The position numbers and the translations under genes are program-made. Shown in pieces: positions 1 to 57,447 of a stretch of DNA of 57,447 nt (the stretch's first letter is position 1; each line of letters begins with the position of its first letter). The notes under the pieces are model-generated. The model had not been told where the DNA came from, ran no database searches, and worked only from the letters and a program-made list of their open reading frames with translations. This DNA is from a virus, in IMG/VR virus record IMGVR_UViG_3300009702_000029, positions 1-57,447 of that record, one strand, 5' to 3'.

Positions 1-1
1 A

Positions 2-862
2 GATACCGACTCTTCTGCTCAAGCCAAATCCTTCACAGGTTATGGTTTAGCTGAAAGTGTTGTAAGAGATTCTCGTGGTTCTATTCTCGATGAAGACCAA
101 CTTGAAGATGATGGACGAATCGTCGTTGAGAATTTCGGTATGCCGAATCTCATGATGCTTGATACTAAGGTCCATTCGGACTTAGCTCGTCAGTTTTATC
201 CCAAAGAACGTGTAAATCCCATGGGTATTGCCAACGGCAAAGCTGGATTCGTTCTTCAACAATTCGTATCCAGTGCAGGAGCTTTTGATCTAGTATCAGA
301 TGTATTCCTTCGACCTAAGCGTGGTAATAGCCCTTCAACTGGAGCCCCTGCAGCTCCTGGAGCACCCACTGCCGCAACTGTGGCTCCTTCTGTAGCTGAT
401 TCTAAATGGTCTGCTGCCGAAGCTGGAACTTACAGTTACGTAGTTGCCGCTATCAATAAGGAAGGCGAATCGACGCTGTCTACTGAAGGCAACACTGCCG
501 TCGCTGCTGATGGTGCCATTACTGTTGCAATCCCTGCTACCGCTGGTGCGCATGCTTATGCAGTTTTCCGAGCCCCTGTTGGAACTACCGCTAATCATGA
601 GCTTATCGGTTTTGTTGCTCCTGCAACTGTCGGCGGAGCTGCAACTCTTACTGACTTGAACCATAAGCTTCCGGGCTTGGCTCAGTCTTACTTGCTCTCT
701 AATGAGTCAGAAGTAATGAGATTTAAGCAATTAGCTCCATTGATGAAAATGGATCTTGCAATCATCGCTACTGCGTATCGATGGATGCAACTGCTTTATG
801 GTACGCCGGTTGTATTTGCCCCGCGCAAATGTCTTGTAAGAGAAAATATCGGCAGAGCCTAA
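2..862 (+). CDS. Major capsid protein, C-terminal part (5' truncated by window)
   Basis: The frame is open from base 2 without a start, so the gene begins upstream; 286 residues are visible. The end of the protein (a QLAPLMKMD motif, then an aromatic stretch and a basic end) resembles the C-terminal part of HK97-fold major capsid or main structural proteins of large phages; this is family resemblance by eye. From about base 315 a Pro/Ala-rich linker leads into a roughly 100-residue Ala/Thr-rich beta segment with alternating V/Y/A strands, which looks like an Ig/fibronectin-type domain inserted before the C-terminal segment. Such domains usually sit on the capsid surface. The gene is followed at once by a strong terminator, as expected for the most abundant virion protein. 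Confidence 0.6.
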   Translation, partial: DTDSSAQAKSFTGYGLAESVVRDSRGSILDEDQLEDDGRIVVENFGMPNLMMLDTKVHSDLARQFYPKERVNPMGIANGKAGFVLQQFVSSAGAFDLVSDVFLRPKRGNSPSTGAPAAPGAPTAATVAPSVADSKWSAAEAGTYSYVVAAINKEGESTLSTEGNTAVAADGAITVAIPATAGAHAYAVFRAPVGTTANHELIGFVAPATVGGAATLTDLNHKLPGLAQSYLLSNESEVMRFKQLAPLMKMDLAIIATAYRWMQLLYGTPVVFAPRKCLVRENIGRA

Positions 863-889
863 GTCTTTGTAATATTTAAATGAATTAAA

Positions 890-921
890 GGCTAGATTCT
901 TCGGAATCTGGCCTTTTCTTT
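890..921 (+). terminator. Rho-independent terminator after the capsid gene
   Basis: A 10-bp stem (890-899 with 904-913, one G-T pair) is closed by a UUCG tetraloop on a C-G pair and followed by TTTTCTTT. It starts 27 nt after the capsid stop codon. This is one of the most stable intrinsic terminator shapes known. Confidence 0.93.
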
Positions 922-952
922 ATGCAATAGGTCATTGAAAGTTATTTGATAA

Positions 953-982
953 TTGTAATTCATAAACTAGGTATGTTATATT
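953..982 (+). promoter_or_regulatory. Candidate sigma70 promoter, extended -10
   Basis: TTGTAA at 953-958, an 18-nt spacer, then TG-T-TATATT at 974-982 (extended -10). Predicted transcription start is near 989. It lies between two terminators and does not face a gene directly, so it would drive the short transcript described at 989-1080. Confidence 0.5.
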
Positions 983-988
983 ATAAGA

Positions 989-1080
989 GATATAGCGCAA
1001 TGCTGTATTAAAGACTTTCATGTCTTATCTCCCTACCCTTAGCCCCTGGGGGTTCTCCTCAGGGGCACTTTTATATCTTT
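989..1080 (+). ncRNA. Candidate small non-coding RNA
   Basis: The interval between the capsid terminator and the next gene holds no usable reading frame but has its own promoter-like sequence upstream. It contains a 5-bp hairpin (1011-1015 with 1022-1026, loop TTTCAT), a pyrimidine-rich single-stranded linker, and a GC-rich terminator hairpin ending near 1080. The predicted RNA is about 90 nt. I recognise no known RNA family. It could equally be the untranslated leader of the zinc-ribbon gene with a leaky attenuator. Confidence 0.4.
1042..1080 (+). terminator. Rho-independent terminator of the candidate small RNA
   Basis: GCCCCTG at 1042-1048 pairs with CAGGGGC at 1060-1066, with further inner pairs (one of them G-T) around a short loop, followed by ACTTTTATATCTTTT. 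It is the second terminator in 150 bp with no gene between, so it most likely ends a short transcript. Confidence 0.75.
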
Positions 1081-1109
1081 TGCAAAGCAATAGTTTTTCA
1101 TGATAAAAT
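1080..1109 (+). promoter_or_regulatory. Candidate sigma70 promoter for the 1146 operon
   Basis: TTGCAA at 1080-1085, an 18-nt spacer and TG-A-TAAAAT at 1101-1109, followed 36 nt later by a start codon with the SD GGAGAG. The extended -10 matches the other TGA-TAWAAT sites in the window. Confidence 0.6.
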
Positions 1110-1145
1110 AAGTAATAATAGACTCATAAATTTGGAGAGTTAAAG

Positions 1146-1355
1146 ATGGAAAAACAAGTAAAATGTCCCCTTTGTAAGGTGGAATCTAATATTGATGATG
1201 CAGAAGGTCAAAATACTCATAGATGTCCTGCTTGTAGAAATTTAGTTAGACTAGTAGAGTGCAATATTGAAAAGAAGGAAATAATTAAAGAAGAAAAGGC
1301 AGTTAAAAAAGCCAAGAAAAAGAGATCCAAAAAGAAGAAAGCGGATGAAAAATAA
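1146..1355 (+). CDS. Small zinc-ribbon protein with lysine-rich tail
   Basis: 69 residues. Two CPxC knuckles (CPLC at 8-11 and CPAC at 28-31) form a classic four-cysteine zinc ribbon. After residue 43 the protein becomes almost pure Lys/Glu with blocks of KKAKKKRSKKKK, a typical nucleic-acid-binding tail. The start has a GGAGAG SD 7 nt upstream and a promoter at 1080-1109. It is the first gene of a block of unknown proteins and overlaps the next gene by 11 nt, so the two are translationally coupled. Function unknown; a DNA- or RNA-binding accessory role is inference from the ribbon and charge alone. Confidence 0.8.
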   Translation: MEKQVKCPLCKVESNIDDAEGQNTHRCPACRNLVRLVECNIEKKEIIKEEKAVKKAKKKRSKKKKADEK

Positions 1356-1671
1356 GGAATTCAAGACAGACCAACTTGCAGTCTGTCCTTATATTCTATT
1401 AAATGGCCTTAAATATTTGAGGTCGGAAATCTCTTTGGGTAAGTATGATAAACCTGTGGTAGTATTTGTATTTGAAGACCCGCATGGCGTGGGCAAAGAT
1501 CTTGAACTTGATTTTGTCAGAAGTGATTTTAAACGATATAGAGATACTTTGTTTTTCTTTCGTAACGAAATTGAAAAACTCATGAGAAAGATTGATCATG
1601 TTAATCTCAAAGAACGACGAAAGAAAGATGAAAAATATATTGATGAACATGGTGACATTAAGGAAGGCTAA
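1345..1671 (+). CDS. Hypothetical protein
   Basis: 108 residues, no recognised family. The first half is mixed alpha/beta with a hydrophobic strand (VVVFVFEDPHG, about 38-48); the second half is charged and helical (repeated R/K/E). The start overlaps the end of the zinc-ribbon gene by 11 nt, and 2 nt separate its stop from the next start, placing it within one operon. The neighbours suggest a small protein co-expressed with virion genes; nothing in the sequence shows its role. Confidence 0.75.
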   Translation: MKNKEFKTDQLAVCPYILLNGLKYLRSEISLGKYDKPVVVFVFEDPHGVGKDLELDFVRSDFKRYRDTLFFFRNEIEKLMRKIDHVNLKERRKKDEKYIDEHGDIKEG

Positions 1672-1673
1672 AA

Positions 1674-2054
1674 ATGGGCGAAGAAAATAAAAAGTTGGGT
1701 TTGAATAATCATGCTAGAAGTCTTGGTTCAATTGCAAATGCCGAACATCATGATGCATCTGGTGTTGGTAAAGAAACAAGTGGAATTCCCGCAACTCCTG
1801 AAAACTTCTTTAATGATGCGATTGAGCATGCCGTCAAAGATTTTGCCTTATTACGAGTAGCTAACGATACTGGAAGCACCATTTATCTCTGGATTGGGGA
1901 AGCTGGAACCAATCCAACAGTAGACGCCACTAATGGCATAGCTATTTTAAATGGACAATCAGATATGATCTTTTTTGGAGCCTCCGGTACTAATAAGGGG
2001 CTGGCTTACAAATTAAGTGCAGCAGCACAAATTGTAGTTTTTAAACAAAAATAA
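1674..2054 (+). CDS. Putative small beta-rich virion protein
   Basis: 126 residues. A polar N-terminus (1-55) precedes an all-beta domain: alternating hydrophobics, 'STIYLWIGEAGT', and a terminal pair of strands (KLSAAAQIVVF). The pattern resembles small head-decoration or tail-associated beta-sandwich proteins often found near capsid genes, but I cannot name a family. It is followed by a hairpin that carries the next gene's SD on its 3' side. The SD of this gene is AAGGA near 1662, about 8 nt before the ATG. Confidence 0.7.
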   Translation: MGEENKKLGLNNHARSLGSIANAEHHDASGVGKETSGIPATPENFFNDAIEHAVKDFALLRVANDTGSTIYLWIGEAGTNPTVDATNGIAILNGQSDMIFFGASGTNKGLAYKLSAAAQIVVFKQK

Positions 2055-2056
2055 TT

Positions 2057-2075
2057 AGAAGCCCCCAAGGCTTCT
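2057..2075 (+). other. Hairpin between two small virion genes
   Basis: AGAAGCC at 2057-2063 pairs with GGCTTCT at 2069-2075 (7 bp, loop CCCAA). No T-tract follows; instead AAAAGGGG, the SD of the GTG-initiated next gene, follows directly. It is therefore more likely an RNA-stability or translation-control element than a terminator. Confidence 0.5.
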
Positions 2076-2090
2076 TAAAAGGGGCTTATT

Positions 2091-2534
2091 GTGTCGATTG
2101 ATGATCCAATCAGAAAAAATCAAATAACCTCTAGGAATAAGATTGAACAGCAGGAGCACTGTGACGATGCGGCTGCGCGTAGAATAATTATTGTAGATCA
2201 TAATGGGAATATTCTAGGAGGAGTGAAGTCTGTAATAGATGAGTCTGGAAATATAATTTCTCCATTACAGACCAATATTACATTATCAAATGGGGTAGTT
2301 ACTGCAATTCGAGTAGGATCATCTAATTTAAATAAAAGAACCACGATACAAGTTCAAGTTAAAAGTGGAACAATCTGGTATGGATATATTAATACTATAA
2401 CCTCTGGAACCAATGGATCAGGTTTTCGCGCAACAAAAAATGATATAATCTCAGTTGATATTGGGCCAGAGAAAGATTTTTACGTAATTTCTTCAAATAA
2501 TACCACTAAAATCGCAATAGCGGAGCTTCCCTAA
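2091..2534 (+). CDS. Hypothetical virion-associated protein (GTG start)
   Basis: 147 residues from a GTG preceded by AAAAGGGG. Residues 1-35 are polar and charged; the rest is beta-rich (IIIVDHNGNILGG, then TTIQVQVKSGTIWYGYI). No recognised family. Its stop overlaps the ATG of the large LamG protein (TAATG), so the two are translationally coupled and may act together, for example as an anchor for the adhesin. That role is inference from gene order. Confidence 0.75.
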   Translation: MSIDDPIRKNQITSRNKIEQQEHCDDAAARRIIIVDHNGNILGGVKSVIDESGNIISPLQTNITLSNGVVTAIRVGSSNLNKRTTIQVQVKSGTIWYGYINTITSGTNGSGFRATKNDIISVDIGPEKDFYVISSNNTTKIAIAELP

Positions 2535-5500
2535 TGAGCAAGAAGCTTACCCATATTCATATAGATCCAGCCATACCTGATTTTACAGGAACCAATGTAA
2601 AGGAATATGATTATCTTGCTGCTCAGGGTCAAATGTCACGCGTATGCAGGATCTATGAGAATAGTTTATTAGTTACAACATACCATTTTGCAGAAGATGC
2701 AGTAGTAGGAGACGTAGCCCTTAGAGTGGATGTGATCAATGCTGGAACAGCGGAGGAAGGAGGGAGATCCTCACTTGTCACTGTTACTCAGGGAATGTTG
2801 GATTGCTCAGAATTACAAGCAAATTTGGCTCCAACGGACATTACCTTATCTAATAACACGGTATTAAATACGAGTCCAATAGGCACAACTATAGGGACAC
2901 TTAGTGCCATTGATCCTAACCCAGGCGATATGCACACCTTTTCAATAGTAAGTGATCCAGATAATAAGTTTCAGATTTCTGGAAATCAACTTCAGCTTAA
3001 AAATACGGTAGATCCTAATATAAGTCCCTCCCACCAAGTTACTGTAAGGGCGACGGACCAAGGGTCTCTAACCTTTGATAAATCTCTTGTAATATTTGTC
3101 ACTCAAATACAATTTGTAAATGATAAAGCTACATTATTTCAAGGAGATACAGCAAATACAGATATGGTAGGTCCTGCTTCAGATCTGATTTTACCAGGAA
3201 GTGGTAGTTTCACTATGTCAACTTGGATTAAAAAGAATAATCCAAAAGTAAAACCGACTGACATAGCTAATCTTGTAGTATGGTTAGATGCCTCAGATGA
3301 TACCACAATCACTAAAGATGCCTCCAATTTCGTATCTCAATGGGATGATAAGTCTGGAAATGGCAATAACATGGCACAGGCCACATCAGCAAATCAACCC
3401 GTATGGACTCAAGGATCTATTTCTGGAAAGTCAGTTATAAGATTTGATGGTACGGATGATAACATGAGCGTACAAACTAATGCATTTTCGGGAGACCAAG
3501 AGTATACAGTTTTTGCTATATTTAAAGCCGATGCATTTGGAGGCCCATTTAACTTAACAAGAACTATGTGGAGTATTGGTGTTGGTGGAGGCGGATCACG
3601 TAGACAGTCTATATTTTCTCTTAATAAGGGCACAAATGTAGAAGTTAATAGACTTGGGGCTTGGACAACCTTTGCTACAAGTTTAGTTCTAGATACTCCC
3701 ACAATGGCTACAGTTAGATATGATGCCGGAGGCGGCACAGACGAATTATGGATAGATAGCGTAGCCCAAGCTGTATCTAGTTCTTCAGCCGGAACATATC
3801 TTTTTAATAATGGAATATTTAGATTAGGCATCACAACAGTAACTAATAATCCAGCATATTACTCTGGAGATCTTGGAGAGATAATTCTTTTTAATCGAGC
3901 CCTAACTACCCAAGAGAGAACCGATATTGAAAATTATCTTAATGATAAATGGATTACACCCACCATACTAGAAGAGAGTCCGGCGGACGTTTCAGGTTTA
4001 TCTATGTGGTTTGATGCTGATGATGCAAGTACCATTACGTCATCTGCAGGAAAAGTATCTCAATGGGATGATAAGTCTGGAAATGGCAATCATGCCACGC
4101 AAGCTACACCCTCTCAGCAACCCACGGTGGTATCCAATGGGTATGGAACTAGAACGACAATTGCCTTTGCTGATCCCCAAGGTTTAACGACAACTTATAA
4201 CACAGGGGCGGATTCCACTATTTTTGCTGTATTTTTTCATAATCATGGAGCAGTTCAACCTACGGGTCCGGTATGGTTGGTAGATTCTACATCAAATGCT
4301 AATGGCTTCTTTCCCAAATATGTGGATGGAAATCAATATGTGGGAGTTGCAGGAACTGTTTGGATGTCTAAAATCTCTACCTTTGCTAATAATACATTTT
4401 ATAATACAGCAGTAGTTTATGATTCTACCAGTCCTTTAACTGAATTATATGTAGATGGGGTTTTAAACGATAGTACAGCCTCAGCCGAAGATCCCGGAAA
4501 TAATTTCATGATTGGTAGAAGAGAAATTGGAAGCCTAACCCACAGCCTTGTGGGTCAAATAGCAGAAATAATTGTATATAATAAAGCTCTTACTACCGGA
4601 GAGCGGCAACTTGTAGAATCTTACCTAAATAAAAAATGGAATCAAGGTTTAAATTACGTATTGCCCAAAACTTTGATAGCTCTTCATCAAAATACTCCAA
4701 TAGTTAATCCCAAAGCTGAATTAAGATGGAATGAATCTGACACTCTTGAGCTGAGATACCACAATGGTACAGCTTTAAATACTATTAATGCTTTGGGAAA
4801 TTTTGGAGATAATGTTTATCATAATGTGGTGGCCAGATACGATTCTGTAGCGCAAAATATTGAGTTATATGTAGATAGCAGCTTAAAAAGCTCTGTAACA
4901 GATATTATTACTGCAACTGGAAATGCCCCTGCTAGATTGGGCAGTTTTGATGGAAATGCGCCATACTATGATGGATTAATGGATGAAGTATCGGTTTGGG
5001 ATACAGCGGCAGATCCGGTTCACATATATTTTGGCGGATTTTCTCAAGATTTACTATCTAACACAAATCTCACAGGTTTAAGATTATGGCTTAGAATGGG
5101 CGATCCTCCAGATGATTTTACTACATCTGGCGGAGTTATAGATGTAAGTGGAAATAACCTTAATTTCACAGCTAATTCCATGACGGCAACCAATTGTGTT
5201 TCGGATTCTGTAATTGCTATACCTGCTAATACCATTAGTGATTTGAATTCAGTAGAATATAATGGTATTGATCAGTTTTCTGTAATAGATGCTGACCCAA
5301 GTGGTGATTTATTTAATATGGCAGCCGGAACTACAGGATATCCATTTACAATATCGACATGGTTTAAAACTACCGCCCCAGCTACCGGAGATGATGATAT
5401 CTTACAAATACAAGGAGCTGCACAGAGTGAAGTCTACACTAGACTTCAAATAAGTGGCACAACTATAAGATTACAAATAAGAAATGCCCAATCAGGAGAC

Positions 5501-5989
5501 GATACAACTAATTTAGATATTGATATAGCCACTGGAGGGGCCGGAACAGATGGTAATTGGCATCATGTGGTTGCTAGTTTTATCAGTGCTACTGAAACAA
5601 GAATACGGTTTGATGGCGGCACTGTAATTGTAGCAGGTGGCAGGAATGTATGGAATAGGGAATTAATAGCTAATTTCACAATAGCTGCTAGAGATAGTTC
5701 TGGGGTAGTTTCCTCATATTCCTCTATAAGGAGCGGAGATACCGCAATTTGGAATGTAGCCTTGTCAGATGCCGCCATGCTTGAGATATACAACTCAGGT
5801 AAGAGTTATGATGTGCAAAAGAACGGTATTGATTATAAACAAATTGCAGACCTTCAAGCATTTTGGTTAATGGGGGATAGGTCGGGAGATGTCCATCCTG
5901 TAATTTCCGATGCTAGTGGCAACTCTTTAAATCTTGCTATGGTATTATTTCATCCATCTGCCGATGGTTTTGTAGTGGATGCACCTTAA
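2534..5989 (+). CDS. Large cadherin/LamG (ConA-like) surface protein
   Basis: 1151 residues. Order seen: N-terminal beta region (1-90); a cadherin-like repeat (about 95-190, with DPNPGD, a DPDNKF segment and VTVRATD); a LamG/concanavalin-like fold that starts near 224 (SFTMSTWIKK) and resumes near 710; two further LamG-like units nested in it, each with a W-L/F-D-A-D/S-D start and a SQWDDKSGNGN motif (near 268 and 508); and a fourth LamG-like domain at about 930-1090. ConA-like lectin folds bind glycans, so a capsid- or tail-surface adhesin is likely. The ATG overlaps the previous stop. A 36-bp stretch is identical in the two nested units, a sign of recent duplication. The attachment site on the virion is not shown by the sequence. 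Confidence 0.85.
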   Translation: MSKKLTHIHIDPAIPDFTGTNVKEYDYLAAQGQMSRVCRIYENSLLVTTYHFAEDAVVGDVALRVDVINAGTAEEGGRSSLVTVTQGMLDCSELQANLAPTDITLSNNTVLNTSPIGTTIGTLSAIDPNPGDMHTFSIVSDPDNKFQISGNQLQLKNTVDPNISPSHQVTVRATDQGSLTFDKSLVIFVTQIQFVNDKATLFQGDTANTDMVGPASDLILPGSGSFTMSTWIKKNNPKVKPTDIANLVVWLDASDDTTITKDASNFVSQWDDKSGNGNNMAQATSANQPVWTQGSISGKSVIRFDGTDDNMSVQTNAFSGDQEYTVFAIFKADAFGGPFNLTRTMWSIGVGGGGSRRQSIFSLNKGTNVEVNRLGAWTTFATSLVLDTPTMATVRYDAGGGTDELWIDSVAQAVSSSSAGTYLFNNGIFRLGITTVTNNPAYYSGDLGEIILFNRALTTQERTDIENYLNDKWITPTILEESPADVSGLSMWFDADDASTITSSAGKVSQWDDKSGNGNHATQATPSQQPTVVSNGYGTRTTIAFADPQGLTTTYNTGADSTIFAVFFHNHGAVQPTGPVWLVDSTSNANGFFPKYVDGNQYVGVAGTVWMSKISTFANNTFYNTAVVYDSTSPLTELYVDGVLNDSTASAEDPGNNFMIGRREIGSLTHSLVGQIAEIIVYNKALTTGERQLVESYLNKKWNQGLNYVLPKTLIALHQNTPIVNPKAELRWNESDTLELRYHNGTALNTINALGNFGDNVYHNVVARYDSVAQNIELYVDSSLKSSVTDIITATGNAPARLGSFDGNAPYYDGLMDEVSVWDTAADPVHIYFGGFSQDLLSNTNLTGLRLWLRMGDPPDDFTTSGGVIDVSGNNLNFTANSMTATNCVSDSVIAIPANTISDLNSVEYNGIDQFSVIDADPSGDLFNMAAGTTGYPFTISTWFKTTAPATGDDDILQIQGAAQSEVYTRLQISGTTIRLQIRNAQSGDDTTNLDIDIATGGAGTDGNWHHVVASFISATETRIRFDGGTVIVAGGRNVWNRELIANFTIAARDSSGVVSSYSSIRSGDTAIWNVALSDAAMLEIYNSGKSYDVQKNGIDYKQIADLQAFWLMGDRSGDVHPVISDASGNSLNLAMVLFHPSADGFVVDAP
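3332..3367 (+). repeat. 36-bp direct repeat, copy 1 (LamG unit)
   Basis: Identical to 4055-4090, encoding the SQWDDKSGNGN turn of each nested LamG-like unit. The two units lie about 720 bp apart, so this is the most conserved piece of an internal duplication. Confidence 0.9.
4055..4090 (+). repeat. 36-bp direct repeat, copy 2 (LamG unit)
   Basis: Second copy of the repeat at 3332-3367, base for base identical, in the second nested LamG-like unit. Flanking codons have diverged. Confidence 0.9.
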
Positions 5990-5998
5990 GGAGATCAA

Positions 5999-6709
5999 AT
6001 GGCTGGACAATTATGGTATGCAATAGTAGATTATCCGTTATCTCAAAGTATTGAGAATGATGAAAATGTAACTCAAACTAATGATACCGTATCTATTATA
6101 TCCAATGACAGATCTAGATGCGTTATTAGTTTTCCAAATACGTATTCATTCTTGCATAAGAATTATGCGATATTTACCTCAGCCCAATCTATGCTAAGTT
6201 TTCAAACGAAAGATCCCAAAACTTGGGACCCAAATGCCGTATATGATCCCCCGAAGGACCAGGATGGGAGACCTATTGTAGCTCCTACCTTTGAAGATAC
6301 TCAAGGACTTACCACAGTTTGGAAAGGGCATCTTTACACTGCTCCTCCAGGAACGTTAAGCTTTTTTGATGTAGAAGTTACATCAGAATTAATGCTTAGA
6401 GGTGGGTGGTATGAGATTATAGATTTAGCTAATATCACTGTAGGAGATTACATAGAAATTTCCGTTATTGATAAAAACGATATTTTAGGCTATTTTGCAC
6501 TATACGGCCTAACAGTCGGTGTAGATATCCTTGAACTCAAGAAATTTGTTAGAACGGAATATATTAACCCCGATCCAAAAGGCATACCAGATTTCACATC
6601 AGCGGGGGCTTCACCAATTACTGCTGGATTATTTATGAGAGTTAGTTTTATGAATACTGGGACTAATTCGATCAGATTTAAAATAACGGAAAAATACCAT
6701 GAAATTTAA
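5999..6709 (+). CDS. Hypothetical virion protein
   Basis: 236 residues with an AAGGAGATC SD just upstream. The protein is beta-rich throughout, with a Pro/Asp-rich loop at about 73-100 and long hydrophobic strands later (VGDYIEISVIDKND, then LFMRVSFMNTGTN near the end). No signal peptide or membrane span. No recognised family. Its position after the LamG adhesin and before the lysis block suggests a virion surface or decoration protein, which is inference from context. The next small gene starts inside its last codons (11-nt overlap). Confidence 0.75.
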   Translation: MAGQLWYAIVDYPLSQSIENDENVTQTNDTVSIISNDRSRCVISFPNTYSFLHKNYAIFTSAQSMLSFQTKDPKTWDPNAVYDPPKDQDGRPIVAPTFEDTQGLTTVWKGHLYTAPPGTLSFFDVEVTSELMLRGGWYEIIDLANITVGDYIEISVIDKNDILGYFALYGLTVGVDILELKKFVRTEYINPDPKGIPDFTSAGASPITAGLFMRVSFMNTGTNSIRFKITEKYHEI

Positions 6710-6872
6710 AAAGAAATTCAAAATCAAAGGTAAGAGTATATTTGTAAGTGTTAATGGAAATACTCAAAATAAACTTGTAAAAAAGGCCAAGCTCAGTGAT
6801 AAGGGCATTACCCTAGAGGAGGCGCTCAAGAATTTTAAATACAGGAGAAAAACTAATGAAAAGGGAACATAA
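6699..6872 (+). CDS. Small basic hypothetical protein
   Basis: 57 residues, very lysine-rich (about a quarter Lys), beginning MKFKKKFKIKGK and ending RRKTNEKGT. Its ATG lies in the end of the preceding gene, and it overlaps the following PLA2-like gene by 17 nt, so it sits in an unbroken coupled series. The middle (SIFVSVNGNTQNKLVKKAKL) could form short strands and a helix. No function can be assigned. Confidence 0.65.
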   Translation: MKFKKKFKIKGKSIFVSVNGNTQNKLVKKAKLSDKGITLEEALKNFKYRRKTNEKGT

Positions 6873-7134
6873 GGACCATTGTGGACCCTATTGGATGCCA
6901 CGTTGGATTCGAAGAATTTTAAGTAGTAAATTTAATGCGAGCTGCAAAATCCATGATTTAGACTATATTACAACTAGATTTACTAGAGATGAGGCTGATG
7001 CTAGATTTCAGGATCACATGAATAGGCAGGCTAAATCTAGTCTCAAATGGAGATTTATAGCCTTTTGCTATTATATAGCCGTAAGAGTGGGTGGAAAGTT
7101 CTCTTGGGGTCGAAAACCGAATAAGAGTGAGTAG
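6856..7134 (+). CDS. Phospholipase A2-like small protein
   Basis: 92 residues. The core is CGPYWMPRW (9-17) followed by C30-x-x-H33-D34-x-D36-Y37. That matches the PLA2 catalytic signature (C-x-x-H-D-x-C/D-Y), where His is the catalytic base and Asp binds calcium-activated water. It is followed by an EAD...F...M helix and a hydrophobic C-terminal helix (AFCYYIAVRVG). Compact PLA2-like proteins of this kind occur in phages and in parvovirus capsids. It lies directly before a holin-like gene and an endolysin gene, so a role in membrane attack at lysis or entry is plausible. It stops at TAG, with a TAA three codons later. Activity is unproven. Confidence 0.6.
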   Translation: MKREHKDHCGPYWMPRWIRRILSSKFNASCKIHDLDYITTRFTRDEADARFQDHMNRQAKSSLKWRFIAFCYYIAVRVGGKFSWGRKPNKSE

Positions 7135-7152
7135 GAATTTTAATAAACTTAG

Positions 7153-7161
7153 TGATACAAT
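7153..7161 (+). promoter_or_regulatory. Candidate extended -10 promoter before holin-like gene
   Basis: TG-A-TACAAT at 7153-7161, 30 nt before the start of the 7192 gene. No good -35 is visible, which extended -10 promoters can tolerate. It would allow separate expression of the holin/endolysin part. Confidence 0.5.
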
Positions 7162-7191
7162 AAATTATAAAGGATTCCCAAGGAAATAGCG

Positions 7192-7608
7192 ATGTCAGAT
7201 GAAAATAATGATCAAAATGTATTGTTAACTAATATTTATAGAGAAGTTGGAGAAACGAAGGTTTCTGTTGGAAATCTAGATAAAAAGGTTGATAAACATA
7301 TTGATTATACGCAGCAAGAGTTAAAAGCTATTAATGAGCTTGATGTAGAGCAAAATAGAATCTTAGATGCTCACATAGAAGGTGTTAATACTCTTAAGAA
7401 AATGCACTTAGCCCATAGAACAGAGAATCAACAAAGAATGCATATTTTGAGAGAATCTCTAGAACTTCAAAAAAAAGAATGCGATGCCCGAATTGGAGCA
7501 TTAGAAAGACCATATGACTTAATTAAATTAGCTGGAAAAATGTTAATATGGTTAGGGGGGCTCGCAACTGCAATTTACGCCATAGTTAGACTTTTCGGAG
7601 GATTTTAA
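7192..7608 (+). CDS. XhlA/holin-like coiled-coil membrane protein
   Basis: 138 residues: a long charged helical region (10-100) with heptad-like spacing, then a C-terminal membrane span (about 113-133, MLIWLGGLATAIYAIVRLF). This is the layout of XhlA-type haemolysin/holin proteins, which act with an endolysin at the inner membrane. A PLA2-like gene precedes it and an M15 peptidase gene follows one gene later, which supports a lysis role. It has its own candidate promoter at 7153-7161. A structural membrane-interacting protein is the alternative. Confidence 0.55.
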   Translation: MSDENNDQNVLLTNIYREVGETKVSVGNLDKKVDKHIDYTQQELKAINELDVEQNRILDAHIEGVNTLKKMHLAHRTENQQRMHILRESLELQKKECDARIGALERPYDLIKLAGKMLIWLGGLATAIYAIVRLFGGF

Positions 7609-7609
7609 A

Positions 7610-7990
7610 ATGATTTTTCAACTTCAAATGCTAAATAGTGACGCAACGCTTAATGCTCTTTTTGATATTGATGTGGCAAAATTCTTGCCAGGTCAAGCCC
7701 TCACTTTAAATATGAGAATTCTTCAGCCCGAACGGCAGGGACTTAGATATGTACCGGCATCGGGAGTTACATTTTCAATGGACTTTAAGATGTCTGATGA
7801 CACGATAATTACAAAAACCCCTATCGTACTTGACGCAAGTGACAGGTCCTTAGTTACAGTTACCTTATCAACAGCAGAAACTACTTTACTTATTAGTCAG
7901 AATCTTACACTTGAGATCACAGAGGGAGCGACCACACATGTGGCAATTCTTCAAATGGCCCTTCAAGCCACAAAGATAAAAGGATGCTAA
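7610..7990 (+). CDS. Hypothetical beta-rich protein in the lysis block
   Basis: 126 residues, start 2 nt after the previous stop. The sequence alternates hydrophobic and polar residues (LTLNMRILQ; FSMDFKMSD; LVTVTLSTAETTLLI), indicating an immunoglobulin-like or jelly-roll beta domain of about 110 residues. No transmembrane segment, no cysteines except the last residue. It resembles small Ig-like proteins that phages use for particle decoration, but I cannot name a family. One base separates its stop from the endolysin start. Confidence 0.7.
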   Translation: MIFQLQMLNSDATLNALFDIDVAKFLPGQALTLNMRILQPERQGLRYVPASGVTFSMDFKMSDDTIITKTPIVLDASDRSLVTVTLSTAETTLLISQNLTLEITEGATTHVAILQMALQATKIKGC

Positions 7991-7991
7991 A

Positions 7992-8396
7992 ATGGCCAAA
8001 AATGTCAAACTTTATAAAAAGGGCATAAAAACTAAACTCACAACTAATTTTGTCTCTACTGAATTTGACTGTAATTGTAAATATCCAGATTGTCAATGGA
8101 CTAAGATTGATCTTACTCATGTTGAAAAGCTCCAAGAACTTAGAAAAAAATTAAAAAGTCCTATAAAAATCACATCAGGATACCGTTGTGAAGAGTATAA
8201 TAAAGATGTTGGAGGAGCTTCCAAATCTCGTCATAAAGAAGGAGATGCGAGTGATCTTCAAGTTAGGACAAAAACTCCTGATCAAGTTGCAAATGCTGCT
8301 GAAAAACTGGTATTTGACGGTATTGGGCGGTATAACACTTTTACACACTTGGATTCTCGCGGATGGAATAGTCGATGGGATTTTAGGAAAAAATAA
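7992..8396 (+). CDS. Endolysin, peptidase M15A (D,D-carboxypeptidase/endopeptidase type)
   Basis: 134 residues. The VanY/M15A signature is intact: ITSGYRCEEYN (60-70), SRH81-xxG-x-A-x-D88 and FTH119-L-D. H81, D88 and H119 are the expected zinc ligands, and an acidic residue near 119 should be the catalytic base. M15 endolysins cut peptide bonds in the peptidoglycan cross-bridges. No signal peptide, so export would depend on a holin, which fits the upstream XhlA-like gene. Four cysteines near the N-terminus (C27, C29, C34, C66) are unusual for a cytoplasmic lysin. The sequence shows a C-x-C-x4-C pattern that could hold a structural metal. Confidence 0.85.
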   Translation: MAKNVKLYKKGIKTKLTTNFVSTEFDCNCKYPDCQWTKIDLTHVEKLQELRKKLKSPIKITSGYRCEEYNKDVGGASKSRHKEGDASDLQVRTKTPDQVANAAEKLVFDGIGRYNTFTHLDSRGWNSRWDFRKK

Positions 8397-8397
8397 A

Positions 8398-8658
8398 ATG
8401 AAACCATATGAAACTATAGAAGAATGGAAAAGTGATATGGATATTTTTAAAAATAATCCTGAAGATACGCGATTTTTAGCATCAGTAGCAAATAGGCTGA
8501 ATCAATCTTCAGTTTCTATTCAAGAGGAGGTAAAAGAGATCGTCGAAGATGATATGTTTGAACAAGATCCATTAAGATATATGGATATGGTTTCTAGAAG
8601 ATCACCGGATACAGTAGTTATTATAAATACACTGGATGATCCTTGGTTTGAGGTTTAA
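8398..8658 (+). CDS. Hypothetical acidic protein
   Basis: 86 residues from the ATG one base after the endolysin stop. A longer version of the frame would start inside the endolysin gene and is not favoured. The protein is acidic and helical in the first two thirds and ends with a hydrophobic strand and an acidic C-terminus (TVVIINTLDDPWFEV). No recognised family. Two bases separate it from the head-tail adaptor gene, so it opens the connector block. Confidence 0.7.
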   Translation: MKPYETIEEWKSDMDIFKNNPEDTRFLASVANRLNQSSVSIQEEVKEIVEDDMFEQDPLRYMDMVSRRSPDTVVIINTLDDPWFEV

Positions 8659-8660
8659 AT

Positions 8661-9455
8661 ATGAGTGTAAAATTTCCATTTAATAGTGTAACAGAATCTT
8701 CATTTTCAACAAGTGAATCTCTTATTACACCCGAACAACTTAAAAGTAGATATTTATTTGGAATTGATCTTTCTGATCCAGTGTCTGGAGAAGAAATACC
8801 AAAAGATACAATCCAACATGCGATTAATACTTCAGTTAGTTTTTTAGAACATGAACTTGATATTCTTATTACACCAAGAGAAATTCAAGAGAATTTTGAC
8901 TATAGAGCAGTAGATTATATAGATTTTAATATATTAAAACTTAAGAAGAAGCCAGTAAGTGAAGTCACTGAACTTAAGGCACAATTTCCAAATAGTATTG
9001 ATTTAGTAGATTATCCTAAAGAGTGGTTTGTAGTTGAAAAAGAATCAGGACAACTTCAATTATCTCCTGTAGAGGGGAGCTTTTCTGGTTTAATCGTAAC
9101 TCAAGGTGGGTCATATCTTCCTCTTATTTATGGAACTAGAGATTATTGGCCACATCTATTTAAAGTTACGTATAGGGCGGGATTTGATAGTGATTGCATA
9201 CCTATTGTGATTAATGATATGATTGGAATGCAGGCTGCAATTCATTTATTTGAGATTCTTGGAGATATTGTTCTGGGGCCTGGAGTTGCATCAGAAAGTG
9301 TAAATTTGGATGGAGCAGGAGTAAGCAAAGGAACCACTGCATCTGCAATGTTTCATGCCTTTTCTGCTAGAGTTGAATCTTATAGAAAGAAACTAGAAAA
9401 ATATACGATGGCTGTAAAACAGCATTATCGTGGTATCCCATTTGTGGTGGCATAA
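8661..9455 (+). CDS. Putative head-tail connector (adaptor)
   Basis: 264 residues. An N-terminal helical part (residues 30-70, with LEHELDILITPREI) leads to a beta segment with KKPVSEV and a helical end containing DMIGMQAAIHLFEILGD and a long amphipathic helix. This arrangement (helical bundle, then the K-P-V-x-x-V strand, then an R-A-G-F motif at about 171-174) is typical of connector proteins of the HK97 gp6 / SPP1 gp15 class that bind below the portal. Its location, followed by other neck genes and the tail genes, agrees. The exact protein class cannot be fixed by eye. Confidence 0.6.
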   Translation: MSVKFPFNSVTESSFSTSESLITPEQLKSRYLFGIDLSDPVSGEEIPKDTIQHAINTSVSFLEHELDILITPREIQENFDYRAVDYIDFNILKLKKKPVSEVTELKAQFPNSIDLVDYPKEWFVVEKESGQLQLSPVEGSFSGLIVTQGGSYLPLIYGTRDYWPHLFKVTYRAGFDSDCIPIVINDMIGMQAAIHLFEILGDIVLGPGVASESVNLDGAGVSKGTTASAMFHAFSARVESYRKKLEKYTMAVKQHYRGIPFVVA

Positions 9456-9456
9456 T

Positions 9457-10299
9457 ATGAATGATCCTAAAAAGTTCGTAAAAACTTATAAATCAAAGAA
9501 AAAGAAGATCAAAAAGAAGGAAGCTAAAGAGCCTAAAGGTAATCGTTCAATTATTAATGCTCTTCCATCTTTAATTAAAACTCAGAAGTTTTTTGAAGAA
9601 TTCAAGAAATCAACTTATGATTTTCGTGATGCAAAAGTATCAATAGACGCCCAACAGCACGCAACTGCTGAACAGACAGCTCCTCCTGAACTTATTGAAT
9701 ACTTAAAACGATCAATTGATTCAGATTTAACTAAGATTCCTATGGATAAAGGTCTTCTCACAGTATTTACTAAAGATCGGGGGCTGTACAGCGGTTTCTT
9801 TCAAGATGGAGAAGGGCAAGTTATTGAAAAGTTTGACGATATGACTATCCCTATTCTTGCAAAGAATCTTGAAATTAAACAACTTTATACCGCACCTCGC
9901 CTAACTGCGGATCCTTCTACTAATGTAGAAACGGCAGCTGATATAGAAACGGCAGAGGATGTAATGGATGACATGTTATCTCAACATAGAGAACTTTACC
10001 ATCAAGGCCAAAACCCCGGAGAACCTATTAATAATGGTAAAGGTAGTTTAAGGATTAAAATGGGAGATATTGATATCGAGATCAAAAAATCAATTAACGG
10101 ATTCATTAAGAATTATAAAGCACATAGTAAAAATACTGAAGTAATTAAAGCACTTCAATCTTGGAGACGAAACTGTGTCGCAGGTAAGGTTTGTAGAAAT
10201 AATTTAGATGCAGCTCAAACACTTTTAGCAGAGTGGGATAGCCTTTCAGAAGAGTTTTATCAGATACTACACGCAATGAAACAAAAGAAAAATGAGTAA
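9457..10299 (+). CDS. Hypothetical protein with lysine-rich N-terminus
   Basis: 280 residues from the ATG that follows the previous stop by one base; an in-frame GTG 27 nt upstream lies inside the preceding gene and is not favoured. Residues 8-30 are almost all Lys/Glu. The body is mixed, with a beta-like segment (LLTVFTKDRGLYSGFFQDG, about 99-117) and a helical C-terminal third containing two cysteines (NCVAGKVC). No recognised family. Position among connector genes suggests a virion-assembly or morphogenesis role. The next gene overlaps by 8 nt. Confidence 0.7.
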   Translation: MNDPKKFVKTYKSKKKKIKKKEAKEPKGNRSIINALPSLIKTQKFFEEFKKSTYDFRDAKVSIDAQQHATAEQTAPPELIEYLKRSIDSDLTKIPMDKGLLTVFTKDRGLYSGFFQDGEGQVIEKFDDMTIPILAKNLEIKQLYTAPRLTADPSTNVETAADIETAEDVMDDMLSQHRELYHQGQNPGEPINNGKGSLRIKMGDIDIEIKKSINGFIKNYKAHSKNTEVIKALQSWRRNCVAGKVCRNNLDAAQTLLAEWDSLSEEFYQILHAMKQKKNE

Positions 10300-10996
10300 G
10301 TATAATACGTTTTTAAAAGCATTTAAAAGTTTGAATTTACGTTCTGGTGAAAAGATAGTTCTTTATAAGAATGAATATACAGTTATATCTTCTAATGATA
10401 AACTAACATTAATGAAAAACGCAGCAGGCCATCCTTGCGCATATCCCACTGAGAAACTTAAATCTATTATGCTTAATAAAGCTTTAATATCTAATAAAAA
10501 CTCAGGAATCATAGCTGGAAGTGAAAAGGGAACTTCTTCTAGAACACAAAGTGGGGCAGGAATGGGAGTAGATCCTAAAAAGATGCATTCAGGAAAGATT
10601 AGGGTAGATAAAGTTGATTCTAAAGGTCATAAATATCATTATTGGGTTGATGCACAGCATGGTACAAAATATGAATCTCACGATTCAACCAATCCGCATC
10701 CTAATCAAATTGATGAAGTATCTAAATTGCATTATTCAGAAATGAATAGTATAATTCATAAATATGCTGCAGATGAGGATGTACCTAAATTACAAGGTAA
10801 ATTAGATGAATACGTAAAAGCTAAATCAGCTTATATACATTTAGAGGAAGCACATAATCAATTGGCTAAAGAGCATGGAACAGGTTTTCCAAGTTCTACT
10901 TTAAATAACTTGGCAACTAAACAAGATGATTATGAACGTAAATTTAATATACTTAAAACAGCATTGAAACAATCTAAAGATAAAAAAGGAGAATAA
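10292..10996 (+). CDS. Hypothetical protein
   Basis: 234 residues. The first 50 residues look like a small beta domain (EKIVLYKNEYTVISSNDKLTLMK). A Gly/Ser-rich linker (about 70-95) leads to a His/Tyr-rich segment (KIRVDKVDSKGHKYHYWVD) and a helical charged C-terminal part. A strand of the type K-V-D-x-x-G-H-x-Y-H-Y-W is common at the ends of phage head or minor head proteins, but this alone does not define a family. Overlaps the previous gene by 8 nt and is followed after one base by the next. Confidence 0.7.
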   Translation: MSKYNTFLKAFKSLNLRSGEKIVLYKNEYTVISSNDKLTLMKNAAGHPCAYPTEKLKSIMLNKALISNKNSGIIAGSEKGTSSRTQSGAGMGVDPKKMHSGKIRVDKVDSKGHKYHYWVDAQHGTKYESHDSTNPHPNQIDEVSKLHYSEMNSIIHKYAADEDVPKLQGKLDEYVKAKSAYIHLEEAHNQLAKEHGTGFPSSTLNNLATKQDDYERKFNILKTALKQSKDKKGE

Positions 10997-10997
10997 A

Positions 10998-11417
10998 ATG
11001 AGCAAAGAAATTAAAAAGGCAATTACATCAGAGGCAGCTCCTGCTGAGAATGGTCCAGAAAATGATACACAATTGAATGCAGAAAATGCTCCTTCAATTC
11101 AAGATGCCAAAGCACCAGGAGATTCAGCTGAACCTGCTAAAGTTGAACAACAAGAGCTTCCAGAAGGATTGGATATAGCAGCTCAAGGTGGAGAAGTAGA
11201 AGATTTGACCGAAGAGAAAAAAGAAGCTTCTAAGGAGGTATCATTTGGAAACTTCTTTGGAGATACTAAATATACATTAGGTGCAACTCTTGAACAAGGT
11301 CCTTCTGGGAATGTTATGGCCAACATGAAACCGTCTCAGAGTAACTATGTTGAGCAGGCCAAGAATAGTAAGAATATAATCCTCACTGAAGAGGACTTTG
11401 CAGATAAAAAAGAATAA
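10998..11417 (+). CDS. Acidic low-complexity protein
   Basis: 139 residues, rich in Ala, Glu, Pro and Gln for the first 75 positions and poor in hydrophobics, so probably disordered. The second half has a short ordered part (VSFGNFFGDTKYTLGATLEQG). No membrane segment and no cysteines. It could be a scaffold-like or assembly factor, since acidic disordered proteins are common there, but no homology is visible. SD AAAAAGGAG lies just upstream of the ATG. Confidence 0.7.
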   Translation: MSKEIKKAITSEAAPAENGPENDTQLNAENAPSIQDAKAPGDSAEPAKVEQQELPEGLDIAAQGGEVEDLTEEKKEASKEVSFGNFFGDTKYTLGATLEQGPSGNVMANMKPSQSNYVEQAKNSKNIILTEEDFADKKE

Positions 11418-11424
11418 GAAACTA

Positions 11425-11550
11425 ATGAGTATGATAGAACAATTTCTTGAAAAGTATAAGATTAAATTAGAGCTATCAGCTTTTGCTAAAGCTCATGCAG
11501 AATCTCAAAAACTCAAAGAGAAAGAGCGGACTATCACCGATAAGGATTAA
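11425..11550 (+). CDS. Small helical hypothetical protein
   Basis: 41 residues (MSMIEQFLEKYKIK to the end ERTITDKD), almost fully helical and charged. The frame fills the gap between two genes exactly, and its TAA shares a base with the ATG of the next gene (TAATG). No clear SD: the upstream bases are AATAAGAAACTA. Coding status rests on this tight packing rather than on homology. Confidence 0.55.
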   Translation: MSMIEQFLEKYKIKLELSAFAKAHAESQKLKEKERTITDKD

Positions 11551-12299
11551 TGATGGGAAGAAAGATAACCCCCGGCATTGATGTTGATCGTTTAGATCAA
11601 GTCATCAAAGATTTAGGAGTACGCATTAGACTTTGGAAGTCCACTATCATGCCTAATATGAAAAGTTTGGAATCTATGGATCAAGATCTTAATGATCCTA
11701 TTTCTAAAAATAATATGTTGGATTTTGATTGTTTTGAAACAGTTGCATTATTTCAACAACAGCAACTTGCTGAAACTTTTCAAATTCAGGGTACATTCCA
11801 TATTGATGAGATTTTAATGACTTTTTTATCTGGACAGACCCTTGCTCCATTAACTAAAATTGAGTTACTTGATTTTGAAGAGGATTTTTATGAGTTAGTT
11901 ACAAGACAGGAAGGAGTAACTAAAGATAACTTAAAATATCCAGCTTGTACAGTTTTAGCCATATTTACATATGATAAGGTCAACAAGACTACATCAAGAT
12001 ATCATTTTGGAACAGATTTTGAAATCGATCTAAATGGTAATATTAGTTGGATTGGTACGCATAAACCTGCAGATCGCCAAATTTATTCAATTTATTATAA
12101 GTACCATCCCGTGTATCGGGCCACTAAGGCAGTTCATAGAGATCGATTTAGTCAGTTCAATCTTAGACCTGCACAAACACAAGCACCAAAGAAACAGATC
12201 GATGGCGCTACGTATGTGAAACTTCCCGAAACTTGGGTAGTCAAAAGAGACTTTTTACTTGAACGACCTAAGAATGCGGATTATGATCCAAATGAATAA
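11550..12299 (+). CDS. Putative neck/head-closure protein
   Basis: 249 residues, TAATG overlap with the previous stop; a second ATG follows at once and either could be used. Predicted mixed fold with a helical N-terminal region (16-60) and a beta-rich second half that contains YHFGTDFEIDLNGNISWIG and an IYSIYYKYHPVY strand. That alternation and the position between the adaptor and the tail-completion genes fit a head-closure or connector protein in the neck. I do not recognise a specific family. Confidence 0.5.
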   Translation: MMGRKITPGIDVDRLDQVIKDLGVRIRLWKSTIMPNMKSLESMDQDLNDPISKNNMLDFDCFETVALFQQQQLAETFQIQGTFHIDEILMTFLSGQTLAPLTKIELLDFEEDFYELVTRQEGVTKDNLKYPACTVLAIFTYDKVNKTTSRYHFGTDFEIDLNGNISWIGTHKPADRQIYSIYYKYHPVYRATKAVHRDRFSQFNLRPAQTQAPKKQIDGATYVKLPETWVVKRDFLLERPKNADYDPNE

Positions 12300-12302
12300 A
12301 TC

Positions 12303-12995
12303 ATGATCAAAATAGATGTTGAATTAGAATTAGATGCTGACGAGATTCTTGATGGAATTGATAAGAATTTAAAAGCTGTAGCAGGTATGACGGCCAGTGA
12401 AGTTGGCCAAAAAGCTAAGGATCTAGCTGCCAATAGACTTAGAAGTGGATATTCTCATTGGGAACAGGGTTTTCGAATGGAGAAACTTGGAGATGGGGAA
12501 TGGCTTTTATATGTGACTGGAAAGCTGGGCAAGATGATGGAGGATGGCTTTGGAGTTGGTGAAATTAAAGCAATGGTTCTCGGCGGAAAGGCGTATGCTG
12601 CTAATAAAGCTGCTGGCAAGGATTATGTAGATATTCCTATCTTTGATGCAGATACGGCTGCTAAAGAGCTAGGAGAGGCCGGTGGAGGCCTCAGAATGAC
12701 TGATGTGACAAGTGCCGATGATATAACTAAGCATCTTGCTGGAACTATGGCTTCTGGCTCTTCTGAGGCAAAGAGGGGCTTAGATAATGATCGTAAGATC
12801 ACTAGAAAGGTCAAAGATATGATAAAAGCTGCTAAGCAGAATAGGAAATCTGGAGCTAGACTCTTAAATATTAGAAGAATGACTCCAGAAAGCAAAGGTT
12901 GGCCAAATAAGCCCTTTGGCGGAGCTAAGGTATTGGAAAATTTAGATAATATCATTGAAAGGGCTTTTGAGGAATCTTTAAATAGATTACTCTAA
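12303..12995 (+). CDS. Putative HK97 gp10-like tail-completion/neck protein
   Basis: 230 residues. It starts with a strand (IKIDVELELDADE) and a long helix, then has K-A-K-D-L-A-A-N-R-L and a 'MMEDGFGVGEIKAM' loop. Together these resemble the HK97-gp10 fold used by tail-completion and neck proteins, whose N-terminal strand and helix are followed by an aromatic-Gly hairpin. Here the family's usual ~120 residues are extended by a charged, Gly/Ala-rich middle (about 110-190). The adjacent genes (connector, terminator-like, sheath) support the assignment. Confidence 0.5.
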   Translation: MIKIDVELELDADEILDGIDKNLKAVAGMTASEVGQKAKDLAANRLRSGYSHWEQGFRMEKLGDGEWLLYVTGKLGKMMEDGFGVGEIKAMVLGGKAYAANKAAGKDYVDIPIFDADTAAKELGEAGGGLRMTDVTSADDITKHLAGTMASGSSEAKRGLDNDRKITRKVKDMIKAAKQNRKSGARLLNIRRMTPESKGWPNKPFGGAKVLENLDNIIERAFEESLNRLL

Positions 12996-13007
12996 TTGAG
13001 AGGTTAT

Positions 13008-13919
13008 ATGAGTGCGCCAATGACAGAATTTGTATTTGAAACTATCCTTAGAGATGGATTAAATGAACTGCGCCTTACACCCAGTAAACTTGATGATATT
13101 TTTAGTATATTTTTGAAGACATACTTTGATACCCAATATGGTCAAACTAAAATTGATGAATTAAAGACTTTTATTACAGATAATCCTGTTAGAATTGTTC
13201 ATGCAAAATCACAAATTCATACCCAGATTCCGTGTGTATCAATCCAGATGCTAAGAACAGATGAGGAAGAGGGACTACAGCAATTCTCAGATCAACTTGA
13301 AGAAGTAGATACGTCAAAGGCCCCAGCTCTCTTAGTTCCTGTAGTAACTCCGGGTACTTACGACATTATTACTGGAAAGCTCACAATTGTTAATGCTGCA
13401 GATTTAAGTATAATATGTCCTGGCCAGATCTTTAAAGATGCTTCAGGCGTGAAATTTACAATTCAATCAGGTAATAGTAATTTGGCTGGCAATAAATTTA
13501 TTAATATTGGAACAGGTAAGAGTCCTGATTTAGGTGGAAATGGCCTTATAGAGAGTTCAATAGATATTAAGCGTACAGAGCGTAGGCAAGTTAGACTTAG
13601 AGAGACAATAGCAATTGGGGTACACGGTAAGAACCAAGTTCATATGACCAAATTCTTATTTGCCCTAATTTTTTATGTATTAAAATCCAGAAGTGATGTT
13701 TTAGAACAGCGCGGAATTCAAGTTAGCAAAGGTGATACCACTATCTTTGATATGGAAGAGCAATTTGAAAAGGAGTTAGTATATAGTCGATATATTCAAG
13801 TGCGATGCATCACTTGTTTTGATTGGGACCAAGCTGAGGTAAATCTAATTGACTGCTTTGATGTAACTATCAAGGCTGAGGATATTACTACTTTTAATAC
13901 TAATACCTCAAATAGTTAG
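13008..13919 (+). CDS. Putative tail-terminator-like protein
   Basis: 303 residues from the ATG with the SD GAGAGG 5 nt upstream; an in-frame TTG 12 nt further up is less likely. The N-terminal half is mixed alpha/beta. A beta insert rich in Gly/Thr follows (about 108-182, PGTYDIITGKLTIVNAAD onward), then an ETIAIGVHGKN strand and a helix (FLFALIFYVLKSRSDVL). The layout, helix packed on a sheet with a C-terminal strand, is that of tail-terminator and tail-completion proteins, and the gene lies just before the sheath. It stops at TAG. Confidence 0.45.
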   Translation: MSAPMTEFVFETILRDGLNELRLTPSKLDDIFSIFLKTYFDTQYGQTKIDELKTFITDNPVRIVHAKSQIHTQIPCVSIQMLRTDEEEGLQQFSDQLEEVDTSKAPALLVPVVTPGTYDIITGKLTIVNAADLSIICPGQIFKDASGVKFTIQSGNSNLAGNKFINIGTGKSPDLGGNGLIESSIDIKRTERRQVRLRETIAIGVHGKNQVHMTKFLFALIFYVLKSRSDVLEQRGIQVSKGDTTIFDMEEQFEKELVYSRYIQVRCITCFDWDQAEVNLIDCFDVTIKAEDITTFNTNTSNS

Positions 13920-13921
13920 CC

Positions 13922-14221
13922 TTGGATAATATAATAAAAAGTGACAAGTGTAGTGTAAAATATAAGGAATGGATGCTTGAAATGAAAAAAGCAAAACTTA
14001 AGAAAGATGAGTTAAAATTAGAAGAAAATAAGAAGAAGCCTATAATCAAAAAGAAAAAGGTGCAGACAGTGATAAGTTTTGATGTTTATTTTCAAAGACT
14101 TATCCAAACAAGGGACGATATTATGTCCCACCATAAGGCACCTATGAGGCTTTTTGCTTCTAAGAACGGAAAAGAATCTGGGACTCTGGAAGATTTTGAA
14201 AAATTATTTAGTTTGTATTAA
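13922..14221 (+). CDS. Small lysine-rich hypothetical protein (start uncertain)
   Basis: 99 residues if it starts at TTG 13922, two bases after the previous TAG, but that TTG has no SD. The internal ATG at 13973 has AAGGA 4 nt upstream and would give an 82-residue protein, a more convincing start. The frame is helical and lysine-rich up to residue 55 and ends in a mixed segment (SFDVYFQRLIQTRDDIM onward). It directly precedes the sheath gene. No family recognised. Confidence 0.55.
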   Translation: MDNIIKSDKCSVKYKEWMLEMKKAKLKKDELKLEENKKKPIIKKKKVQTVISFDVYFQRLIQTRDDIMSHHKAPMRLFASKNGKESGTLEDFEKLFSLY

Positions 14222-14236
14222 TAGAGGAGCAAACAA

Positions 14237-16042
14237 ATGGCAATAACTAGAAACTTTAATGGTGCGAGTATTCGAAAACCCGGCGCTTATACAAAACGTG
14301 AAGTAAATTTAGCTGGGGGCTTTCCGCTTGCTCCAACCGGAATAGTTGCAATTGTTGGTGAAGCTGAGGGCGGAGCATCAGGAGCATCCGATGGAGTTCA
14401 GACTTTTACTTCTGAAGATATTGGAGCCTTAATTGCTAAATATAAGGAAGGCCCTATTGTAGATGCGGCTAGAGTTTTAGTAGCTCCAGCCAGAGATGGC
14501 CGAGTTGCCAATGGTGCCAGTCAAGTTCGAGTTTATAAAACTAATGCATCAGCAGCTGCATCACTTGCCCTAAGTAATGGAACTTCAACTTTGATGAATC
14601 TTACTTCTGCAAATTTTGGAGAAAGTGAAAATTTAATTAATGTCAAAATTGTAGACGGAACTATTGATGCTTTAGCAAAAATTCTAACTATTCAAAAAGG
14701 AACAGTCAAAGAAACTCTTTCAGAAAATGCTAGAACTATTTGGATGAATATTCATTATACTGGTGCATCCGCTGGGGCAGATCTAACCATTCAAGGTGGA
14801 AGCCTAGACGTTACTACCAATACCCCGAGTACTCCCGCAGATGATCTTAGTATCACTTTAGCAGGCAAGACAGTTCAGGATGTGGTAGATATCATTGATG
14901 CTCATGCGTCTTATACAGCCACGACGACACTTAAACTTGCAAATGCAAAATCATCTGCAGACTTAGATCCAATTAGTACTTCGGTTGATGTTATAACTGC
15001 CACGGACCTTCGAGCAGAGCAGAAAGAACTTTTGGATATTATTAATTCAGAGTCTTCTCTCGTAACTGCAACTAGAGTTACTGATGTAGAAGGAACACTT
15101 GCAACTTTATCAAAAACATTTATGGCTGGAGGAGCTAAAGGAGCTTCCACTAATTCTTCATTTCAATCAGGATTTGATGCCTTGCTATCTTCAAGATCTA
15201 ATACTATAGTTCCTCTTATTTCAAGAGATGCTACAGCCCTAATTACAGAGGGGGCAACTGACCCTGCTTCTACTTTTACTGTAGATGCTGTCAATCTTCA
15301 AGCACTTACCCATTGTATTACAGCCTCTAATACCAAGAACCGATCTGAACGAAATTGTTATGTTTCTAAGAAAGATACTTTTGCGAATTCTCAGGATGCT
15401 GCTCAAGATCTTAATTCTGAAAGAGCATCAATGCTTTTTCAAGATGTTGAAGTTCTTGGATCTGATGGAAATTTGAAATTTTTAGAACCTTGGGCTGCAG
15501 CATGTATAGTGGCGGGAATTCAAGCTGGAACTGATGTTGGTACCCCAGCAACATTCAAAGGTATTAATGCTAATGGAATTAAGCATTCTGATTATAATTC
15601 AAAAACTCAAGTTGATCTTGCCATTGATGCAGGACTTACTCCACTTGAAGAAAGAGATAGTGGAGGATTTCGAGTAGTCGTCCACAATACTACTTATAGT
15701 ACAGATGCTAATTTTGTATTTAATCGAGTTCATGTTCTTGAAGCTGCCGATAGTGTGGCTTTCAATTTACGACAGCAGTTAGAAGCAATCTTTGTTGGAA
15801 CTAAATCTAGAACTGGTACTGCGGAAGCTATCAAGAATACTACAATTTCAATTATGCAGAGTTTTTTGGATACTGACATTATTGTAGGAGATGATACTAA
15901 TGCTGGAAAAGGTTATAAAGATTTGCTTGTTACTATTACTGGAAATACCGCAAATATTGATGTAACCATCACTCCAGTTCAAGGTATTGACTTTATTCTT
16001 GCAACAATTACTTTGGACGATATCCGTTCAAGTGCAGCCTAA
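14237..16042 (+). CDS. Contractile tail sheath protein
   Basis: 601 residues with the SD AGAGGAG upstream. The start (RKPGAYTKREVN) and PLAPTGIVAIVGEAEGG segment are typical sheath features. The conserved C-terminal domain includes the stretch ending VAGIQAGTDVGTPATFKGI and later NFVFNRVHVLEAADSVAFNLRQQLE, diagnostic of phage tail sheaths (first strands wrap the tube, C-terminal domain handles contraction). Position before the tube gene is the expected order. Length is within the usual range. This is the clearest evidence that the phage is a myovirus. Confidence 0.93.
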   Translation: MAITRNFNGASIRKPGAYTKREVNLAGGFPLAPTGIVAIVGEAEGGASGASDGVQTFTSEDIGALIAKYKEGPIVDAARVLVAPARDGRVANGASQVRVYKTNASAAASLALSNGTSTLMNLTSANFGESENLINVKIVDGTIDALAKILTIQKGTVKETLSENARTIWMNIHYTGASAGADLTIQGGSLDVTTNTPSTPADDLSITLAGKTVQDVVDIIDAHASYTATTTLKLANAKSSADLDPISTSVDVITATDLRAEQKELLDIINSESSLVTATRVTDVEGTLATLSKTFMAGGAKGASTNSSFQSGFDALLSSRSNTIVPLISRDATALITEGATDPASTFTVDAVNLQALTHCITASNTKNRSERNCYVSKKDTFANSQDAAQDLNSERASMLFQDVEVLGSDGNLKFLEPWAAACIVAGIQAGTDVGTPATFKGINANGIKHSDYNSKTQVDLAIDAGLTPLEERDSGGFRVVVHNTTYSTDANFVFNRVHVLEAADSVAFNLRQQLEAIFVGTKSRTGTAEAIKNTTISIMQSFLDTDIIVGDDTNAGKGYKDLLVTITGNTANIDVTITPVQGIDFILATITLDDIRSSAA

Positions 16043-16054
16043 TAGGAGAATATA

Positions 16055-16360
16055 ATGGGATTATCAAGTAGAGCACAAAAAGCATTAGAAACGGGATTAG
16101 CAAGTACAGCTTTATCTGAAGAGCTGCAAAATATTGCTGCGGCAGATGTGGCTAGTTTTAGTGGACAAGTGGCTGGAATGACTACTAACGTAACTATTGA
16201 GGCAGATGTTGCAGGATCAGCTGGAAATATTACTCTAACTCAAAATGGATCAGATATTGATACGCTAATTAGTGCTCATAATGGAGCTAACCCCACTAAT
16301 ACGGTGACACTTGTTACTGGAGATGGTACGCAAGTTCCAACTGCTAATATCACTTTATAA
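16055..16360 (+). CDS. Sheath-tube intergenic gene, first part (ends at in-frame TAA)
   Basis: 101 residues with the SD AGGAG upstream. Residues 5-31 (RAQKALETGLASTALSEEL onward) are helical; the rest is a repetitive beta segment (two similar phrases, GNITLTQNG and ANITL). The frame stays open on the far side of the TAA at 16358-16360 for 68 more codons, and that continuation repeats the first helix (KLKKALEVGLASTAMRDEV). The stop differs from TCA (Ser), which would give the familiar NITLSGG turn, by one base. The gene may be broken, or the stop read through. It resembles small phage structural proteins near the tail tube, but no family is named. Confidence 0.7.
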   Translation: MGLSSRAQKALETGLASTALSEELQNIAAADVASFSGQVAGMTTNVTIEADVAGSAGNITLTQNGSDIDTLISAHNGANPTNTVTLVTGDGTQVPTANITL

Positions 16361-16567
16361 GGAGGAGCCGGAGTAGCAACAGCAGCAAGTGATAAACTTA
16401 AGAAGGCTCTAGAGGTAGGACTCGCAAGTACAGCCATGCGGGATGAAGTTGTAGCAGCGGCAGAAGCAGGATCAACTATCTTGAGTGATAAAGCTAAGAG
16501 ACATATTAAAATTATGATGGCCAATAACAGTGATGGCCAAGAACTTATAGACGAAATTGAACAATAA
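16361..16567 (+). pseudogene. In-frame continuation of the 16055 gene beyond TAA
   Basis: 68 codons directly after the TAA at 16358, in the same frame, ending at TAA 16565. The text starts GGAGVATAASDKLKKALEVG and repeats the N-terminal helix of the upstream part. No start codon has an SD in this frame (the first ATG is at 16436), so the segment would be expressed only by readthrough, or is the remnant of a mutated single 170-residue gene. The GGAGGAG just after the stop could be an SD, but no start codon follows at the right distance. Confidence 0.6.
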
Positions 16568-16626
16568 TATAGACAAAATGAACGTTAACCCCTTGTCTGA
16601 AAATAGGGTTGTAAAGGAGCAATAAA

Positions 16627-17040
16627 ATGAGTCAAACTTCATCAGGTGCAAGAGTGGTCTTCCGAGTCAATGGCGAGAAAGTAGCTTTTGCAAATGCAAT
16701 TAATTATACGGTCCAACATCAGCATCAACCAGTAGATGTGTTAGATCAATTGGAACCAGCTGAATATGCTGAAACAGGTTATGTAGTTAATTTTACAGCG
16801 ACTACTTTTCGTATTGGCGGACAATCAGCAATGGCCACAGGACTTCGACCAAGACTTGAAGATATTTTGACTCAACCTGAGCTTCAAGCAGAATTAATCG
16901 ACCGAATAAATGGAACAACTTTAATGTTGATTCAACGCGTAAAATGTACTCAAGAGGACTTTAACGTAGATGCCCGATCATTGGGTCAATCTACCTTGTC
17001 TTTTGTTGGAATTCGACAAGACGACGAAGGTTCTCTATAA
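16627..17040 (+). CDS. Tail tube protein
   Basis: 137 residues with the SD AAAGGAG just upstream. The sequence is a beta-rich, compact domain with alternating hydrophobics (ARVVFRVNGEKVAFANAINYTV; TGYVVNFTATTFRIGG), and its size and place (after the sheath, before the terminator) are those of myovirus tail tube proteins, which form the inner tube under the sheath. Highly expressed tubes typically end in a terminator, as here (17078-17103). Confidence 0.75.
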   Translation: MSQTSSGARVVFRVNGEKVAFANAINYTVQHQHQPVDVLDQLEPAEYAETGYVVNFTATTFRIGGQSAMATGLRPRLEDILTQPELQAELIDRINGTTLMLIQRVKCTQEDFNVDARSLGQSTLSFVGIRQDDEGSL

Positions 17041-17077
17041 ATTTGAATTTTTAATTCATATCTCCTCTTTATTGAAG

Positions 17078-17103
17078 AACCCCGGCTTGTCCGGGGTTTT
17101 TTG
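17078..17103 (+). terminator. Rho-independent terminator after the tail tube gene
   Basis: AACCCCGG (17078-17085) pairs with CCGGGGTT (17091-17098) around the loop CTTGT, followed by a run of T. It separates the sheath/tube transcripts from the tail chaperone genes, which start from their own promoter 20 nt on. Confidence 0.93.
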
Positions 17104-17122
17104 TTTATTTTTTACCGAATCA

Positions 17123-17131
17123 TGATATAAT
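17123..17131 (+). promoter_or_regulatory. Promoter, extended -10, for tail-assembly genes
   Basis: TG-A-TATAAT at 17123-17131, a perfect -10 hexamer with an extended TG, 52 nt before the next start codon and just after a terminator. No convincing -35 (TTGTTT at 17101-17106 is 19 nt away). Confidence 0.75.
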
Positions 17132-17183
17132 AAACGTGCGATACCCAGTGGTTAAGGGAATTATATAATAAAGGAGAATTAGA

Positions 17184-17603
17184 ATGTCAATCAAAAGCTT
17201 ACCGTCTATGGAGCATTCCTTCAGAATAAATCTAAAGGGTGAAGAAACAGGAAAAATCTTTGAAGGAGATTTTGTTTATAAACGCCCATCAATTCGAACA
17301 GACTCAGAAATCTCAAAAACTAAAGCAATGTTAGATGGTGGAATGAATCTTGATGAAGATACTCAATTCATTCATAAAGTATTAGCTACCCTAAAACACA
17401 CAATTCAGAATTGTCCCAAATGGTGGGAAGATTCTGATTTTGGATTTGAATTATATGATTTGAATGTAGTATTTGATGTTTATAAAGAAACGCAGAAGTT
17501 TGAAAAAGAATGGAGAGATAAGGTTTGGGTAGAAGAGAGCCCTGAAGAAACCAAAAAACCTGGACAAGCTAAGGAAGTTTCCAAGGCAGCTAAGGAGGCT
17601 TAA
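17184..17603 (+). CDS. Tail assembly chaperone, first (G-type) protein
   Basis: 139 residues with the SD AAAGGAG upstream. The N-terminal half is a beta domain (FRINLKGEETGKIFEGDFVYKRP); the C-terminal half is helical with a charged end (GQAKEVSKAAKEA). Size, position between tube and tape measure, and pairing with a second acidic gene identify it as a tail assembly chaperone that coats the tape measure. In most phages the pair is joined by a -1 frameshift. Here the second gene follows in the same frame immediately after the TAA stop. Confidence 0.65.
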   Translation: MSIKSLPSMEHSFRINLKGEETGKIFEGDFVYKRPSIRTDSEISKTKAMLDGGMNLDEDTQFIHKVLATLKHTIQNCPKWWEDSDFGFELYDLNVVFDVYKETQKFEKEWRDKVWVEESPEETKKPGQAKEVSKAAKEA

Positions 17604-18014
17604 GTGGCCAAGCAGTATGGGATTAAAAATTTCGTTAGAATAGCAAATGCGCAACTTAATCCTGATTTAGATAGTTTTGAAGGCATGAAGCAATATTTAA
17701 TCAATTGGTTCTGTTTCAAGTATAGTACTACGGAGAATGATGATAAACTGTTGGATATGACTTTTGAGGAGCTTATGGTTTTATACCAAAAGCACTGTAT
17801 TCATGAGGACCCCAAATATTTTGATGAGATTATGAACCCACAAGTACGAAGTTATGAGGATTGGCTAAAAGAAGAAATGGGGGAAGATTACGCAACTGAA
17901 GAAGAAAATATTGAGATGATTCTTAAAGAACAAGAAGACTATACTGAGAAAGTGCATAAGAAATATCCAGATGAAATCACAACTGATTTTTCTAAATTTA
18001 AAGAGGATAATTAG
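17604..18014 (+). CDS. Tail assembly chaperone, second (T-type) protein
   Basis: 136 residues from a GTG directly after the TAA of the first chaperone, in the same reading frame, with a perfect AAGGAGG five nt upstream. The MTFEELMVLYQKH segment at 53-65 and the acidic helical end are typical of T proteins that bind the tape measure. The SD explains expression by re-initiation; a fusion like gpG-T of lambda would need readthrough of TAA. It stops at TAG inside the GTG start of the tape measure gene. Confidence 0.6.
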   Translation: MAKQYGIKNFVRIANAQLNPDLDSFEGMKQYLINWFCFKYSTTENDDKLLDMTFEELMVLYQKHCIHEDPKYFDEIMNPQVRSYEDWLKEEMGEDYATEEENIEMILKEQEDYTEKVHKKYPDEITTDFSKFKEDN

Positions 18015-20197
18015 TGCCTATAGAAAAGAAATTAAAACTCATAGCAGAATTAGATGATCGAAAGATTAAACGTCAAATTGCGAGTCTTAAGAAAGAACTT
18101 AAAGGACTTACAATTAAAGGTCAAGATTTATCTGGATTCTCTAAATCTACTGCAACTCTTAAAGAGGCAGCCAAAGAACTTCGTAAGGCTATTAGAGAAC
18201 TCAAGGGAGTATCTCCAAGAAATATCACTATGGCCGCAGGTATGGGGCGAAGTTCAGGAATCCCCGGAGTTACAGGTAGAAATGGAGCATCTGCAGGATT
18301 TATCACAGATCTTAAAACTGGTCGAGAGTTTAAAACCAGAGAAGCTTTTGAAAAGCGAATGTCAATTGAAAGGCATCAAGATCAAAAAAAAGCCTTACGT
18401 GCTGCACAAATATCAAATAATAGAATAGAAGCAGCTAAAACTAAAGCTATACATGCTGAAAGCCAAAATAGAAGAAAAAGTCTTAAAAAAGAATTAAGTA
18501 TAAGAGAGCGCGGAACCAAGAATATAATGGTCGCAACTTTGCGTCAAGCAGGTGTTGGCCTTCCTCAGGGCAGAGTTATTACAGAAGCTGCTAGTTCCAA
18601 ATTAGAAGGAGGATTTACTGGATTAGGTCGTGGAATACGTAGAAGTGCTTATCGAGGTCTACGTGGAATGGGATTAGGTGCTGGAGCAACTAGGGGCGTT
18701 CTTGGAGCTGTGGGAAATATAGCAGGAGCATTAGGTGTAGCAGGAGCGGCTGTAGGTGCTGTAGGATTAGTAGCAAATCGTATTGCAGCCGATGCCGCAG
18801 CACAAAGAGAATCAAGACAACTTCAAGCTAAACAAAGACAAGAAAATACACAGGATCTAATAGCGGGTAAAGGTCTTGAAACTAGAATTAGACAGCAAGC
18901 AAGATTAAATACGAAAGGAGATATTTCAGCTGGAATTGGAAAAACTGTATCTGATTTATTTAGTCTTAAACTTGGTTCTGTATTTTCTGGGGCATCTTAT
19001 AGAGCTGGAAAACTAGGAGCACAACAGGAAGAGATCAATACACAACTAATTGAAACTGCTGATACTAGAGCAGCAAGAGATCGTGCCAGAGCTTTAAGAG
19101 GTTCTAGAGTAACTGCTTTAAGAGGAAGTAATTTAGGCCCCACTGGAGGGGAATTCCTTACAGCATTACAAAATTCGGGTGCAACTAGAGGATTCTCAGC
19201 AGAACAAACATTACAACAATTTACACAGGCTCGTAAAGCCGTGGGAACAAATATGGCAAGAACTGGTCTTGGATTAATGCAAAATCTTACAAATCGCACG
19301 GGTATAGGCATTGGAGAGCAGGCAAAAGCAATGGAAGCCTTTACTGGCGCTTCTCGTGGACCTGGAAGAGCGGTATCTCCTAAGAAATTAGAAGAAATAC
19401 TGAAAAAGGGAGTTGCAGGCGGAGTTCAGGCTAGTAAGTTAGATCAATATTTAAAAACAACTGCAGATTATGTGACTCAAACTCAAGGCTTTGGACAAGT
19501 GGATGTGAGTAGAATGACAAGTAATATTGCACGATTTTCATCAGGATTTGCAGGTGGCGGTCCAGTAACTCAACAAAACTTAAATCAAGCTCAAAGAATG
19601 CAAACTATGCTTACGGGGGAATCCACAGGTATGGGCGGATTAGCCGGAATAGGTAATCTTCAGGCTACTCAAGGATTAATGAAAAGAACTGGAGTAACTG
19701 ATCCTGCAGCATTTTTAGCTTTAATGAGATCAGATGTTAATGCCTCCCCGGAAGAAATAAGAAAAACTTTGAAAAGAAGCGGAGCTACAGGGAATGATAC
19801 TGAACTACTTGAGCAATCTAAAAGATTTTTAAGAGATAAAAATGCCACTTTAAAATCAGGGGCTACAATGGCAGCAGGAGGAAATGAACTTATGGGTCAA
19901 GTTCTTTCATCTATGGAAAGAAATATTTCTTTTAATCAACAAGGCGGAATGAATGCAGCTTATAATGGAAAATTAAGTTCTAATCCAAATTTGCCAAAGG
20001 GACCAAGTGGGATAGATTTCAAAAGTATTAGTAACGAGTTTAAAGGACAACAAATTGAGTTTACTGCTGGACTCAAAGTAATGGCAGAAGATAGTGTTAA
20101 TGCCAGTGAAAATTTAAAGGCATTAACTAAACAATTAGAAGTTTCAGTAAAAACTCTTGAGAAATACAACACCAAAATTAAATTGAGAACTAAATAA
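18014..20197 (+). CDS. Tail tape measure protein
   Basis: 727 residues, GTG start overlapping the previous TAG (TAGTG), with GAGGA 7 nt upstream. Helical N-terminal part with many Lys/Glu; a Gly/Ala-rich hydrophobic segment (about 220-260, GAVGNIAGALGVAGAAVGAVGL) typical of the membrane-active region of tape measures; then Gln/Gly-rich helical sequence to a coiled C-terminus. At 0.15 nm per residue the tail would be about 110 nm, normal for a myovirus. It follows the chaperones and precedes the hub. Confidence 0.85.
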   Translation: MPIEKKLKLIAELDDRKIKRQIASLKKELKGLTIKGQDLSGFSKSTATLKEAAKELRKAIRELKGVSPRNITMAAGMGRSSGIPGVTGRNGASAGFITDLKTGREFKTREAFEKRMSIERHQDQKKALRAAQISNNRIEAAKTKAIHAESQNRRKSLKKELSIRERGTKNIMVATLRQAGVGLPQGRVITEAASSKLEGGFTGLGRGIRRSAYRGLRGMGLGAGATRGVLGAVGNIAGALGVAGAAVGAVGLVANRIAADAAAQRESRQLQAKQRQENTQDLIAGKGLETRIRQQARLNTKGDISAGIGKTVSDLFSLKLGSVFSGASYRAGKLGAQQEEINTQLIETADTRAARDRARALRGSRVTALRGSNLGPTGGEFLTALQNSGATRGFSAEQTLQQFTQARKAVGTNMARTGLGLMQNLTNRTGIGIGEQAKAMEAFTGASRGPGRAVSPKKLEEILKKGVAGGVQASKLDQYLKTTADYVTQTQGFGQVDVSRMTSNIARFSSGFAGGGPVTQQNLNQAQRMQTMLTGESTGMGGLAGIGNLQATQGLMKRTGVTDPAAFLALMRSDVNASPEEIRKTLKRSGATGNDTELLEQSKRFLRDKNATLKSGATMAAGGNELMGQVLSSMERNISFNQQGGMNAAYNGKLSSNPNLPKGPSGIDFKSISNEFKGQQIEFTAGLKVMAEDSVNASENLKALTKQLEVSVKTLEKYNTKIKLRTK

Positions 20198-21969
20198 TGG
20201 CAGGCAATAAGCTTCCTAATAAAATAAGAACTAGAAGTGGCAAGCAAAATGTCTCTTCAATTACTAATTCACAAAGGTCAGTTTGTAATGTTGCAATTTA
20301 TAGATGGGATGATACAGATATTACTAAACTCAATGCCTTAGATGCAGTAAGTGAGAAAGGATATTCGGGCCAAGGCGAAGGAGCTACTACAGGTAATTTT
20401 AGAGAACGAAAAAGAATTGTAATCACTAATGATGTAATTAGGGCTAATATAACTAAAAATAAATCCACCAATGCTGGACAATTTTCTCTTACACTTAAAC
20501 GAGGTAAAAGGAGAGTTGGAGGAGTAGTTCAATTTGATGATATTGATTATTTAAGTTCAGTACATGAGGGCGATTGGATTATGATCTATATCAAAAAGGG
20601 CGGAACAATAGATATAAATAGCACAAAATCTAATAGTGGTTTTAAGATGCTTGGAATGATCCAAAATGTAAGATATATAGAAGTAGACGATGAAAAGACT
20701 GGGAAACCTAGACTTGAATATCTTATTACAGGACAAGATTTTGGATCAGTATTTGATATGAGTATTTTCTTTAATCCACTTTTAAATCAAAAATCTGCGT
20801 CAACTTTATTAGGAGCAAATTTTCTAGTAGATTCTATTAAAAGTTTAAAAGGAGCTGAGCGTGGAGTTTTTAAAGGACTTACTCCAGATGATTTGATATC
20901 TAAGTTAGTAGGATTTTATTTAGGTGGAACAAAAGGCAAATCTAATCTGGATGCATTAAATTCTACTAATCAAGATTGGTATATACCTCCAGAGCTTGCT
21001 AAACAATTTGGTAAAAATATTAAAAGAAATAAGACTTTAGGAGTATCTTTTATAGATATTTTAGAATTAGGAAAAATAGGACTTCATAATTATGGAAGAA
21101 ATGGAAAATTACCAGATCAAAGTAAACTTCCTCAACTTCCTGGAGGAACTTTTATTACATCTCTTCCTTCATCAGGAACAGTTTGGGAAGTTCTTCAAAA
21201 TTTTCAAAATAGAATTGCAAATGAGATGTACACAGAATTAACAGTAGATTCTAATGGTAATTTAAATCCATCAATAATATTACGGCAAGTTCCATTTTCT
21301 AATCATAAGAATCATGAAACAAATCCTTATACAATTGCAAGAAATAAATATAAAGAAAGTATAGATCCCCCAGTACCTCAAGCTGTGATAAAAACAAAAA
21401 CATATTTTACTAATTTACCTAAACATGAAATATTAAGTTCAAGTATAAAAGAAAAGAATATTGGAAAAAGTTCTCATGAGAGAATCAATCATGTAGTTAT
21501 TGTGCCTAAACTTGGAGGAGATCCTCTTAATGTTGCATATAAAGCTATCATTAATACTCCTTCAATTCAAAGATATGGATTAAAAAGTTTTCAGGGACAA
21601 TCTAATTTTGTATTAGATAAAGATTTGGGAGATCCCGCTAGTGCTGCAGAATTTTTTGCAGGTTTAATAGTGGATTGGTTTTTCTTATCACATCAGCTTT
21701 ATAATGGAACAATTATTATTGAAGGGCAGGACGAGCATTTTGAAATAGGTAATAATCTTTATATTACTGATATTCAGCAGTTATTTCATATTGAAGGATA
21801 TACTCATCTTTATGAAAATAGGGCGGACGGCTCAACAGAGTATACAACGGAATTTATCGTATCTCGTGGTCAATTTTTTGATGGATCAGTAGCAAAGTTC
21901 ATAGGTCCATCCAGCAAACAACAAGAACCTACTACAATTACAACTAGTGTTCTTGAAGGAATTAGATAA
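20197..21969 (+). CDS. Baseplate hub protein (gp27/gpD-like)
   Basis: 590 residues, start overlapping the previous stop (TAATG). Beta-barrel-type sequence with a first domain around 40-170, a long insert (200-300), then a GTVWEVLQNFQNRIANEMY helix and an INPS-like PSIILRQVPFS strand at about 350-370. This helix/strand pair and the DLG-type segment near 470 are hallmarks of hub proteins that form the ring between tube and spike. It is followed at once by the spike gene, as in most contractile tails. The assignment is by motif layout rather than alignment. Confidence 0.75.
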   Translation: MAGNKLPNKIRTRSGKQNVSSITNSQRSVCNVAIYRWDDTDITKLNALDAVSEKGYSGQGEGATTGNFRERKRIVITNDVIRANITKNKSTNAGQFSLTLKRGKRRVGGVVQFDDIDYLSSVHEGDWIMIYIKKGGTIDINSTKSNSGFKMLGMIQNVRYIEVDDEKTGKPRLEYLITGQDFGSVFDMSIFFNPLLNQKSASTLLGANFLVDSIKSLKGAERGVFKGLTPDDLISKLVGFYLGGTKGKSNLDALNSTNQDWYIPPELAKQFGKNIKRNKTLGVSFIDILELGKIGLHNYGRNGKLPDQSKLPQLPGGTFITSLPSSGTVWEVLQNFQNRIANEMYTELTVDSNGNLNPSIILRQVPFSNHKNHETNPYTIARNKYKESIDPPVPQAVIKTKTYFTNLPKHEILSSSIKEKNIGKSSHERINHVVIVPKLGGDPLNVAYKAIINTPSIQRYGLKSFQGQSNFVLDKDLGDPASAAEFFAGLIVDWFFLSHQLYNGTIIIEGQDEHFEIGNNLYITDIQQLFHIEGYTHLYENRADGSTEYTTEFIVSRGQFFDGSVAKFIGPSSKQQEPTTITTSVLEGIR

Positions 21970-23039
21970 TGGGCAAGAATTTATCAGACGGTTCTGTAAT
22001 TAGTTCATTTTTTGATGTAGAAAATCAGATGGATACGGGAACTAAAGATGAATTTAAAATCATTGAAGGACAGATTTTAAAAATTCATTTTGTAGATGAT
22101 ATATCAAATCGCAGTAAAGTATATGTTGAATATGATGTTCTTGCTCGTGACGCACATGGATCTGCGTCAACTTACCAAAATTGTAAAAATATTATGGATT
22201 TTGGAGGAAGTAATAATTATACAGAATGTGTGCTTGAAGCTAATGAGGCCGCACTTCAAGGTAAATTAACCACCGCAAATTTTGCATCTAATATGAATGG
22301 CACATTAGTAAAATTAGCCTTTTTAGAAAATTTAGATAGACCTATTATTATTGGTGGAGAAATTCATAAAAGAATAGGTGGAGCAACCCGGAAAGATGGA
22401 ATTAGGCAACTTAGTGAGTTTAATGGAATTAAGACGGAAATCAATAAAGATGGCGAATTTATCATTACAGCTATAGGTCCTAAGTCGTCAGATGGAAAAC
22501 TATTAAGAAAGGACACTGGACCTACTTCTATTAAGATTGATAAAAAGGGTGATTTTGAATTTAAACAAGAGAAGAATGGAAATATTCTTAATTCTGAAAA
22601 ATTCGAAAGAGATGTAAAAAAAGTCACTAGAAATATTGGAACTCTTGGAGAAATTTGGGATGGAATCGCTGATAAAAAGTCTTTTACAACTGAGGGAGGA
22701 CTTACTATTGAATATAATGGGGCATCTGATAAAGTTACGTACACTACTTCAGGAGGTGCTGTAGTCACTATCAATGGAGGAGGTGATATAACTTTAGATT
22801 TTAATGGAACATTAATTAAAATTAGCGCAGGAAAAATAGAATTAACAGGAGCAGCAGTAGATGTTGGAGAGGCTGCATCAGCATTAGCTGCCCTAGGCCC
22901 CCAGTTAGTATCTTGGGCCGCATCTCATACACATTTGCATCCTACACCACTACATGTTGCAGGCTCTGCACCTACATCTCCTCCAGTAGTTCCACCTCCA
23001 GCATCCGTATTAAGTACAAGTGTAAAGATTAAACCATAG
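21969..23039 (+). CDS. Baseplate central spike protein (gpV/gp5-type OB fold)
   Basis: 356 residues, TAATG start. N-terminal OB-like domain at about 25-125 (EGQILKIHFVDDISNRSKVYVEYDVL, and RPIIIGGEIHKR at 115-126). A beta-helix with repeated TTSGGAVVTINGGGDITLDF strands occupies 225-285, and the C-terminus SHTHLHPTPLHVAGSAP has three close histidines. Spike tips often bind iron through histidines. The gene stops at TAG with the next TAA two codons later. Together with the hub before it this is the membrane-piercing device. Confidence 0.8.
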   Translation: MGKNLSDGSVISSFFDVENQMDTGTKDEFKIIEGQILKIHFVDDISNRSKVYVEYDVLARDAHGSASTYQNCKNIMDFGGSNNYTECVLEANEAALQGKLTTANFASNMNGTLVKLAFLENLDRPIIIGGEIHKRIGGATRKDGIRQLSEFNGIKTEINKDGEFIITAIGPKSSDGKLLRKDTGPTSIKIDKKGDFEFKQEKNGNILNSEKFERDVKKVTRNIGTLGEIWDGIADKKSFTTEGGLTIEYNGASDKVTYTTSGGAVVTINGGGDITLDFNGTLIKISAGKIELTGAAVDVGEAASALAALGPQLVSWAASHTHLHPTPLHVAGSAPTSPPVVPPPASVLSTSVKIKP

Positions 23040-23047
23040 AGTAAATA

Positions 23048-24277
23048 ATGGCTAAACCAACATTAACATCAAGTCAAATTGCAGCAATTCAATTAGAGGT
23101 CACAAATAAAACGACTCAACAAACCGCGCTTCAAGATACAGCTGCACTTCAAGATCCAGTTATCACAAATAAACAGGAGGTTGATAATGCATTTGGAGCT
23201 TTGTTTAATTACTACAATACTGATATAATTGGACCTTATGATGATGAAAGGAAAGCTATTAGTGGAGTATTTGTTATTAGCCCTGTGACTGAGTCTGATA
23301 TACTTGCAGTGGGAGGTAACCCATCATCTGGACGTTTAGTGCCCACGCCTCCTGCAACTGATATTGTAAGAATTAATGAATTTGATGCAGGTGGATATAC
23401 GGGAACAACATTATTAAATGAGCAAGAACATATTTCAGAACAGGCTACTGCAGAAGATCAACTTAAAAATGGAATTTCTGGAAATTCACCAACTGTAAAT
23501 GCTTCTACATTAACAGATTCAGCTTTGACCGCAGCATCAGTTTCTTTAGATATTAAAGATACAGTTGCTCAGCCCTCTTTTTCCATCAATGATGTATTTT
23601 TAGTAGTTAATGGTGGAAGTGATGTGGCAGTAGTTCAAGTAGATTCAGTAGTAGATAATACAGCTATCCCTTCAATGCCGCCATTTTTATTTACTCTTGG
23701 AATAACTATTTTAATTCCTCCAATAGGAACAATTGCTATTGGATCAAATTTATCAAATTCATTTTCTGGGTTTACAAATGGAGAAAGAATATCTAAAATT
23801 GCTTCAGATTCAAATCTTCAACCTTTGATGAATAGTCTTATTACACAACTTGAAACTGCCATGCAAGCTAGACAGTCGCGTATTGCAGAAATGTTAGCAG
23901 CTCTTGCAGTCAACGACGATCCAGATGGAGTCGCTCAGATAAATACAGCCACGACAAATGCAAATACAGCAGACTCATTTATAACAGCGTACTTAATAGG
24001 TACAGACGTATCAGATACAGGTTTAGCCTCCCTATCTACTGAACGGGGAACTAGAACTACAGAACTAAGTGCTAGACTTGCAGAGATTCTTGCCAACTAT
24101 ACTGGTCAGACAGAGAATTATTATGATTCTAGATATAATGCCGCCAATGATAGGGGAAGCACTTCTCGCGGAACTCTTAGAGAATTAGAAAATGCAAAAT
24201 CAGTTAAGACTGATATGCAAGGTTTGGCAGATGGGCTACAAAATAGCATTAATTCTTTAAATGGTATTTTGCCTTAA
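23048..24277 (+). CDS. Hypothetical baseplate-associated protein
   Basis: 409 residues, starting 8 nt after the spike stop. The middle (about 150-240) is hydrophobic beta sequence including FLFTLGITILIPPIGTIAIGSN. The final 150 residues are helical (LQPLMNSLITQLETAMQARQ; then repeated NTADSF/ARLAEILANY) and suggest a coiled rod. No recognised family. Position between spike and LysM-type protein makes a baseplate role likely. Confidence 0.65.
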   Translation: MAKPTLTSSQIAAIQLEVTNKTTQQTALQDTAALQDPVITNKQEVDNAFGALFNYYNTDIIGPYDDERKAISGVFVISPVTESDILAVGGNPSSGRLVPTPPATDIVRINEFDAGGYTGTTLLNEQEHISEQATAEDQLKNGISGNSPTVNASTLTDSALTAASVSLDIKDTVAQPSFSINDVFLVVNGGSDVAVVQVDSVVDNTAIPSMPPFLFTLGITILIPPIGTIAIGSNLSNSFSGFTNGERISKIASDSNLQPLMNSLITQLETAMQARQSRIAEMLAALAVNDDPDGVAQINTATTNANTADSFITAYLIGTDVSDTGLASLSTERGTRTTELSARLAEILANYTGQTENYYDSRYNAANDRGSTSRGTLRELENAKSVKTDMQGLADGLQNSINSLNGILP

Positions 24278-24282
24278 AACGA

Positions 24283-24291
24283 TGATATAAT
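24283..24291 (+). promoter_or_regulatory. Candidate extended -10 promoter inside the baseplate block
   Basis: TG-A-TATAAT at 24283-24291, identical to the site at 17123, 26 nt before the next start codon. No clear -35. It sits in a 39-nt gap between genes. Confidence 0.65.
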
Positions 24292-24316
24292 TGAAGGAAA
24301 AGGATAAATAAATAAA

Positions 24317-26104
24317 ATGGCAATCGGCATAGGAAATCTTGGCAATATTGTTGAAGATTTTACCAATTCACTCAATCAAATCTTTGGTGGAAAGGGCTCC
24401 AATGGTTCCGAAAAGGGAGCAGCTACGGGAGATCTCTTTAATACCCGAGTAGGTGGGAGCACGAAACTTGATCAAAATAAGTGGATTGGAAATGCTGGAA
24501 CTAATAAGCGAAAAGTAAGATATGGATTTGCAACCCTAAGATTAGAACAAATTACTTCTGGAGAAGGTATAATTATCTCTGCTGATGGTAAGTCAGATAC
24601 ATTATCAAAAGTCTCTGCAACTTATTACTTAGATCTTCCTCCTCAAGCTATCCAACAAAGAGAAGTTTTCTCCAATAATATTACTGCGACACGCAAGGGA
24701 GTTATTGTTGAGTCTGAAGGTGTAGTCTTTCGAGACATCATTCTACAAGGTACTACGGGCATCATGCCAAGTCGTAGAGGTGAATCAAATACCCCACAAT
24801 CAAATTTATTTACAAAGCCCACGCAAGCCCCTACAGCTCCTCAGGGAGTTGATCCAGAGACTGGCCGTTCTCGTCATCCTAATTCTAAAGTTATATCAGG
24901 ATATGAGGAGTTCTTGCGCTTACGTCAATTCTTTTTAAAATATGCAGCAGATAAAGTTGAAACTGATGGAAATTTATTTCTAATATTTATTAATGAGAAA
25001 GACAATCAGAGTCTAATTGTTGAACCTCTAGATTTTACTATGTCTAGAGATACTAAATCTCCCCTCACGTATAATTATAAGATAACCCTTAAAGGAATTG
25101 GGGATCTTAGTGCAGCATTCCAAGGAACAGAATCTAAAAAGGGTCGTGGAGGATTGTTAGGATTTCTTGAGGATGTAGGTAATGTTTCGGCCAACGTCTC
25201 AGCAACCATTCAGCAAGGGAGGGCTACTTTTAATCAGTCTATTAGGCTTTTAACCCGTATTTCTCAATCAGTTGACCAGACCATCAATGGCCCTCTCAGA
25301 CAGGCCCAGTTCGCCACAGAGGACATCCGGGATGGGGTGGCCACAGTATTGGCTTTACCTGAAATATTGGTCAGAAACACGAATGATACAATCCTAGGCA
25401 TACGTGAGAACATTAACAACATTGGAGCTTCTTTGGGGCTAGGAGCTATAGGGAACTCTGTTACTCCAGTAAAACCAAAACCGGGGGAAACCTTACCCGC
25501 AGGCACAGAAACAGACAGAGAACAGATTTCTCAAAACTTCTCTACAACTCGAGATGTACTCAATCGGATTGAAAATGACGAATCAGTTCCAATTCCCAGG
25601 GCCTCTATGGAAGCAACGCGTAATAAGCTCGAAGATATAAGTGATAATTTAGCCGATTTTGTAGGGCTAGGAGATCCAGTTTATGATAGTATAAAGGGGA
25701 GGGTTTCTACAATAGAGCCAGATCCTCTTAAAATTGTAAGTGATGATGAATATTTATTAATGGGACAGTTATTAAAAGTTCAAGAAGCCCTCAATTTGAC
25801 TTTAGCCTCTAACGCATTGTTTCAACAAGATGCAGATATTGCCTTTGAAAATGCATCTAGCGAATTTCAAAATCCAGATGTACCAGAGGATCAACATATT
25901 ACTATTACTAAGCCGACGTCCGTCCGAGAAGTTCGAATTTTACAAAACGATACACTCGAAAGGATAGCTCAGCGAGAATATGGTAATGCACTAAGATGGC
26001 TTGATATTGTAGTACTTAATGGTCTAAAACCTCCTTATATCGCCTCCGAAGGTGGAGATAGTGTTAAAAAGCCTGGAGAAATTATTTTAGTAGGAGTTAA
26101 TTAA
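24317..26104 (+). CDS. Baseplate protein with C-terminal LysM-like domain
   Basis: 595 residues. A beta region (60-260) with LYLDL-like strands; a helical middle; and a C-terminal domain at about 540-590 (EVRILQNDTLERIAQREYGN, then ALRWLDIVVLNG and PGEIILV), which is a LysM-like fold, the common C-terminal domain of baseplate proteins that grip tube or peptidoglycan. It is close to the gp53-like LysM wedge-type proteins. The next gene starts in its stop (TAATG). Codon use becomes noticeably richer in C/G near 25200-25500. Confidence 0.7.
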   Translation: MAIGIGNLGNIVEDFTNSLNQIFGGKGSNGSEKGAATGDLFNTRVGGSTKLDQNKWIGNAGTNKRKVRYGFATLRLEQITSGEGIIISADGKSDTLSKVSATYYLDLPPQAIQQREVFSNNITATRKGVIVESEGVVFRDIILQGTTGIMPSRRGESNTPQSNLFTKPTQAPTAPQGVDPETGRSRHPNSKVISGYEEFLRLRQFFLKYAADKVETDGNLFLIFINEKDNQSLIVEPLDFTMSRDTKSPLTYNYKITLKGIGDLSAAFQGTESKKGRGGLLGFLEDVGNVSANVSATIQQGRATFNQSIRLLTRISQSVDQTINGPLRQAQFATEDIRDGVATVLALPEILVRNTNDTILGIRENINNIGASLGLGAIGNSVTPVKPKPGETLPAGTETDREQISQNFSTTRDVLNRIENDESVPIPRASMEATRNKLEDISDNLADFVGLGDPVYDSIKGRVSTIEPDPLKIVSDDEYLLMGQLLKVQEALNLTLASNALFQQDADIAFENASSEFQNPDVPEDQHITITKPTSVREVRILQNDTLERIAQREYGNALRWLDIVVLNGLKPPYIASEGGDSVKKPGEIILVGVN

Positions 26105-26526
26105 TGGCAACTATTAGAAAACAAGATTCCACAATCACAAAGGGACTTAGTGAAGTTGAAAAGAATATAGGAGTTGATTTAAAATTAACTAAGGAGAATG
26201 ATCTTGAGTTAACAAATCTTAATGATTTTAAATTAATAGTAGGAGGAGAGAATGCAGCTCAAGCAGTTAAAACTAGATTATTTACAGAGCCGGGAGGTTT
26301 ATTATTACATCCCGGACTTGGAACAGATATGCAAATTGGAGAAAAGACTTCTAATGCATTTTTGATTCAGACTCAAATTATCAAATCTTTAAGTCAAGAT
26401 CCTAGATTTGAAAATGTAAATGCATCGGTAAGTGTCACAGGCAATACTATTTTTGTTAATTTATCAGTTGGAATTGTAAAAACAGGATTACAAGTTCCAT
26501 TAAAGTTTGCGGTTGAAGGACAATAA
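26104..26526 (+). CDS. Baseplate wedge protein, gp25/gpW-like
   Basis: 140 residues. It has the layout of gp25 (lysozyme-like wedge, no catalytic activity): a small N-terminal segment, INDFKLIVGGENAAQAVKTRL-type helix preceded by a strand, GLLLHPGLGTDM, then an NVNASVSVTGNTIFVNLSV beta pair. The LHPGLG-type turn and the AQAVKTRLxTExG motif are typical of this family. It is directly followed by the baseplate J protein, the usual arrangement in contractile systems. Confidence 0.85.
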   Translation: MATIRKQDSTITKGLSEVEKNIGVDLKLTKENDLELTNLNDFKLIVGGENAAQAVKTRLFTEPGGLLLHPGLGTDMQIGEKTSNAFLIQTQIIKSLSQDPRFENVNASVSVTGNTIFVNLSVGIVKTGLQVPLKFAVEGQ

Positions 26527-26527
26527 T

Positions 26528-29500
26528 ATGGCTCAATTAGAACTAAAATCACTACAACAACTTGTAACAGCCATGGTCGCTAAAATGTCGGCAGAAACTC
26601 CTTTAAGCGATTTCAATGATGGATCAGTTTCACTTACTCTTCTTGAAACTGCAGCCGTGGAAGATTTTCAACAATATGTACAAATGCTTAATATTATTCG
26701 TAACTACAATTTAGATACGACTGAAGAAGGAGATCTTGATAAAAGAGCCGCTGAATATGGATTAACTAGACTTCAACCTCTGTCTCATAGCGGTTTAGTT
26801 AATATTGGGGATTCACGATTCACAAAGATTTCGACAAAGATCTATGCAGGACTTCCAGGCCCAACTGCCGGGAGTACTGTAGTTAATGTAGATGATGCCT
26901 CGGGGTTCCCAAGTACAGGCAGCATCTATCTTGGAAGAGGGACTACAAATTCAGAAGGTCCAATAACATATTCAGCAGCCCCCATCGATAATACTTCATT
27001 TTGGACTATTACTTTAGATGTTGCATTAGTCAATGATCATGGAACAGATGAAACCATTGTATTATCTCAATTTGGAGATAGAGTAATTACAGCTGGAACT
27101 GAAGTAGAGATTCCAGAGAATGATGTAAGTGATCAAGTTCTTTTTGAAATTAATCAGACTTTTACTATTTTAGATGGAGAAGATCTTGTAGAAAATGTGC
27201 TTGTTACAGCCTTAGATCCAGGGGGATTTAGTGTTCCTGCTAAATCTATTGTTACATTTCCTAATATTCCTTTTTTAGGAGCTACAGTATCAAATCCACT
27301 TCCCTTTGTTAATGGACGAGATGAAGAGACTGATCAAAAACTTCGAGATCGAATTAGACGAACTATTCAATCCTTATCTCGTGGAACTAAAGAATCAATT
27401 GCAAATGGGATTATTGGCCTAATTAATGAAGAGACTAACCAGTCTGTAGTATCTGCAAGCATTATTCCTCCAGTAATATTGGCTGATGGGCCGACCCAAG
27501 TATTTATCGATAACGGTAGAGGATTAGAACCCACACTTGCTGCAACGGGACTTGAAAGTATTCTATCTACTGCTACCGGAGGCGAACAATTTTTTCAACT
27601 TGAAAATTTTCCAATTGCAAAAGCAAATTTAATTTCTCAAAATATTCAGCCATTTGCATTATCTGGAACTGAAACATTAATTTTTAAAGTGGGAACTAAT
27701 GAGGAAACTTTTACATTTTTAGCAACTGATTTTGATATTCCAGGAAAAGCCGCAGCAACTGAGATTTCTGAAGCCATCAATAATAGGTCAGTTTTGATTG
27801 AAGCCAGGACAATTACGGATGCAGATGGGTCCAAAGTAATTGTAAATCCTAGAACTAGTTCAAATGAAAATTTAATTATCGACAGTGCCTCAACAGCTAA
27901 TATAGTAATGAACTTTTCTACCAAAGAAGTAGCTACATTAAAATTATATAAAGATGATAAATTATTAATTAAAGATGGACTTACAGCTTCTGTATTATCT
28001 GAAGCTCAGCCATTTAATATGACTACTACATCAGTAGCTACCACTGATGGAGATATTACTGTAACTGCGGCATCAAGAATCATCACTAAAACTGTTGCTG
28101 GATCAGAACCGTTAAAACAATTCATTCATCCAGGAGATTATGTTAAATTTGATGCAGATGCAGATACAGCTTTTGTTAAAGTTAGGACAGTAGTTTCTGA
28201 TACTAAAATTATATTAGAAGAAGCCTATAGTTCGAGCGGCGGTGGATTAGGTGATATTATTATTTGGAATTCTCCTCAATTAGAAATTGCAGCTAATGGA
28301 GATATTGAAGAAACTGAAATAGTAAGTTTTGGGCCAAATGACTTTGCTAATGAAGCTCAGGCATTAGCTTCAGAAGTTCTTGTAAGAATTCAATTAGAAG
28401 TTCAACTCTCAAAATCAGAACTTGCAGTAAATAACACAAAAGTTAAGATTATTTCTGAAAAAGAAAATAGCAGTAATTCTAAAATGCAAATTGCAGGAGG
28501 CGCAGGAGCCTTAGCTATGGGATTTTGTTCTGTATCTTCTTTAACTGGAACTATAAGTGCCGTAGGTGGGGATAAAATTATTTCAGGAACTGGCACTTTA
28601 TTTTTAACTGAGCTTCAAGAGGGCCAATGGATTAAAGCTGATGCTGATGGAAATGGATCTTGGACTAAAATTGAATCTATCGAAGATAATACAACTTTGT
28701 ATCTTACAGAAGGATATCGCGGTAAAGATAGAACAACCGTTGTTGCTAGTTTAACTTCTTTTGGAGTTTTAGCAGAAGGAGCAGATAAGGATTATATTTT
28801 AAATAGATCTAATGGTCAGATTGAACTTAATGATCCTTTAGTAGCTGGTGATAGTCTAACTGCGGGGTCAGTTAATACTAGAGCCTTTGTAGACTCTCTT
28901 CCAGAAACATATGATTTTGATAGTTTAGGTGCAACTTCAGATTTAATTGTATGTGTTGATGGTGGATTCAAAGGCACAGTAACTACGGGAGACGCCGTTG
29001 CCCCTTATGAAAATTTCTTTGATTCTTCAATTATTAATTTTGGAACAAACTTTTTTGTGGGATTTTATTTAGAATGGATCACAGGAAATAATATTGGAGA
29101 TACTAGCTTTGTATCTGCTTATAATACCACAACTGGAGAATTTACAACTGTAACTAATTTTACAAATCCTATCGTTGCAGGTGATAAGTTTATTATGTGT
29201 CAGATTATTGATTTTGTTAATGCATCAGATTTTGCAGATTCAAAAAATGCAACAGTTCAAGAAGTCATCGATGCAGTTAATGCACAGATTTTAGGAGGAA
29301 AGGCTGAAATTCTTACTATAAATAACTCTATTAGAGTTCGAACTAGTAATTTTGCTGAAGAAGGTGCTATTCAAATTAAAGGTGGAACAGCTAATCCAAT
29401 TCTAGGCTTTAGTGAACTTCAACAAACTAATCAATTAACTAATATTGCAAATATAGTATCTCAAAATTCAGATAGAAATGGAAATCCTGCAGCACTAGGA

Positions 29501-30886
29501 TTTACTTTAGGACCCAATCAGACTTTAGTAGTTATTTTAGATGAAGACAGTGCCAACAAGACTTTTTCAATTGTAATGGATGTAAAAGGGACTGTTACTT
29601 CAGTTGGAGGTATTGGGAATTTTTCAGATTCAACTTTAGTAAGTAGATATACTTCAGATGATTATTTTAATGATTTCTGGGTTTATTGGACAAGTGGAGT
29701 TAATGAGGGGACCGTCCAGTTAATAACCAATTATACTCAAGTTTCTGGAACATTTACAACTTCAGATGTATTAGGAACGGCTGCTGCAGCAAGTGGCGGA
29801 GACTCATACGTAATAGTCCCAAGAACGGCAGAAAATGTGGTCAAACTTCTTGAAGATTTTAATACAACAACCTTCTCTATTGTTGGAACTCCAGAAGTCA
29901 CACAAATAACAGGCGACTTTGTACAACTATCCACTAAAACTCCAGGATCTGAAGGTAAAGTATTTCTAACTGGGGGAACGGCCAATAGTATAGGGATCGC
30001 AATTCAAAGTATCCCAGCAGGAGCACCAGTTAATGATGTATCACTCAATAGTATAGCAGGGCTCTCTAAAGGGTTACTTACTTCTCTTACAGTAGATGGG
30101 GATGTGACTACAGCAGATACTTCAGCACCTTATGATACTTTTAGATCAACAATAATGATTACAACTTTTATTAATTATTTCAACGGAATGGAGATTGAAT
30201 TTTTAACTGGAGGAAATGCTGGATTTTCAACCACAATATCAAGTTATGATAATACAACTGGAGAGATTGTATTGGCAACAGCTGCAGCAAATGCTATCAA
30301 TCTAACAGATACATTTAGAATTTCAACTCCTGCATATGTAAGTAATATCGTAGGAACTGCCGCCCCCTTTACTGTAGAATTTATAGATCTCACTGAAGTT
30401 GTAATTGATGTATCAGGATTTACAGCAGAACGAAATGGAACAGTTAGAGATCGAAATGGTTTAAATTTTAGTACTTTGCAAGTAGAAGGCGTGGATGGGT
30501 ATAAGTATTTTACAGGATTAATTCAAAGAACCCAATGGACTATTGATGGATTAGATAGAGATTCTTCTAATTTTCCCGGAATTGGAGCAGCAGGAACTCA
30601 ATTTGAGGTATTACCTCCAGTTTTAGTTAAACTTGATTTAGTAGTAAATGTAACAACTCAACAAGGAGTTAGTTTAAGTGCCGTTAGTGGAGATGTAAGT
30701 AATGCAATTCTTGAATACATAAATTCTCTTGGAGTTGGAGAAGATGTAGTTCTTTCAGAGATTGTATGTGCAGCATTAGGAATTACTGGAGTAATTGACG
30801 CGGAAGTTCAAAATATTTCAGAAAATGTAGTGATTCAAGATGGTGAATTGGCAAGATTAGATGCTAACCAATTAATTATAGGATAA
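26528..30886 (+). CDS. Baseplate J-like protein, expanded
   Basis: 1452 residues from the ATG just after the gp25 stop; an earlier in-frame ATG lies inside the preceding gene. The N-terminal 100 residues and the NGRDEETDQKLRDRIRRTI motif (about 260) are characteristic of J-like baseplate proteins that connect wedges to the tail. The family is usually 300-500 residues; here over 900 extra residues sit between the core parts, built of repeated beta units (GGTAN, WITGNNIGDTSFVSAYN, EFLTGGNAGFSTTISSYDN). The C-terminal part (VVVNVTTQQGVSLSAVS) is again J-like. The inserts probably form external decoration or receptor platforms. Confidence 0.85.
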   Translation: MAQLELKSLQQLVTAMVAKMSAETPLSDFNDGSVSLTLLETAAVEDFQQYVQMLNIIRNYNLDTTEEGDLDKRAAEYGLTRLQPLSHSGLVNIGDSRFTKISTKIYAGLPGPTAGSTVVNVDDASGFPSTGSIYLGRGTTNSEGPITYSAAPIDNTSFWTITLDVALVNDHGTDETIVLSQFGDRVITAGTEVEIPENDVSDQVLFEINQTFTILDGEDLVENVLVTALDPGGFSVPAKSIVTFPNIPFLGATVSNPLPFVNGRDEETDQKLRDRIRRTIQSLSRGTKESIANGIIGLINEETNQSVVSASIIPPVILADGPTQVFIDNGRGLEPTLAATGLESILSTATGGEQFFQLENFPIAKANLISQNIQPFALSGTETLIFKVGTNEETFTFLATDFDIPGKAAATEISEAINNRSVLIEARTITDADGSKVIVNPRTSSNENLIIDSASTANIVMNFSTKEVATLKLYKDDKLLIKDGLTASVLSEAQPFNMTTTSVATTDGDITVTAASRIITKTVAGSEPLKQFIHPGDYVKFDADADTAFVKVRTVVSDTKIILEEAYSSSGGGLGDIIIWNSPQLEIAANGDIEETEIVSFGPNDFANEAQALASEVLVRIQLEVQLSKSELAVNNTKVKIISEKENSSNSKMQIAGGAGALAMGFCSVSSLTGTISAVGGDKIISGTGTLFLTELQEGQWIKADADGNGSWTKIESIEDNTTLYLTEGYRGKDRTTVVASLTSFGVLAEGADKDYILNRSNGQIELNDPLVAGDSLTAGSVNTRAFVDSLPETYDFDSLGATSDLIVCVDGGFKGTVTTGDAVAPYENFFDSSIINFGTNFFVGFYLEWITGNNIGDTSFVSAYNTTTGEFTTVTNFTNPIVAGDKFIMCQIIDFVNASDFADSKNATVQEVIDAVNAQILGGKAEILTINNSIRVRTSNFAEEGAIQIKGGTANPILGFSELQQTNQLTNIANIVSQNSDRNGNPAALGFTLGPNQTLVVILDEDSANKTFSIVMDVKGTVTSVGGIGNFSDSTLVSRYTSDDYFNDFWVYWTSGVNEGTVQLITNYTQVSGTFTTSDVLGTAAAASGGDSYVIVPRTAENVVKLLEDFNTTTFSIVGTPEVTQITGDFVQLSTKTPGSEGKVFLTGGTANSIGIAIQSIPAGAPVNDVSLNSIAGLSKGLLTSLTVDGDVTTADTSAPYDTFRSTIMITTFINYFNGMEIEFLTGGNAGFSTTISSYDNTTGEIVLATAAANAINLTDTFRISTPAYVSNIVGTAAPFTVEFIDLTEVVIDVSGFTAERNGTVRDRNGLNFSTLQVEGVDGYKYFTGLIQRTQWTIDGLDRDSSNFPGIGAAGTQFEVLPPVLVKLDLVVNVTTQQGVSLSAVSGDVSNAILEYINSLGVGEDVVLSEIVCAALGITGVIDAEVQNISENVVIQDGELARLDANQLIIG

Positions 30887-30889
30887 TAA

Positions 30890-32782
30890 ATGGCAGCAGA
30901 TAAATTTCAAAGAATGGTCAGAAATATGCCATCGTTTTATAAAAGCGAAACGAATACTATGATTCGAGGGCTACTTAAAGCTTGGGCAGTATCAGATGAC
31001 GAAATTGAAATTCAATTAAAAAATACTAAAGATCAATTATTTGTTCAAACTGCAGAAGGTCGTAATTTAGATCGTTTAGGAAGTAATGTAGGCGTGGATC
31101 GAGCACCCGAGTTGGGTATTGATGATTCCGATTTTCAAGAATTAATTCCAGTTCTTTCATTTTTTCCAAAACAAGTACGTAAAACTGTTATTGCACTTTT
31201 AGATGTATTCTGGGGACCGGGATTTACAAGACCAAATATAAATAGCGGAAATACCGAAACTTATAATTTTGGACCATCTTCATTAGCCGGAGGCACTGCC
31301 ATCTTTAAGAAAGATAGTAAGACTATAAAAGGCACTGGAACAACCTTTACCACATCGATAATTCCGGGTAATTATATAAAACCTTCAGGAACTACGGGAG
31401 ATAATTATCAAAAAGTATCTGCTGTAATAGATGATACAACTTTAGTTTTATCATTACCTTGGAAAAATAATACCGCAGTAGGAGCCATTGTTGAAATTGG
31501 TGTAACCCGAGAACTTGAATATAGTGCAGATGGCAAGGAAGCCACCATTATAAGATTTATACCAAATGCCTTTCAGAATTTAACAGCTGTAACTATCCAG
31601 GAAATTATAGATTTTATAAATTCTCAAGCAGAACATAACGTATCTATCGCAGCTTCAAAATTCTTAGACCCTATTGTTGGCCCCAAGCTCAATCTTAGAA
31701 CTAATACACCAGGACTTCAGGGATCTATTCAAATTTTAGGAGGAGATGCAAATGATCCAACTCGATTAAATTTTTCCACCAATGAAGAATCAGACACTCG
31801 TGCAAAGGTAATTGAAACAAATCCGAATGAAGTTGTAGTACAGATTCCTTCTTCTGTGCCAGTTCTTAGAAGGAATTTAAGTGGTTCTGTACATCCTAGA
31901 CAAACTAAAACAGCCATTACTTCAGATCAAGAAGTATTTGATTTTAGTGGCTTAGGAGCTTCTTCTACTCTTGAAATAACAATTGACAGTTCACCATATA
32001 CTATAACCTTTACACATGCAACAGATTTTGCAAATTCTGCAGCAGCTACTTCAGAAGAGGTCGCTAAACAGGTCAATGATCAGCTTACATTTCTTCAAGC
32101 TAGAACTTCTTGTACTGAGGGAGATATTAAACGAGTAGAGCTTAGAACTACAGAAGGAAGCTCTCAATATCAAGTTACAGGAGGCACCGCAAATGGAATT
32201 TTGAACTTTGATACTGCATTGCAACAAGATCCTGATTTAATAGATATAGGATTTCCTTCCTCTTATATTTTTGACCCTATAGGTCAATTATTTACAGTTA
32301 CAAAGGTTAATTCAGAACTTGCTGTAGCTATTTCTGCAGGTTCCGTGCAAGCTTCAATTACACTAAATGATGCATCAATTTTTTCAAATCTTCCAGGAAA
32401 TCTATTATTTGATTTTGGAAGATCAACTCAGGAAGGGCCAGTATCTTATACTTCTCGTCCGAATAATTCAACACTCCTAATTGATGCAAGTCATATTTTT
32501 CAAAATGATCATGGAATTGGACGTAAAGTAAACTTCATATCGAATAATGCCACAATACCTAGATTGACAGGTGAAGATTATCCGGTATATATCACAGGAA
32601 CAGAGGAAGCTCGTGTGGCGGCACAAGGTCTTATTCGTCAACTTTTGGCGGCAGGAGTTGTGATTAGATTTTTGATAGATTTTCCAGAATTTCTATTTGA
32701 ATGTACTTGTAGAGGATGTGGTCCTTCTGAGGACCCAAATCAGAGAGGGTCCCTCACAGGTCAAGGTCCTCTGGTTTTTTAA
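30890..32782 (+). CDS. Baseplate wedge/tail protein I-like protein
   Basis: 630 residues, start 3 nt after the J-like gene. Residues 1-75 (MPSFYKSETNTMIRGLL, then NLDRLGSNVGVDR) match the N-terminus of proteins of the gpI/wedge type that follow J-like genes and bind fibres. The middle is repetitive beta (VQIPSSVPV, GGTANGILNFD) as in the previous gene. The C-terminus ends with FECTCRGCG, a cysteine cluster (C-x-C-x2-C) that could bind zinc or iron. Its 3' end overlaps a possible terminator. Confidence 0.65.
   Translation: MAADKFQRMVRNMPSFYKSETNTMIRGLLKAWAVSDDEIEIQLKNTKDQLFVQTAEGRNLDRLGSNVGVDRAPELGIDDSDFQELIPVLSFFPKQVRKTVIALLDVFWGPGFTRPNINSGNTETYNFGPSSLAGGTAIFKKDSKTIKGTGTTFTTSIIPGNYIKPSGTTGDNYQKVSAVIDDTTLVLSLPWKNNTAVGAIVEIGVTRELEYSADGKEATIIRFIPNAFQNLTAVTIQEIIDFINSQAEHNVSIAASKFLDPIVGPKLNLRTNTPGLQGSIQILGGDANDPTRLNFSTNEESDTRAKVIETNPNEVVVQIPSSVPVLRRNLSGSVHPRQTKTAITSDQEVFDFSGLGASSTLEITIDSSPYTITFTHATDFANSAAATSEEVAKQVNDQLTFLQARTSCTEGDIKRVELRTTEGSSQYQVTGGTANGILNFDTALQQDPDLIDIGFPSSYIFDPIGQLFTVTKVNSELAVAISAGSVQASITLNDASIFSNLPGNLLFDFGRSTQEGPVSYTSRPNNSTLLIDASHIFQNDHGIGRKVNFISNNATIPRLTGEDYPVYITGTEEARVAAQGLIRQLLAAGVVIRFLIDFPEFLFECTCRGCGPSEDPNQRGSLTGQGPLVF
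32729..32780 (+). terminator. Possible terminator at the end of the baseplate block
   Basis: GAGGACC (32729-32735) pairs with GGTCCTC (32765-32771), followed by TGG and six T. The loop is 29 nt and holds a competing hairpin, so the terminator is less compact than the others. It lies within the last codons and just before the promoter at 32791. Confidence 0.4.
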
Positions 32783-32790
32783 GAAAGCTA

Positions 32791-32820
32791 TTGCTATATA
32801 TGATAAAATTAGCTTATAAT
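32791..32820 (+). promoter_or_regulatory. Candidate promoter(s) for the fibre genes
   Basis: Two options overlap: TG-A-TAAAAT at 32801-32809, and TTGCTA at 32791-32796 with an 18-nt spacer to TATAAT at 32815-32820. The first fibre gene starts at 32843, with AAGGAT upstream. Confidence 0.6.
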
Positions 32821-32842
32821 AAGAAGAATAAAAGGATAATAA

Positions 32843-35800
32843 ATGGCACTTTTACAACGCACAAGAATTCTTCCTAATCAGCGTATTGATCTCCCAGATT
32901 ATAATAATATCGAAGATTTCATATGTGCGGACTTTAAAGCAATTCATAAGAATATTTGGACTGGCAATAATTTTGTTTTCTCAGGATTTAAGGCAACTGG
33001 AACCGGAACTACTGATCTAGCTATAGAATTGGCAGGTTCTAGTGCAGTTATTGGAGAAGATAGTGGAGTCGTGTATATTGGTGCGCCTTCGTTAGCTGCG
33101 TTATCTACCTCAGCTCTTACTCCTTCTTCAACTAATTTTATTGAAATATTTATCGAGCAGGATACTGGTGGAGCAGACTCTAGAGCATTTTGGGATCAAA
33201 CCGCAGCCGGAGGAGCAGGTGGCGAGTTCTCTCAAATTATTGATACTTTTATCTTCTTAAAAGCTACTTTTGCAATTAATACTTCAAATTTTACTGGTGA
33301 TGCAGATAAACTTCCATTATGTGAAGTTGATGTAAATGTCTCAGGTGTAATTACAGCAATTCGTGATAGTCGAAATATGTTTTGGAGATTAGGTCGCAGA
33401 GGCGATGCAACTTTTAATTTTCCCTGGTCCTCACGAGTAGAACCCGCCAATACCGCTTTTATAGGTGCAGACAAAGATATTGGAACATTTAAAGAATGGA
33501 CTGATGCGATCATGTCTTCAATCAAGGAGATTAAAGGGTCTACTTATTGGTTTGAAGCTGTTCCAATTACACTTCCTGGTACATTTGTCAATGCTGCATT
33601 AAGTACAATTGCGCCTGTTACTTCTGGAGCTAGAATTGAATGGGATGGAAGTAATCTTCGAATTACAGATGATAATCTTACTCCTGCTACAGCAGATCGA
33701 GTAGCCGCTATTCGAGCTTTAAATGATATTGCAAATATTTATTTAACTCGTCAAGATGATGGTAAAGAAGTTGTAACTATTACATTAGATGCAGTAGCTG
33801 ATGCAGGAATTTTAACTTTAGATGCCAATGGAAATTCCGTTGCCATTAATTGGAACGATAATACCGCCGCAATTCAATCTACTTGGAATGGATCAGGAGC
33901 TGCAGCAGCAACTATTGCTGGAAGTGTTGCTGAACAAAAGATCACAATTACTTTTAATACAGCAGCCAACCAAGTTGATGTATTCAAAAATACAACGACT
34001 CTTACCAAAAATACAGTTGCAGTGATTGAGACGATCTCAATTAAACAAGGCCAAGCATCAGATAATAGTATTCCTATCAATGATGGCGAAGCTCTTTGGG
34101 TAGAATTACCCGATCCTCTTGCAGATCAAGATTATACAGCAGTAGGTATTCTACAATCTAATTACAGAGTTTCGGCACGCGGAAGTGTCCCTCTTAATGA
34201 TACAACTTATTGGATTTGTTATCGTGAAGGAACTAAGTTAATCTTGAGAGATACGGGAGAATTAGAATCTGGTGAAGTTCAACAATTTGGAGATCAATTC
34301 AGTCAAGCTTTAAAAACATATATTGGAGCCACAGATGAATCTGATGATTCCCCAAATTATGATTCAGCTGATATTGTAACACAAGGCGGCCCTCTTAATA
34401 AAGCTATTGGAGAATTAGATGCAGCTGTATCTGAAAATATCTCAGATAATAATCAAGATCGAAATCTAAAATTAGTCGGAGGTGGAATCTGGGCATGGGA
34501 TTCAGGAACTGGAAATCTTTCTTTTACCACTGATGCTTATATTCAAATTCCTGGAATATCTAATGTAAGAAATACCATACAACAATCCTCTCAATCACCA
34601 ATTAATTTAGCATCTGATGGAGACGTTGCGTATGTTACAGTAAATCGCACAACTGGAGGTGCCACAAACTTAACTGTATCTACTTCCGCTATTGCATCTT
34701 TGACTCCAGGAAAAGACACAGCTATCATAGCAAGACGTATTGGAACTGAAGTTATTGTAGGAACCCATTCATTCAATCTTATTAATGGGGAATCAAAAGA
34801 GCTTGATTCTGGACTTTCTATTCAAAACCGAGCATTTATAGGAAATAGCATCACCGAAGCCACAAGTCAACCTACCTATTCTTCGGACATTCGTGGAACC
34901 GCCAGTGAGAATCTTGAAACTCGAATTGGAAACCTAACTGATGCAGCTGGAGATTATCAAGAAGATCGATCTACTTTTATGCGATCAGATTCTGAGATTA
35001 CATGGACTGGAACTCAAATCACTTTCTCAAGTGATATTGTGATTGAGATTCTCAATACCAAAAGTGGAGTTTCATCACAGCATACTATACTATCTTCTAA
35101 TAGTCCGGTATCTCTAAATAATCAAGAAAGCGCATGGGTTTTAATTGATCGAACACAGACAATTGAGAATCTGACTGTAAATCTTTCCGATTCTACAGCA
35201 ATTCCTGCTCAAACGCAGGCCAATAAAGATGTCATCGTATTATTCAGAAGAATGGATGCTAATGGATTTGCATATCTTCATCTTCCATTCATGAAGCAAC
35301 TTTTAGAACCATCTCAGAAAGTTAGACTTGGAGCAAGTGGGGGAATTACTGTAACTCCCTTTTCAATGTTGGATAATCAAGTATCTGCTGCTAATGTAAC
35401 GGGCATAGTCGTGCCCTCAACTGCTAATGCTTTTAAAGCTGAAATCAGTATTAAAAGACAACAGACTGCAGCTGGATTTGAGTTGGCTGATTTTTATACA
35501 AATTTAGGAACTGCATTTGATGGAACAGTTAACATAGTTTTGGCTCAATCTAACGACGATACTCTAGTTGGAGGCGGATTTACAACTTTAAATGGAAATA
35601 CTAGAAATCGTTTAGTTAGACTAAATTCAGATGGCACTGAGGATACTGCATTTTATGCTAATCTTGGAACTGGATTCAATGGAACTATCTTCGCTGCAGC
35701 ACAGCAATCCAGTGATAGTAAGCTCCTTCTCGGGGGTGGATTTACGACTTTGGGAGCAAATACCAGAAACTATTTAGTTCGATTAAATTTAGATGGAACA

Positions 35801-36793
35801 GAAGATAGCGCGTTCTATACTAATTTAGGAACTGGATTTAATGGGAATCTTGATACAATTGCAATTCAATCAGATGGAAAAATCCTTACTTGCGGATCTT
35901 TCACAACTTTAAATGGAAATACCAGAAATCATTTAGTTAGACTAAACTCAGATGGCACGGAGGATACTGCGTTCTATACTAATTTAGGAACAGGGTTTTC
36001 AACCCATCCCACAGAGATTTCCGTGCAGACCGACGGCAAGATAGTGGTCGGTGGTACTTTCAATACTTTGAATGGAAATATTAGAAATCGTTTAGTTAGA
36101 CTAAATTCAGATGGCACTGAGGATACTGTATTCTATACTAATTTAGGAACTGGTTTCAATGGAGGAGTTCAAGCGGTCAAAGTTCAGACTGATGGTAAGA
36201 TAGTTGTGACTGGAGATTTTACTGATCTGAATGGAAATGCTAGATCTCGAATTGTTCGTTTAAATTCAGATGGCACTGAGGATACTGCGTTCTATACAAA
36301 TCTAGGAACAGGAATTAATGCAGCTGCCACAAATATTTATGAACAAAATACAGGAAAACTTATAATCTCAGGATCATTTAGTACAATTAATGGAAATAGT
36401 CGTGTATCACTTGCAAGACTTAATTCTGATGGAACTGAGGATTCTACATTTTATACAAATCTAGGAACATCCTTTAATGCTGCAGTAAATAGTGTTGCAG
36501 AACTTTCAGATGGAAGTTTAGTTGTTGGCGGGTCATATACTTTATTTAATTCAAATATTCGAAATAGACTTGTTCAATTATATGGAGATATTGATTTAAT
36601 TGAACAGAGAACCTTACGTGGAATTTATCGATCATCTCCAAATCAATGGGATTTGGGAGCTGAGGTTTTCTTGGGAGATGATACTGGAGTCAACTTTAGT
36701 ATGACATCTTCCGGTCAACTTCAATATACTAGCACAGATCTTCCAGGAACTGTCACTGACTTTACTGCAAAATTTGCAATATTTAAACTTTAA
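32843..36793 (+). CDS. Tail fibre/receptor-binding protein with seven-repeat beta-propeller
   Basis: 1316 residues. The N-terminus (about 1-190) resembles baseplate-attaching fibre ends: a 'RILPNQRIDLPDYN' start and ARDS-type beta segments. The middle is repetitive beta (residues 280-850). Residues about 876-1250 hold seven units of about 53 residues with the pattern [LG]GGFTTLNGNTRNRLVRLNSDGTED then xFYTNLGTGFN. These are delta-60-type repeats that build a seven-bladed beta-propeller; the first strand before unit 1 (FELADFYTNLGT) would close the ring. Such propellers are plausible receptor-binding heads. The C-terminal 60 residues form a further beta domain. Repeats are near-identical at DNA level. 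Confidence 0.85.
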   Translation: MALLQRTRILPNQRIDLPDYNNIEDFICADFKAIHKNIWTGNNFVFSGFKATGTGTTDLAIELAGSSAVIGEDSGVVYIGAPSLAALSTSALTPSSTNFIEIFIEQDTGGADSRAFWDQTAAGGAGGEFSQIIDTFIFLKATFAINTSNFTGDADKLPLCEVDVNVSGVITAIRDSRNMFWRLGRRGDATFNFPWSSRVEPANTAFIGADKDIGTFKEWTDAIMSSIKEIKGSTYWFEAVPITLPGTFVNAALSTIAPVTSGARIEWDGSNLRITDDNLTPATADRVAAIRALNDIANIYLTRQDDGKEVVTITLDAVADAGILTLDANGNSVAINWNDNTAAIQSTWNGSGAAAATIAGSVAEQKITITFNTAANQVDVFKNTTTLTKNTVAVIETISIKQGQASDNSIPINDGEALWVELPDPLADQDYTAVGILQSNYRVSARGSVPLNDTTYWICYREGTKLILRDTGELESGEVQQFGDQFSQALKTYIGATDESDDSPNYDSADIVTQGGPLNKAIGELDAAVSENISDNNQDRNLKLVGGGIWAWDSGTGNLSFTTDAYIQIPGISNVRNTIQQSSQSPINLASDGDVAYVTVNRTTGGATNLTVSTSAIASLTPGKDTAIIARRIGTEVIVGTHSFNLINGESKELDSGLSIQNRAFIGNSITEATSQPTYSSDIRGTASENLETRIGNLTDAAGDYQEDRSTFMRSDSEITWTGTQITFSSDIVIEILNTKSGVSSQHTILSSNSPVSLNNQESAWVLIDRTQTIENLTVNLSDSTAIPAQTQANKDVIVLFRRMDANGFAYLHLPFMKQLLEPSQKVRLGASGGITVTPFSMLDNQVSAANVTGIVVPSTANAFKAEISIKRQQTAAGFELADFYTNLGTAFDGTVNIVLAQSNDDTLVGGGFTTLNGNTRNRLVRLNSDGTEDTAFYANLGTGFNGTIFAAAQQSSDSKLLLGGGFTTLGANTRNYLVRLNLDGTEDSAFYTNLGTGFNGNLDTIAIQSDGKILTCGSFTTLNGNTRNHLVRLNSDGTEDTAFYTNLGTGFSTHPTEISVQTDGKIVVGGTFNTLNGNIRNRLVRLNSDGTEDTVFYTNLGTGFNGGVQAVKVQTDGKIVVTGDFTDLNGNARSRIVRLNSDGTEDTAFYTNLGTGINAAATNIYEQNTGKLIISGSFSTINGNSRVSLARLNSDGTEDSTFYTNLGTSFNAAVNSVAELSDGSLVVGGSYTLFNSNIRNRLVQLYGDIDLIEQRTLRGIYRSSPNQWDLGAEVFLGDDTGVNFSMTSSGQLQYTSTDLPGTVTDFTAKFAIFKL
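35470..36590 (+). repeat. Seven tandem ~160-bp repeats of the propeller
   Basis: Each unit encodes about 53 residues with the block RLNSDGTED. A stretch of more than 45 bp starting TAGAAATCGTTTAGTTAGAC is identical in units 1 and 4 (near 35602 and 36082), which lie exactly 480 bp apart. Identity at silent sites points to recent gene conversion or unit duplication. Confidence 0.85.
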
Positions 36794-36804
36794 TGGAGAG
36801 ATAG

Positions 36805-38883
36805 ATGTCTGATGATTCAATAAAAGTAAGAAAATCCATGATATTCGAGAAAAGTACTCCTGGGGCTAATGTCCAAGATGGTGAGATCTATCGTGATATT
36901 TCTGGAGATCTAATATTCCAAAATAAGGATAATACTGTTGTATTGTCTAATCCTACATTTGATTCTGGATTGGGAATAAATTATATTGCATTAACAGGTG
37001 GAAAAAATCATAATTTTGAATCAGGAGTAACCGGATATTCAGCATATGCAAATGCTGCTGCGGCTATTCCCGTTGATGGAACAGGCGGATCTCCAACAGT
37101 TACAATTACACAAAATTTAGCAGTTCCGTTAAGAGGATTAGCTGATGGCGTAATCACGAAGGATGCTGTCAATAGGCAAGGTGAGGGTATTAGTTATGAC
37201 TTCGCTATTGATGATGCAGATCACTCAAAACCATTAGTTATTTCCTTTGATTATTCTGTATCTGCTAATTTTGCAATTAATAGTGGAACTGCTGTAGATC
37301 CTTCAGATGTTATGGTTTATATCTATGATATTGATAATGCTACTTTGATCTACCCTTTATTGACTGGTCTTGATGGATCAGGTCGATTCGTATCATCATT
37401 TCAAGCATCAGCTAGTTCCACCAATTATAGATTATTATTTCATATTGCCACAGTTAATGCATTACCATGGACCATGAACATAGATAGTATTTCTATTGGT
37501 CCTAGTGCAGTAGTTTCATTAGATGGGCCAATAACTGATTGGGAAGATTTTACTCCAACAAGCACTTGGACTACTAATGCAACGCAAACAGGAAAGATGC
37601 GCAGAGTTGGCGATAGTTTTGAAGTAGATGGACATCTAACGTTGTCTGGTGCAACGAATGCATCAGAATTAATATTAGATCTTCCCGCTGGACTTACAAT
37701 TGATACGAATAAGATATCATCTACGACCACAAGAGAAGTAGTGCTAGGTACTTGTATAGTTGTTGGATCATCTGGGACAAATTACCCAGGAAAGATTTCT
37801 TATCTAACTTCAACTACACTTCTTCCTGTTATTTATGCAGAACAAGATGAAACAAATCATCGATCAAAAATAGATTCGATGAGTTCTATAACAAGTCGTC
37901 CAGAGCCCATTGGAGCTGGAGACGGCATCCATTATCGGTACAAAGTACCCATTCTTGGGTGGCAGTCGGGAAAGACAAGTGCTGTAGCTTTAGATAGTAA
38001 TAGACCAGTTGAGTTTTCAGCTTATCTGGCATCTCCACAAAGCATACCCGATATCACGACAACGACTGTTGTGTATGACACTGTTGTTAACGATAGTCAT
38101 GGAAATTACAACGCTTCAACTGGTGAATGGACAGTTCCTGTTAGTGGCAGATACGACATCAAAGCTGGAACAGGAATGGCGTCTGTGTCATGGACTGTTG
38201 GGAAACAATATACCGTCTATGCATCAGTTAATTCAGGTCCTAAAAGACGCTTAGTTAATAACATTCAATCTGCGACAGCTATAATCGCTAAATTTTTTAA
38301 TGGTTCAGTGTCCTTGGATCTTGTAGCAGGGGATATAGTTGAAATTCAGGTTTTTCATAACCAAGGCGGCGCAGTTAACACCCTTTCAGGTGAAAGTTTA
38401 TTATATGTTGCACTTGAAAAGACAGATACAGGATCTCCACTAGCTGCGTTGACTGAAAAGGTAGTAGCTAGATATGTTTCTAACTCTGGCCAGATCATGA
38501 CAAATGGCGTGGCGACTACTGTTTTATTCGAAAATAAACAAAAAGACACACATGGAATTTATAACATCTCAACTGGTGTGATAACTATCCCAGAAAATGG
38601 GGATTATTCTCTATCTGCAATTACACGAATCACAGGTGTAACTGCTAGTACGGGAGAAGTTGCATTATCTATTACAGATGGAAGTGATGTAACACAAGTT
38701 GATGGCCCACAATTTACTATCCCCAATTCAACTCAGGCATCTGCTAATATCCAAACAGTATTATATGATGCAAAAGCGGGTGATCAATTTAAAGTAAAAC
38801 TCTTTCATAATAATGGTGCAGATAGATCTTTATATTCTGTGTCGAATACTAGAAATAGTTTAAGTATTTTTAAAATAAATTAA
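36805..38883 (+). CDS. Tail fibre/adhesin with two C1q-like domains
   Basis: 692 residues, with GGAGAG just upstream. An N-terminal segment (1-60) of the kind that docks on another fibre is followed by a beta domain at about 65-225 (KPLVISFDYSVSANF), a middle domain at 240-410, and two C1q/TNF-like jelly-roll domains. The first spans about 418-540 (DSHGNYNASTGEWTVPVSGRYDI), the second 545-692 (DTHGIYNISTGVITIPENGDYSL). C1q folds trimerise and are common at fibre tips. The gene converges on the helicase gene, with 12 nt between the stop codons. Confidence 0.75.
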   Translation: MSDDSIKVRKSMIFEKSTPGANVQDGEIYRDISGDLIFQNKDNTVVLSNPTFDSGLGINYIALTGGKNHNFESGVTGYSAYANAAAAIPVDGTGGSPTVTITQNLAVPLRGLADGVITKDAVNRQGEGISYDFAIDDADHSKPLVISFDYSVSANFAINSGTAVDPSDVMVYIYDIDNATLIYPLLTGLDGSGRFVSSFQASASSTNYRLLFHIATVNALPWTMNIDSISIGPSAVVSLDGPITDWEDFTPTSTWTTNATQTGKMRRVGDSFEVDGHLTLSGATNASELILDLPAGLTIDTNKISSTTTREVVLGTCIVVGSSGTNYPGKISYLTSTTLLPVIYAEQDETNHRSKIDSMSSITSRPEPIGAGDGIHYRYKVPILGWQSGKTSAVALDSNRPVEFSAYLASPQSIPDITTTTVVYDTVVNDSHGNYNASTGEWTVPVSGRYDIKAGTGMASVSWTVGKQYTVYASVNSGPKRRLVNNIQSATAIIAKFFNGSVSLDLVAGDIVEIQVFHNQGGAVNTLSGESLLYVALEKTDTGSPLAALTEKVVARYVSNSGQIMTNGVATTVLFENKQKDTHGIYNISTGVITIPENGDYSLSAITRITGVTASTGEVALSITDGSDVTQVDGPQFTIPNSTQASANIQTVLYDAKAGDQFKVKLFHNNGADRSLYSVSNTRNSLSIFKIN

Positions 38884-38893
38884 AAATCAAGAG

Positions 38894-38912
38894 ATTCAAT
38901 TATAAATTGAAT
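38894..38912 (+). other. AT-rich hairpin between convergent genes
   Basis: ATTCAATT (38894-38901) and AATTGAAT (38905-38912) are perfect inverted copies around a 3-nt loop. It overlaps the helicase stop codon. No run of T on the plus side; on the minus side GATTTTTAATTT follows after a few bases, so it could be a weak terminator in either direction. Confidence 0.4.
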
Positions 38913-40338
38913 AAACTTCTTCTCGAAGAATAGAATGTTCTTCAAGCCAACGCGAACCTTCATCTGTAAAATCAATAATCAAAGCAGATTTCTTACCTGG
39001 AAATACTCTTAATACTCGTCCAACATTTTGCATGACTTGAGAACGAGCCTTTCCACCACCTGCCATTATAAGAGTATCTGCAATGGGCAAGTCCACTCCT
39101 TCGCCAATCACAGTTGAACCTATCAGAATATTGATTTTTCCTTTTCTAAAATCTTCCATAAGTTTTTCACGTTCTAGATCCTTAATAGTTCCATGGATGA
39201 ATTTAGCATTATCAGATTTAATTAATTTTTGAAGTCGTTCTCCATGTTCAATTTGTTGGACTAAAATAATAACATGCCTGCCCTTTTGAGCCTCTTCAAT
39301 AGCCACTTTAGCTATAATTTCATTTCGATCATCATTTTCAACAATAGCACTTTTATAAGTTTGTTGCCAATTACCGGCATCTTGGACCTGAGTTTGAATG
39401 AATTCGAATTCAGGTTTAATAAGATATCCCTCCTTAATAGCTTGAGGAATAGAATATTCAAATAAAACATTACTTAAAACTGATTGTAGAGCTAAATCTG
39501 ATCCATCATTTCTAAAATTTGTTGCAGTAACACCAATTCGAAAATATACATCTTTGAGATGTTTAAGATTAACTTCTCGAAAAGTTTCAGCACTTGAATG
39601 ATGAAATTCGTCTGTAAAGACAGCATCAATGTTTTTTAAGGCTGAAGGTTTCATCTTAACTAGCGCCTGAATGTTTACGATATTAATAGGCTTCTTAATT
39701 TTTACAGTCTTAGTATTGAGTTTATCAACCTTGCCTTTTCCAAAATGTTTAATTAGAGTATTTTGCATATGATCTGTGATGGCTTTTGAGGGAGTGATAA
39801 TTAGAGTATTAACTCCCAAATCCCATATCATTTTTGCTACAAGCAAAGATTTGCCCGTACCCGTGGGCATTACTACAACTCCACGTTCATTTTCTTCTAA
39901 GGCTTTAGTTCCAGTCTTTTGATAATGTCTAAGAGCTGGAAAAGGTTCTTTTAAAACAAATTTATGCTGTTTAAGTTGGGGGCGCTTACGTGCGTCGTTA
40001 ATAATATATTGTTCTTCTTTTAGAATATTTAAAACATTTGGCAATAAACCCGTAGGAAATTCTCCATCTTTGTAAAGACTTACATAAAGCTTACGTCTAA
40101 GTCCACGATTAATATGCAATAGTTGTGCCAATCTATTCTCAAGCCCTATGGTGTTTGAAAGTCGATTAGAATCTAACATAGCATTCATCTTGCTGATTTC
40201 CTTCTCATTTTTAAAAAGAGAATATTCTACATTAGAATCCATATATCTAAGTTCTTGCTTTAATCTAGTATCAATTCTATTGTTTAAATTTTTTGCTTGA
40301 CATATCGAGTTATACACGGTAAGATTTATTACAGACAT
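38896..40338 (-). CDS. UvsW-like superfamily 2 DNA helicase
   Basis: 480 residues, the only minus-strand gene. Motif I is MPTGTGKS (157-164), motif II DEFHH (243-247), with a SAT-like VTATNF nearby, motif V around GEGVDLP, and motif VI QNVGRVLR near 435. The layout is that of UvsW/DEAD-type helicases of T-even phages and their relatives, which unwind branched DNA and R-loops at replication and recombination. Residues 1-130 are helical with no known enzyme motif. No SD precedes the ATG, and a strong minus-strand promoter ends right at it. TGA stop. Confidence 0.85.
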   Translation of the reverse strand: MSVINLTVYNSICQAKNLNNRIDTRLKQELRYMDSNVEYSLFKNEKEISKMNAMLDSNRLSNTIGLENRLAQLLHINRGLRRKLYVSLYKDGEFPTGLLPNVLNILKEEQYIINDARKRPQLKQHKFVLKEPFPALRHYQKTGTKALEENERGVVVMPTGTGKSLLVAKMIWDLGVNTLIITPSKAITDHMQNTLIKHFGKGKVDKLNTKTVKIKKPINIVNIQALVKMKPSALKNIDAVFTDEFHHSSAETFREVNLKHLKDVYFRIGVTATNFRNDGSDLALQSVLSNVLFEYSIPQAIKEGYLIKPEFEFIQTQVQDAGNWQQTYKSAIVENDDRNEIIAKVAIEEAQKGRHVIILVQQIEHGERLQKLIKSDNAKFIHGTIKDLEREKLMEDFRKGKINILIGSTVIGEGVDLPIADTLIMAGGGKARSQVMQNVGRVLRVFPGKKSALIIDFTDEGSRWLEEHSILREEVYSIYN

Positions 40339-40344
40339 AGGGAT

Positions 40345-40373
40345 ATTTTTTCACAGAATGCGCAAAATGTCAA
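40345..40373 (-). promoter_or_regulatory. Strong sigma70-type promoter of the helicase gene (leaderless)
   Basis: Minus strand: TTGACA (40373-40368), exactly 17 nt, then TG-A-AAAAAT (40353-40345, extended -10). The expected start of transcription, 6 to 7 nt after the -10, falls at 40338-40339, on the A of the ATG itself. The mRNA would therefore have no leader. The promoter overlaps the upstream region of the divergent gene at 40396. Confidence 0.7.
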
Positions 40374-40395
40374 TATTTAAGATTAGGAGAGAGGT

Positions 40396-40602
40396 ATGAC
40401 GCTAAGGCACAAGATTCTTGAATTTCTGTATACTCAAACGCAAAAGAAATCAATTCAATTCATTAAATCTGGAATGGTTGAGGATTTTGAAGAATTTGTG
40501 ACTAAAATTATTTCAGAACGAGAATTAGGAGAAGCATCGGATCGAATGCGTCTACATCAAGCTATAGCTGAAGAAAAAGCCGAAGGGGAGAAGGATGTAT
40601 AA
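40396..40602 (+). CDS. Small hypothetical protein before the chaperonin
   Basis: 68 residues, with GGAGAGAGG just upstream of the ATG. Helical and charged throughout (FIKSGMVEDFEEFVTKIISERELGE region), no membrane segment. The stop lies inside the start of the chaperonin gene (8-nt overlap), so the two are coupled. It has neither the size nor the mobile loop of a GroES co-chaperonin. No recognised family. Confidence 0.75.
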   Translation: MTLRHKILEFLYTQTQKKSIQFIKSGMVEDFEEFVTKIISERELGEASDRMRLHQAIAEEKAEGEKDV

Positions 40603-42289
40603 AAGAGTCTTAAATTCAAATCAATTAAGGGCAGTTGCAGGAAAAGCCATTTCTTTAGTTGCAGATCCCGTAAAGAGAACTCTGGGACCTGCTGGGCAGC
40701 CTATTATTGTGGAGCTTGCGGGACAGAATCCAGATGGCTCATCCCTTGACCCCATTATCACTAAAGATGGTGTAACTGTCGCAGAGCATGCCTCTTTTAG
40801 AGATCCAGCTTTAAATACTATTGTAAAAACTATCATCCAAGTTGCTAAGAAAACTGTGTCCCAAGGCGGGGATGGAACTACAACTTCTGTAGTATTAGCT
40901 GAAGCTATTTATAAAGAAGGGATGAAATATGTAGAGCGTGGCGCAAATAATATTGAATTATATAATGCCCTTAAAGCTATTAAAGATGAAGTTTTAGAGT
41001 ATATTGACGAGATTAAAATAGATGTTACTACCGATGAACAAATTAAAAATGTAGCGATGATTTCCTCAAATGGAGATGAGGAGATCGCAACTATCGTAGT
41101 TGAAGCAATTAAAGCTGCAGGAGAACATGGATATATTGAACTAGAAGATGGATATACTAAAAATTGTGTCATTAATGTCATTGATGGAGCTTCTTACAAA
41201 AGAGGTTGGAGAAACTTTGGCCCAAATGGATCGTTGATGGTCAATGATAAAGCCAAGAATTCTTGTGAACTTACAGGAGATAACGGAGTGGCAACGCTAC
41301 TTTACGCAGGAAAGTTAGATAACGTCCATGAATTACATGATTTAATTAATAAATTGTATAAATTTGATGAGAATAAGGGATTTTTAACTGAGATCTTTCC
41401 TTTTTTAATTGTGGCATATGATTATTCAGATGATGTTCGAAATTTCATTCTTCAACAAAGAACTCAAGCAAAACTTCCATTGGCAGCAATTAAAGCTCCA
41501 GCGGACGGTAGTCCTAATTCTAGAACAGAAATGCTTTACGATATGGCGGCACTTACGGGAGCCACGGTCTCGGCAAGAGGTATCTTAGATCTTGATAAGG
41601 TGGATGAGACTCATTTAGGTGGAGCAGAATCTGTATCAATATCTCCTGAAGATACTGTTTTTTACAATGTATCTGGTGATAAAGCGGATGTTAAACGCAG
41701 AATTAAAGAATTAGACACTCTTTTAGAAACTTCAACTCTTGATCCTTGGGACCAACAGAATATACGACTTAGAAAAGGAAAGTTATCTCAAGGAATTGTA
41801 ATTGTACGAGTTGGAGGAGATACTGAGCCGGAAATGAAAGAAAAGAAAGATAGGGCAGAAGATGCACTTTGTGCAGCAAAAGTGGCTGTCAAAGCTGGGG
41901 TAGTTCCTGGAGGTGGAGTAACACTTTATAATGCAAGTTATTTAATTGACAGGTCTAATGCCGGGAGTATTGCTGATAAAATCATGGCAGTAGCTCTTCG
42001 AGCCCCCATGCGGCAGATTATAGAAAATGCTGGAAAATCACCAGAAAAGATTTTCACAGTTCTCGAAATGGACCCAGGAGAAAACAACGACGGCTATGAT
42101 GCGAGAACACATAAATTTGCAAATATGGTAGATTCGGGAATACTTGATCCCGCTAAAGTTACAAAATCAGCACTTGAGAACGCAGTATCAATTGCAGGAT
42201 TATTATTGACGACTGGTGGAGCCTTAATTTCGGACGTTCTACCAGAGGACGGCAAAGAAAACCCACTTGCAGCAATGTTTGGAGCTTAA
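40595..42289 (+). CDS. Phage-encoded GroEL-type (group I) chaperonin
   Basis: 564 residues (GroEL is about 548). All nucleotide motifs are present: TLGPAGQ (29-35), TKDGVTVA (56-63), GDGTTT (92-97) with the conserved Asp, then RAEDAL and GVVPGGGVTLYNA in the C-terminal equatorial part. The segment with DSGILDPAKVTKSALENA near 503-520 ends with TTGGAL. The C-terminus is MFGA instead of the GGM tail. Such chaperonins are known from some large phages (for example phiEL) and act without a phage GroES. It probably folds virion proteins. GAAGG upstream is the SD. Confidence 0.93.
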   Translation: MYKRVLNSNQLRAVAGKAISLVADPVKRTLGPAGQPIIVELAGQNPDGSSLDPIITKDGVTVAEHASFRDPALNTIVKTIIQVAKKTVSQGGDGTTTSVVLAEAIYKEGMKYVERGANNIELYNALKAIKDEVLEYIDEIKIDVTTDEQIKNVAMISSNGDEEIATIVVEAIKAAGEHGYIELEDGYTKNCVINVIDGASYKRGWRNFGPNGSLMVNDKAKNSCELTGDNGVATLLYAGKLDNVHELHDLINKLYKFDENKGFLTEIFPFLIVAYDYSDDVRNFILQQRTQAKLPLAAIKAPADGSPNSRTEMLYDMAALTGATVSARGILDLDKVDETHLGGAESVSISPEDTVFYNVSGDKADVKRRIKELDTLLETSTLDPWDQQNIRLRKGKLSQGIVIVRVGGDTEPEMKEKKDRAEDALCAAKVAVKAGVVPGGGVTLYNASYLIDRSNAGSIADKIMAVALRAPMRQIIENAGKSPEKIFTVLEMDPGENNDGYDARTHKFANMVDSGILDPAKVTKSALENAVSIAGLLLTTGGALISDVLPEDGKENPLAAMFGA

Positions 42290-42291
42290 TA

Positions 42292-43383
42292 ATGGCAGGT
42301 AAACAGACAACTAGAATTAGTTATTCATCGGTCAATGATTTTAAAGAATGTCCGACCAAAATGTATAATAAAAAGAAATACTCAATGATCAAGCAATCAT
42401 CAGCTTTGGCTTTTGGATCAGCTATTGAGGCGGGAGTTGAGGCGCTTCTAACAGGAAATACAATTGATGAGGCTATTGACATCTTTCATGAACATTGGCA
42501 CACTCGTCCTGCAAACAAATGGGAAGGTGCCAGGCAGATCTTTGATTCCGAAGATATATTTTATTATGCATCAGATTATGATAAAAATCTTTTAGATGTT
42601 GAAGCTTTTGATTTATTTGATGAATGGTGTAGTGAAATTAATATAGATCCTCCCAAAGATTATTTTAAATTTGTTGGAGAAATTCAAACAGCCTTCAAAA
42701 AGGAGGAAGAAGTAACAGATGAGGATCGCAGACTCTATCATAGAATTATGTGGTATTGCGTAAATACTAGAGGACCCTATATGATTGAGGCTTTTGCGCG
42801 TGACATCATGCCTAATATAGAGGAACTGTTATCTTGTCAAAAAGATGTTCTTATTAAGAATAAAGATGGGGATAAAGTTACAGGATTTATCGATTTTATA
42901 GCTAAATATAAAGATATAAAAGGGCCTGTCGTTTGGGATTTAAAGTCTGCAGGTAGATTTTACGAGTCTCATAATATTGATTCAAGTGATCAACTCCGAG
43001 TATATGCTGTATCAGAAGATATCAGAACTGTGGGATACTGGGTATTGATTAAAAGTCTGAAACATAAGAAGTTTTGCACGAAGTGTGATCATGAACGAGC
43101 TGGGGCAGATTTTCGAAAAAAGAATTGTACGCAAAACGGCTGTAAGGGGAAGTACGAAGTAATTCGTACAGAGGGTCTAACTCAAGTTCTAACAAAGACT
43201 CTCACTCAAGCGGACGTTGATGATGTAATGGAAGATTTTTCAGAGATTCTAATGGCAATTAAAAATGGCTTAAAGTGGAAGAATGCTAATAGTTGTTTTA
43301 ATTATGGTACTAAATGTGAGTTTTACGACAATTGTTGGGCCGGTAAGGCTCTTAGTGAACTGAAACATCTTAAAAAGAGGTAA
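42292..43383 (+). CDS. RecB/Cas4-like PD-(D/E)XK nuclease
   Basis: 363 residues, 2 nt after the chaperonin stop. N-terminal YSSVNDFKECP with C20, LAFGSAIEAGVEALL helix; then a beta core TGFIDFIAKYKD and VVWDLKSAGRF, in which D and the later DxK triad are the metal-binding residues; QLRVYAV helix. Near residue 260 a four-cysteine insert (C-x2-C ... C-x4-C) looks like a zinc ribbon. The C-terminal end has three Cys (SCF, KCE, NCW) that with C20 would make the Fe-S cluster of Cas4/AddB-type nucleases. Role likely in recombination or DNA end processing. Confidence 0.8.
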   Translation: MAGKQTTRISYSSVNDFKECPTKMYNKKKYSMIKQSSALAFGSAIEAGVEALLTGNTIDEAIDIFHEHWHTRPANKWEGARQIFDSEDIFYYASDYDKNLLDVEAFDLFDEWCSEINIDPPKDYFKFVGEIQTAFKKEEEVTDEDRRLYHRIMWYCVNTRGPYMIEAFARDIMPNIEELLSCQKDVLIKNKDGDKVTGFIDFIAKYKDIKGPVVWDLKSAGRFYESHNIDSSDQLRVYAVSEDIRTVGYWVLIKSLKHKKFCTKCDHERAGADFRKKNCTQNGCKGKYEVIRTEGLTQVLTKTLTQADVDDVMEDFSEILMAIKNGLKWKNANSCFNYGTKCEFYDNCWAGKALSELKHLKKR

Positions 43384-43385
43384 TT

Positions 43386-43559
43386 ATGTTAGATAAATTT
43401 AAAAATTTATCAAATAAGAAGATTACAGGATACGTATTTCTAGGATTATTTTTTGTATCAACAGTCATTAATCCTGGGTTAGCATTTTTAAATTTGATTT
43501 TTGGATTTCCTTTGATATTGCTTATTATAGGAACTACGTTACTACTAATGAAAAATTAA
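43386..43559 (+). CDS. Small two-span membrane protein
   Basis: 57 residues, start 2 nt after the nuclease stop. A basic N-terminus (DKFKNLSNKK) precedes two hydrophobic stretches (about 15-30 and 34-54, with FPLILLIIGTTLLL). The short positive loop suggests both ends inside. It fills a gap before a promoter. No recognised family; small hydrophobic proteins like this are sometimes superinfection-exclusion or holin-like proteins, which is inference only. Confidence 0.6.
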   Translation: MLDKFKNLSNKKITGYVFLGLFFVSTVINPGLAFLNLIFGFPLILLIIGTTLLLMKN

Positions 43560-43567
43560 ATTAATGC

Positions 43568-43596
43568 TTGACTGTGGCGCGTCAAAATGATATGTT
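43568..43596 (+). promoter_or_regulatory. Strong sigma70 promoter for the recombination/replication operon
   Basis: TTGACT (43568-43573), exactly 17 nt, then TATGTT (43591-43596) preceded by TGA (extended -10). An ATG follows at 43616 with an AAGGGAG SD. It drives the single-strand-binding/PhaR/primase region. Confidence 0.8.
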
Positions 43597-43615
43597 AAAT
43601 AAAAGGGAGATATAA

Positions 43616-44173
43616 ATGGGTAGAAATGATGATAACTTCGATGAAGCAACGTATATAAAAGTTAATGAACGATTAGCAGCATTCCGAAAAGAGTTTCCTG
43701 AAGGACTCTTAACTACATTTCGTGGCGAAGATAGTGAAGGAATTTTTTATAAATGTGTAGTTTTTCGTAATCCGAAAGAAGCAGAACTCTACGGTCCTCA
43801 CCAGATAGCAGCGTCCTCAGGTACGGCATATTTGCCAGAATGGGCCGCTCAAGAAGAATCGCCGAAGGTGGAGGAAGCGACTGAAACTGCGGCAGTAGGC
43901 CGAGCACTGGCCTTTATGGGATACCGAGTAGAAAGATCAATAGCTTCATCAGAAGAAATGCAGCGATTTGAGAAAATGCACGGAGAGTCGGAAGAAGAGG
44001 AGGAAGAGGTCAAAGCTAAAGCAAAGAAATCACGAACTCGGATGTCTACACGAACGTCAGTTCGAAAGGCCAAAACTGAGGATGATAATGTGAAAGAATT
44101 GCCTAAGCTAAGATCATCAAGGAACTTCAGTAGAGGTTCTAAACTATCTAGTAGAAAGAGAGTAGGAAAATAA
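43616..44173 (+). CDS. Putative ssDNA-annealing/binding protein (ERF-like)
   Basis: 185 residues. The N-terminal half has the pattern YIKVNERLAAFRKEFPEG, then a beta pair and an EATETAAVGRALAFMGYR motif at 87-104. The E-T-x-A-x-GRAL-x-x-x-GY helix is a hallmark of ERF-type or related phage recombinases and ssDNA-annealing proteins. The second half is a disordered, charged tail (EEEEEE, then Arg/Lys/Ser), which such proteins often use for DNA or partner binding. It leads the operon with primase, polymerase and recombinase. ERF versus another annealase family cannot be settled by eye. Confidence 0.6.
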   Translation: MGRNDDNFDEATYIKVNERLAAFRKEFPEGLLTTFRGEDSEGIFYKCVVFRNPKEAELYGPHQIAASSGTAYLPEWAAQEESPKVEEATETAAVGRALAFMGYRVERSIASSEEMQRFEKMHGESEEEEEEVKAKAKKSRTRMSTRTSVRKAKTEDDNVKELPKLRSSRNFSRGSKLSSRKRVGK

Positions 44174-44174
44174 A

Positions 44175-44486
44175 ATGGAAAAGGCAAATGCAAATGCAAC
44201 ATTTCCGACGCCAGCATCTTTTGAAGCATCGAAGCTTATAAAGAAGTACCCAAATCGGAAATTGTATGATACTACGTCATCTGAATATGTCACTTTGACA
44301 GATATCTATACTTACATAGAAAATGGCGAGTCAGTACAAGTAATTAATAACAAGACTAAAGAAAATGTCACTACTGCAGTTTTGCTCAATGCCCTTGTAG
44401 AAAAGGGTAAAGGAGAGACAAATGGCGCAGTAGCAGGTATGCTTGAGTATGTCGCAGATTATATTAAAGGAGGCAGCAATGTCTAG
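44175..44486 (+). CDS. PhaR-type (PHB/PHA accumulation regulator) DNA-binding domain protein
   Basis: 103 residues. Residues 20-75 match the N-terminal DNA-binding domain of PHA-granule regulators (PhaR/PhbF, PHB_acc_N): LIKKYPNRKLYDTTSSEYVT, then LTDIYTYIENG, VQVINNKTKENVT and VLLNALVE. The YPNRxLYD motif is essentially diagnostic. The bacterial proteins add a polymer-binding C-terminal part that is missing; here only a short helical end follows. It starts 2 nt after the annealase-like gene, and its TAG overlaps the next gene. A phage transcription regulator of host PHA metabolism, or a phage-own regulator, are both possible. Confidence 0.85.
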   Translation: MEKANANATFPTPASFEASKLIKKYPNRKLYDTTSSEYVTLTDIYTYIENGESVQVINNKTKENVTTAVLLNALVEKGKGETNGAVAGMLEYVADYIKGGSNV

Positions 44487-44997
44487 AGGAGAAGGACGAA
44501 GAGGTTATTCAGGTAATGCAGATCGTAGTTCCCGTGGAGCAGGTCGTGGAAGCTCCCGTGGAGCAGGTCGTGGAAGCTCCCGTGGAGCAGATCGTGGAGC
44601 AGATCATGGAGCAGATCGTGGAGCAGATCATGGAGCAGATCGTGGAGCATTAAATCAGGATAGAGGTCGGGCTAGTAGAGGAAGTCGTAGATCTAATGGA
44701 GGCCAAGGCCAAGACCAATCTGATTTTGTAAAAGTTGGAGATATGAAATTAACTTTAACTGCATCAAATAATGAAAAGAAAATTCTAGACACTATTGCTG
44801 AGCTGATTGATGATGGTGCATCTTTACAAGAAGTACTTCAAGAATCGGGACTTCAATTGTGGTGTCGTTTTTGGTTTCCCGATGATGGTGGAATGGAATA
44901 TCGAAGTGAAGATCAATTATTGGTCACATTTAAAAAGCCTTCCATTAAGGCACCGAAATTCAATCTAGCTAGTGTATCATTTGATTCTAAATCATAA
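44479..44997 (+). CDS. RGG-like repeat protein with C-terminal folded domain
   Basis: 172 residues from the ATG with a perfect AAGGAGG 5 nt upstream. Residues 1-85 are Arg/Gly/Ser/Ala/Asp repeats (SRGAGRG, then RGADHGAD), with no hydrophobic core. Residues 90-172 form a small alpha/beta domain (KVGDMKLTLTASNN, ILDTIAELIDDGASLQEVL, then a strand pair with LQLWCRFWFPDD). The repeat arm is of the RGG type that binds RNA or ssDNA and can promote condensates. Overlaps the PhaR-like gene by 8 nt. Function unknown; nucleic-acid binding is inferred from composition. Confidence 0.75.
   Translation: MSRGEGRRGYSGNADRSSRGAGRGSSRGAGRGSSRGADRGADHGADRGADHGADRGALNQDRGRASRGSRRSNGGQGQDQSDFVKVGDMKLTLTASNNEKKILDTIAELIDDGASLQEVLQESGLQLWCRFWFPDDGGMEYRSEDQLLVTFKKPSIKAPKFNLASVSFDSKS
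44548..44643 (+). repeat. Tandem repeats in the RGG-like gene
   Basis: Two 24-bp units (44548-44571, 44572-44595; they differ by one base), preceded by a partial copy, then four 12-bp units alternating ..GATCAT and ..GATCGT (44596-44643). The protein repeats are SRGAGRG and RGADHGAD. The number of units could vary by slippage. Confidence 0.9.
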
Positions 44998-45008
44998 AGG
45001 GAAAATTA

Positions 45009-47132
45009 ATGCTTGTAAGGGTTACTCAGTCGGTCAAGGATTATGGAACACTCGTTCATCCAGACGAAGTGGAGGCCTTGATCGACGACCCTTCTAAGGA
45101 TTGGTATAAATCTCCCTTTTATTATGGAAATGATGTTCTTGAATATTTTAAAGAACATAAGAATAGTATCAAGGGCTACACTGGAGAGGTTTGGACAGAT
45201 TCTCTTTATTGGGATTTAGATTGTAAAGGAAATTTTGAAGAAGTTAGGGAAGGTGCCATTTGTCTTATTAACAAACTTATAGACTTAGAACTTGATTCTG
45301 CAATTGAACTTTATTTTAGTGGCAATAAGGGAGTTCACGTATTTCTTAGAACAAAGAATAAATTTACCCCAGATGAAGCAAAAAAGATCTGTTATAATTT
45401 GGCTTATGAGGCCGGAGTTCTTAAATATAAAGATAAGAACGGTAAGGCCATATTTGATACGACTGTTTATAACATTAATCGAATCTTTAGAATACCTAAT
45501 ACAAAACATCAAGAATCAGGATTATTTAAAATCCAATTGGATATTGATGAATTTGAAGTAATTAGTGAAACTAAAGTTCGAAAGCTTGCTAAAAAGCCAG
45601 CAGAGATCGTATATGCCACACCCATAGAGGCTGAATTTTTAAAAGAAGATTATAATACTCAATCACAACTTGAAGTGGTATCAAATATTGTAGATATTAC
45701 ATCATTAAAGGAAAAATATATAGGAGATTTTAATCCTTTAGACTGTCCTCCTGATAAACGAAGATGTATTTATGTTCTAGAAAATGGATATTTTGGACCA
45801 GGAGAACGCGAGAATGCATCTATAAGATTGGCAGCTTATTATCATGGTCAAAATTGGACCAAAGAACAAACTTTTGAAAAATTAGTTGATGCATTGGATA
45901 AACGGGCAGAAAATTATCCAGATGCGACTCCTTGGAAAGAAGAAGACGTACACCGAGTAGTAGATCTTGTATATTCTGAAGGATGGAATGGTGGTACTTA
46001 TTCTTGTAAAACTGATGATTTTTTACGATCAAAATGCGATGTTGGAGCTGGACCATGTTGCAATAATACTTCTGCAAAACCCTCAGGAGTAACAGTTGGA
46101 GGTTTAATTGATCAATATATTAATTATGGTCTAGAAGCTTTAGATGAATATCCTAAAACGGGGTTAGATTGGGTAGATAACTTAGTTAGATTTCGACCGC
46201 GCAATTATTCTATTATTAATGGAGCAAATGGATCAGGTAAAACTGCATTTTCAATTCAATGGATGGAACATCTTAATGAACAGAAGATGTGGCATATTAT
46301 ATTCTCTGCCGACATGGCCAATACCTCATTATTTGAAAAAATGGCAGCAAGGAATACAGATCTTACTCCTATGGATATCGAGAGAGCATTTAATAAACAC
46401 TTCATTGATAAGGAAGCTCAAAAACGTGTGACTGCTGCTCTTAGGGAAAAATATCCATATAGCATTTTTGACTTTACATCTGCGCTTACATCACGACATA
46501 TTGAACGTGAGATCAGACTTTGGAATGAACTTGGATATAAGATTCAAATAGGTTTCATTGATTATGCAGGACGAATGATTGGAGATAATGATAGTCAATA
46601 TCAAAATGCTACACAGATTGCTTTGGAAGCTAATGATATTGCAAAACGAACTAATACTCATTTGTGTTATATCTCTCAAATTCCACGGGATGAGGGAGAT
46701 CATACTAGACCTCTAAGATCTAGTCGTGTATCAAAAGATTCGGGAGCATGGGAAGAAAATGCCACTATCGTCATTAATGTATGGAGGCCTATGGGAGATG
46801 GCATTGAGGATTTAGATAGCTATATGCATATTTATATTGCAAAGAATAGATCTGGAGCTTTAGCTGAACGAGTATTTTGGTGGGAAGGTAAGCAAGGTAG
46901 AATAAGTAATATTTCTGAAGAAGAGTTCAAGGCGTATAAAGGTTTTTGTGAGGAATTAGATCGACCAAAACCATATGAGCAATTTGAAAATCGAACTAAT
47001 GATAGAAATAAGCTTCAAAGAAATGATCGGTATAGGGCAAGTAGGAAAGATAATGACAAAGAAACAGATCAGTTACATAATGATCGAGAATCAAGAGCAA
47101 CTAAACGAGGTTCTAAGTTGTCTAAAAGATGA
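45009..47132 (+). CDS. AEP-type primase fused to DnaB-like helicase
   Basis: 707 residues. N-terminal half is an archaeo-eukaryotic primase: YWDLD with D69 and D71 (metal-binding), SGNKGVH (104-110), a third acidic residue at D150, and FRIPNTKH (160-167) with R161. A cysteine cluster at 333-351 (C333, C343, C350, C351) suggests a metal site. The second half is a RecA-fold helicase: Walker A GANGSGKT (405-412), a Walker B strand IGFIDYAGRM near 520, later SQIPRDEGDH and KNRSGALAERVFWWEG, like DnaB-type replicative helicases. It replaces the T7-style TOPRIM primase-helicase. TGA stop; the polymerase gene starts inside its end. Confidence 0.88.
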   Translation: MLVRVTQSVKDYGTLVHPDEVEALIDDPSKDWYKSPFYYGNDVLEYFKEHKNSIKGYTGEVWTDSLYWDLDCKGNFEEVREGAICLINKLIDLELDSAIELYFSGNKGVHVFLRTKNKFTPDEAKKICYNLAYEAGVLKYKDKNGKAIFDTTVYNINRIFRIPNTKHQESGLFKIQLDIDEFEVISETKVRKLAKKPAEIVYATPIEAEFLKEDYNTQSQLEVVSNIVDITSLKEKYIGDFNPLDCPPDKRRCIYVLENGYFGPGERENASIRLAAYYHGQNWTKEQTFEKLVDALDKRAENYPDATPWKEEDVHRVVDLVYSEGWNGGTYSCKTDDFLRSKCDVGAGPCCNNTSAKPSGVTVGGLIDQYINYGLEALDEYPKTGLDWVDNLVRFRPRNYSIINGANGSGKTAFSIQWMEHLNEQKMWHIIFSADMANTSLFEKMAARNTDLTPMDIERAFNKHFIDKEAQKRVTAALREKYPYSIFDFTSALTSRHIEREIRLWNELGYKIQIGFIDYAGRMIGDNDSQYQNATQIALEANDIAKRTNTHLCYISQIPRDEGDHTRPLRSSRVSKDSGAWEENATIVINVWRPMGDGIEDLDSYMHIYIAKNRSGALAERVFWWEGKQGRISNISEEEFKAYKGFCEELDRPKPYEQFENRTNDRNKLQRNDRYRASRKDNDKETDQLHNDRESRATKRGSKLSKR

Positions 47133-48186
47133 AGCAACTGAGGTAGCTTTTGATATCGAGACGACTGGGGTTCAAGAACATGTAGTAGAGACTATAGGCA
47201 TAGCCTTTACATGGTTCACAGATGGTGGAATTTATCTTCCATTATATGTTTATAATAAAGAAGAAGATAAGCTTAAGCCCTATTTTGATCTTAAAGTTCA
47301 AGAGGAAATGATTCATAAATTATGTGAAACACTTTTGGATTATAAGCTCATAATGCACAATGGCGTATTTGATATTGCCTGCATTTTTCATCGTTACGCA
47401 ATCAATCTTACTGCTGCACTTTGGGCAGATACTATTTTAATGAAACATACAGTTGATGAGGAACGTCCATTTGGATTGAAGCAAATAGGTGAAAAGCTTT
47501 TTGGAGAAGAAGCCACAGATGAACAAAAAGATCTTGAAGAATCTGTTAAAGCTAATGGTGGAAGGTGGAATAAGAAGAACAAAGATATGTACAAAGGAGA
47601 TCTTGATTTACTTGCAAAATATGCTATTAAAGATGTTATTTTGACTTTAAAAATTTATGATGAATATAGTATAGAAATGGAACAGCAAGGATTAGATAAA
47701 TTCTTTTATAAACAGGAAGTTATGCCTCTTTATAAAAGTGCGACAATACCCATGAAGTTAAATGGAATGTACATTGATATAGCGTATTTTAATAACTTGA
47801 AAAAGGAAGTTGAAGATGGTATAATTAAGCTAACTGATGAGGTCTTTGACATGATCGAAGATGACATAGAACCTAAAGTTCGTGAAATTTTAGATAAAAG
47901 TATAAGATCCTCAAGGACAGGTAAATTTGCTGAAGGATTGTTGCGGCATTATGAACTACCAGTGCCTCTTAATAAGAAGACTGGAAAGCCCACACTTGCT
48001 AAAAGTGCGTTGCGATCTCTTGAAGTTGAATTTCCTGAGCATCCTGCAATAACTTGGTTAATGTGGGAAGCGCCCAAAAAATTAGTCACTGTCGAAAAAG
48101 AGATAGAAACACCTATTTATGCCGCCGGAGACGATCCCGAATTTGATAAGGCCCGAGATTATATCAAGGAAATTGTCACAGTTTAG
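47053..48186 (+). CDS. Family A DNA polymerase, N-terminal part (3'-5' exonuclease)
   Basis: 377 residues from an ATG with AGGA 6 nt upstream; it overlaps the primase-helicase gene by 80 nt. The exonuclease motifs are intact: VAFDIETTG (D34, E36), the MHNGVFDIAC motif, and YAIKDVILTLKIYD. The thumb-like region follows with helical, charged sequence. The protein ends at TAG 48184, but the reading frame continues without a break into the polymerase part (48187 on), so the two halves may be one 808-codon gene interrupted by TAG. A split polymerase of two chains is the alternative. Confidence 0.8.
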   Translation: MTKKQISYIMIENQEQLNEVLSCLKDEATEVAFDIETTGVQEHVVETIGIAFTWFTDGGIYLPLYVYNKEEDKLKPYFDLKVQEEMIHKLCETLLDYKLIMHNGVFDIACIFHRYAINLTAALWADTILMKHTVDEERPFGLKQIGEKLFGEEATDEQKDLEESVKANGGRWNKKNKDMYKGDLDLLAKYAIKDVILTLKIYDEYSIEMEQQGLDKFFYKQEVMPLYKSATIPMKLNGMYIDIAYFNNLKKEVEDGIIKLTDEVFDMIEDDIEPKVREILDKSIRSSRTGKFAEGLLRHYELPVPLNKKTGKPTLAKSALRSLEVEFPEHPAITWLMWEAPKKLVTVEKEIETPIYAAGDDPEFDKARDYIKEIVTV

Positions 48187-48222
48187 AAATTAATTAAAGA
48201 CGAATCAGTCGAAGGTCCTTCT

Positions 48223-49479
48223 TTGCCTGATGACGTCATTTATGCTGTCAAAAAGGAATTATACGTTGAACGCTATCCTGCTTACCCTAGGGTATTTAAT
48301 TTATCTTCTACCCATCATCTTAGTTGGTTATTATTTGATGTTTACGGACAGAAAGCGACGAAACATTCGAAAAAGACGGGCCAGCCTACGGTTGATAAAG
48401 ACGCCCTCGACCAATTCGACCTCCCATTCATCCCACTTCTCGCAAAATTAAAAAAAGAAGAAAAACTTTTGAGCACTTATATAGGACCTATTCTTGAAAA
48501 GCAACATAATGGATGGTTGTATCCCTCAATGCAACAATTTGGAACTACGTCAGGTAGATATTCTTGTGGTGGTGGGTTAAATTTTCAAACACTTCCAAGA
48601 GATGATAAAAGAGTTAAAAAAGGTTTTATAGCACCTCCAGGCTATAAAGTAGTAGCTGCTGACTTTTCTTCGTTAGAACCCCGCATTTTTTCATGGGTAT
48701 CAGATGATCCAGGACTTAAAGCAGTTTATTGGGATAATTTGGATCTTTATTCACAAATTGCAATTGATGTATTTGGTCTTGAAGGAGTTAGTGCTCATGA
48801 AGAAGATGATAACTTTCTTAAAAAAGTTCAGCCAAGCATGAGACAATTATCTAAAGTTTTTACACTTGCCGTACCTTATGGTGCAGGTGCTGGACGTATT
48901 GCGAATATTCTGAATAAAGATTATAATGAAGCAGATAATATTATTAAAGCTTACTTAAATGCTTATCCGGGTCTAAAAACTTACATGACCACGCAAGAAA
49001 AGAATGCTTTTAAAACTGGAATGGTATACACTCGTTTTGGACGTATTCGACATTTACCTCATGCAAAAGAATTATATGATAAATATGGTCAATGTTTGTT
49101 TAATAAAAAGCGTTTAACTGTAGCATTAATGAAAGAAGGCTTTGATCATGAAGAAGCCAAAGACGAATCTAACGAGCTTTTTTACAAATTTCGTAACTAT
49201 CTAAATAATGCTAAGAATTTTCCAATTCAGAGTACCGCAGCACATGTAACTAATGCAGCGCTTATTTACTTGGCAGAACTTTTAGAAGATAATAATATCG
49301 ATGGTTGGATTTGCTTACAAGTTCATGATGAAATAATACTACTTGTTAAGGAAGAACAAGCGGAATTTGCTGGAGAATTAGTGAAAGAGGCGATGGAAAA
49401 TAATTGGGTAGCGCAAGAAATTGACATTCCAATGATTGCTGTGCCAGAAATAGGAAATAACTTCGCCGAAGCAAAATAG
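48223..49479 (+). CDS. Family A DNA polymerase, C-terminal part (polymerase domain)
   Basis: 418 residues from a TTG with GAAGG 7 nt upstream, in the same frame as the first part, 36 nt after its TAG. Polymerase motifs are all present: motif A VAADFSSLEPRIF, motif B MRQLSKVFTLAVPYGAG (with the conserved K and YG) and motif C LQVHDEI. The region before motif A (FNLSSTHHLSWLLFD) is the typical thumb text. It stops at TAG with the next gene starting 15 nt on in the same frame. The bases from about 48070 to 48460 use clearly more C-ending codons than the flanks. Confidence 0.88.
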   Translation: MPDDVIYAVKKELYVERYPAYPRVFNLSSTHHLSWLLFDVYGQKATKHSKKTGQPTVDKDALDQFDLPFIPLLAKLKKEEKLLSTYIGPILEKQHNGWLYPSMQQFGTTSGRYSCGGGLNFQTLPRDDKRVKKGFIAPPGYKVVAADFSSLEPRIFSWVSDDPGLKAVYWDNLDLYSQIAIDVFGLEGVSAHEEDDNFLKKVQPSMRQLSKVFTLAVPYGAGAGRIANILNKDYNEADNIIKAYLNAYPGLKTYMTTQEKNAFKTGMVYTRFGRIRHLPHAKELYDKYGQCLFNKKRLTVALMKEGFDHEEAKDESNELFYKFRNYLNNAKNFPIQSTAAHVTNAALIYLAELLEDNNIDGWICLQVHDEIILLVKEEQAEFAGELVKEAMENNWVAQEIDIPMIAVPEIGNNFAEAK

Positions 49480-49494
49480 GAGAATATAGATATT

Positions 49495-51216
49495 ATGGCT
49501 AAGAAAAAACTAACTGCTGCTCAAAGAGCTAGAGAAACTGCTAAGAAAAAGAAAGAGCAAGAAAAACTTAAAAAAGAGAAAGTAAAAGCCAAGCTTGAAA
49601 AACAAAAAGCTGCGCGAAAGCGAGCAATGCTTGAGAAGTATGTAAAGATTGTTCAGCAAACTAACATGTTCCCTACACGTTCAGACTTAGCTACCGTAGG
49701 TATTTCCAGAGATAATCTACGACATTACTTTGTAAATATTAAAGGTATGCGAGATGCCGCCAAGATGACCTTTCCCGAAGTATTTGAAGGTGTGGTGGAT
49801 GTTGAGAATTATATCGACAAAAAATATCAAGAGGCGCTCCAAAAAGAAATTAAAAAATATAAAAGATTCTTCATAACTACTGCTGTTAATGGTCAGTTTG
49901 TTCATCCTGGATTTATGGAGAGCATTAATACTTATTGTAAAAAGAATAAAACAAAATTATTAATTCTCCCATGTCATGATCCTGCACATAATTTAGATAA
50001 TCAAATTGAATGGCATTTTGATGATGTTATTTCACAAAATGGACATGATATTGTGTTTTCTGAATTATCTTTAAATTCAAATATCCATATTAGTGGACTT
50101 AGAGTGACAGCAAAACAAATCAACCCGACTACGGGACTTGCTAGGGTGTCACAAAATAAGGGTAGTTTTATTTTTGGTTCACCAAAACAACCACTTGAAT
50201 TTAATCCTGTTGCAAGTAAGAAGATGCCTCATGCATTAATGGGAACTGGAGCATGCACAGTCAAAAATTATAAAACCACCAAAGGTAACTCACTTAGATC
50301 AGCTTTTCTTGCAGATCATGACCACGAATTGGGTGGGTTAATTGTTGAAATTGAGGATGATAAGATTTATCATTTTAGACAAATACAAATTGATGTCAAA
50401 GGCAAATTTATAGATCTTGGAATAGAATATTCAGGCAAAAGCACCAAAGCTGTAAGAGGAACTAGACTTGTATTGGGAGATTATCATGCCGGAGAGCATG
50501 AAGAAAGTGCCGTTAATGCTTGGGAGCAAATAATTAATCAACTCAAAGTAGAGGAACTTTTCTTACATGATGTACATAATGGACTATCCACTAATCATCA
50601 TGAAGAAAAAAATATGATTCTTCGTGCTAAACGCGCACAAGAAGTTAATCAAATATCTCTTGAAGCTGAATTAAAGATCACTGCCAGAGAAATTGATCGT
50701 ATGGCTTCTTTGGAAAGTGTTAAAAAAGTAGTGATAATTAAATCAAATCATGATGAGTTTTTAAATCGTTGGTTAAATGAGTGTCGTTTTAAAAATGATC
50801 CAATTAATTTTCAATTAGGCTGCCGATTAGCAGATAAAAGCATAGATGGAGCCGATCCATTGCAAGAGGGCATCAAAGAAGTGGGAGGATTAAAGCATTC
50901 CCGCAAAGTATTGTGGCTCAAGCGTGATCAGGACTATAAATTTGCTGATATTGAATTGGGAGCACATGGAGATGTGGGACCTAATGGGGCTCGCGGATCT
51001 AAGGCTAATTTGGAAAAGGCGTATGGTAAGTGTGTCATTGGTCACTCTCATACTCCTGGGATTCTTAGAGGTGTTTTTCAAGTTGGAACAACCTCAAAAT
51101 TTCAGTTGGGCTATAATAGGGGAGCATCTAGCTGGATGCATACTTCATGCCTAGTCTATCCAAATGGCCAACGTCAATTGATTAATTCAATTGGTGGTAA
51201 ATGGCGACTAAAATAA
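49495..51216 (+). CDS. T5 A1-like calcineurin-type phosphoesterase
   Basis: 573 residues, with AGGAG upstream (overlapping the polymerase TAG). Residues 1-50 are Lys-rich and helical. The middle resembles T5 A1-type proteins (residues 110-330). The metallophosphoesterase motifs are LGDYHAGEH (about 326-334), HDVHNG near 358, SNHDEF near 417 and GHSHTPG near 515, in the right order for a two-metal phosphatase/nuclease fold. T5 A1 is needed for host DNA breakdown and for the second step of DNA transfer; the same role is possible here. The name rests on resemblance; the metallophosphoesterase fold is clear. Confidence 0.65.
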   Translation: MAKKKLTAAQRARETAKKKKEQEKLKKEKVKAKLEKQKAARKRAMLEKYVKIVQQTNMFPTRSDLATVGISRDNLRHYFVNIKGMRDAAKMTFPEVFEGVVDVENYIDKKYQEALQKEIKKYKRFFITTAVNGQFVHPGFMESINTYCKKNKTKLLILPCHDPAHNLDNQIEWHFDDVISQNGHDIVFSELSLNSNIHISGLRVTAKQINPTTGLARVSQNKGSFIFGSPKQPLEFNPVASKKMPHALMGTGACTVKNYKTTKGNSLRSAFLADHDHELGGLIVEIEDDKIYHFRQIQIDVKGKFIDLGIEYSGKSTKAVRGTRLVLGDYHAGEHEESAVNAWEQIINQLKVEELFLHDVHNGLSTNHHEEKNMILRAKRAQEVNQISLEAELKITAREIDRMASLESVKKVVIIKSNHDEFLNRWLNECRFKNDPINFQLGCRLADKSIDGADPLQEGIKEVGGLKHSRKVLWLKRDQDYKFADIELGAHGDVGPNGARGSKANLEKAYGKCVIGHSHTPGILRGVFQVGTTSKFQLGYNRGASSWMHTSCLVYPNGQRQLINSIGGKWRLK

Positions 51217-51238
51217 GGGCGTACATACATAATAGCAC

Positions 51239-51267
51239 TTGACATTAGCATCAAAATAGTATAAGAT
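51239..51267 (+). promoter_or_regulatory. Strong sigma70 promoter, nucleotide-metabolism block
   Basis: TTGACA (51239-51244), exactly 17 nt, then TAAGAT (51262-51267); an overlapping TATAAG starts at 51260. It leads 18 nt on to the small membrane protein gene with a GGGAG SD. Confidence 0.8.
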
Positions 51268-51284
51268 ACTAATAGGGAGATTAA

Positions 51285-51449
51285 ATGGATAATAATCTAT
51301 TAGCAATGAGACTTGCTATGGGTGCAATTATAGTATGTACTGTCGGACTTATCGTCCAATTGGCAGTCAAAATTACGGATTGGCATTATTCCAAGTTTTA
51401 CTTATTATTATTAATATCCCTGGTTATATCAAAAATAAAGAAGTTGTAG
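51285..51449 (+). CDS. Small two-span membrane protein
   Basis: 54 residues, TAG stop. Short polar N-terminus, a first span at about 10-28 (LAMGAIIVCTVGLIVQLAV), a polar loop with WHY, and a second span (YLLLLLISLVI) followed by three lysines. It is the first gene after a strong promoter and 16 nt before the dNMP kinase gene. Function unknown; its size and topology fit several kinds of phage inner-membrane proteins. Confidence 0.6.
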   Translation: MDNNLLAMRLAMGAIIVCTVGLIVQLAVKITDWHYSKFYLLLLISLVISKIKKL

Positions 51450-51465
51450 ATCAGAGGAGATCCAA

Positions 51466-52233
51466 ATGAGATTAGTATTATTTGTGGGGCCTAAAGGATG
51501 TGGAAAAGATTCAGCAGCATCAATGCTATATCAAGCAAAAAAATCACGATCTAAAATTAGTTTTGCAGGACCTTTAAAGGAAATTTGTGCAAAAGTATTT
51601 AGATATCCTGCTAAATTCATGAATGATCCAATTCTTAAAGAGAAACCATTTGAAACTATTGAAATCTTGGATCGAACTAAGTTAAGACTTATTAAACAAG
51701 AGCTTCCAAAATATGTTCCAGAACTAGATCCAGTTACGGGCTTATTAAAATATAATATTGACCGAGTGACAGTATCTGGTTTGGAGAATAGACAATTCAC
51801 TAAACCACGGGAGATCCTACAACAAGTGGGAACAGATTTTATTCGCAATCTAGTGTATCCAAACTGGCATGTAGAGGCTGCTTTTAGCCCGGAGCGAGTG
51901 ACTAAGTATCGAAAAGGAGAACTATATTGTGTGACAGATACTCGATTCTTAAATGAATATAAATTTCTTTTAAAAAACTATGGAGATTCCTTAAAAGTAT
52001 ATTATATCGAACGTCCAGAAGCGGAAGCTCATTTAGCAGAGGCCACTCATGAGTCAGAACTTGAAGTTTTAAAAATAAAAGAATTACTTCCCAAAGAGTG
52101 CATCATTAAAAATGATGGAAGTTTAGAAGATTTTAAAAAGAAAGTTTTAAAACTTGATTTACCACCTAGATCTGGGAAGAAAGCGGCTTCGGCCAAGAAA
52201 ACTGGATTTATATATGGAACAAGAAACAGATAA
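51466..52233 (+). CDS. Deoxynucleoside monophosphate kinase
   Basis: 255 residues, GAGGAG SD upstream. Walker A GPKGCGKDSAA (8-18), then SFAGPLKEI and REILQQVGTDFIR motifs and a TDTRFLNEY segment before YYIERPEAE (nucleoside-binding region). This is the T4 gene-1 type dNMP kinase layout, which makes dNDPs for phage DNA synthesis. The last 25 residues form a Lys/Ala-rich tail (SGKKAASAKK), unusual for the family. The CYTH gene overlaps its end. Confidence 0.75.
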   Translation: MRLVLFVGPKGCGKDSAASMLYQAKKSRSKISFAGPLKEICAKVFRYPAKFMNDPILKEKPFETIEILDRTKLRLIKQELPKYVPELDPVTGLLKYNIDRVTVSGLENRQFTKPREILQQVGTDFIRNLVYPNWHVEAAFSPERVTKYRKGELYCVTDTRFLNEYKFLLKNYGDSLKVYYIERPEAEAHLAEATHESELEVLKIKELLPKECIIKNDGSLEDFKKKVLKLDLPPRSGKKAASAKKTGFIYGTRNR

Positions 52234-52840
52234 CAAGACTTTAGAGTTTCATGAAGTCGAAGTTAAATTTAGACTTGATGCTTCTAAGCTTGATGAATGG
52301 AAATTATTAGTATCTGGTTTAAAAGGACAGAAAGACTTTGATCTGAAAGAATGGATTGCAGTAGATTCTGATGATATATATTTTACTCGTCCTCCATCAA
52401 AAGATATGGATTATGAGTTCGTTAGGTATAGATTCTCAGATGATAAGAAACAAAAACGGGCCGAACTTACCACCAAATGTAAGCTCTCGGATGCCAATAA
52501 CATTATTCGAAAAGAATTTAATCTTAGAGTTGATAATAATTCTAAAGAAACTGTTGAGGCTTTTATTGAAAGTTTGGGATTTAAGCGTAGTTTCACCATA
52601 ACAAAACATGTCCAAATTTATAGATTCGAAGATGCCACATTGCCTTATTATACAGTCATTGATGATAAAGGTAAGCGGAATACCTTTATCGAAATTGAAG
52701 TTAATGAAGAGAAGATTCATAAACTTACCAAAACAGAATGTTGGGCAATTATTGAGAAGTACGAAAAAGTGCTTGCACCACTTGGCATATCAGCAAAAAA
52801 TAGACTTAGGAAAAGCTTGTTTGAAATGTATAAGCCGTAG
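52214..52840 (+). CDS. CYTH-domain protein (triphosphate tunnel metalloenzyme)
   Basis: 208 residues from the ATG 20 nt inside the previous gene; a farther upstream start is less likely, and the SD is poor. The ExExK motif (E14, E16, K18 in EVEVKFR), the charged strands YEFVRYR and AELTTKCK, KEFNL, the KHVQIYRFED strand and FIEIEV are the eight-stranded tunnel of CYTH/CyaB proteins, whose positive and acidic residues bind triphosphate and metal. Known members are thiamine triphosphatases, tripolyphosphatases or class IV adenylate cyclases. Which substrate applies cannot be told. TAG stop shared in context with the next gene. Confidence 0.75.
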   Translation: MEQETDNKTLEFHEVEVKFRLDASKLDEWKLLVSGLKGQKDFDLKEWIAVDSDDIYFTRPPSKDMDYEFVRYRFSDDKKQKRAELTTKCKLSDANNIIRKEFNLRVDNNSKETVEAFIESLGFKRSFTITKHVQIYRFEDATLPYYTVIDDKGKRNTFIEIEVNEEKIHKLTKTECWAIIEKYEKVLAPLGISAKNRLRKSLFEMYKP

Positions 52841-52848
52841 GAGATGAT

Positions 52849-53370
52849 ATGAATTTGATGATTGATTTAGAAACCTTGGGAACCACGGCAGCTTGTCCGG
52901 TAATTAGTATTGGGGCAGTATTTTTTGATCAAACAGGCATAAAGCATAAATACTATGAGATTCTAGATGTGGAACAGCAAATTGATCAAGGTAGACAAGT
53001 AGATGGTGCCACCATCAAATGGTGGATGAGTCAGGCTAATGCAGCCAAAACGGTATTTAACGAGAATGCTCGTGATTCTAAGTTAATTCTTGAAAAATTT
53101 GTGGATTTTATTAATATGTATAGTAATAAGAAGGCCGTCAAGCCTTGGGGTAATGGTTCCAATTTTGATATTACTATCTTGGATGATCTTTTTTCCTTTT
53201 ATGGAATGGATACCCCTTGGGAGTTTTGGAATATTCGAGATCTTAGAACTTTTAAAGAATATGTATTTGATGGTGGAAATGTAAAAAGGCTAGGAACACA
53301 TCACAATGCGTTAGATGACGCAATTTATCAGGCAGAAATTGTGATTGAAGGTATGAAAAGAACACGATGA
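52849..53370 (+). CDS. DEDD 3'-5' exonuclease (Rv2179c/DexA-like)
   Basis: 173 residues, with GGAG upstream. The exonuclease motifs are MIDLET (D6, E8), NGSNFDITIL (exo II) and HNALDDAIYQAE (exo III, with the DEDD/H His-Asp), matching the short 3'-5' exonucleases of the Rv2179c family, similar to T4 DexA. They trim RNA or DNA ends. In phages they recycle nucleotides or process DNA. TGA stop. It lies in a nucleotide-metabolism operon with a kinase and a CYTH protein. Confidence 0.85.
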   Translation: MNLMIDLETLGTTAACPVISIGAVFFDQTGIKHKYYEILDVEQQIDQGRQVDGATIKWWMSQANAAKTVFNENARDSKLILEKFVDFINMYSNKKAVKPWGNGSNFDITILDDLFSFYGMDTPWEFWNIRDLRTFKEYVFDGGNVKRLGTHHNALDDAIYQAEIVIEGMKRTR

Positions 53371-53392
53371 TCAAAAGAATTGGAGAATTAAA

Positions 53393-53629
53393 ATGGTAAT
53401 GGCAAGATGGCTTAGAGATTTACTCTCATTTCTTAATGGATTTCGAAAGTTAGTAATTTGTATTTTAGCATTGATTTTGGGAACTATAGCAGTATACACT
53501 AGATTTATCGATGGCCCTACTTATGGTAAAGTTCTGACAATTACAGTTCCTGCGTATTTTGCAGGAAATATCGGAGAGCATTTGACCAATAGTATTAAGG
53601 AATGGTTGGCTAGACGTAAGGAGGCTTAA
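53393..53629 (+). CDS. Holin-like membrane protein
   Basis: 78 residues. A helical N-terminus (WLRDLLSFLNGFRK) leads to one clear span (about 20-36, VICILALILGTIAVYT), then a weaker hydrophobic stretch (VLTITVPAYFAGNIGEHL) and a basic end (RRKEA). This is the size and topology of holins. TAATG overlap with the next gene. It lies far from the endolysin gene; it may be a second holin or an unrelated membrane protein. Confidence 0.5.
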   Translation: MVMARWLRDLLSFLNGFRKLVICILALILGTIAVYTRFIDGPTYGKVLTITVPAYFAGNIGEHLTNSIKEWLARRKEA

Positions 53630-53910
53630 TGGATAATTGGATCAAAAATCTTTGGAATAGCAACAAGCTATTATTCTTGCTTTTATTGCCATTAGTGTTT
53701 ATAATCTTTTTTAAAGATCTGATTTTGGAATACTTAATTGGCTCAGCACGTAAGATGAGCAATGAAGCTCAAGAAAAGGATCACGTTTTGCAAACTGAAG
53801 AAGAAAAACTTAACTTAGAAGCAGAAAACATGCGTGCTAAAGCGGCGCAATTGGGAGAAAATGCAAATAATGTCGGAAAAGATGAAAACTGGAACAAAAA
53901 AGAAGACTAA
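53629..53910 (+). CDS. Membrane-anchored coiled-coil protein (spanin-like layout)
   Basis: 93 residues. A short N-terminus, a span at 12-32 (KLLFLLLLPLVFIIFFKDLIL), then a charged helix with EEEKLNLEAENMRAKAAQ heptads. An N-terminal span followed by a periplasmic coiled coil is the layout of i-spanins, but many phage membrane proteins share it. It overlaps the previous gene (TAATG) and the next (29 nt). Confidence 0.5.
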   Translation: MDNWIKNLWNSNKLLFLLLLPLVFIIFFKDLILEYLIGSARKMSNEAQEKDHVLQTEEEKLNLEAENMRAKAAQLGENANNVGKDENWNKKED

Positions 53911-54076
53911 AGAATATAAAGATCGTTGGACAAAGCCTTTAGTAAATCCTCCGATTACACAGAGAGATTATGAATATGAAAAAAACCGTGAGAGGGAAGA
54001 AAAACTCATTAAAGACAAAGATCCAAAAGGGCATGCTTGCGGTAGCAATTTCTGTAATTCTATTTTTAGGAGTTAA
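53882..54076 (+). CDS. Small basic hypothetical protein
   Basis: 64 residues starting inside the end of the previous gene. Lys/Arg/Glu-rich, with no membrane span (KTGTKKKTKEYKDRW; then EYEKNREREEKLIKDK), ending with two Cys in a Ser-rich tail. An earlier ATG at 53834 has no better SD and would overlap more. The gene overlaps the following one almost completely (53970 on). Its coding status rests on packing and composition only. Confidence 0.4.
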   Translation: MKTGTKKKTKEYKDRWTKPLVNPPITQRDYEYEKNREREEKLIKDKDPKGHACGSNFCNSIFRS

Positions 54077-54365
54077 AACTGGGCTTTTAGAATATAAGTT
54101 GGGCCATAGGGGCCATCTTGTAGGAGAATGTTTTGTGATCCCCAAGCAACTTACTACGTTTCAAATCACAGGACTAAGAGGTCCTAATTATGTCATTTCT
54201 GGAATTGTTTTGTTTTTTCCATTTAAAAGACTTATGTCTCCACGAGAATTAAATCGAATGCTATATAACAAGAATGCTAAGCAAATAGACTGTAAAACTG
54301 GCAAACCATTGGGAGAAAAGAATGAAAAAAGTTCTAAATCTGATTCTTATTTTAAATCTAAGTAG
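53970..54365 (+). CDS. Membrane protein, hypothetical
   Basis: 131 residues. A basic N-terminus (KKTVRGKKNSLKTKIQKG) precedes one span (about 22-40, MLAVAISVILFLGVKTGLL); the rest is periplasmic or cytoplasmic, with a second hydrophobic stretch near 75-85 (YVISGIVLFFPF). TAG stop. It contains two Cys (C54, C107). No family recognised. Together with its neighbours it forms a cluster of small membrane genes. Confidence 0.55.
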   Translation: MNMKKTVRGKKNSLKTKIQKGMLAVAISVILFLGVKTGLLEYKLGHRGHLVGECFVIPKQLTTFQITGLRGPNYVISGIVLFFPFKRLMSPRELNRMLYNKNAKQIDCKTGKPLGEKNEKSSKSDSYFKSK

Positions 54366-54705
54366 TTTGCCTGCTTTTGCATGTGATTTTTCAAAAGACA
54401 TCACCAAAAATGCCAATGGAAGTTACACTTATACAAAGGATTGTCATATTAAAGTGGGCCAAACTGTTAAAAAATTAGAACTCAAGACTCAACAAGTTGA
54501 AGCACTTGAAAAGGCTTTAGAACTTAAGGATTTAGCTTTAGACAAATCTCATGAACGCATTCAATCGTGGATGGATGTCAGCATTAGACTGGAAGACCGC
54601 GTCAATACTATTGATAGACTTAAAGATCGTAATAAGTGGCTTTATTTCACGTTGGGGATCGTAGTAACTGGAATAGCCGTATATGGGGCGGCACATCTTC
54701 GATGA
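54322..54705 (+). CDS. Exported, C-terminally anchored coiled-coil protein
   Basis: 127 residues overlapping the previous gene by 44 nt. An N-terminal signal peptide (MKKVLNLILILNLSSLPAFA) ends at C21; the site could be a signal peptidase I cut after AFA, as the lipobox is imperfect (F at -2). A helical middle (70-105) and a C-terminal span at about 107-122 (LYFTLGIVVTGIAVYG) follow. The combined signal peptide, coil and anchor suit an envelope-spanning or spanin-related protein. TGA stop overlapping the next start. Confidence 0.6.
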   Translation: MKKVLNLILILNLSSLPAFACDFSKDITKNANGSYTYTKDCHIKVGQTVKKLELKTQQVEALEKALELKDLALDKSHERIQSWMDVSIRLEDRVNTIDRLKDRNKWLYFTLGIVVTGIAVYGAAHLR

Positions 54706-55346
54706 AATCTGAACTCAAAAGGATATTTTTCACATCAGACTGGCATATAGGGCACCAGAACGTCCTGAGATTTGATGAGAGGCCATTCAGGGACCTTAAA
54801 CACATGCATGAGGCCCTGACTATGAGATTCAATGCCAATGTCCCTGAGGATGGGATTACGTACTTCCTGGGGGATATGGGGCTTTGTAAGGGGGCTATTC
54901 TTGAAGGGATAATTAAGGGACTTAATGGGACCAAAATTTTGATTTTAGGCAACCACGATAAAGGCATTAACGCAATGCATAATGTAGGCTTTGATGCAGT
55001 GCTTCATGGCATGGTGCTGTGGATTGCAGGTGAGCGAGTTACGCTCAGCCATTGTCCACTTTTAGGATTGCCAAGAGAGGATACAGGTAAAATGAGAGGC
55101 TCTACTGGTAAAGAGAACTGGCACGGAGAGGGACATGCAAGTTACGAAAAATTTACATTCTCAAATGAAGGACAATTTCATTTGCATGGACATATTCATT
55201 CTCGTCCTGAAAGAAAGGAAAGTGAACAAATATGTAAACGTCAATTTGATATTGGAGTTCCTGCAAATGGTTATTATCCTGTAAGTTTTGCGAGAATTGA
55301 AAGTTGGATTAAAAGAACTAAAAGGAAAGAAGAAAATGGCCTTTAA
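54702..55346 (+). CDS. Calcineurin-like metallophosphoesterase
   Basis: 214 residues from the ATG overlapping the previous TGA (ATGA). Motifs in order: FTSDWHIGH (D13, H15), YFLGDMGL, ILILGNHDKG, VTLSHCPLL and LHGHIHSR. This is a complete two-metal calcineurin-type phosphoesterase of small size, often found in phages. It may act on nucleotides or RNA. A second phosphoesterase (49495-51216) is present but not closely related. The 5' part of the gene uses more C/G-ending codons than its neighbours. Confidence 0.85.
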   Translation: MKSELKRIFFTSDWHIGHQNVLRFDERPFRDLKHMHEALTMRFNANVPEDGITYFLGDMGLCKGAILEGIIKGLNGTKILILGNHDKGINAMHNVGFDAVLHGMVLWIAGERVTLSHCPLLGLPREDTGKMRGSTGKENWHGEGHASYEKFTFSNEGQFHLHGHIHSRPERKESEQICKRQFDIGVPANGYYPVSFARIESWIKRTKRKEENGL

Positions 55347-55584
55347 ACCGTATACACTTTATAAACATGAGAATGGTAAAGATGCAGCTATTTTTGTATT
55401 AGAACAAATGCCTGTTGAAAACGGAATAGAGCTAAAAGTTCTTTGGTACAATGTTCATTATAATGAAGTGGGTGCGACACCTCCATTTCAGGTATCTGAG
55501 AAGATGGATAAGATCTTTATCCACAAAGATCGACTTAACCAATGGCAGGAATATATTCCAGAAGAGCATTTTGGTAAAATTTAA
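55336..55584 (+). CDS. Small hypothetical protein
   Basis: 82 residues from the ATG inside the end of the previous gene (11-nt overlap), with AAGGA upstream; a longer frame starts at 55288 but lies inside the preceding gene. Mixed alpha/beta (PYTLYKHENGKDAAIFVLEQ; LKVLWYNVHYNEVG). No recognised family. It lies between the phosphoesterase and the UvsY-like candidate. Confidence 0.7.
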   Translation: MAFKPYTLYKHENGKDAAIFVLEQMPVENGIELKVLWYNVHYNEVGATPPFQVSEKMDKIFIHKDRLNQWQEYIPEEHFGKI

Positions 55585-55595
55585 TTGGAGGTATA

Positions 55596-56021
55596 ATGAA
55601 GAAATCAAATAAGAAATTTCAAAGTAAAAAAGAATTAATCACTGATGATATTGATGTAGAAAGTGAACTTTACATTGAAGATGAACATCTTAATGAAGAA
55701 ATTATGGACCAACCATTAAAATTTCGTAAATGGTCGCGTTTGGAAGTCAGAGCTAGTCGAAAGACAGATGCCATAGAGCTTAAACTTAGAACTGCAGAAG
55801 CGAGAGCATATTCTCAGGCCAAAAATAATGAAAAGAAAATGACGGTCAAAGATATAGAATCTTATGTAGATCTTGATGAGAACGTTCAACAACTTAGGGT
55901 TGAATTAGTAGATGCAAGGGCTGAACTTTTGGACCTTAAGATGATTGTAAAAGCATTTTATCAACGCCATGAGTCACTTAAAGATTTGGCAGCTAATTTT
56001 CGAAAGGAATTAATAGATTAA
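55596..56021 (+). CDS. Helical protein, possible recombination mediator (UvsY-like)
   Basis: 141 residues, GGAGG upstream. Acidic N-terminus (to residue 35), then a long helical domain with LEVRASRKTDAIELKLRTAE and QQLRVELVDARAELLDL, ending with HESLKDLAANFRKEL. This shape, a helical E/R-rich protein encoded just before a RecA-type gene, is typical of UvsY-like mediators that load the recombinase. No family motif is decisive. TAATG overlap with the next gene. Confidence 0.35.
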   Translation: MKKSNKKFQSKKELITDDIDVESELYIEDEHLNEEIMDQPLKFRKWSRLEVRASRKTDAIELKLRTAEARAYSQAKNNEKKMTVKDIESYVDLDENVQQLRVELVDARAELLDLKMIVKAFYQRHESLKDLAANFRKELID

Positions 56022-56455
56022 TGGAAGTTAAAAAATTACAATATAGAAAGATTAATGTGGGGGATACTTTTCAATTTGTAAATGCAATTCAGATGGAGGT
56101 ATTACATGCTAAATTTGATATTATTAAATATCTTAAAGCGGTATTTACTAAGTTTAGCTTCAAAATTGTGAATGGATTTAACTTTTACTTTAAATCTCAA
56201 ACATTTGGAAGAATCTTGATACCCAGTTATAAAAATCCTATTTATATAAAGCTTGCAATCAAAGAAGGAATGCCGTATAATTTAGTAATTGGAGAAGTCA
56301 GCAAACAAGGCAATAAATTTATGGTAACAAAAATCTTTCGATGTCGCAAACCTAATACAAATGTATATACTATTCATGGAGCAAAATTTGATATAGCATG
56401 TCAAGTTGTTCCAGTTAAAGTGTTTGGAAAAATAGAAGAAAGTTATCATGGATAA
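56021..56455 (+). CDS. Hypothetical protein
   Basis: 144 residues with a TAATG start. Strongly hydrophobic/aromatic beta pattern (NGFNFYFKSQTFGRILIPSYKNPIYIKLAIKEG and VTKIFRCRKPNTNVYTIHGAKFDIACQVVPVKVF), no membrane span. Two cysteines. The next start lies inside its end (8-nt overlap). No recognised family; position in the recombination operon. Confidence 0.7.
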   Translation: MEVKKLQYRKINVGDTFQFVNAIQMEVLHAKFDIIKYLKAVFTKFSFKIVNGFNFYFKSQTFGRILIPSYKNPIYIKLAIKEGMPYNLVIGEVSKQGNKFMVTKIFRCRKPNTNVYTIHGAKFDIACQVVPVKVFGKIEESYHG

Positions 56456-56729
56456 AACAGAATTTCCATTAGTAGAAATTAGGCAGCGTAAAGAAGAGCT
56501 AATAGGCGGTAGAATTATGACAGGGGCAAATACCCAAGTCCTAATCGATGGAAAGAAGGTCCCATACGCCCGATCCGTAGAGTTTAAAGTAGATGCTAGA
56601 GGCTTAGCGGTTGTAAAGCTTGAGTTATATGCAAATGTGAAAATACATGGAAAAATAAAAACAGAAATTACCGAGATAGACGTCAAAACAGGCGAAGAGG
56701 TTGAGAATGGCCAAAAAAAGTCCAATTAA
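56448..56729 (+). CDS. Small beta-rich hypothetical protein
   Basis: 93 residues. Pattern TQVLIDGKKVPYARSVEFKVDARG and AVVKLELYANVKIHG suggests a small beta-barrel of about 65 residues, ending in a charged tail. A Lys/Asp/Glu-rich end overlaps the recombinase start by 23 nt, so expression is coupled. No recognised family. Confidence 0.65.
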   Translation: MDKTEFPLVEIRQRKEELIGGRIMTGANTQVLIDGKKVPYARSVEFKVDARGLAVVKLELYANVKIHGKIKTEITEIDVKTGEEVENGQKKSN

Positions 56730-57447
56730 AGTTATTAAATCAGAACCAGAAAAATCTGAAGGTCTATCAAAGATCAAAAATATTGCAAGAGCTTTTAATA
56801 AACATATTAATCATCAATATCAAGAGGCCGTAAGTTACGTTCCAGATAAAGACACTAAAGCAGCAGTTCAGGTTAGCAAGTGGTTAGAACTTCCTAAAGC
56901 AATTTCCGATGTGATTGGTCTCCCTGGCTTACCAGTGGGTAACATCACACATGTTTATGGAAAGCCTAATGCAGGAAAAACAACATTATTGATGCAAGGC
57001 ATTGCGGCAGCACAGAAACAAGGTATTTTGCCAATTTTAATTCTAACTGAACATAAATTTTCATTTGATCGATTAGAAAAATACATGGGTGCTGACACTG
57101 AGGCCATGCTAGTAATTCATGCAGATACATTAGATCAAGCCTACAGTTTCATGGAGAGGATTTTAAATGATATTCGAACGGGTAAAATTGTTATTGAAGA
57201 CGACGAAGGTAACGACACTGTTATCGACGTGTCTGATCTTGATTGCTTTATTTTCATGGATTCTATCGGCAACACGATGTCACGAGAAGAACTTGCCTAT
57301 GACGTCGAAGATGGAGACAAATCCATGGGTAAACACGCCAAAGCATTGAAACGACTTACAAAGAGAGTTGCTAGACTTCTTGGAAAGAAAGAGCTTAGAC
57401 AAAAAGTTGGAATCTTATTACTAAATCAGAGTTATATGTCAATGCCA
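56707..57447 (+). CDS. RecA/UvsX-type recombinase (3' truncated by window)
   Basis: 247 codons are visible and the frame runs off the end. Walker A is VYGKPNAGKTTLL (about 85-97), Walker B is DCFIFMDSIG (about 181-190) and LLLNQSYM near 240 resembles the L2-side text of RecA/UvsX proteins. The N-terminal 60 residues are helical and the family N-terminal domain is short. It forms filaments on ssDNA and drives strand exchange; the preceding UvsY-like gene and the annealase-like gene upstream fit. Codon use in 57180-57360 is richer in C-ending codons than the rest. Confidence 0.85.
   Translation, partial: MAKKSPIKVIKSEPEKSEGLSKIKNIARAFNKHINHQYQEAVSYVPDKDTKAAVQVSKWLELPKAISDVIGLPGLPVGNITHVYGKPNAGKTTLLMQGIAAAQKQGILPILILTEHKFSFDRLEKYMGADTEAMLVIHADTLDQAYSFMERILNDIRTGKIVIEDDEGNDTVIDVSDLDCFIFMDSIGNTMSREELAYDVEDGDKSMGKHAKALKRLTKRVARLLGKKELRQKVGILLLNQSYMSMP

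Follow-up and report, generated by a model that had tools for sequence, protein, structure and literature searches.

The DNA polymerase gene in the 57,447-base record of an uncultured phage (hereafter, the window, meaning the whole stretch of DNA analysed) is interrupted by one in-frame TAG codon. The most probable reading, to which we assign a probability of about 0.6, is a single-codon nonsense change private to this sequence in an otherwise intact polymerase, arising either by recent mutation or as a consensus or assembly error. This reading is preferred because the stop lies in a flexible, variable loop and is missing in about 100 relatives. The window is a fragment of the phage genome: its first gene encodes the C-terminal part of a major head protein. 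Since it is for the most part collinear with two relatives, 113 and 111 kb long, it probably contains about half of the genome (relatives' genome lengths 110–116 kb, versus 57 kb for the window).

The gene occupies positions 47053–49479 of the plus strand and encodes a family A DNA polymerase in a single frame apart from the TAG at 48184–48186, which is codon 378 of 808. The frame and the domain matches agree with the preliminary description that the exonuclease and polymerase halves share one frame with this lone stop between them; its figure of 808 codons for the polymerase with the stop removed needs the correction that the count, as used here for the read-through product, includes the stop position itself. 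The N-terminal part (47053–48186, plus strand, 377 amino acids) comprises the 3'-5' exonuclease and the first thumb elements (PF01612, E = 7.4e-15). The C-terminal part (48187–49479, plus strand) comprises the thumb, palm and fingers (PF00476, DNA_pol_A, E = 9.1e-62) and finishes with the residues NNFAEAK and a terminal TAG. Both matches exceed the cut-offs, as expected of a family A enzyme. The catalytic residues D34, E36, D107, D194, D537, R597, K601, H758 and D759 are conserved, and those of motif A (D537), motif B (R597 and K601) and motif C (H758-D759) are thus retained in the C-terminal part. In an alignment of relatives the corresponding columns are all invariant save that of D107, which is nearly so.

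A single-sequence search with the polymerase half returned no relatives, and alignments were required; alignment-based scans of IMG/VR found more than 100, of which 108 were analysed. The polymerase is a single open frame across the stop site in all 108, including three for which the match starts only at query residue 90–103, and the window gene is therefore the sole interrupted copy. Five relatives (L004, L005, L084, L085 and L086) are 50–56% identical to the window polymerase, and the N-terminal part is 48–53% identical to L004 and L005 across residues 1–330. Of the window ORFs, 44 have homologues in the two long relatives, and among these only the polymerase is split: in no other case do two ORFs match consecutive stretches of a single gene of a relative. 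The other partial ORF coverages correspond to record ends or to variable or fibre-like genes. No near-identical contig with a different codon at 48184 was found among the records searched, and the patterns used returned no relatives from bacterial genomes. Named phages are distant. The closest, Flavobacterium phage immuto (MW353175; about 32–34% identity), has a family A polymerase with the same domain order and the C-terminal sequence NNFAE, but its gene is intact, encodes 777 amino acids and is missing most of the long hairpin element described below.

Modelled with AlphaFold (mean pLDDT 91.9, pTM 0.83), the read-through chain has the Pol I fold, with TM-scores of 0.88 to the Klenow fragment of E. 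coli Pol I (1d8y) and 0.72 to phage G20c Pol I (7r0k), calculated by target; identity over the structural alignments is about 18–20%. An element lying between the FNLSS motif and the first helices of the thumb is present in a six-member subfamily and missing in its sister clade. The model folds this element as a long antiparallel beta-hairpin on the thumb surface, with strands at residues 342–354 and 370–382, and the stop, at residue 378, falls in the predicted return strand. Its counterparts in the five closest relatives are I, Q, K, P and P, from which it follows that the site accepts many residues. A loop insertion of 14–15 codons, unique to the window gene in the alignments (around residues 355–370; approximately 48115–48165, plus strand), sits at the hairpin tip just upstream of the stop and is modelled with low confidence (block means 72 and 59). 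The location is tolerant of a stop and structurally plausible for a split.

Two repeats were seen in the same region. The hairpin strands LVTVEK (48082–48099) and IVTV-stop-K (48172–48189) are encoded by similar DNA 90 bases apart, a likeness attributable to chance or to a small duplication. The thumb also seemingly carries two copies of a K-T-G-x-P-T tip motif (residues 296–328 and 427–458; 47938–48427), for which a profile comparison gives E = 0.0002 with a probability of only 46%.

The codons around the stop are unusual. The preliminary description had noted a patch from about 48070 to 48460 rich in GAC, GTC, CTC, TTC and ACG, and a within-gene permutation scan of synonymous codons places the best C3 interval at 48076–48441 of the plus strand (p = 0.0024 for C3 and p = 0.005 for GC3, values that would lose significance under strict correction for two measures and 45 genes). 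The patch is real, although the ACG codons are confined to 48358–48390 and the portion 48253–48345 is near normal. No other 390-nt interval scanned reaches its C3 z-score of about 5.9. Compared with the remainder of the gene it has z = 5.7, versus -1.5 to 0.8 for the corresponding stretch in ten relatives. It is therefore private to this sequence. Conservation of the stop and patch in relatives had been proposed as a check, and the stop is found in 0 of 108 and the patch in none of the ten; intact relatives sharing the patch had been named as evidence against the initial interpretation, and all 108 relatives are indeed intact but none of the ten has the patch. Comparable GC3 patches without a stop occur in three other window genes. 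That at 25184–25543 lies in a gene (24317–26104) conserved in the two long relatives; that at 35882–36121 is in a fibre-like gene (32843–36793) whose distal part has no homologue in either, and that at 54720–55124 is held by a phosphoesterase gene (54708–55346) that likewise has none.

The patch brings into consideration a homologous exchange, in which the thumb linker would have been replaced by some 370 bases of DNA from an as yet unsampled member of the subfamily with C-richer codons, and the patch, the loop and possibly the stop introduced along with them. We consider such an exchange possible but not probable; it is compatible with a private nonsense change. The codon patch is unique to the window gene, and the protein that it encodes is homologous to the subfamily and about as similar to it as any member, which points to a homologous segment and not to a foreign one. 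Amino-acid affinity within the patch shifts towards L005 (p = 0.04) and L084 (p = 0.07), in the direction of the recombination suggested earlier, but these values are uncorrected and the shift is not significant once corrected. Moreover, the patch shows no rise in DNA identity to L005, no donor was found among viral contigs or named phages, and an exchange accounts for the patch better than for the stop. Together, patch, loop and stop suggest that the linker has recently changed; their co-location does not demonstrate that they arrived in a single event. Nor does the patch vouch for the base call at 48184, contrary to the earlier argument that the two observations together made the stop more than a sequencing error.

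The scar of an intron or intein at a known insertion site had also been suggested. An Rfam search of the window returned no match and no ribozyme, and near the stop there is no extra insert beyond the 14–15 codon in-frame loop. The stop is situated in a variable linker confined to the subfamily and not in a conserved motif, so that neither an inserted element nor a conserved site of the kind favoured by introns or inteins was found, and this origin was rejected.

Could the two halves be made separately? As had been claimed, a candidate restart site is present at codon 391 (48211–48225, plus strand), where GAAGG (48211–48215) lies 7 nt upstream of a TTG (48223–48225) that opens a 418-amino acid ORF. 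The TTG is 36 nt past the TAG, and the intervening 12 codons keep the frame. Translation ending at the TAG and restarting here would yield a 377-amino acid exonuclease chain and a 418-amino acid polymerase chain associating via the thumb, an arrangement that we regard as unlikely. Shine-Dalgarno-like sequences are present at many window genes, the cut falls in a predicted surface hairpin, and the second chain would start directly ahead of a predicted helix (residues 393–407). Split family A polymerases are moreover known from the Methylophilales phages MEP401 and MEP402 (PMC10580990), where a phage polymerase is derived from two ORFs, as it would be in the window. In those phages, however, a small ORF lies in between, the split is common within the group, and the second ORF begins near motif A (window residue 533), whereas the window gene is divided in the thumb and 0 of its 108 relatives have two ORFs. 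The TTG is not shared as a start: the homologous site lacks a TTG in L005 and L084, and L004 has a TTG there without such an upstream sequence. The GAAGG may be incidental, since it encodes an EG pair within a partly conserved EGP/TGP stretch. Finally, a predicted RNA hairpin (48195–48242, plus strand, -16.6 kcal/mol) encloses both GAAGG and TTG and would bury the restart site.

The same hairpin starts 9 nt downstream of the stop and is thus of interest for the suppression of the TAG by a tRNA encoded either by the host or in the missing half of the phage genome, which would give a full-length polymerase. The frame is preserved on both sides of the TAG, and readthrough of TAG by phages with suppressor tRNAs is known from amber-recoded crAss-like phages (PMC7886860), in which, as here, in-frame TAG codons lie within conserved phage genes. 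Nevertheless, suppression is very unlikely. The crAss-like phages have many TAGs in many genes together with suppressor tRNAs; the window has one internal TAG in 57 kb and no tRNA was found in it. Nine ORFs, counting that ending at 48184, end in TAG, and in seven of the eight others a second stop follows 2–9 codons later; the eighth is the polymerase's own end, where L004 has TAA and L005 TGA. TAG is an ordinary terminator in this genome. The expectation that it ends other genes (for example the ORF at 52154–52840), making a reassigned code improbable, was borne out, and amber reassignment was rejected on the single internal TAG and the backed TAG terminators. Amber suppression would also fuse the polymerase to the gene that follows it (49495–51216, DNA transfer protein family), which lies in the frame of the polymerase's terminal TAG.

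A search for a suppressor tRNA, proposed at the outset, finds no tRNA gene in the window, itself a genome fragment, and none in three relatives of 110–116 kb or in a fourth (a 38-kb fragment); the two tRNA-Leu(UAA) found in a fifth are not suppressors, being unable to read UAG. Because the window spans 57 kb where relatives have 110–116 kb, a phage tRNA may be missing from it, and the host may likewise have a suppressor. The downstream hairpin is stable (its energy is in the top 0.4% of the window's 48-nt segments) yet relative to its own context its z is only -1.4, and no counterpart was seen in relatives; it was rejected as a programmed-readthrough structure. As neither the restart features nor the hairpin is conserved, programmed restart and programmed readthrough are without evolutionary support. 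The window gene has the defining features neither of the lineage-wide, MEP401-type split nor of crAss-like recoding.

For a private nonsense change, the course of events would be that an intact family A polymerase acquired a single-base change, or its consensus an error, at codon 378. The stop would have fallen in the tolerant surface strand 370–382, part of a subfamily-only element free to vary in sequence and length, and the same stretch would also have gained the 14–15 codon loop and the C-rich patch in this phage. We infer that the stop arose recently and that the enzyme had functioned as a full-length chain before it; the retention of the frame on both sides, of the catalytic residues and of the 12 codons between TAG and TTG is as expected if the event is recent. 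Two points weigh against so simple an account. The patch and the loop give the region a history for which a base error does not account, and the TTG with its Shine-Dalgarno-like sequence, placed just before a helix, could permit a working split.

It is also conceivable, if quite improbable, that the polymerase has been newly divided by one nonsense codon, with chains meeting in the thumb hairpin, and represents an intermediate before the ORFs drift apart. A stop that is both real and fixed would mark a permissive cut site in the family A thumb and the opening step on the way to split polymerases. Should it instead be an erroneous base or a private mutation, the case warns against reading recoding or a split enzyme into a single in-frame stop of a metagenomic virus.

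Two further features of the locus were observed. Residue 605 of the polymerase (48865–48867), within motif B, is a leucine that is invariant in a 25-member alignment; we take it to be the counterpart of residue 762 of E. coli Pol I, a position associated in the literature with phage lifestyle. The gene directly downstream of the polymerase varies in predicted size, from 573 amino acids in the window (49495–51216) to 429 in L005 (8430–9719) and 262 in L004 (8343–9131), and this slot is perhaps exchangeable.
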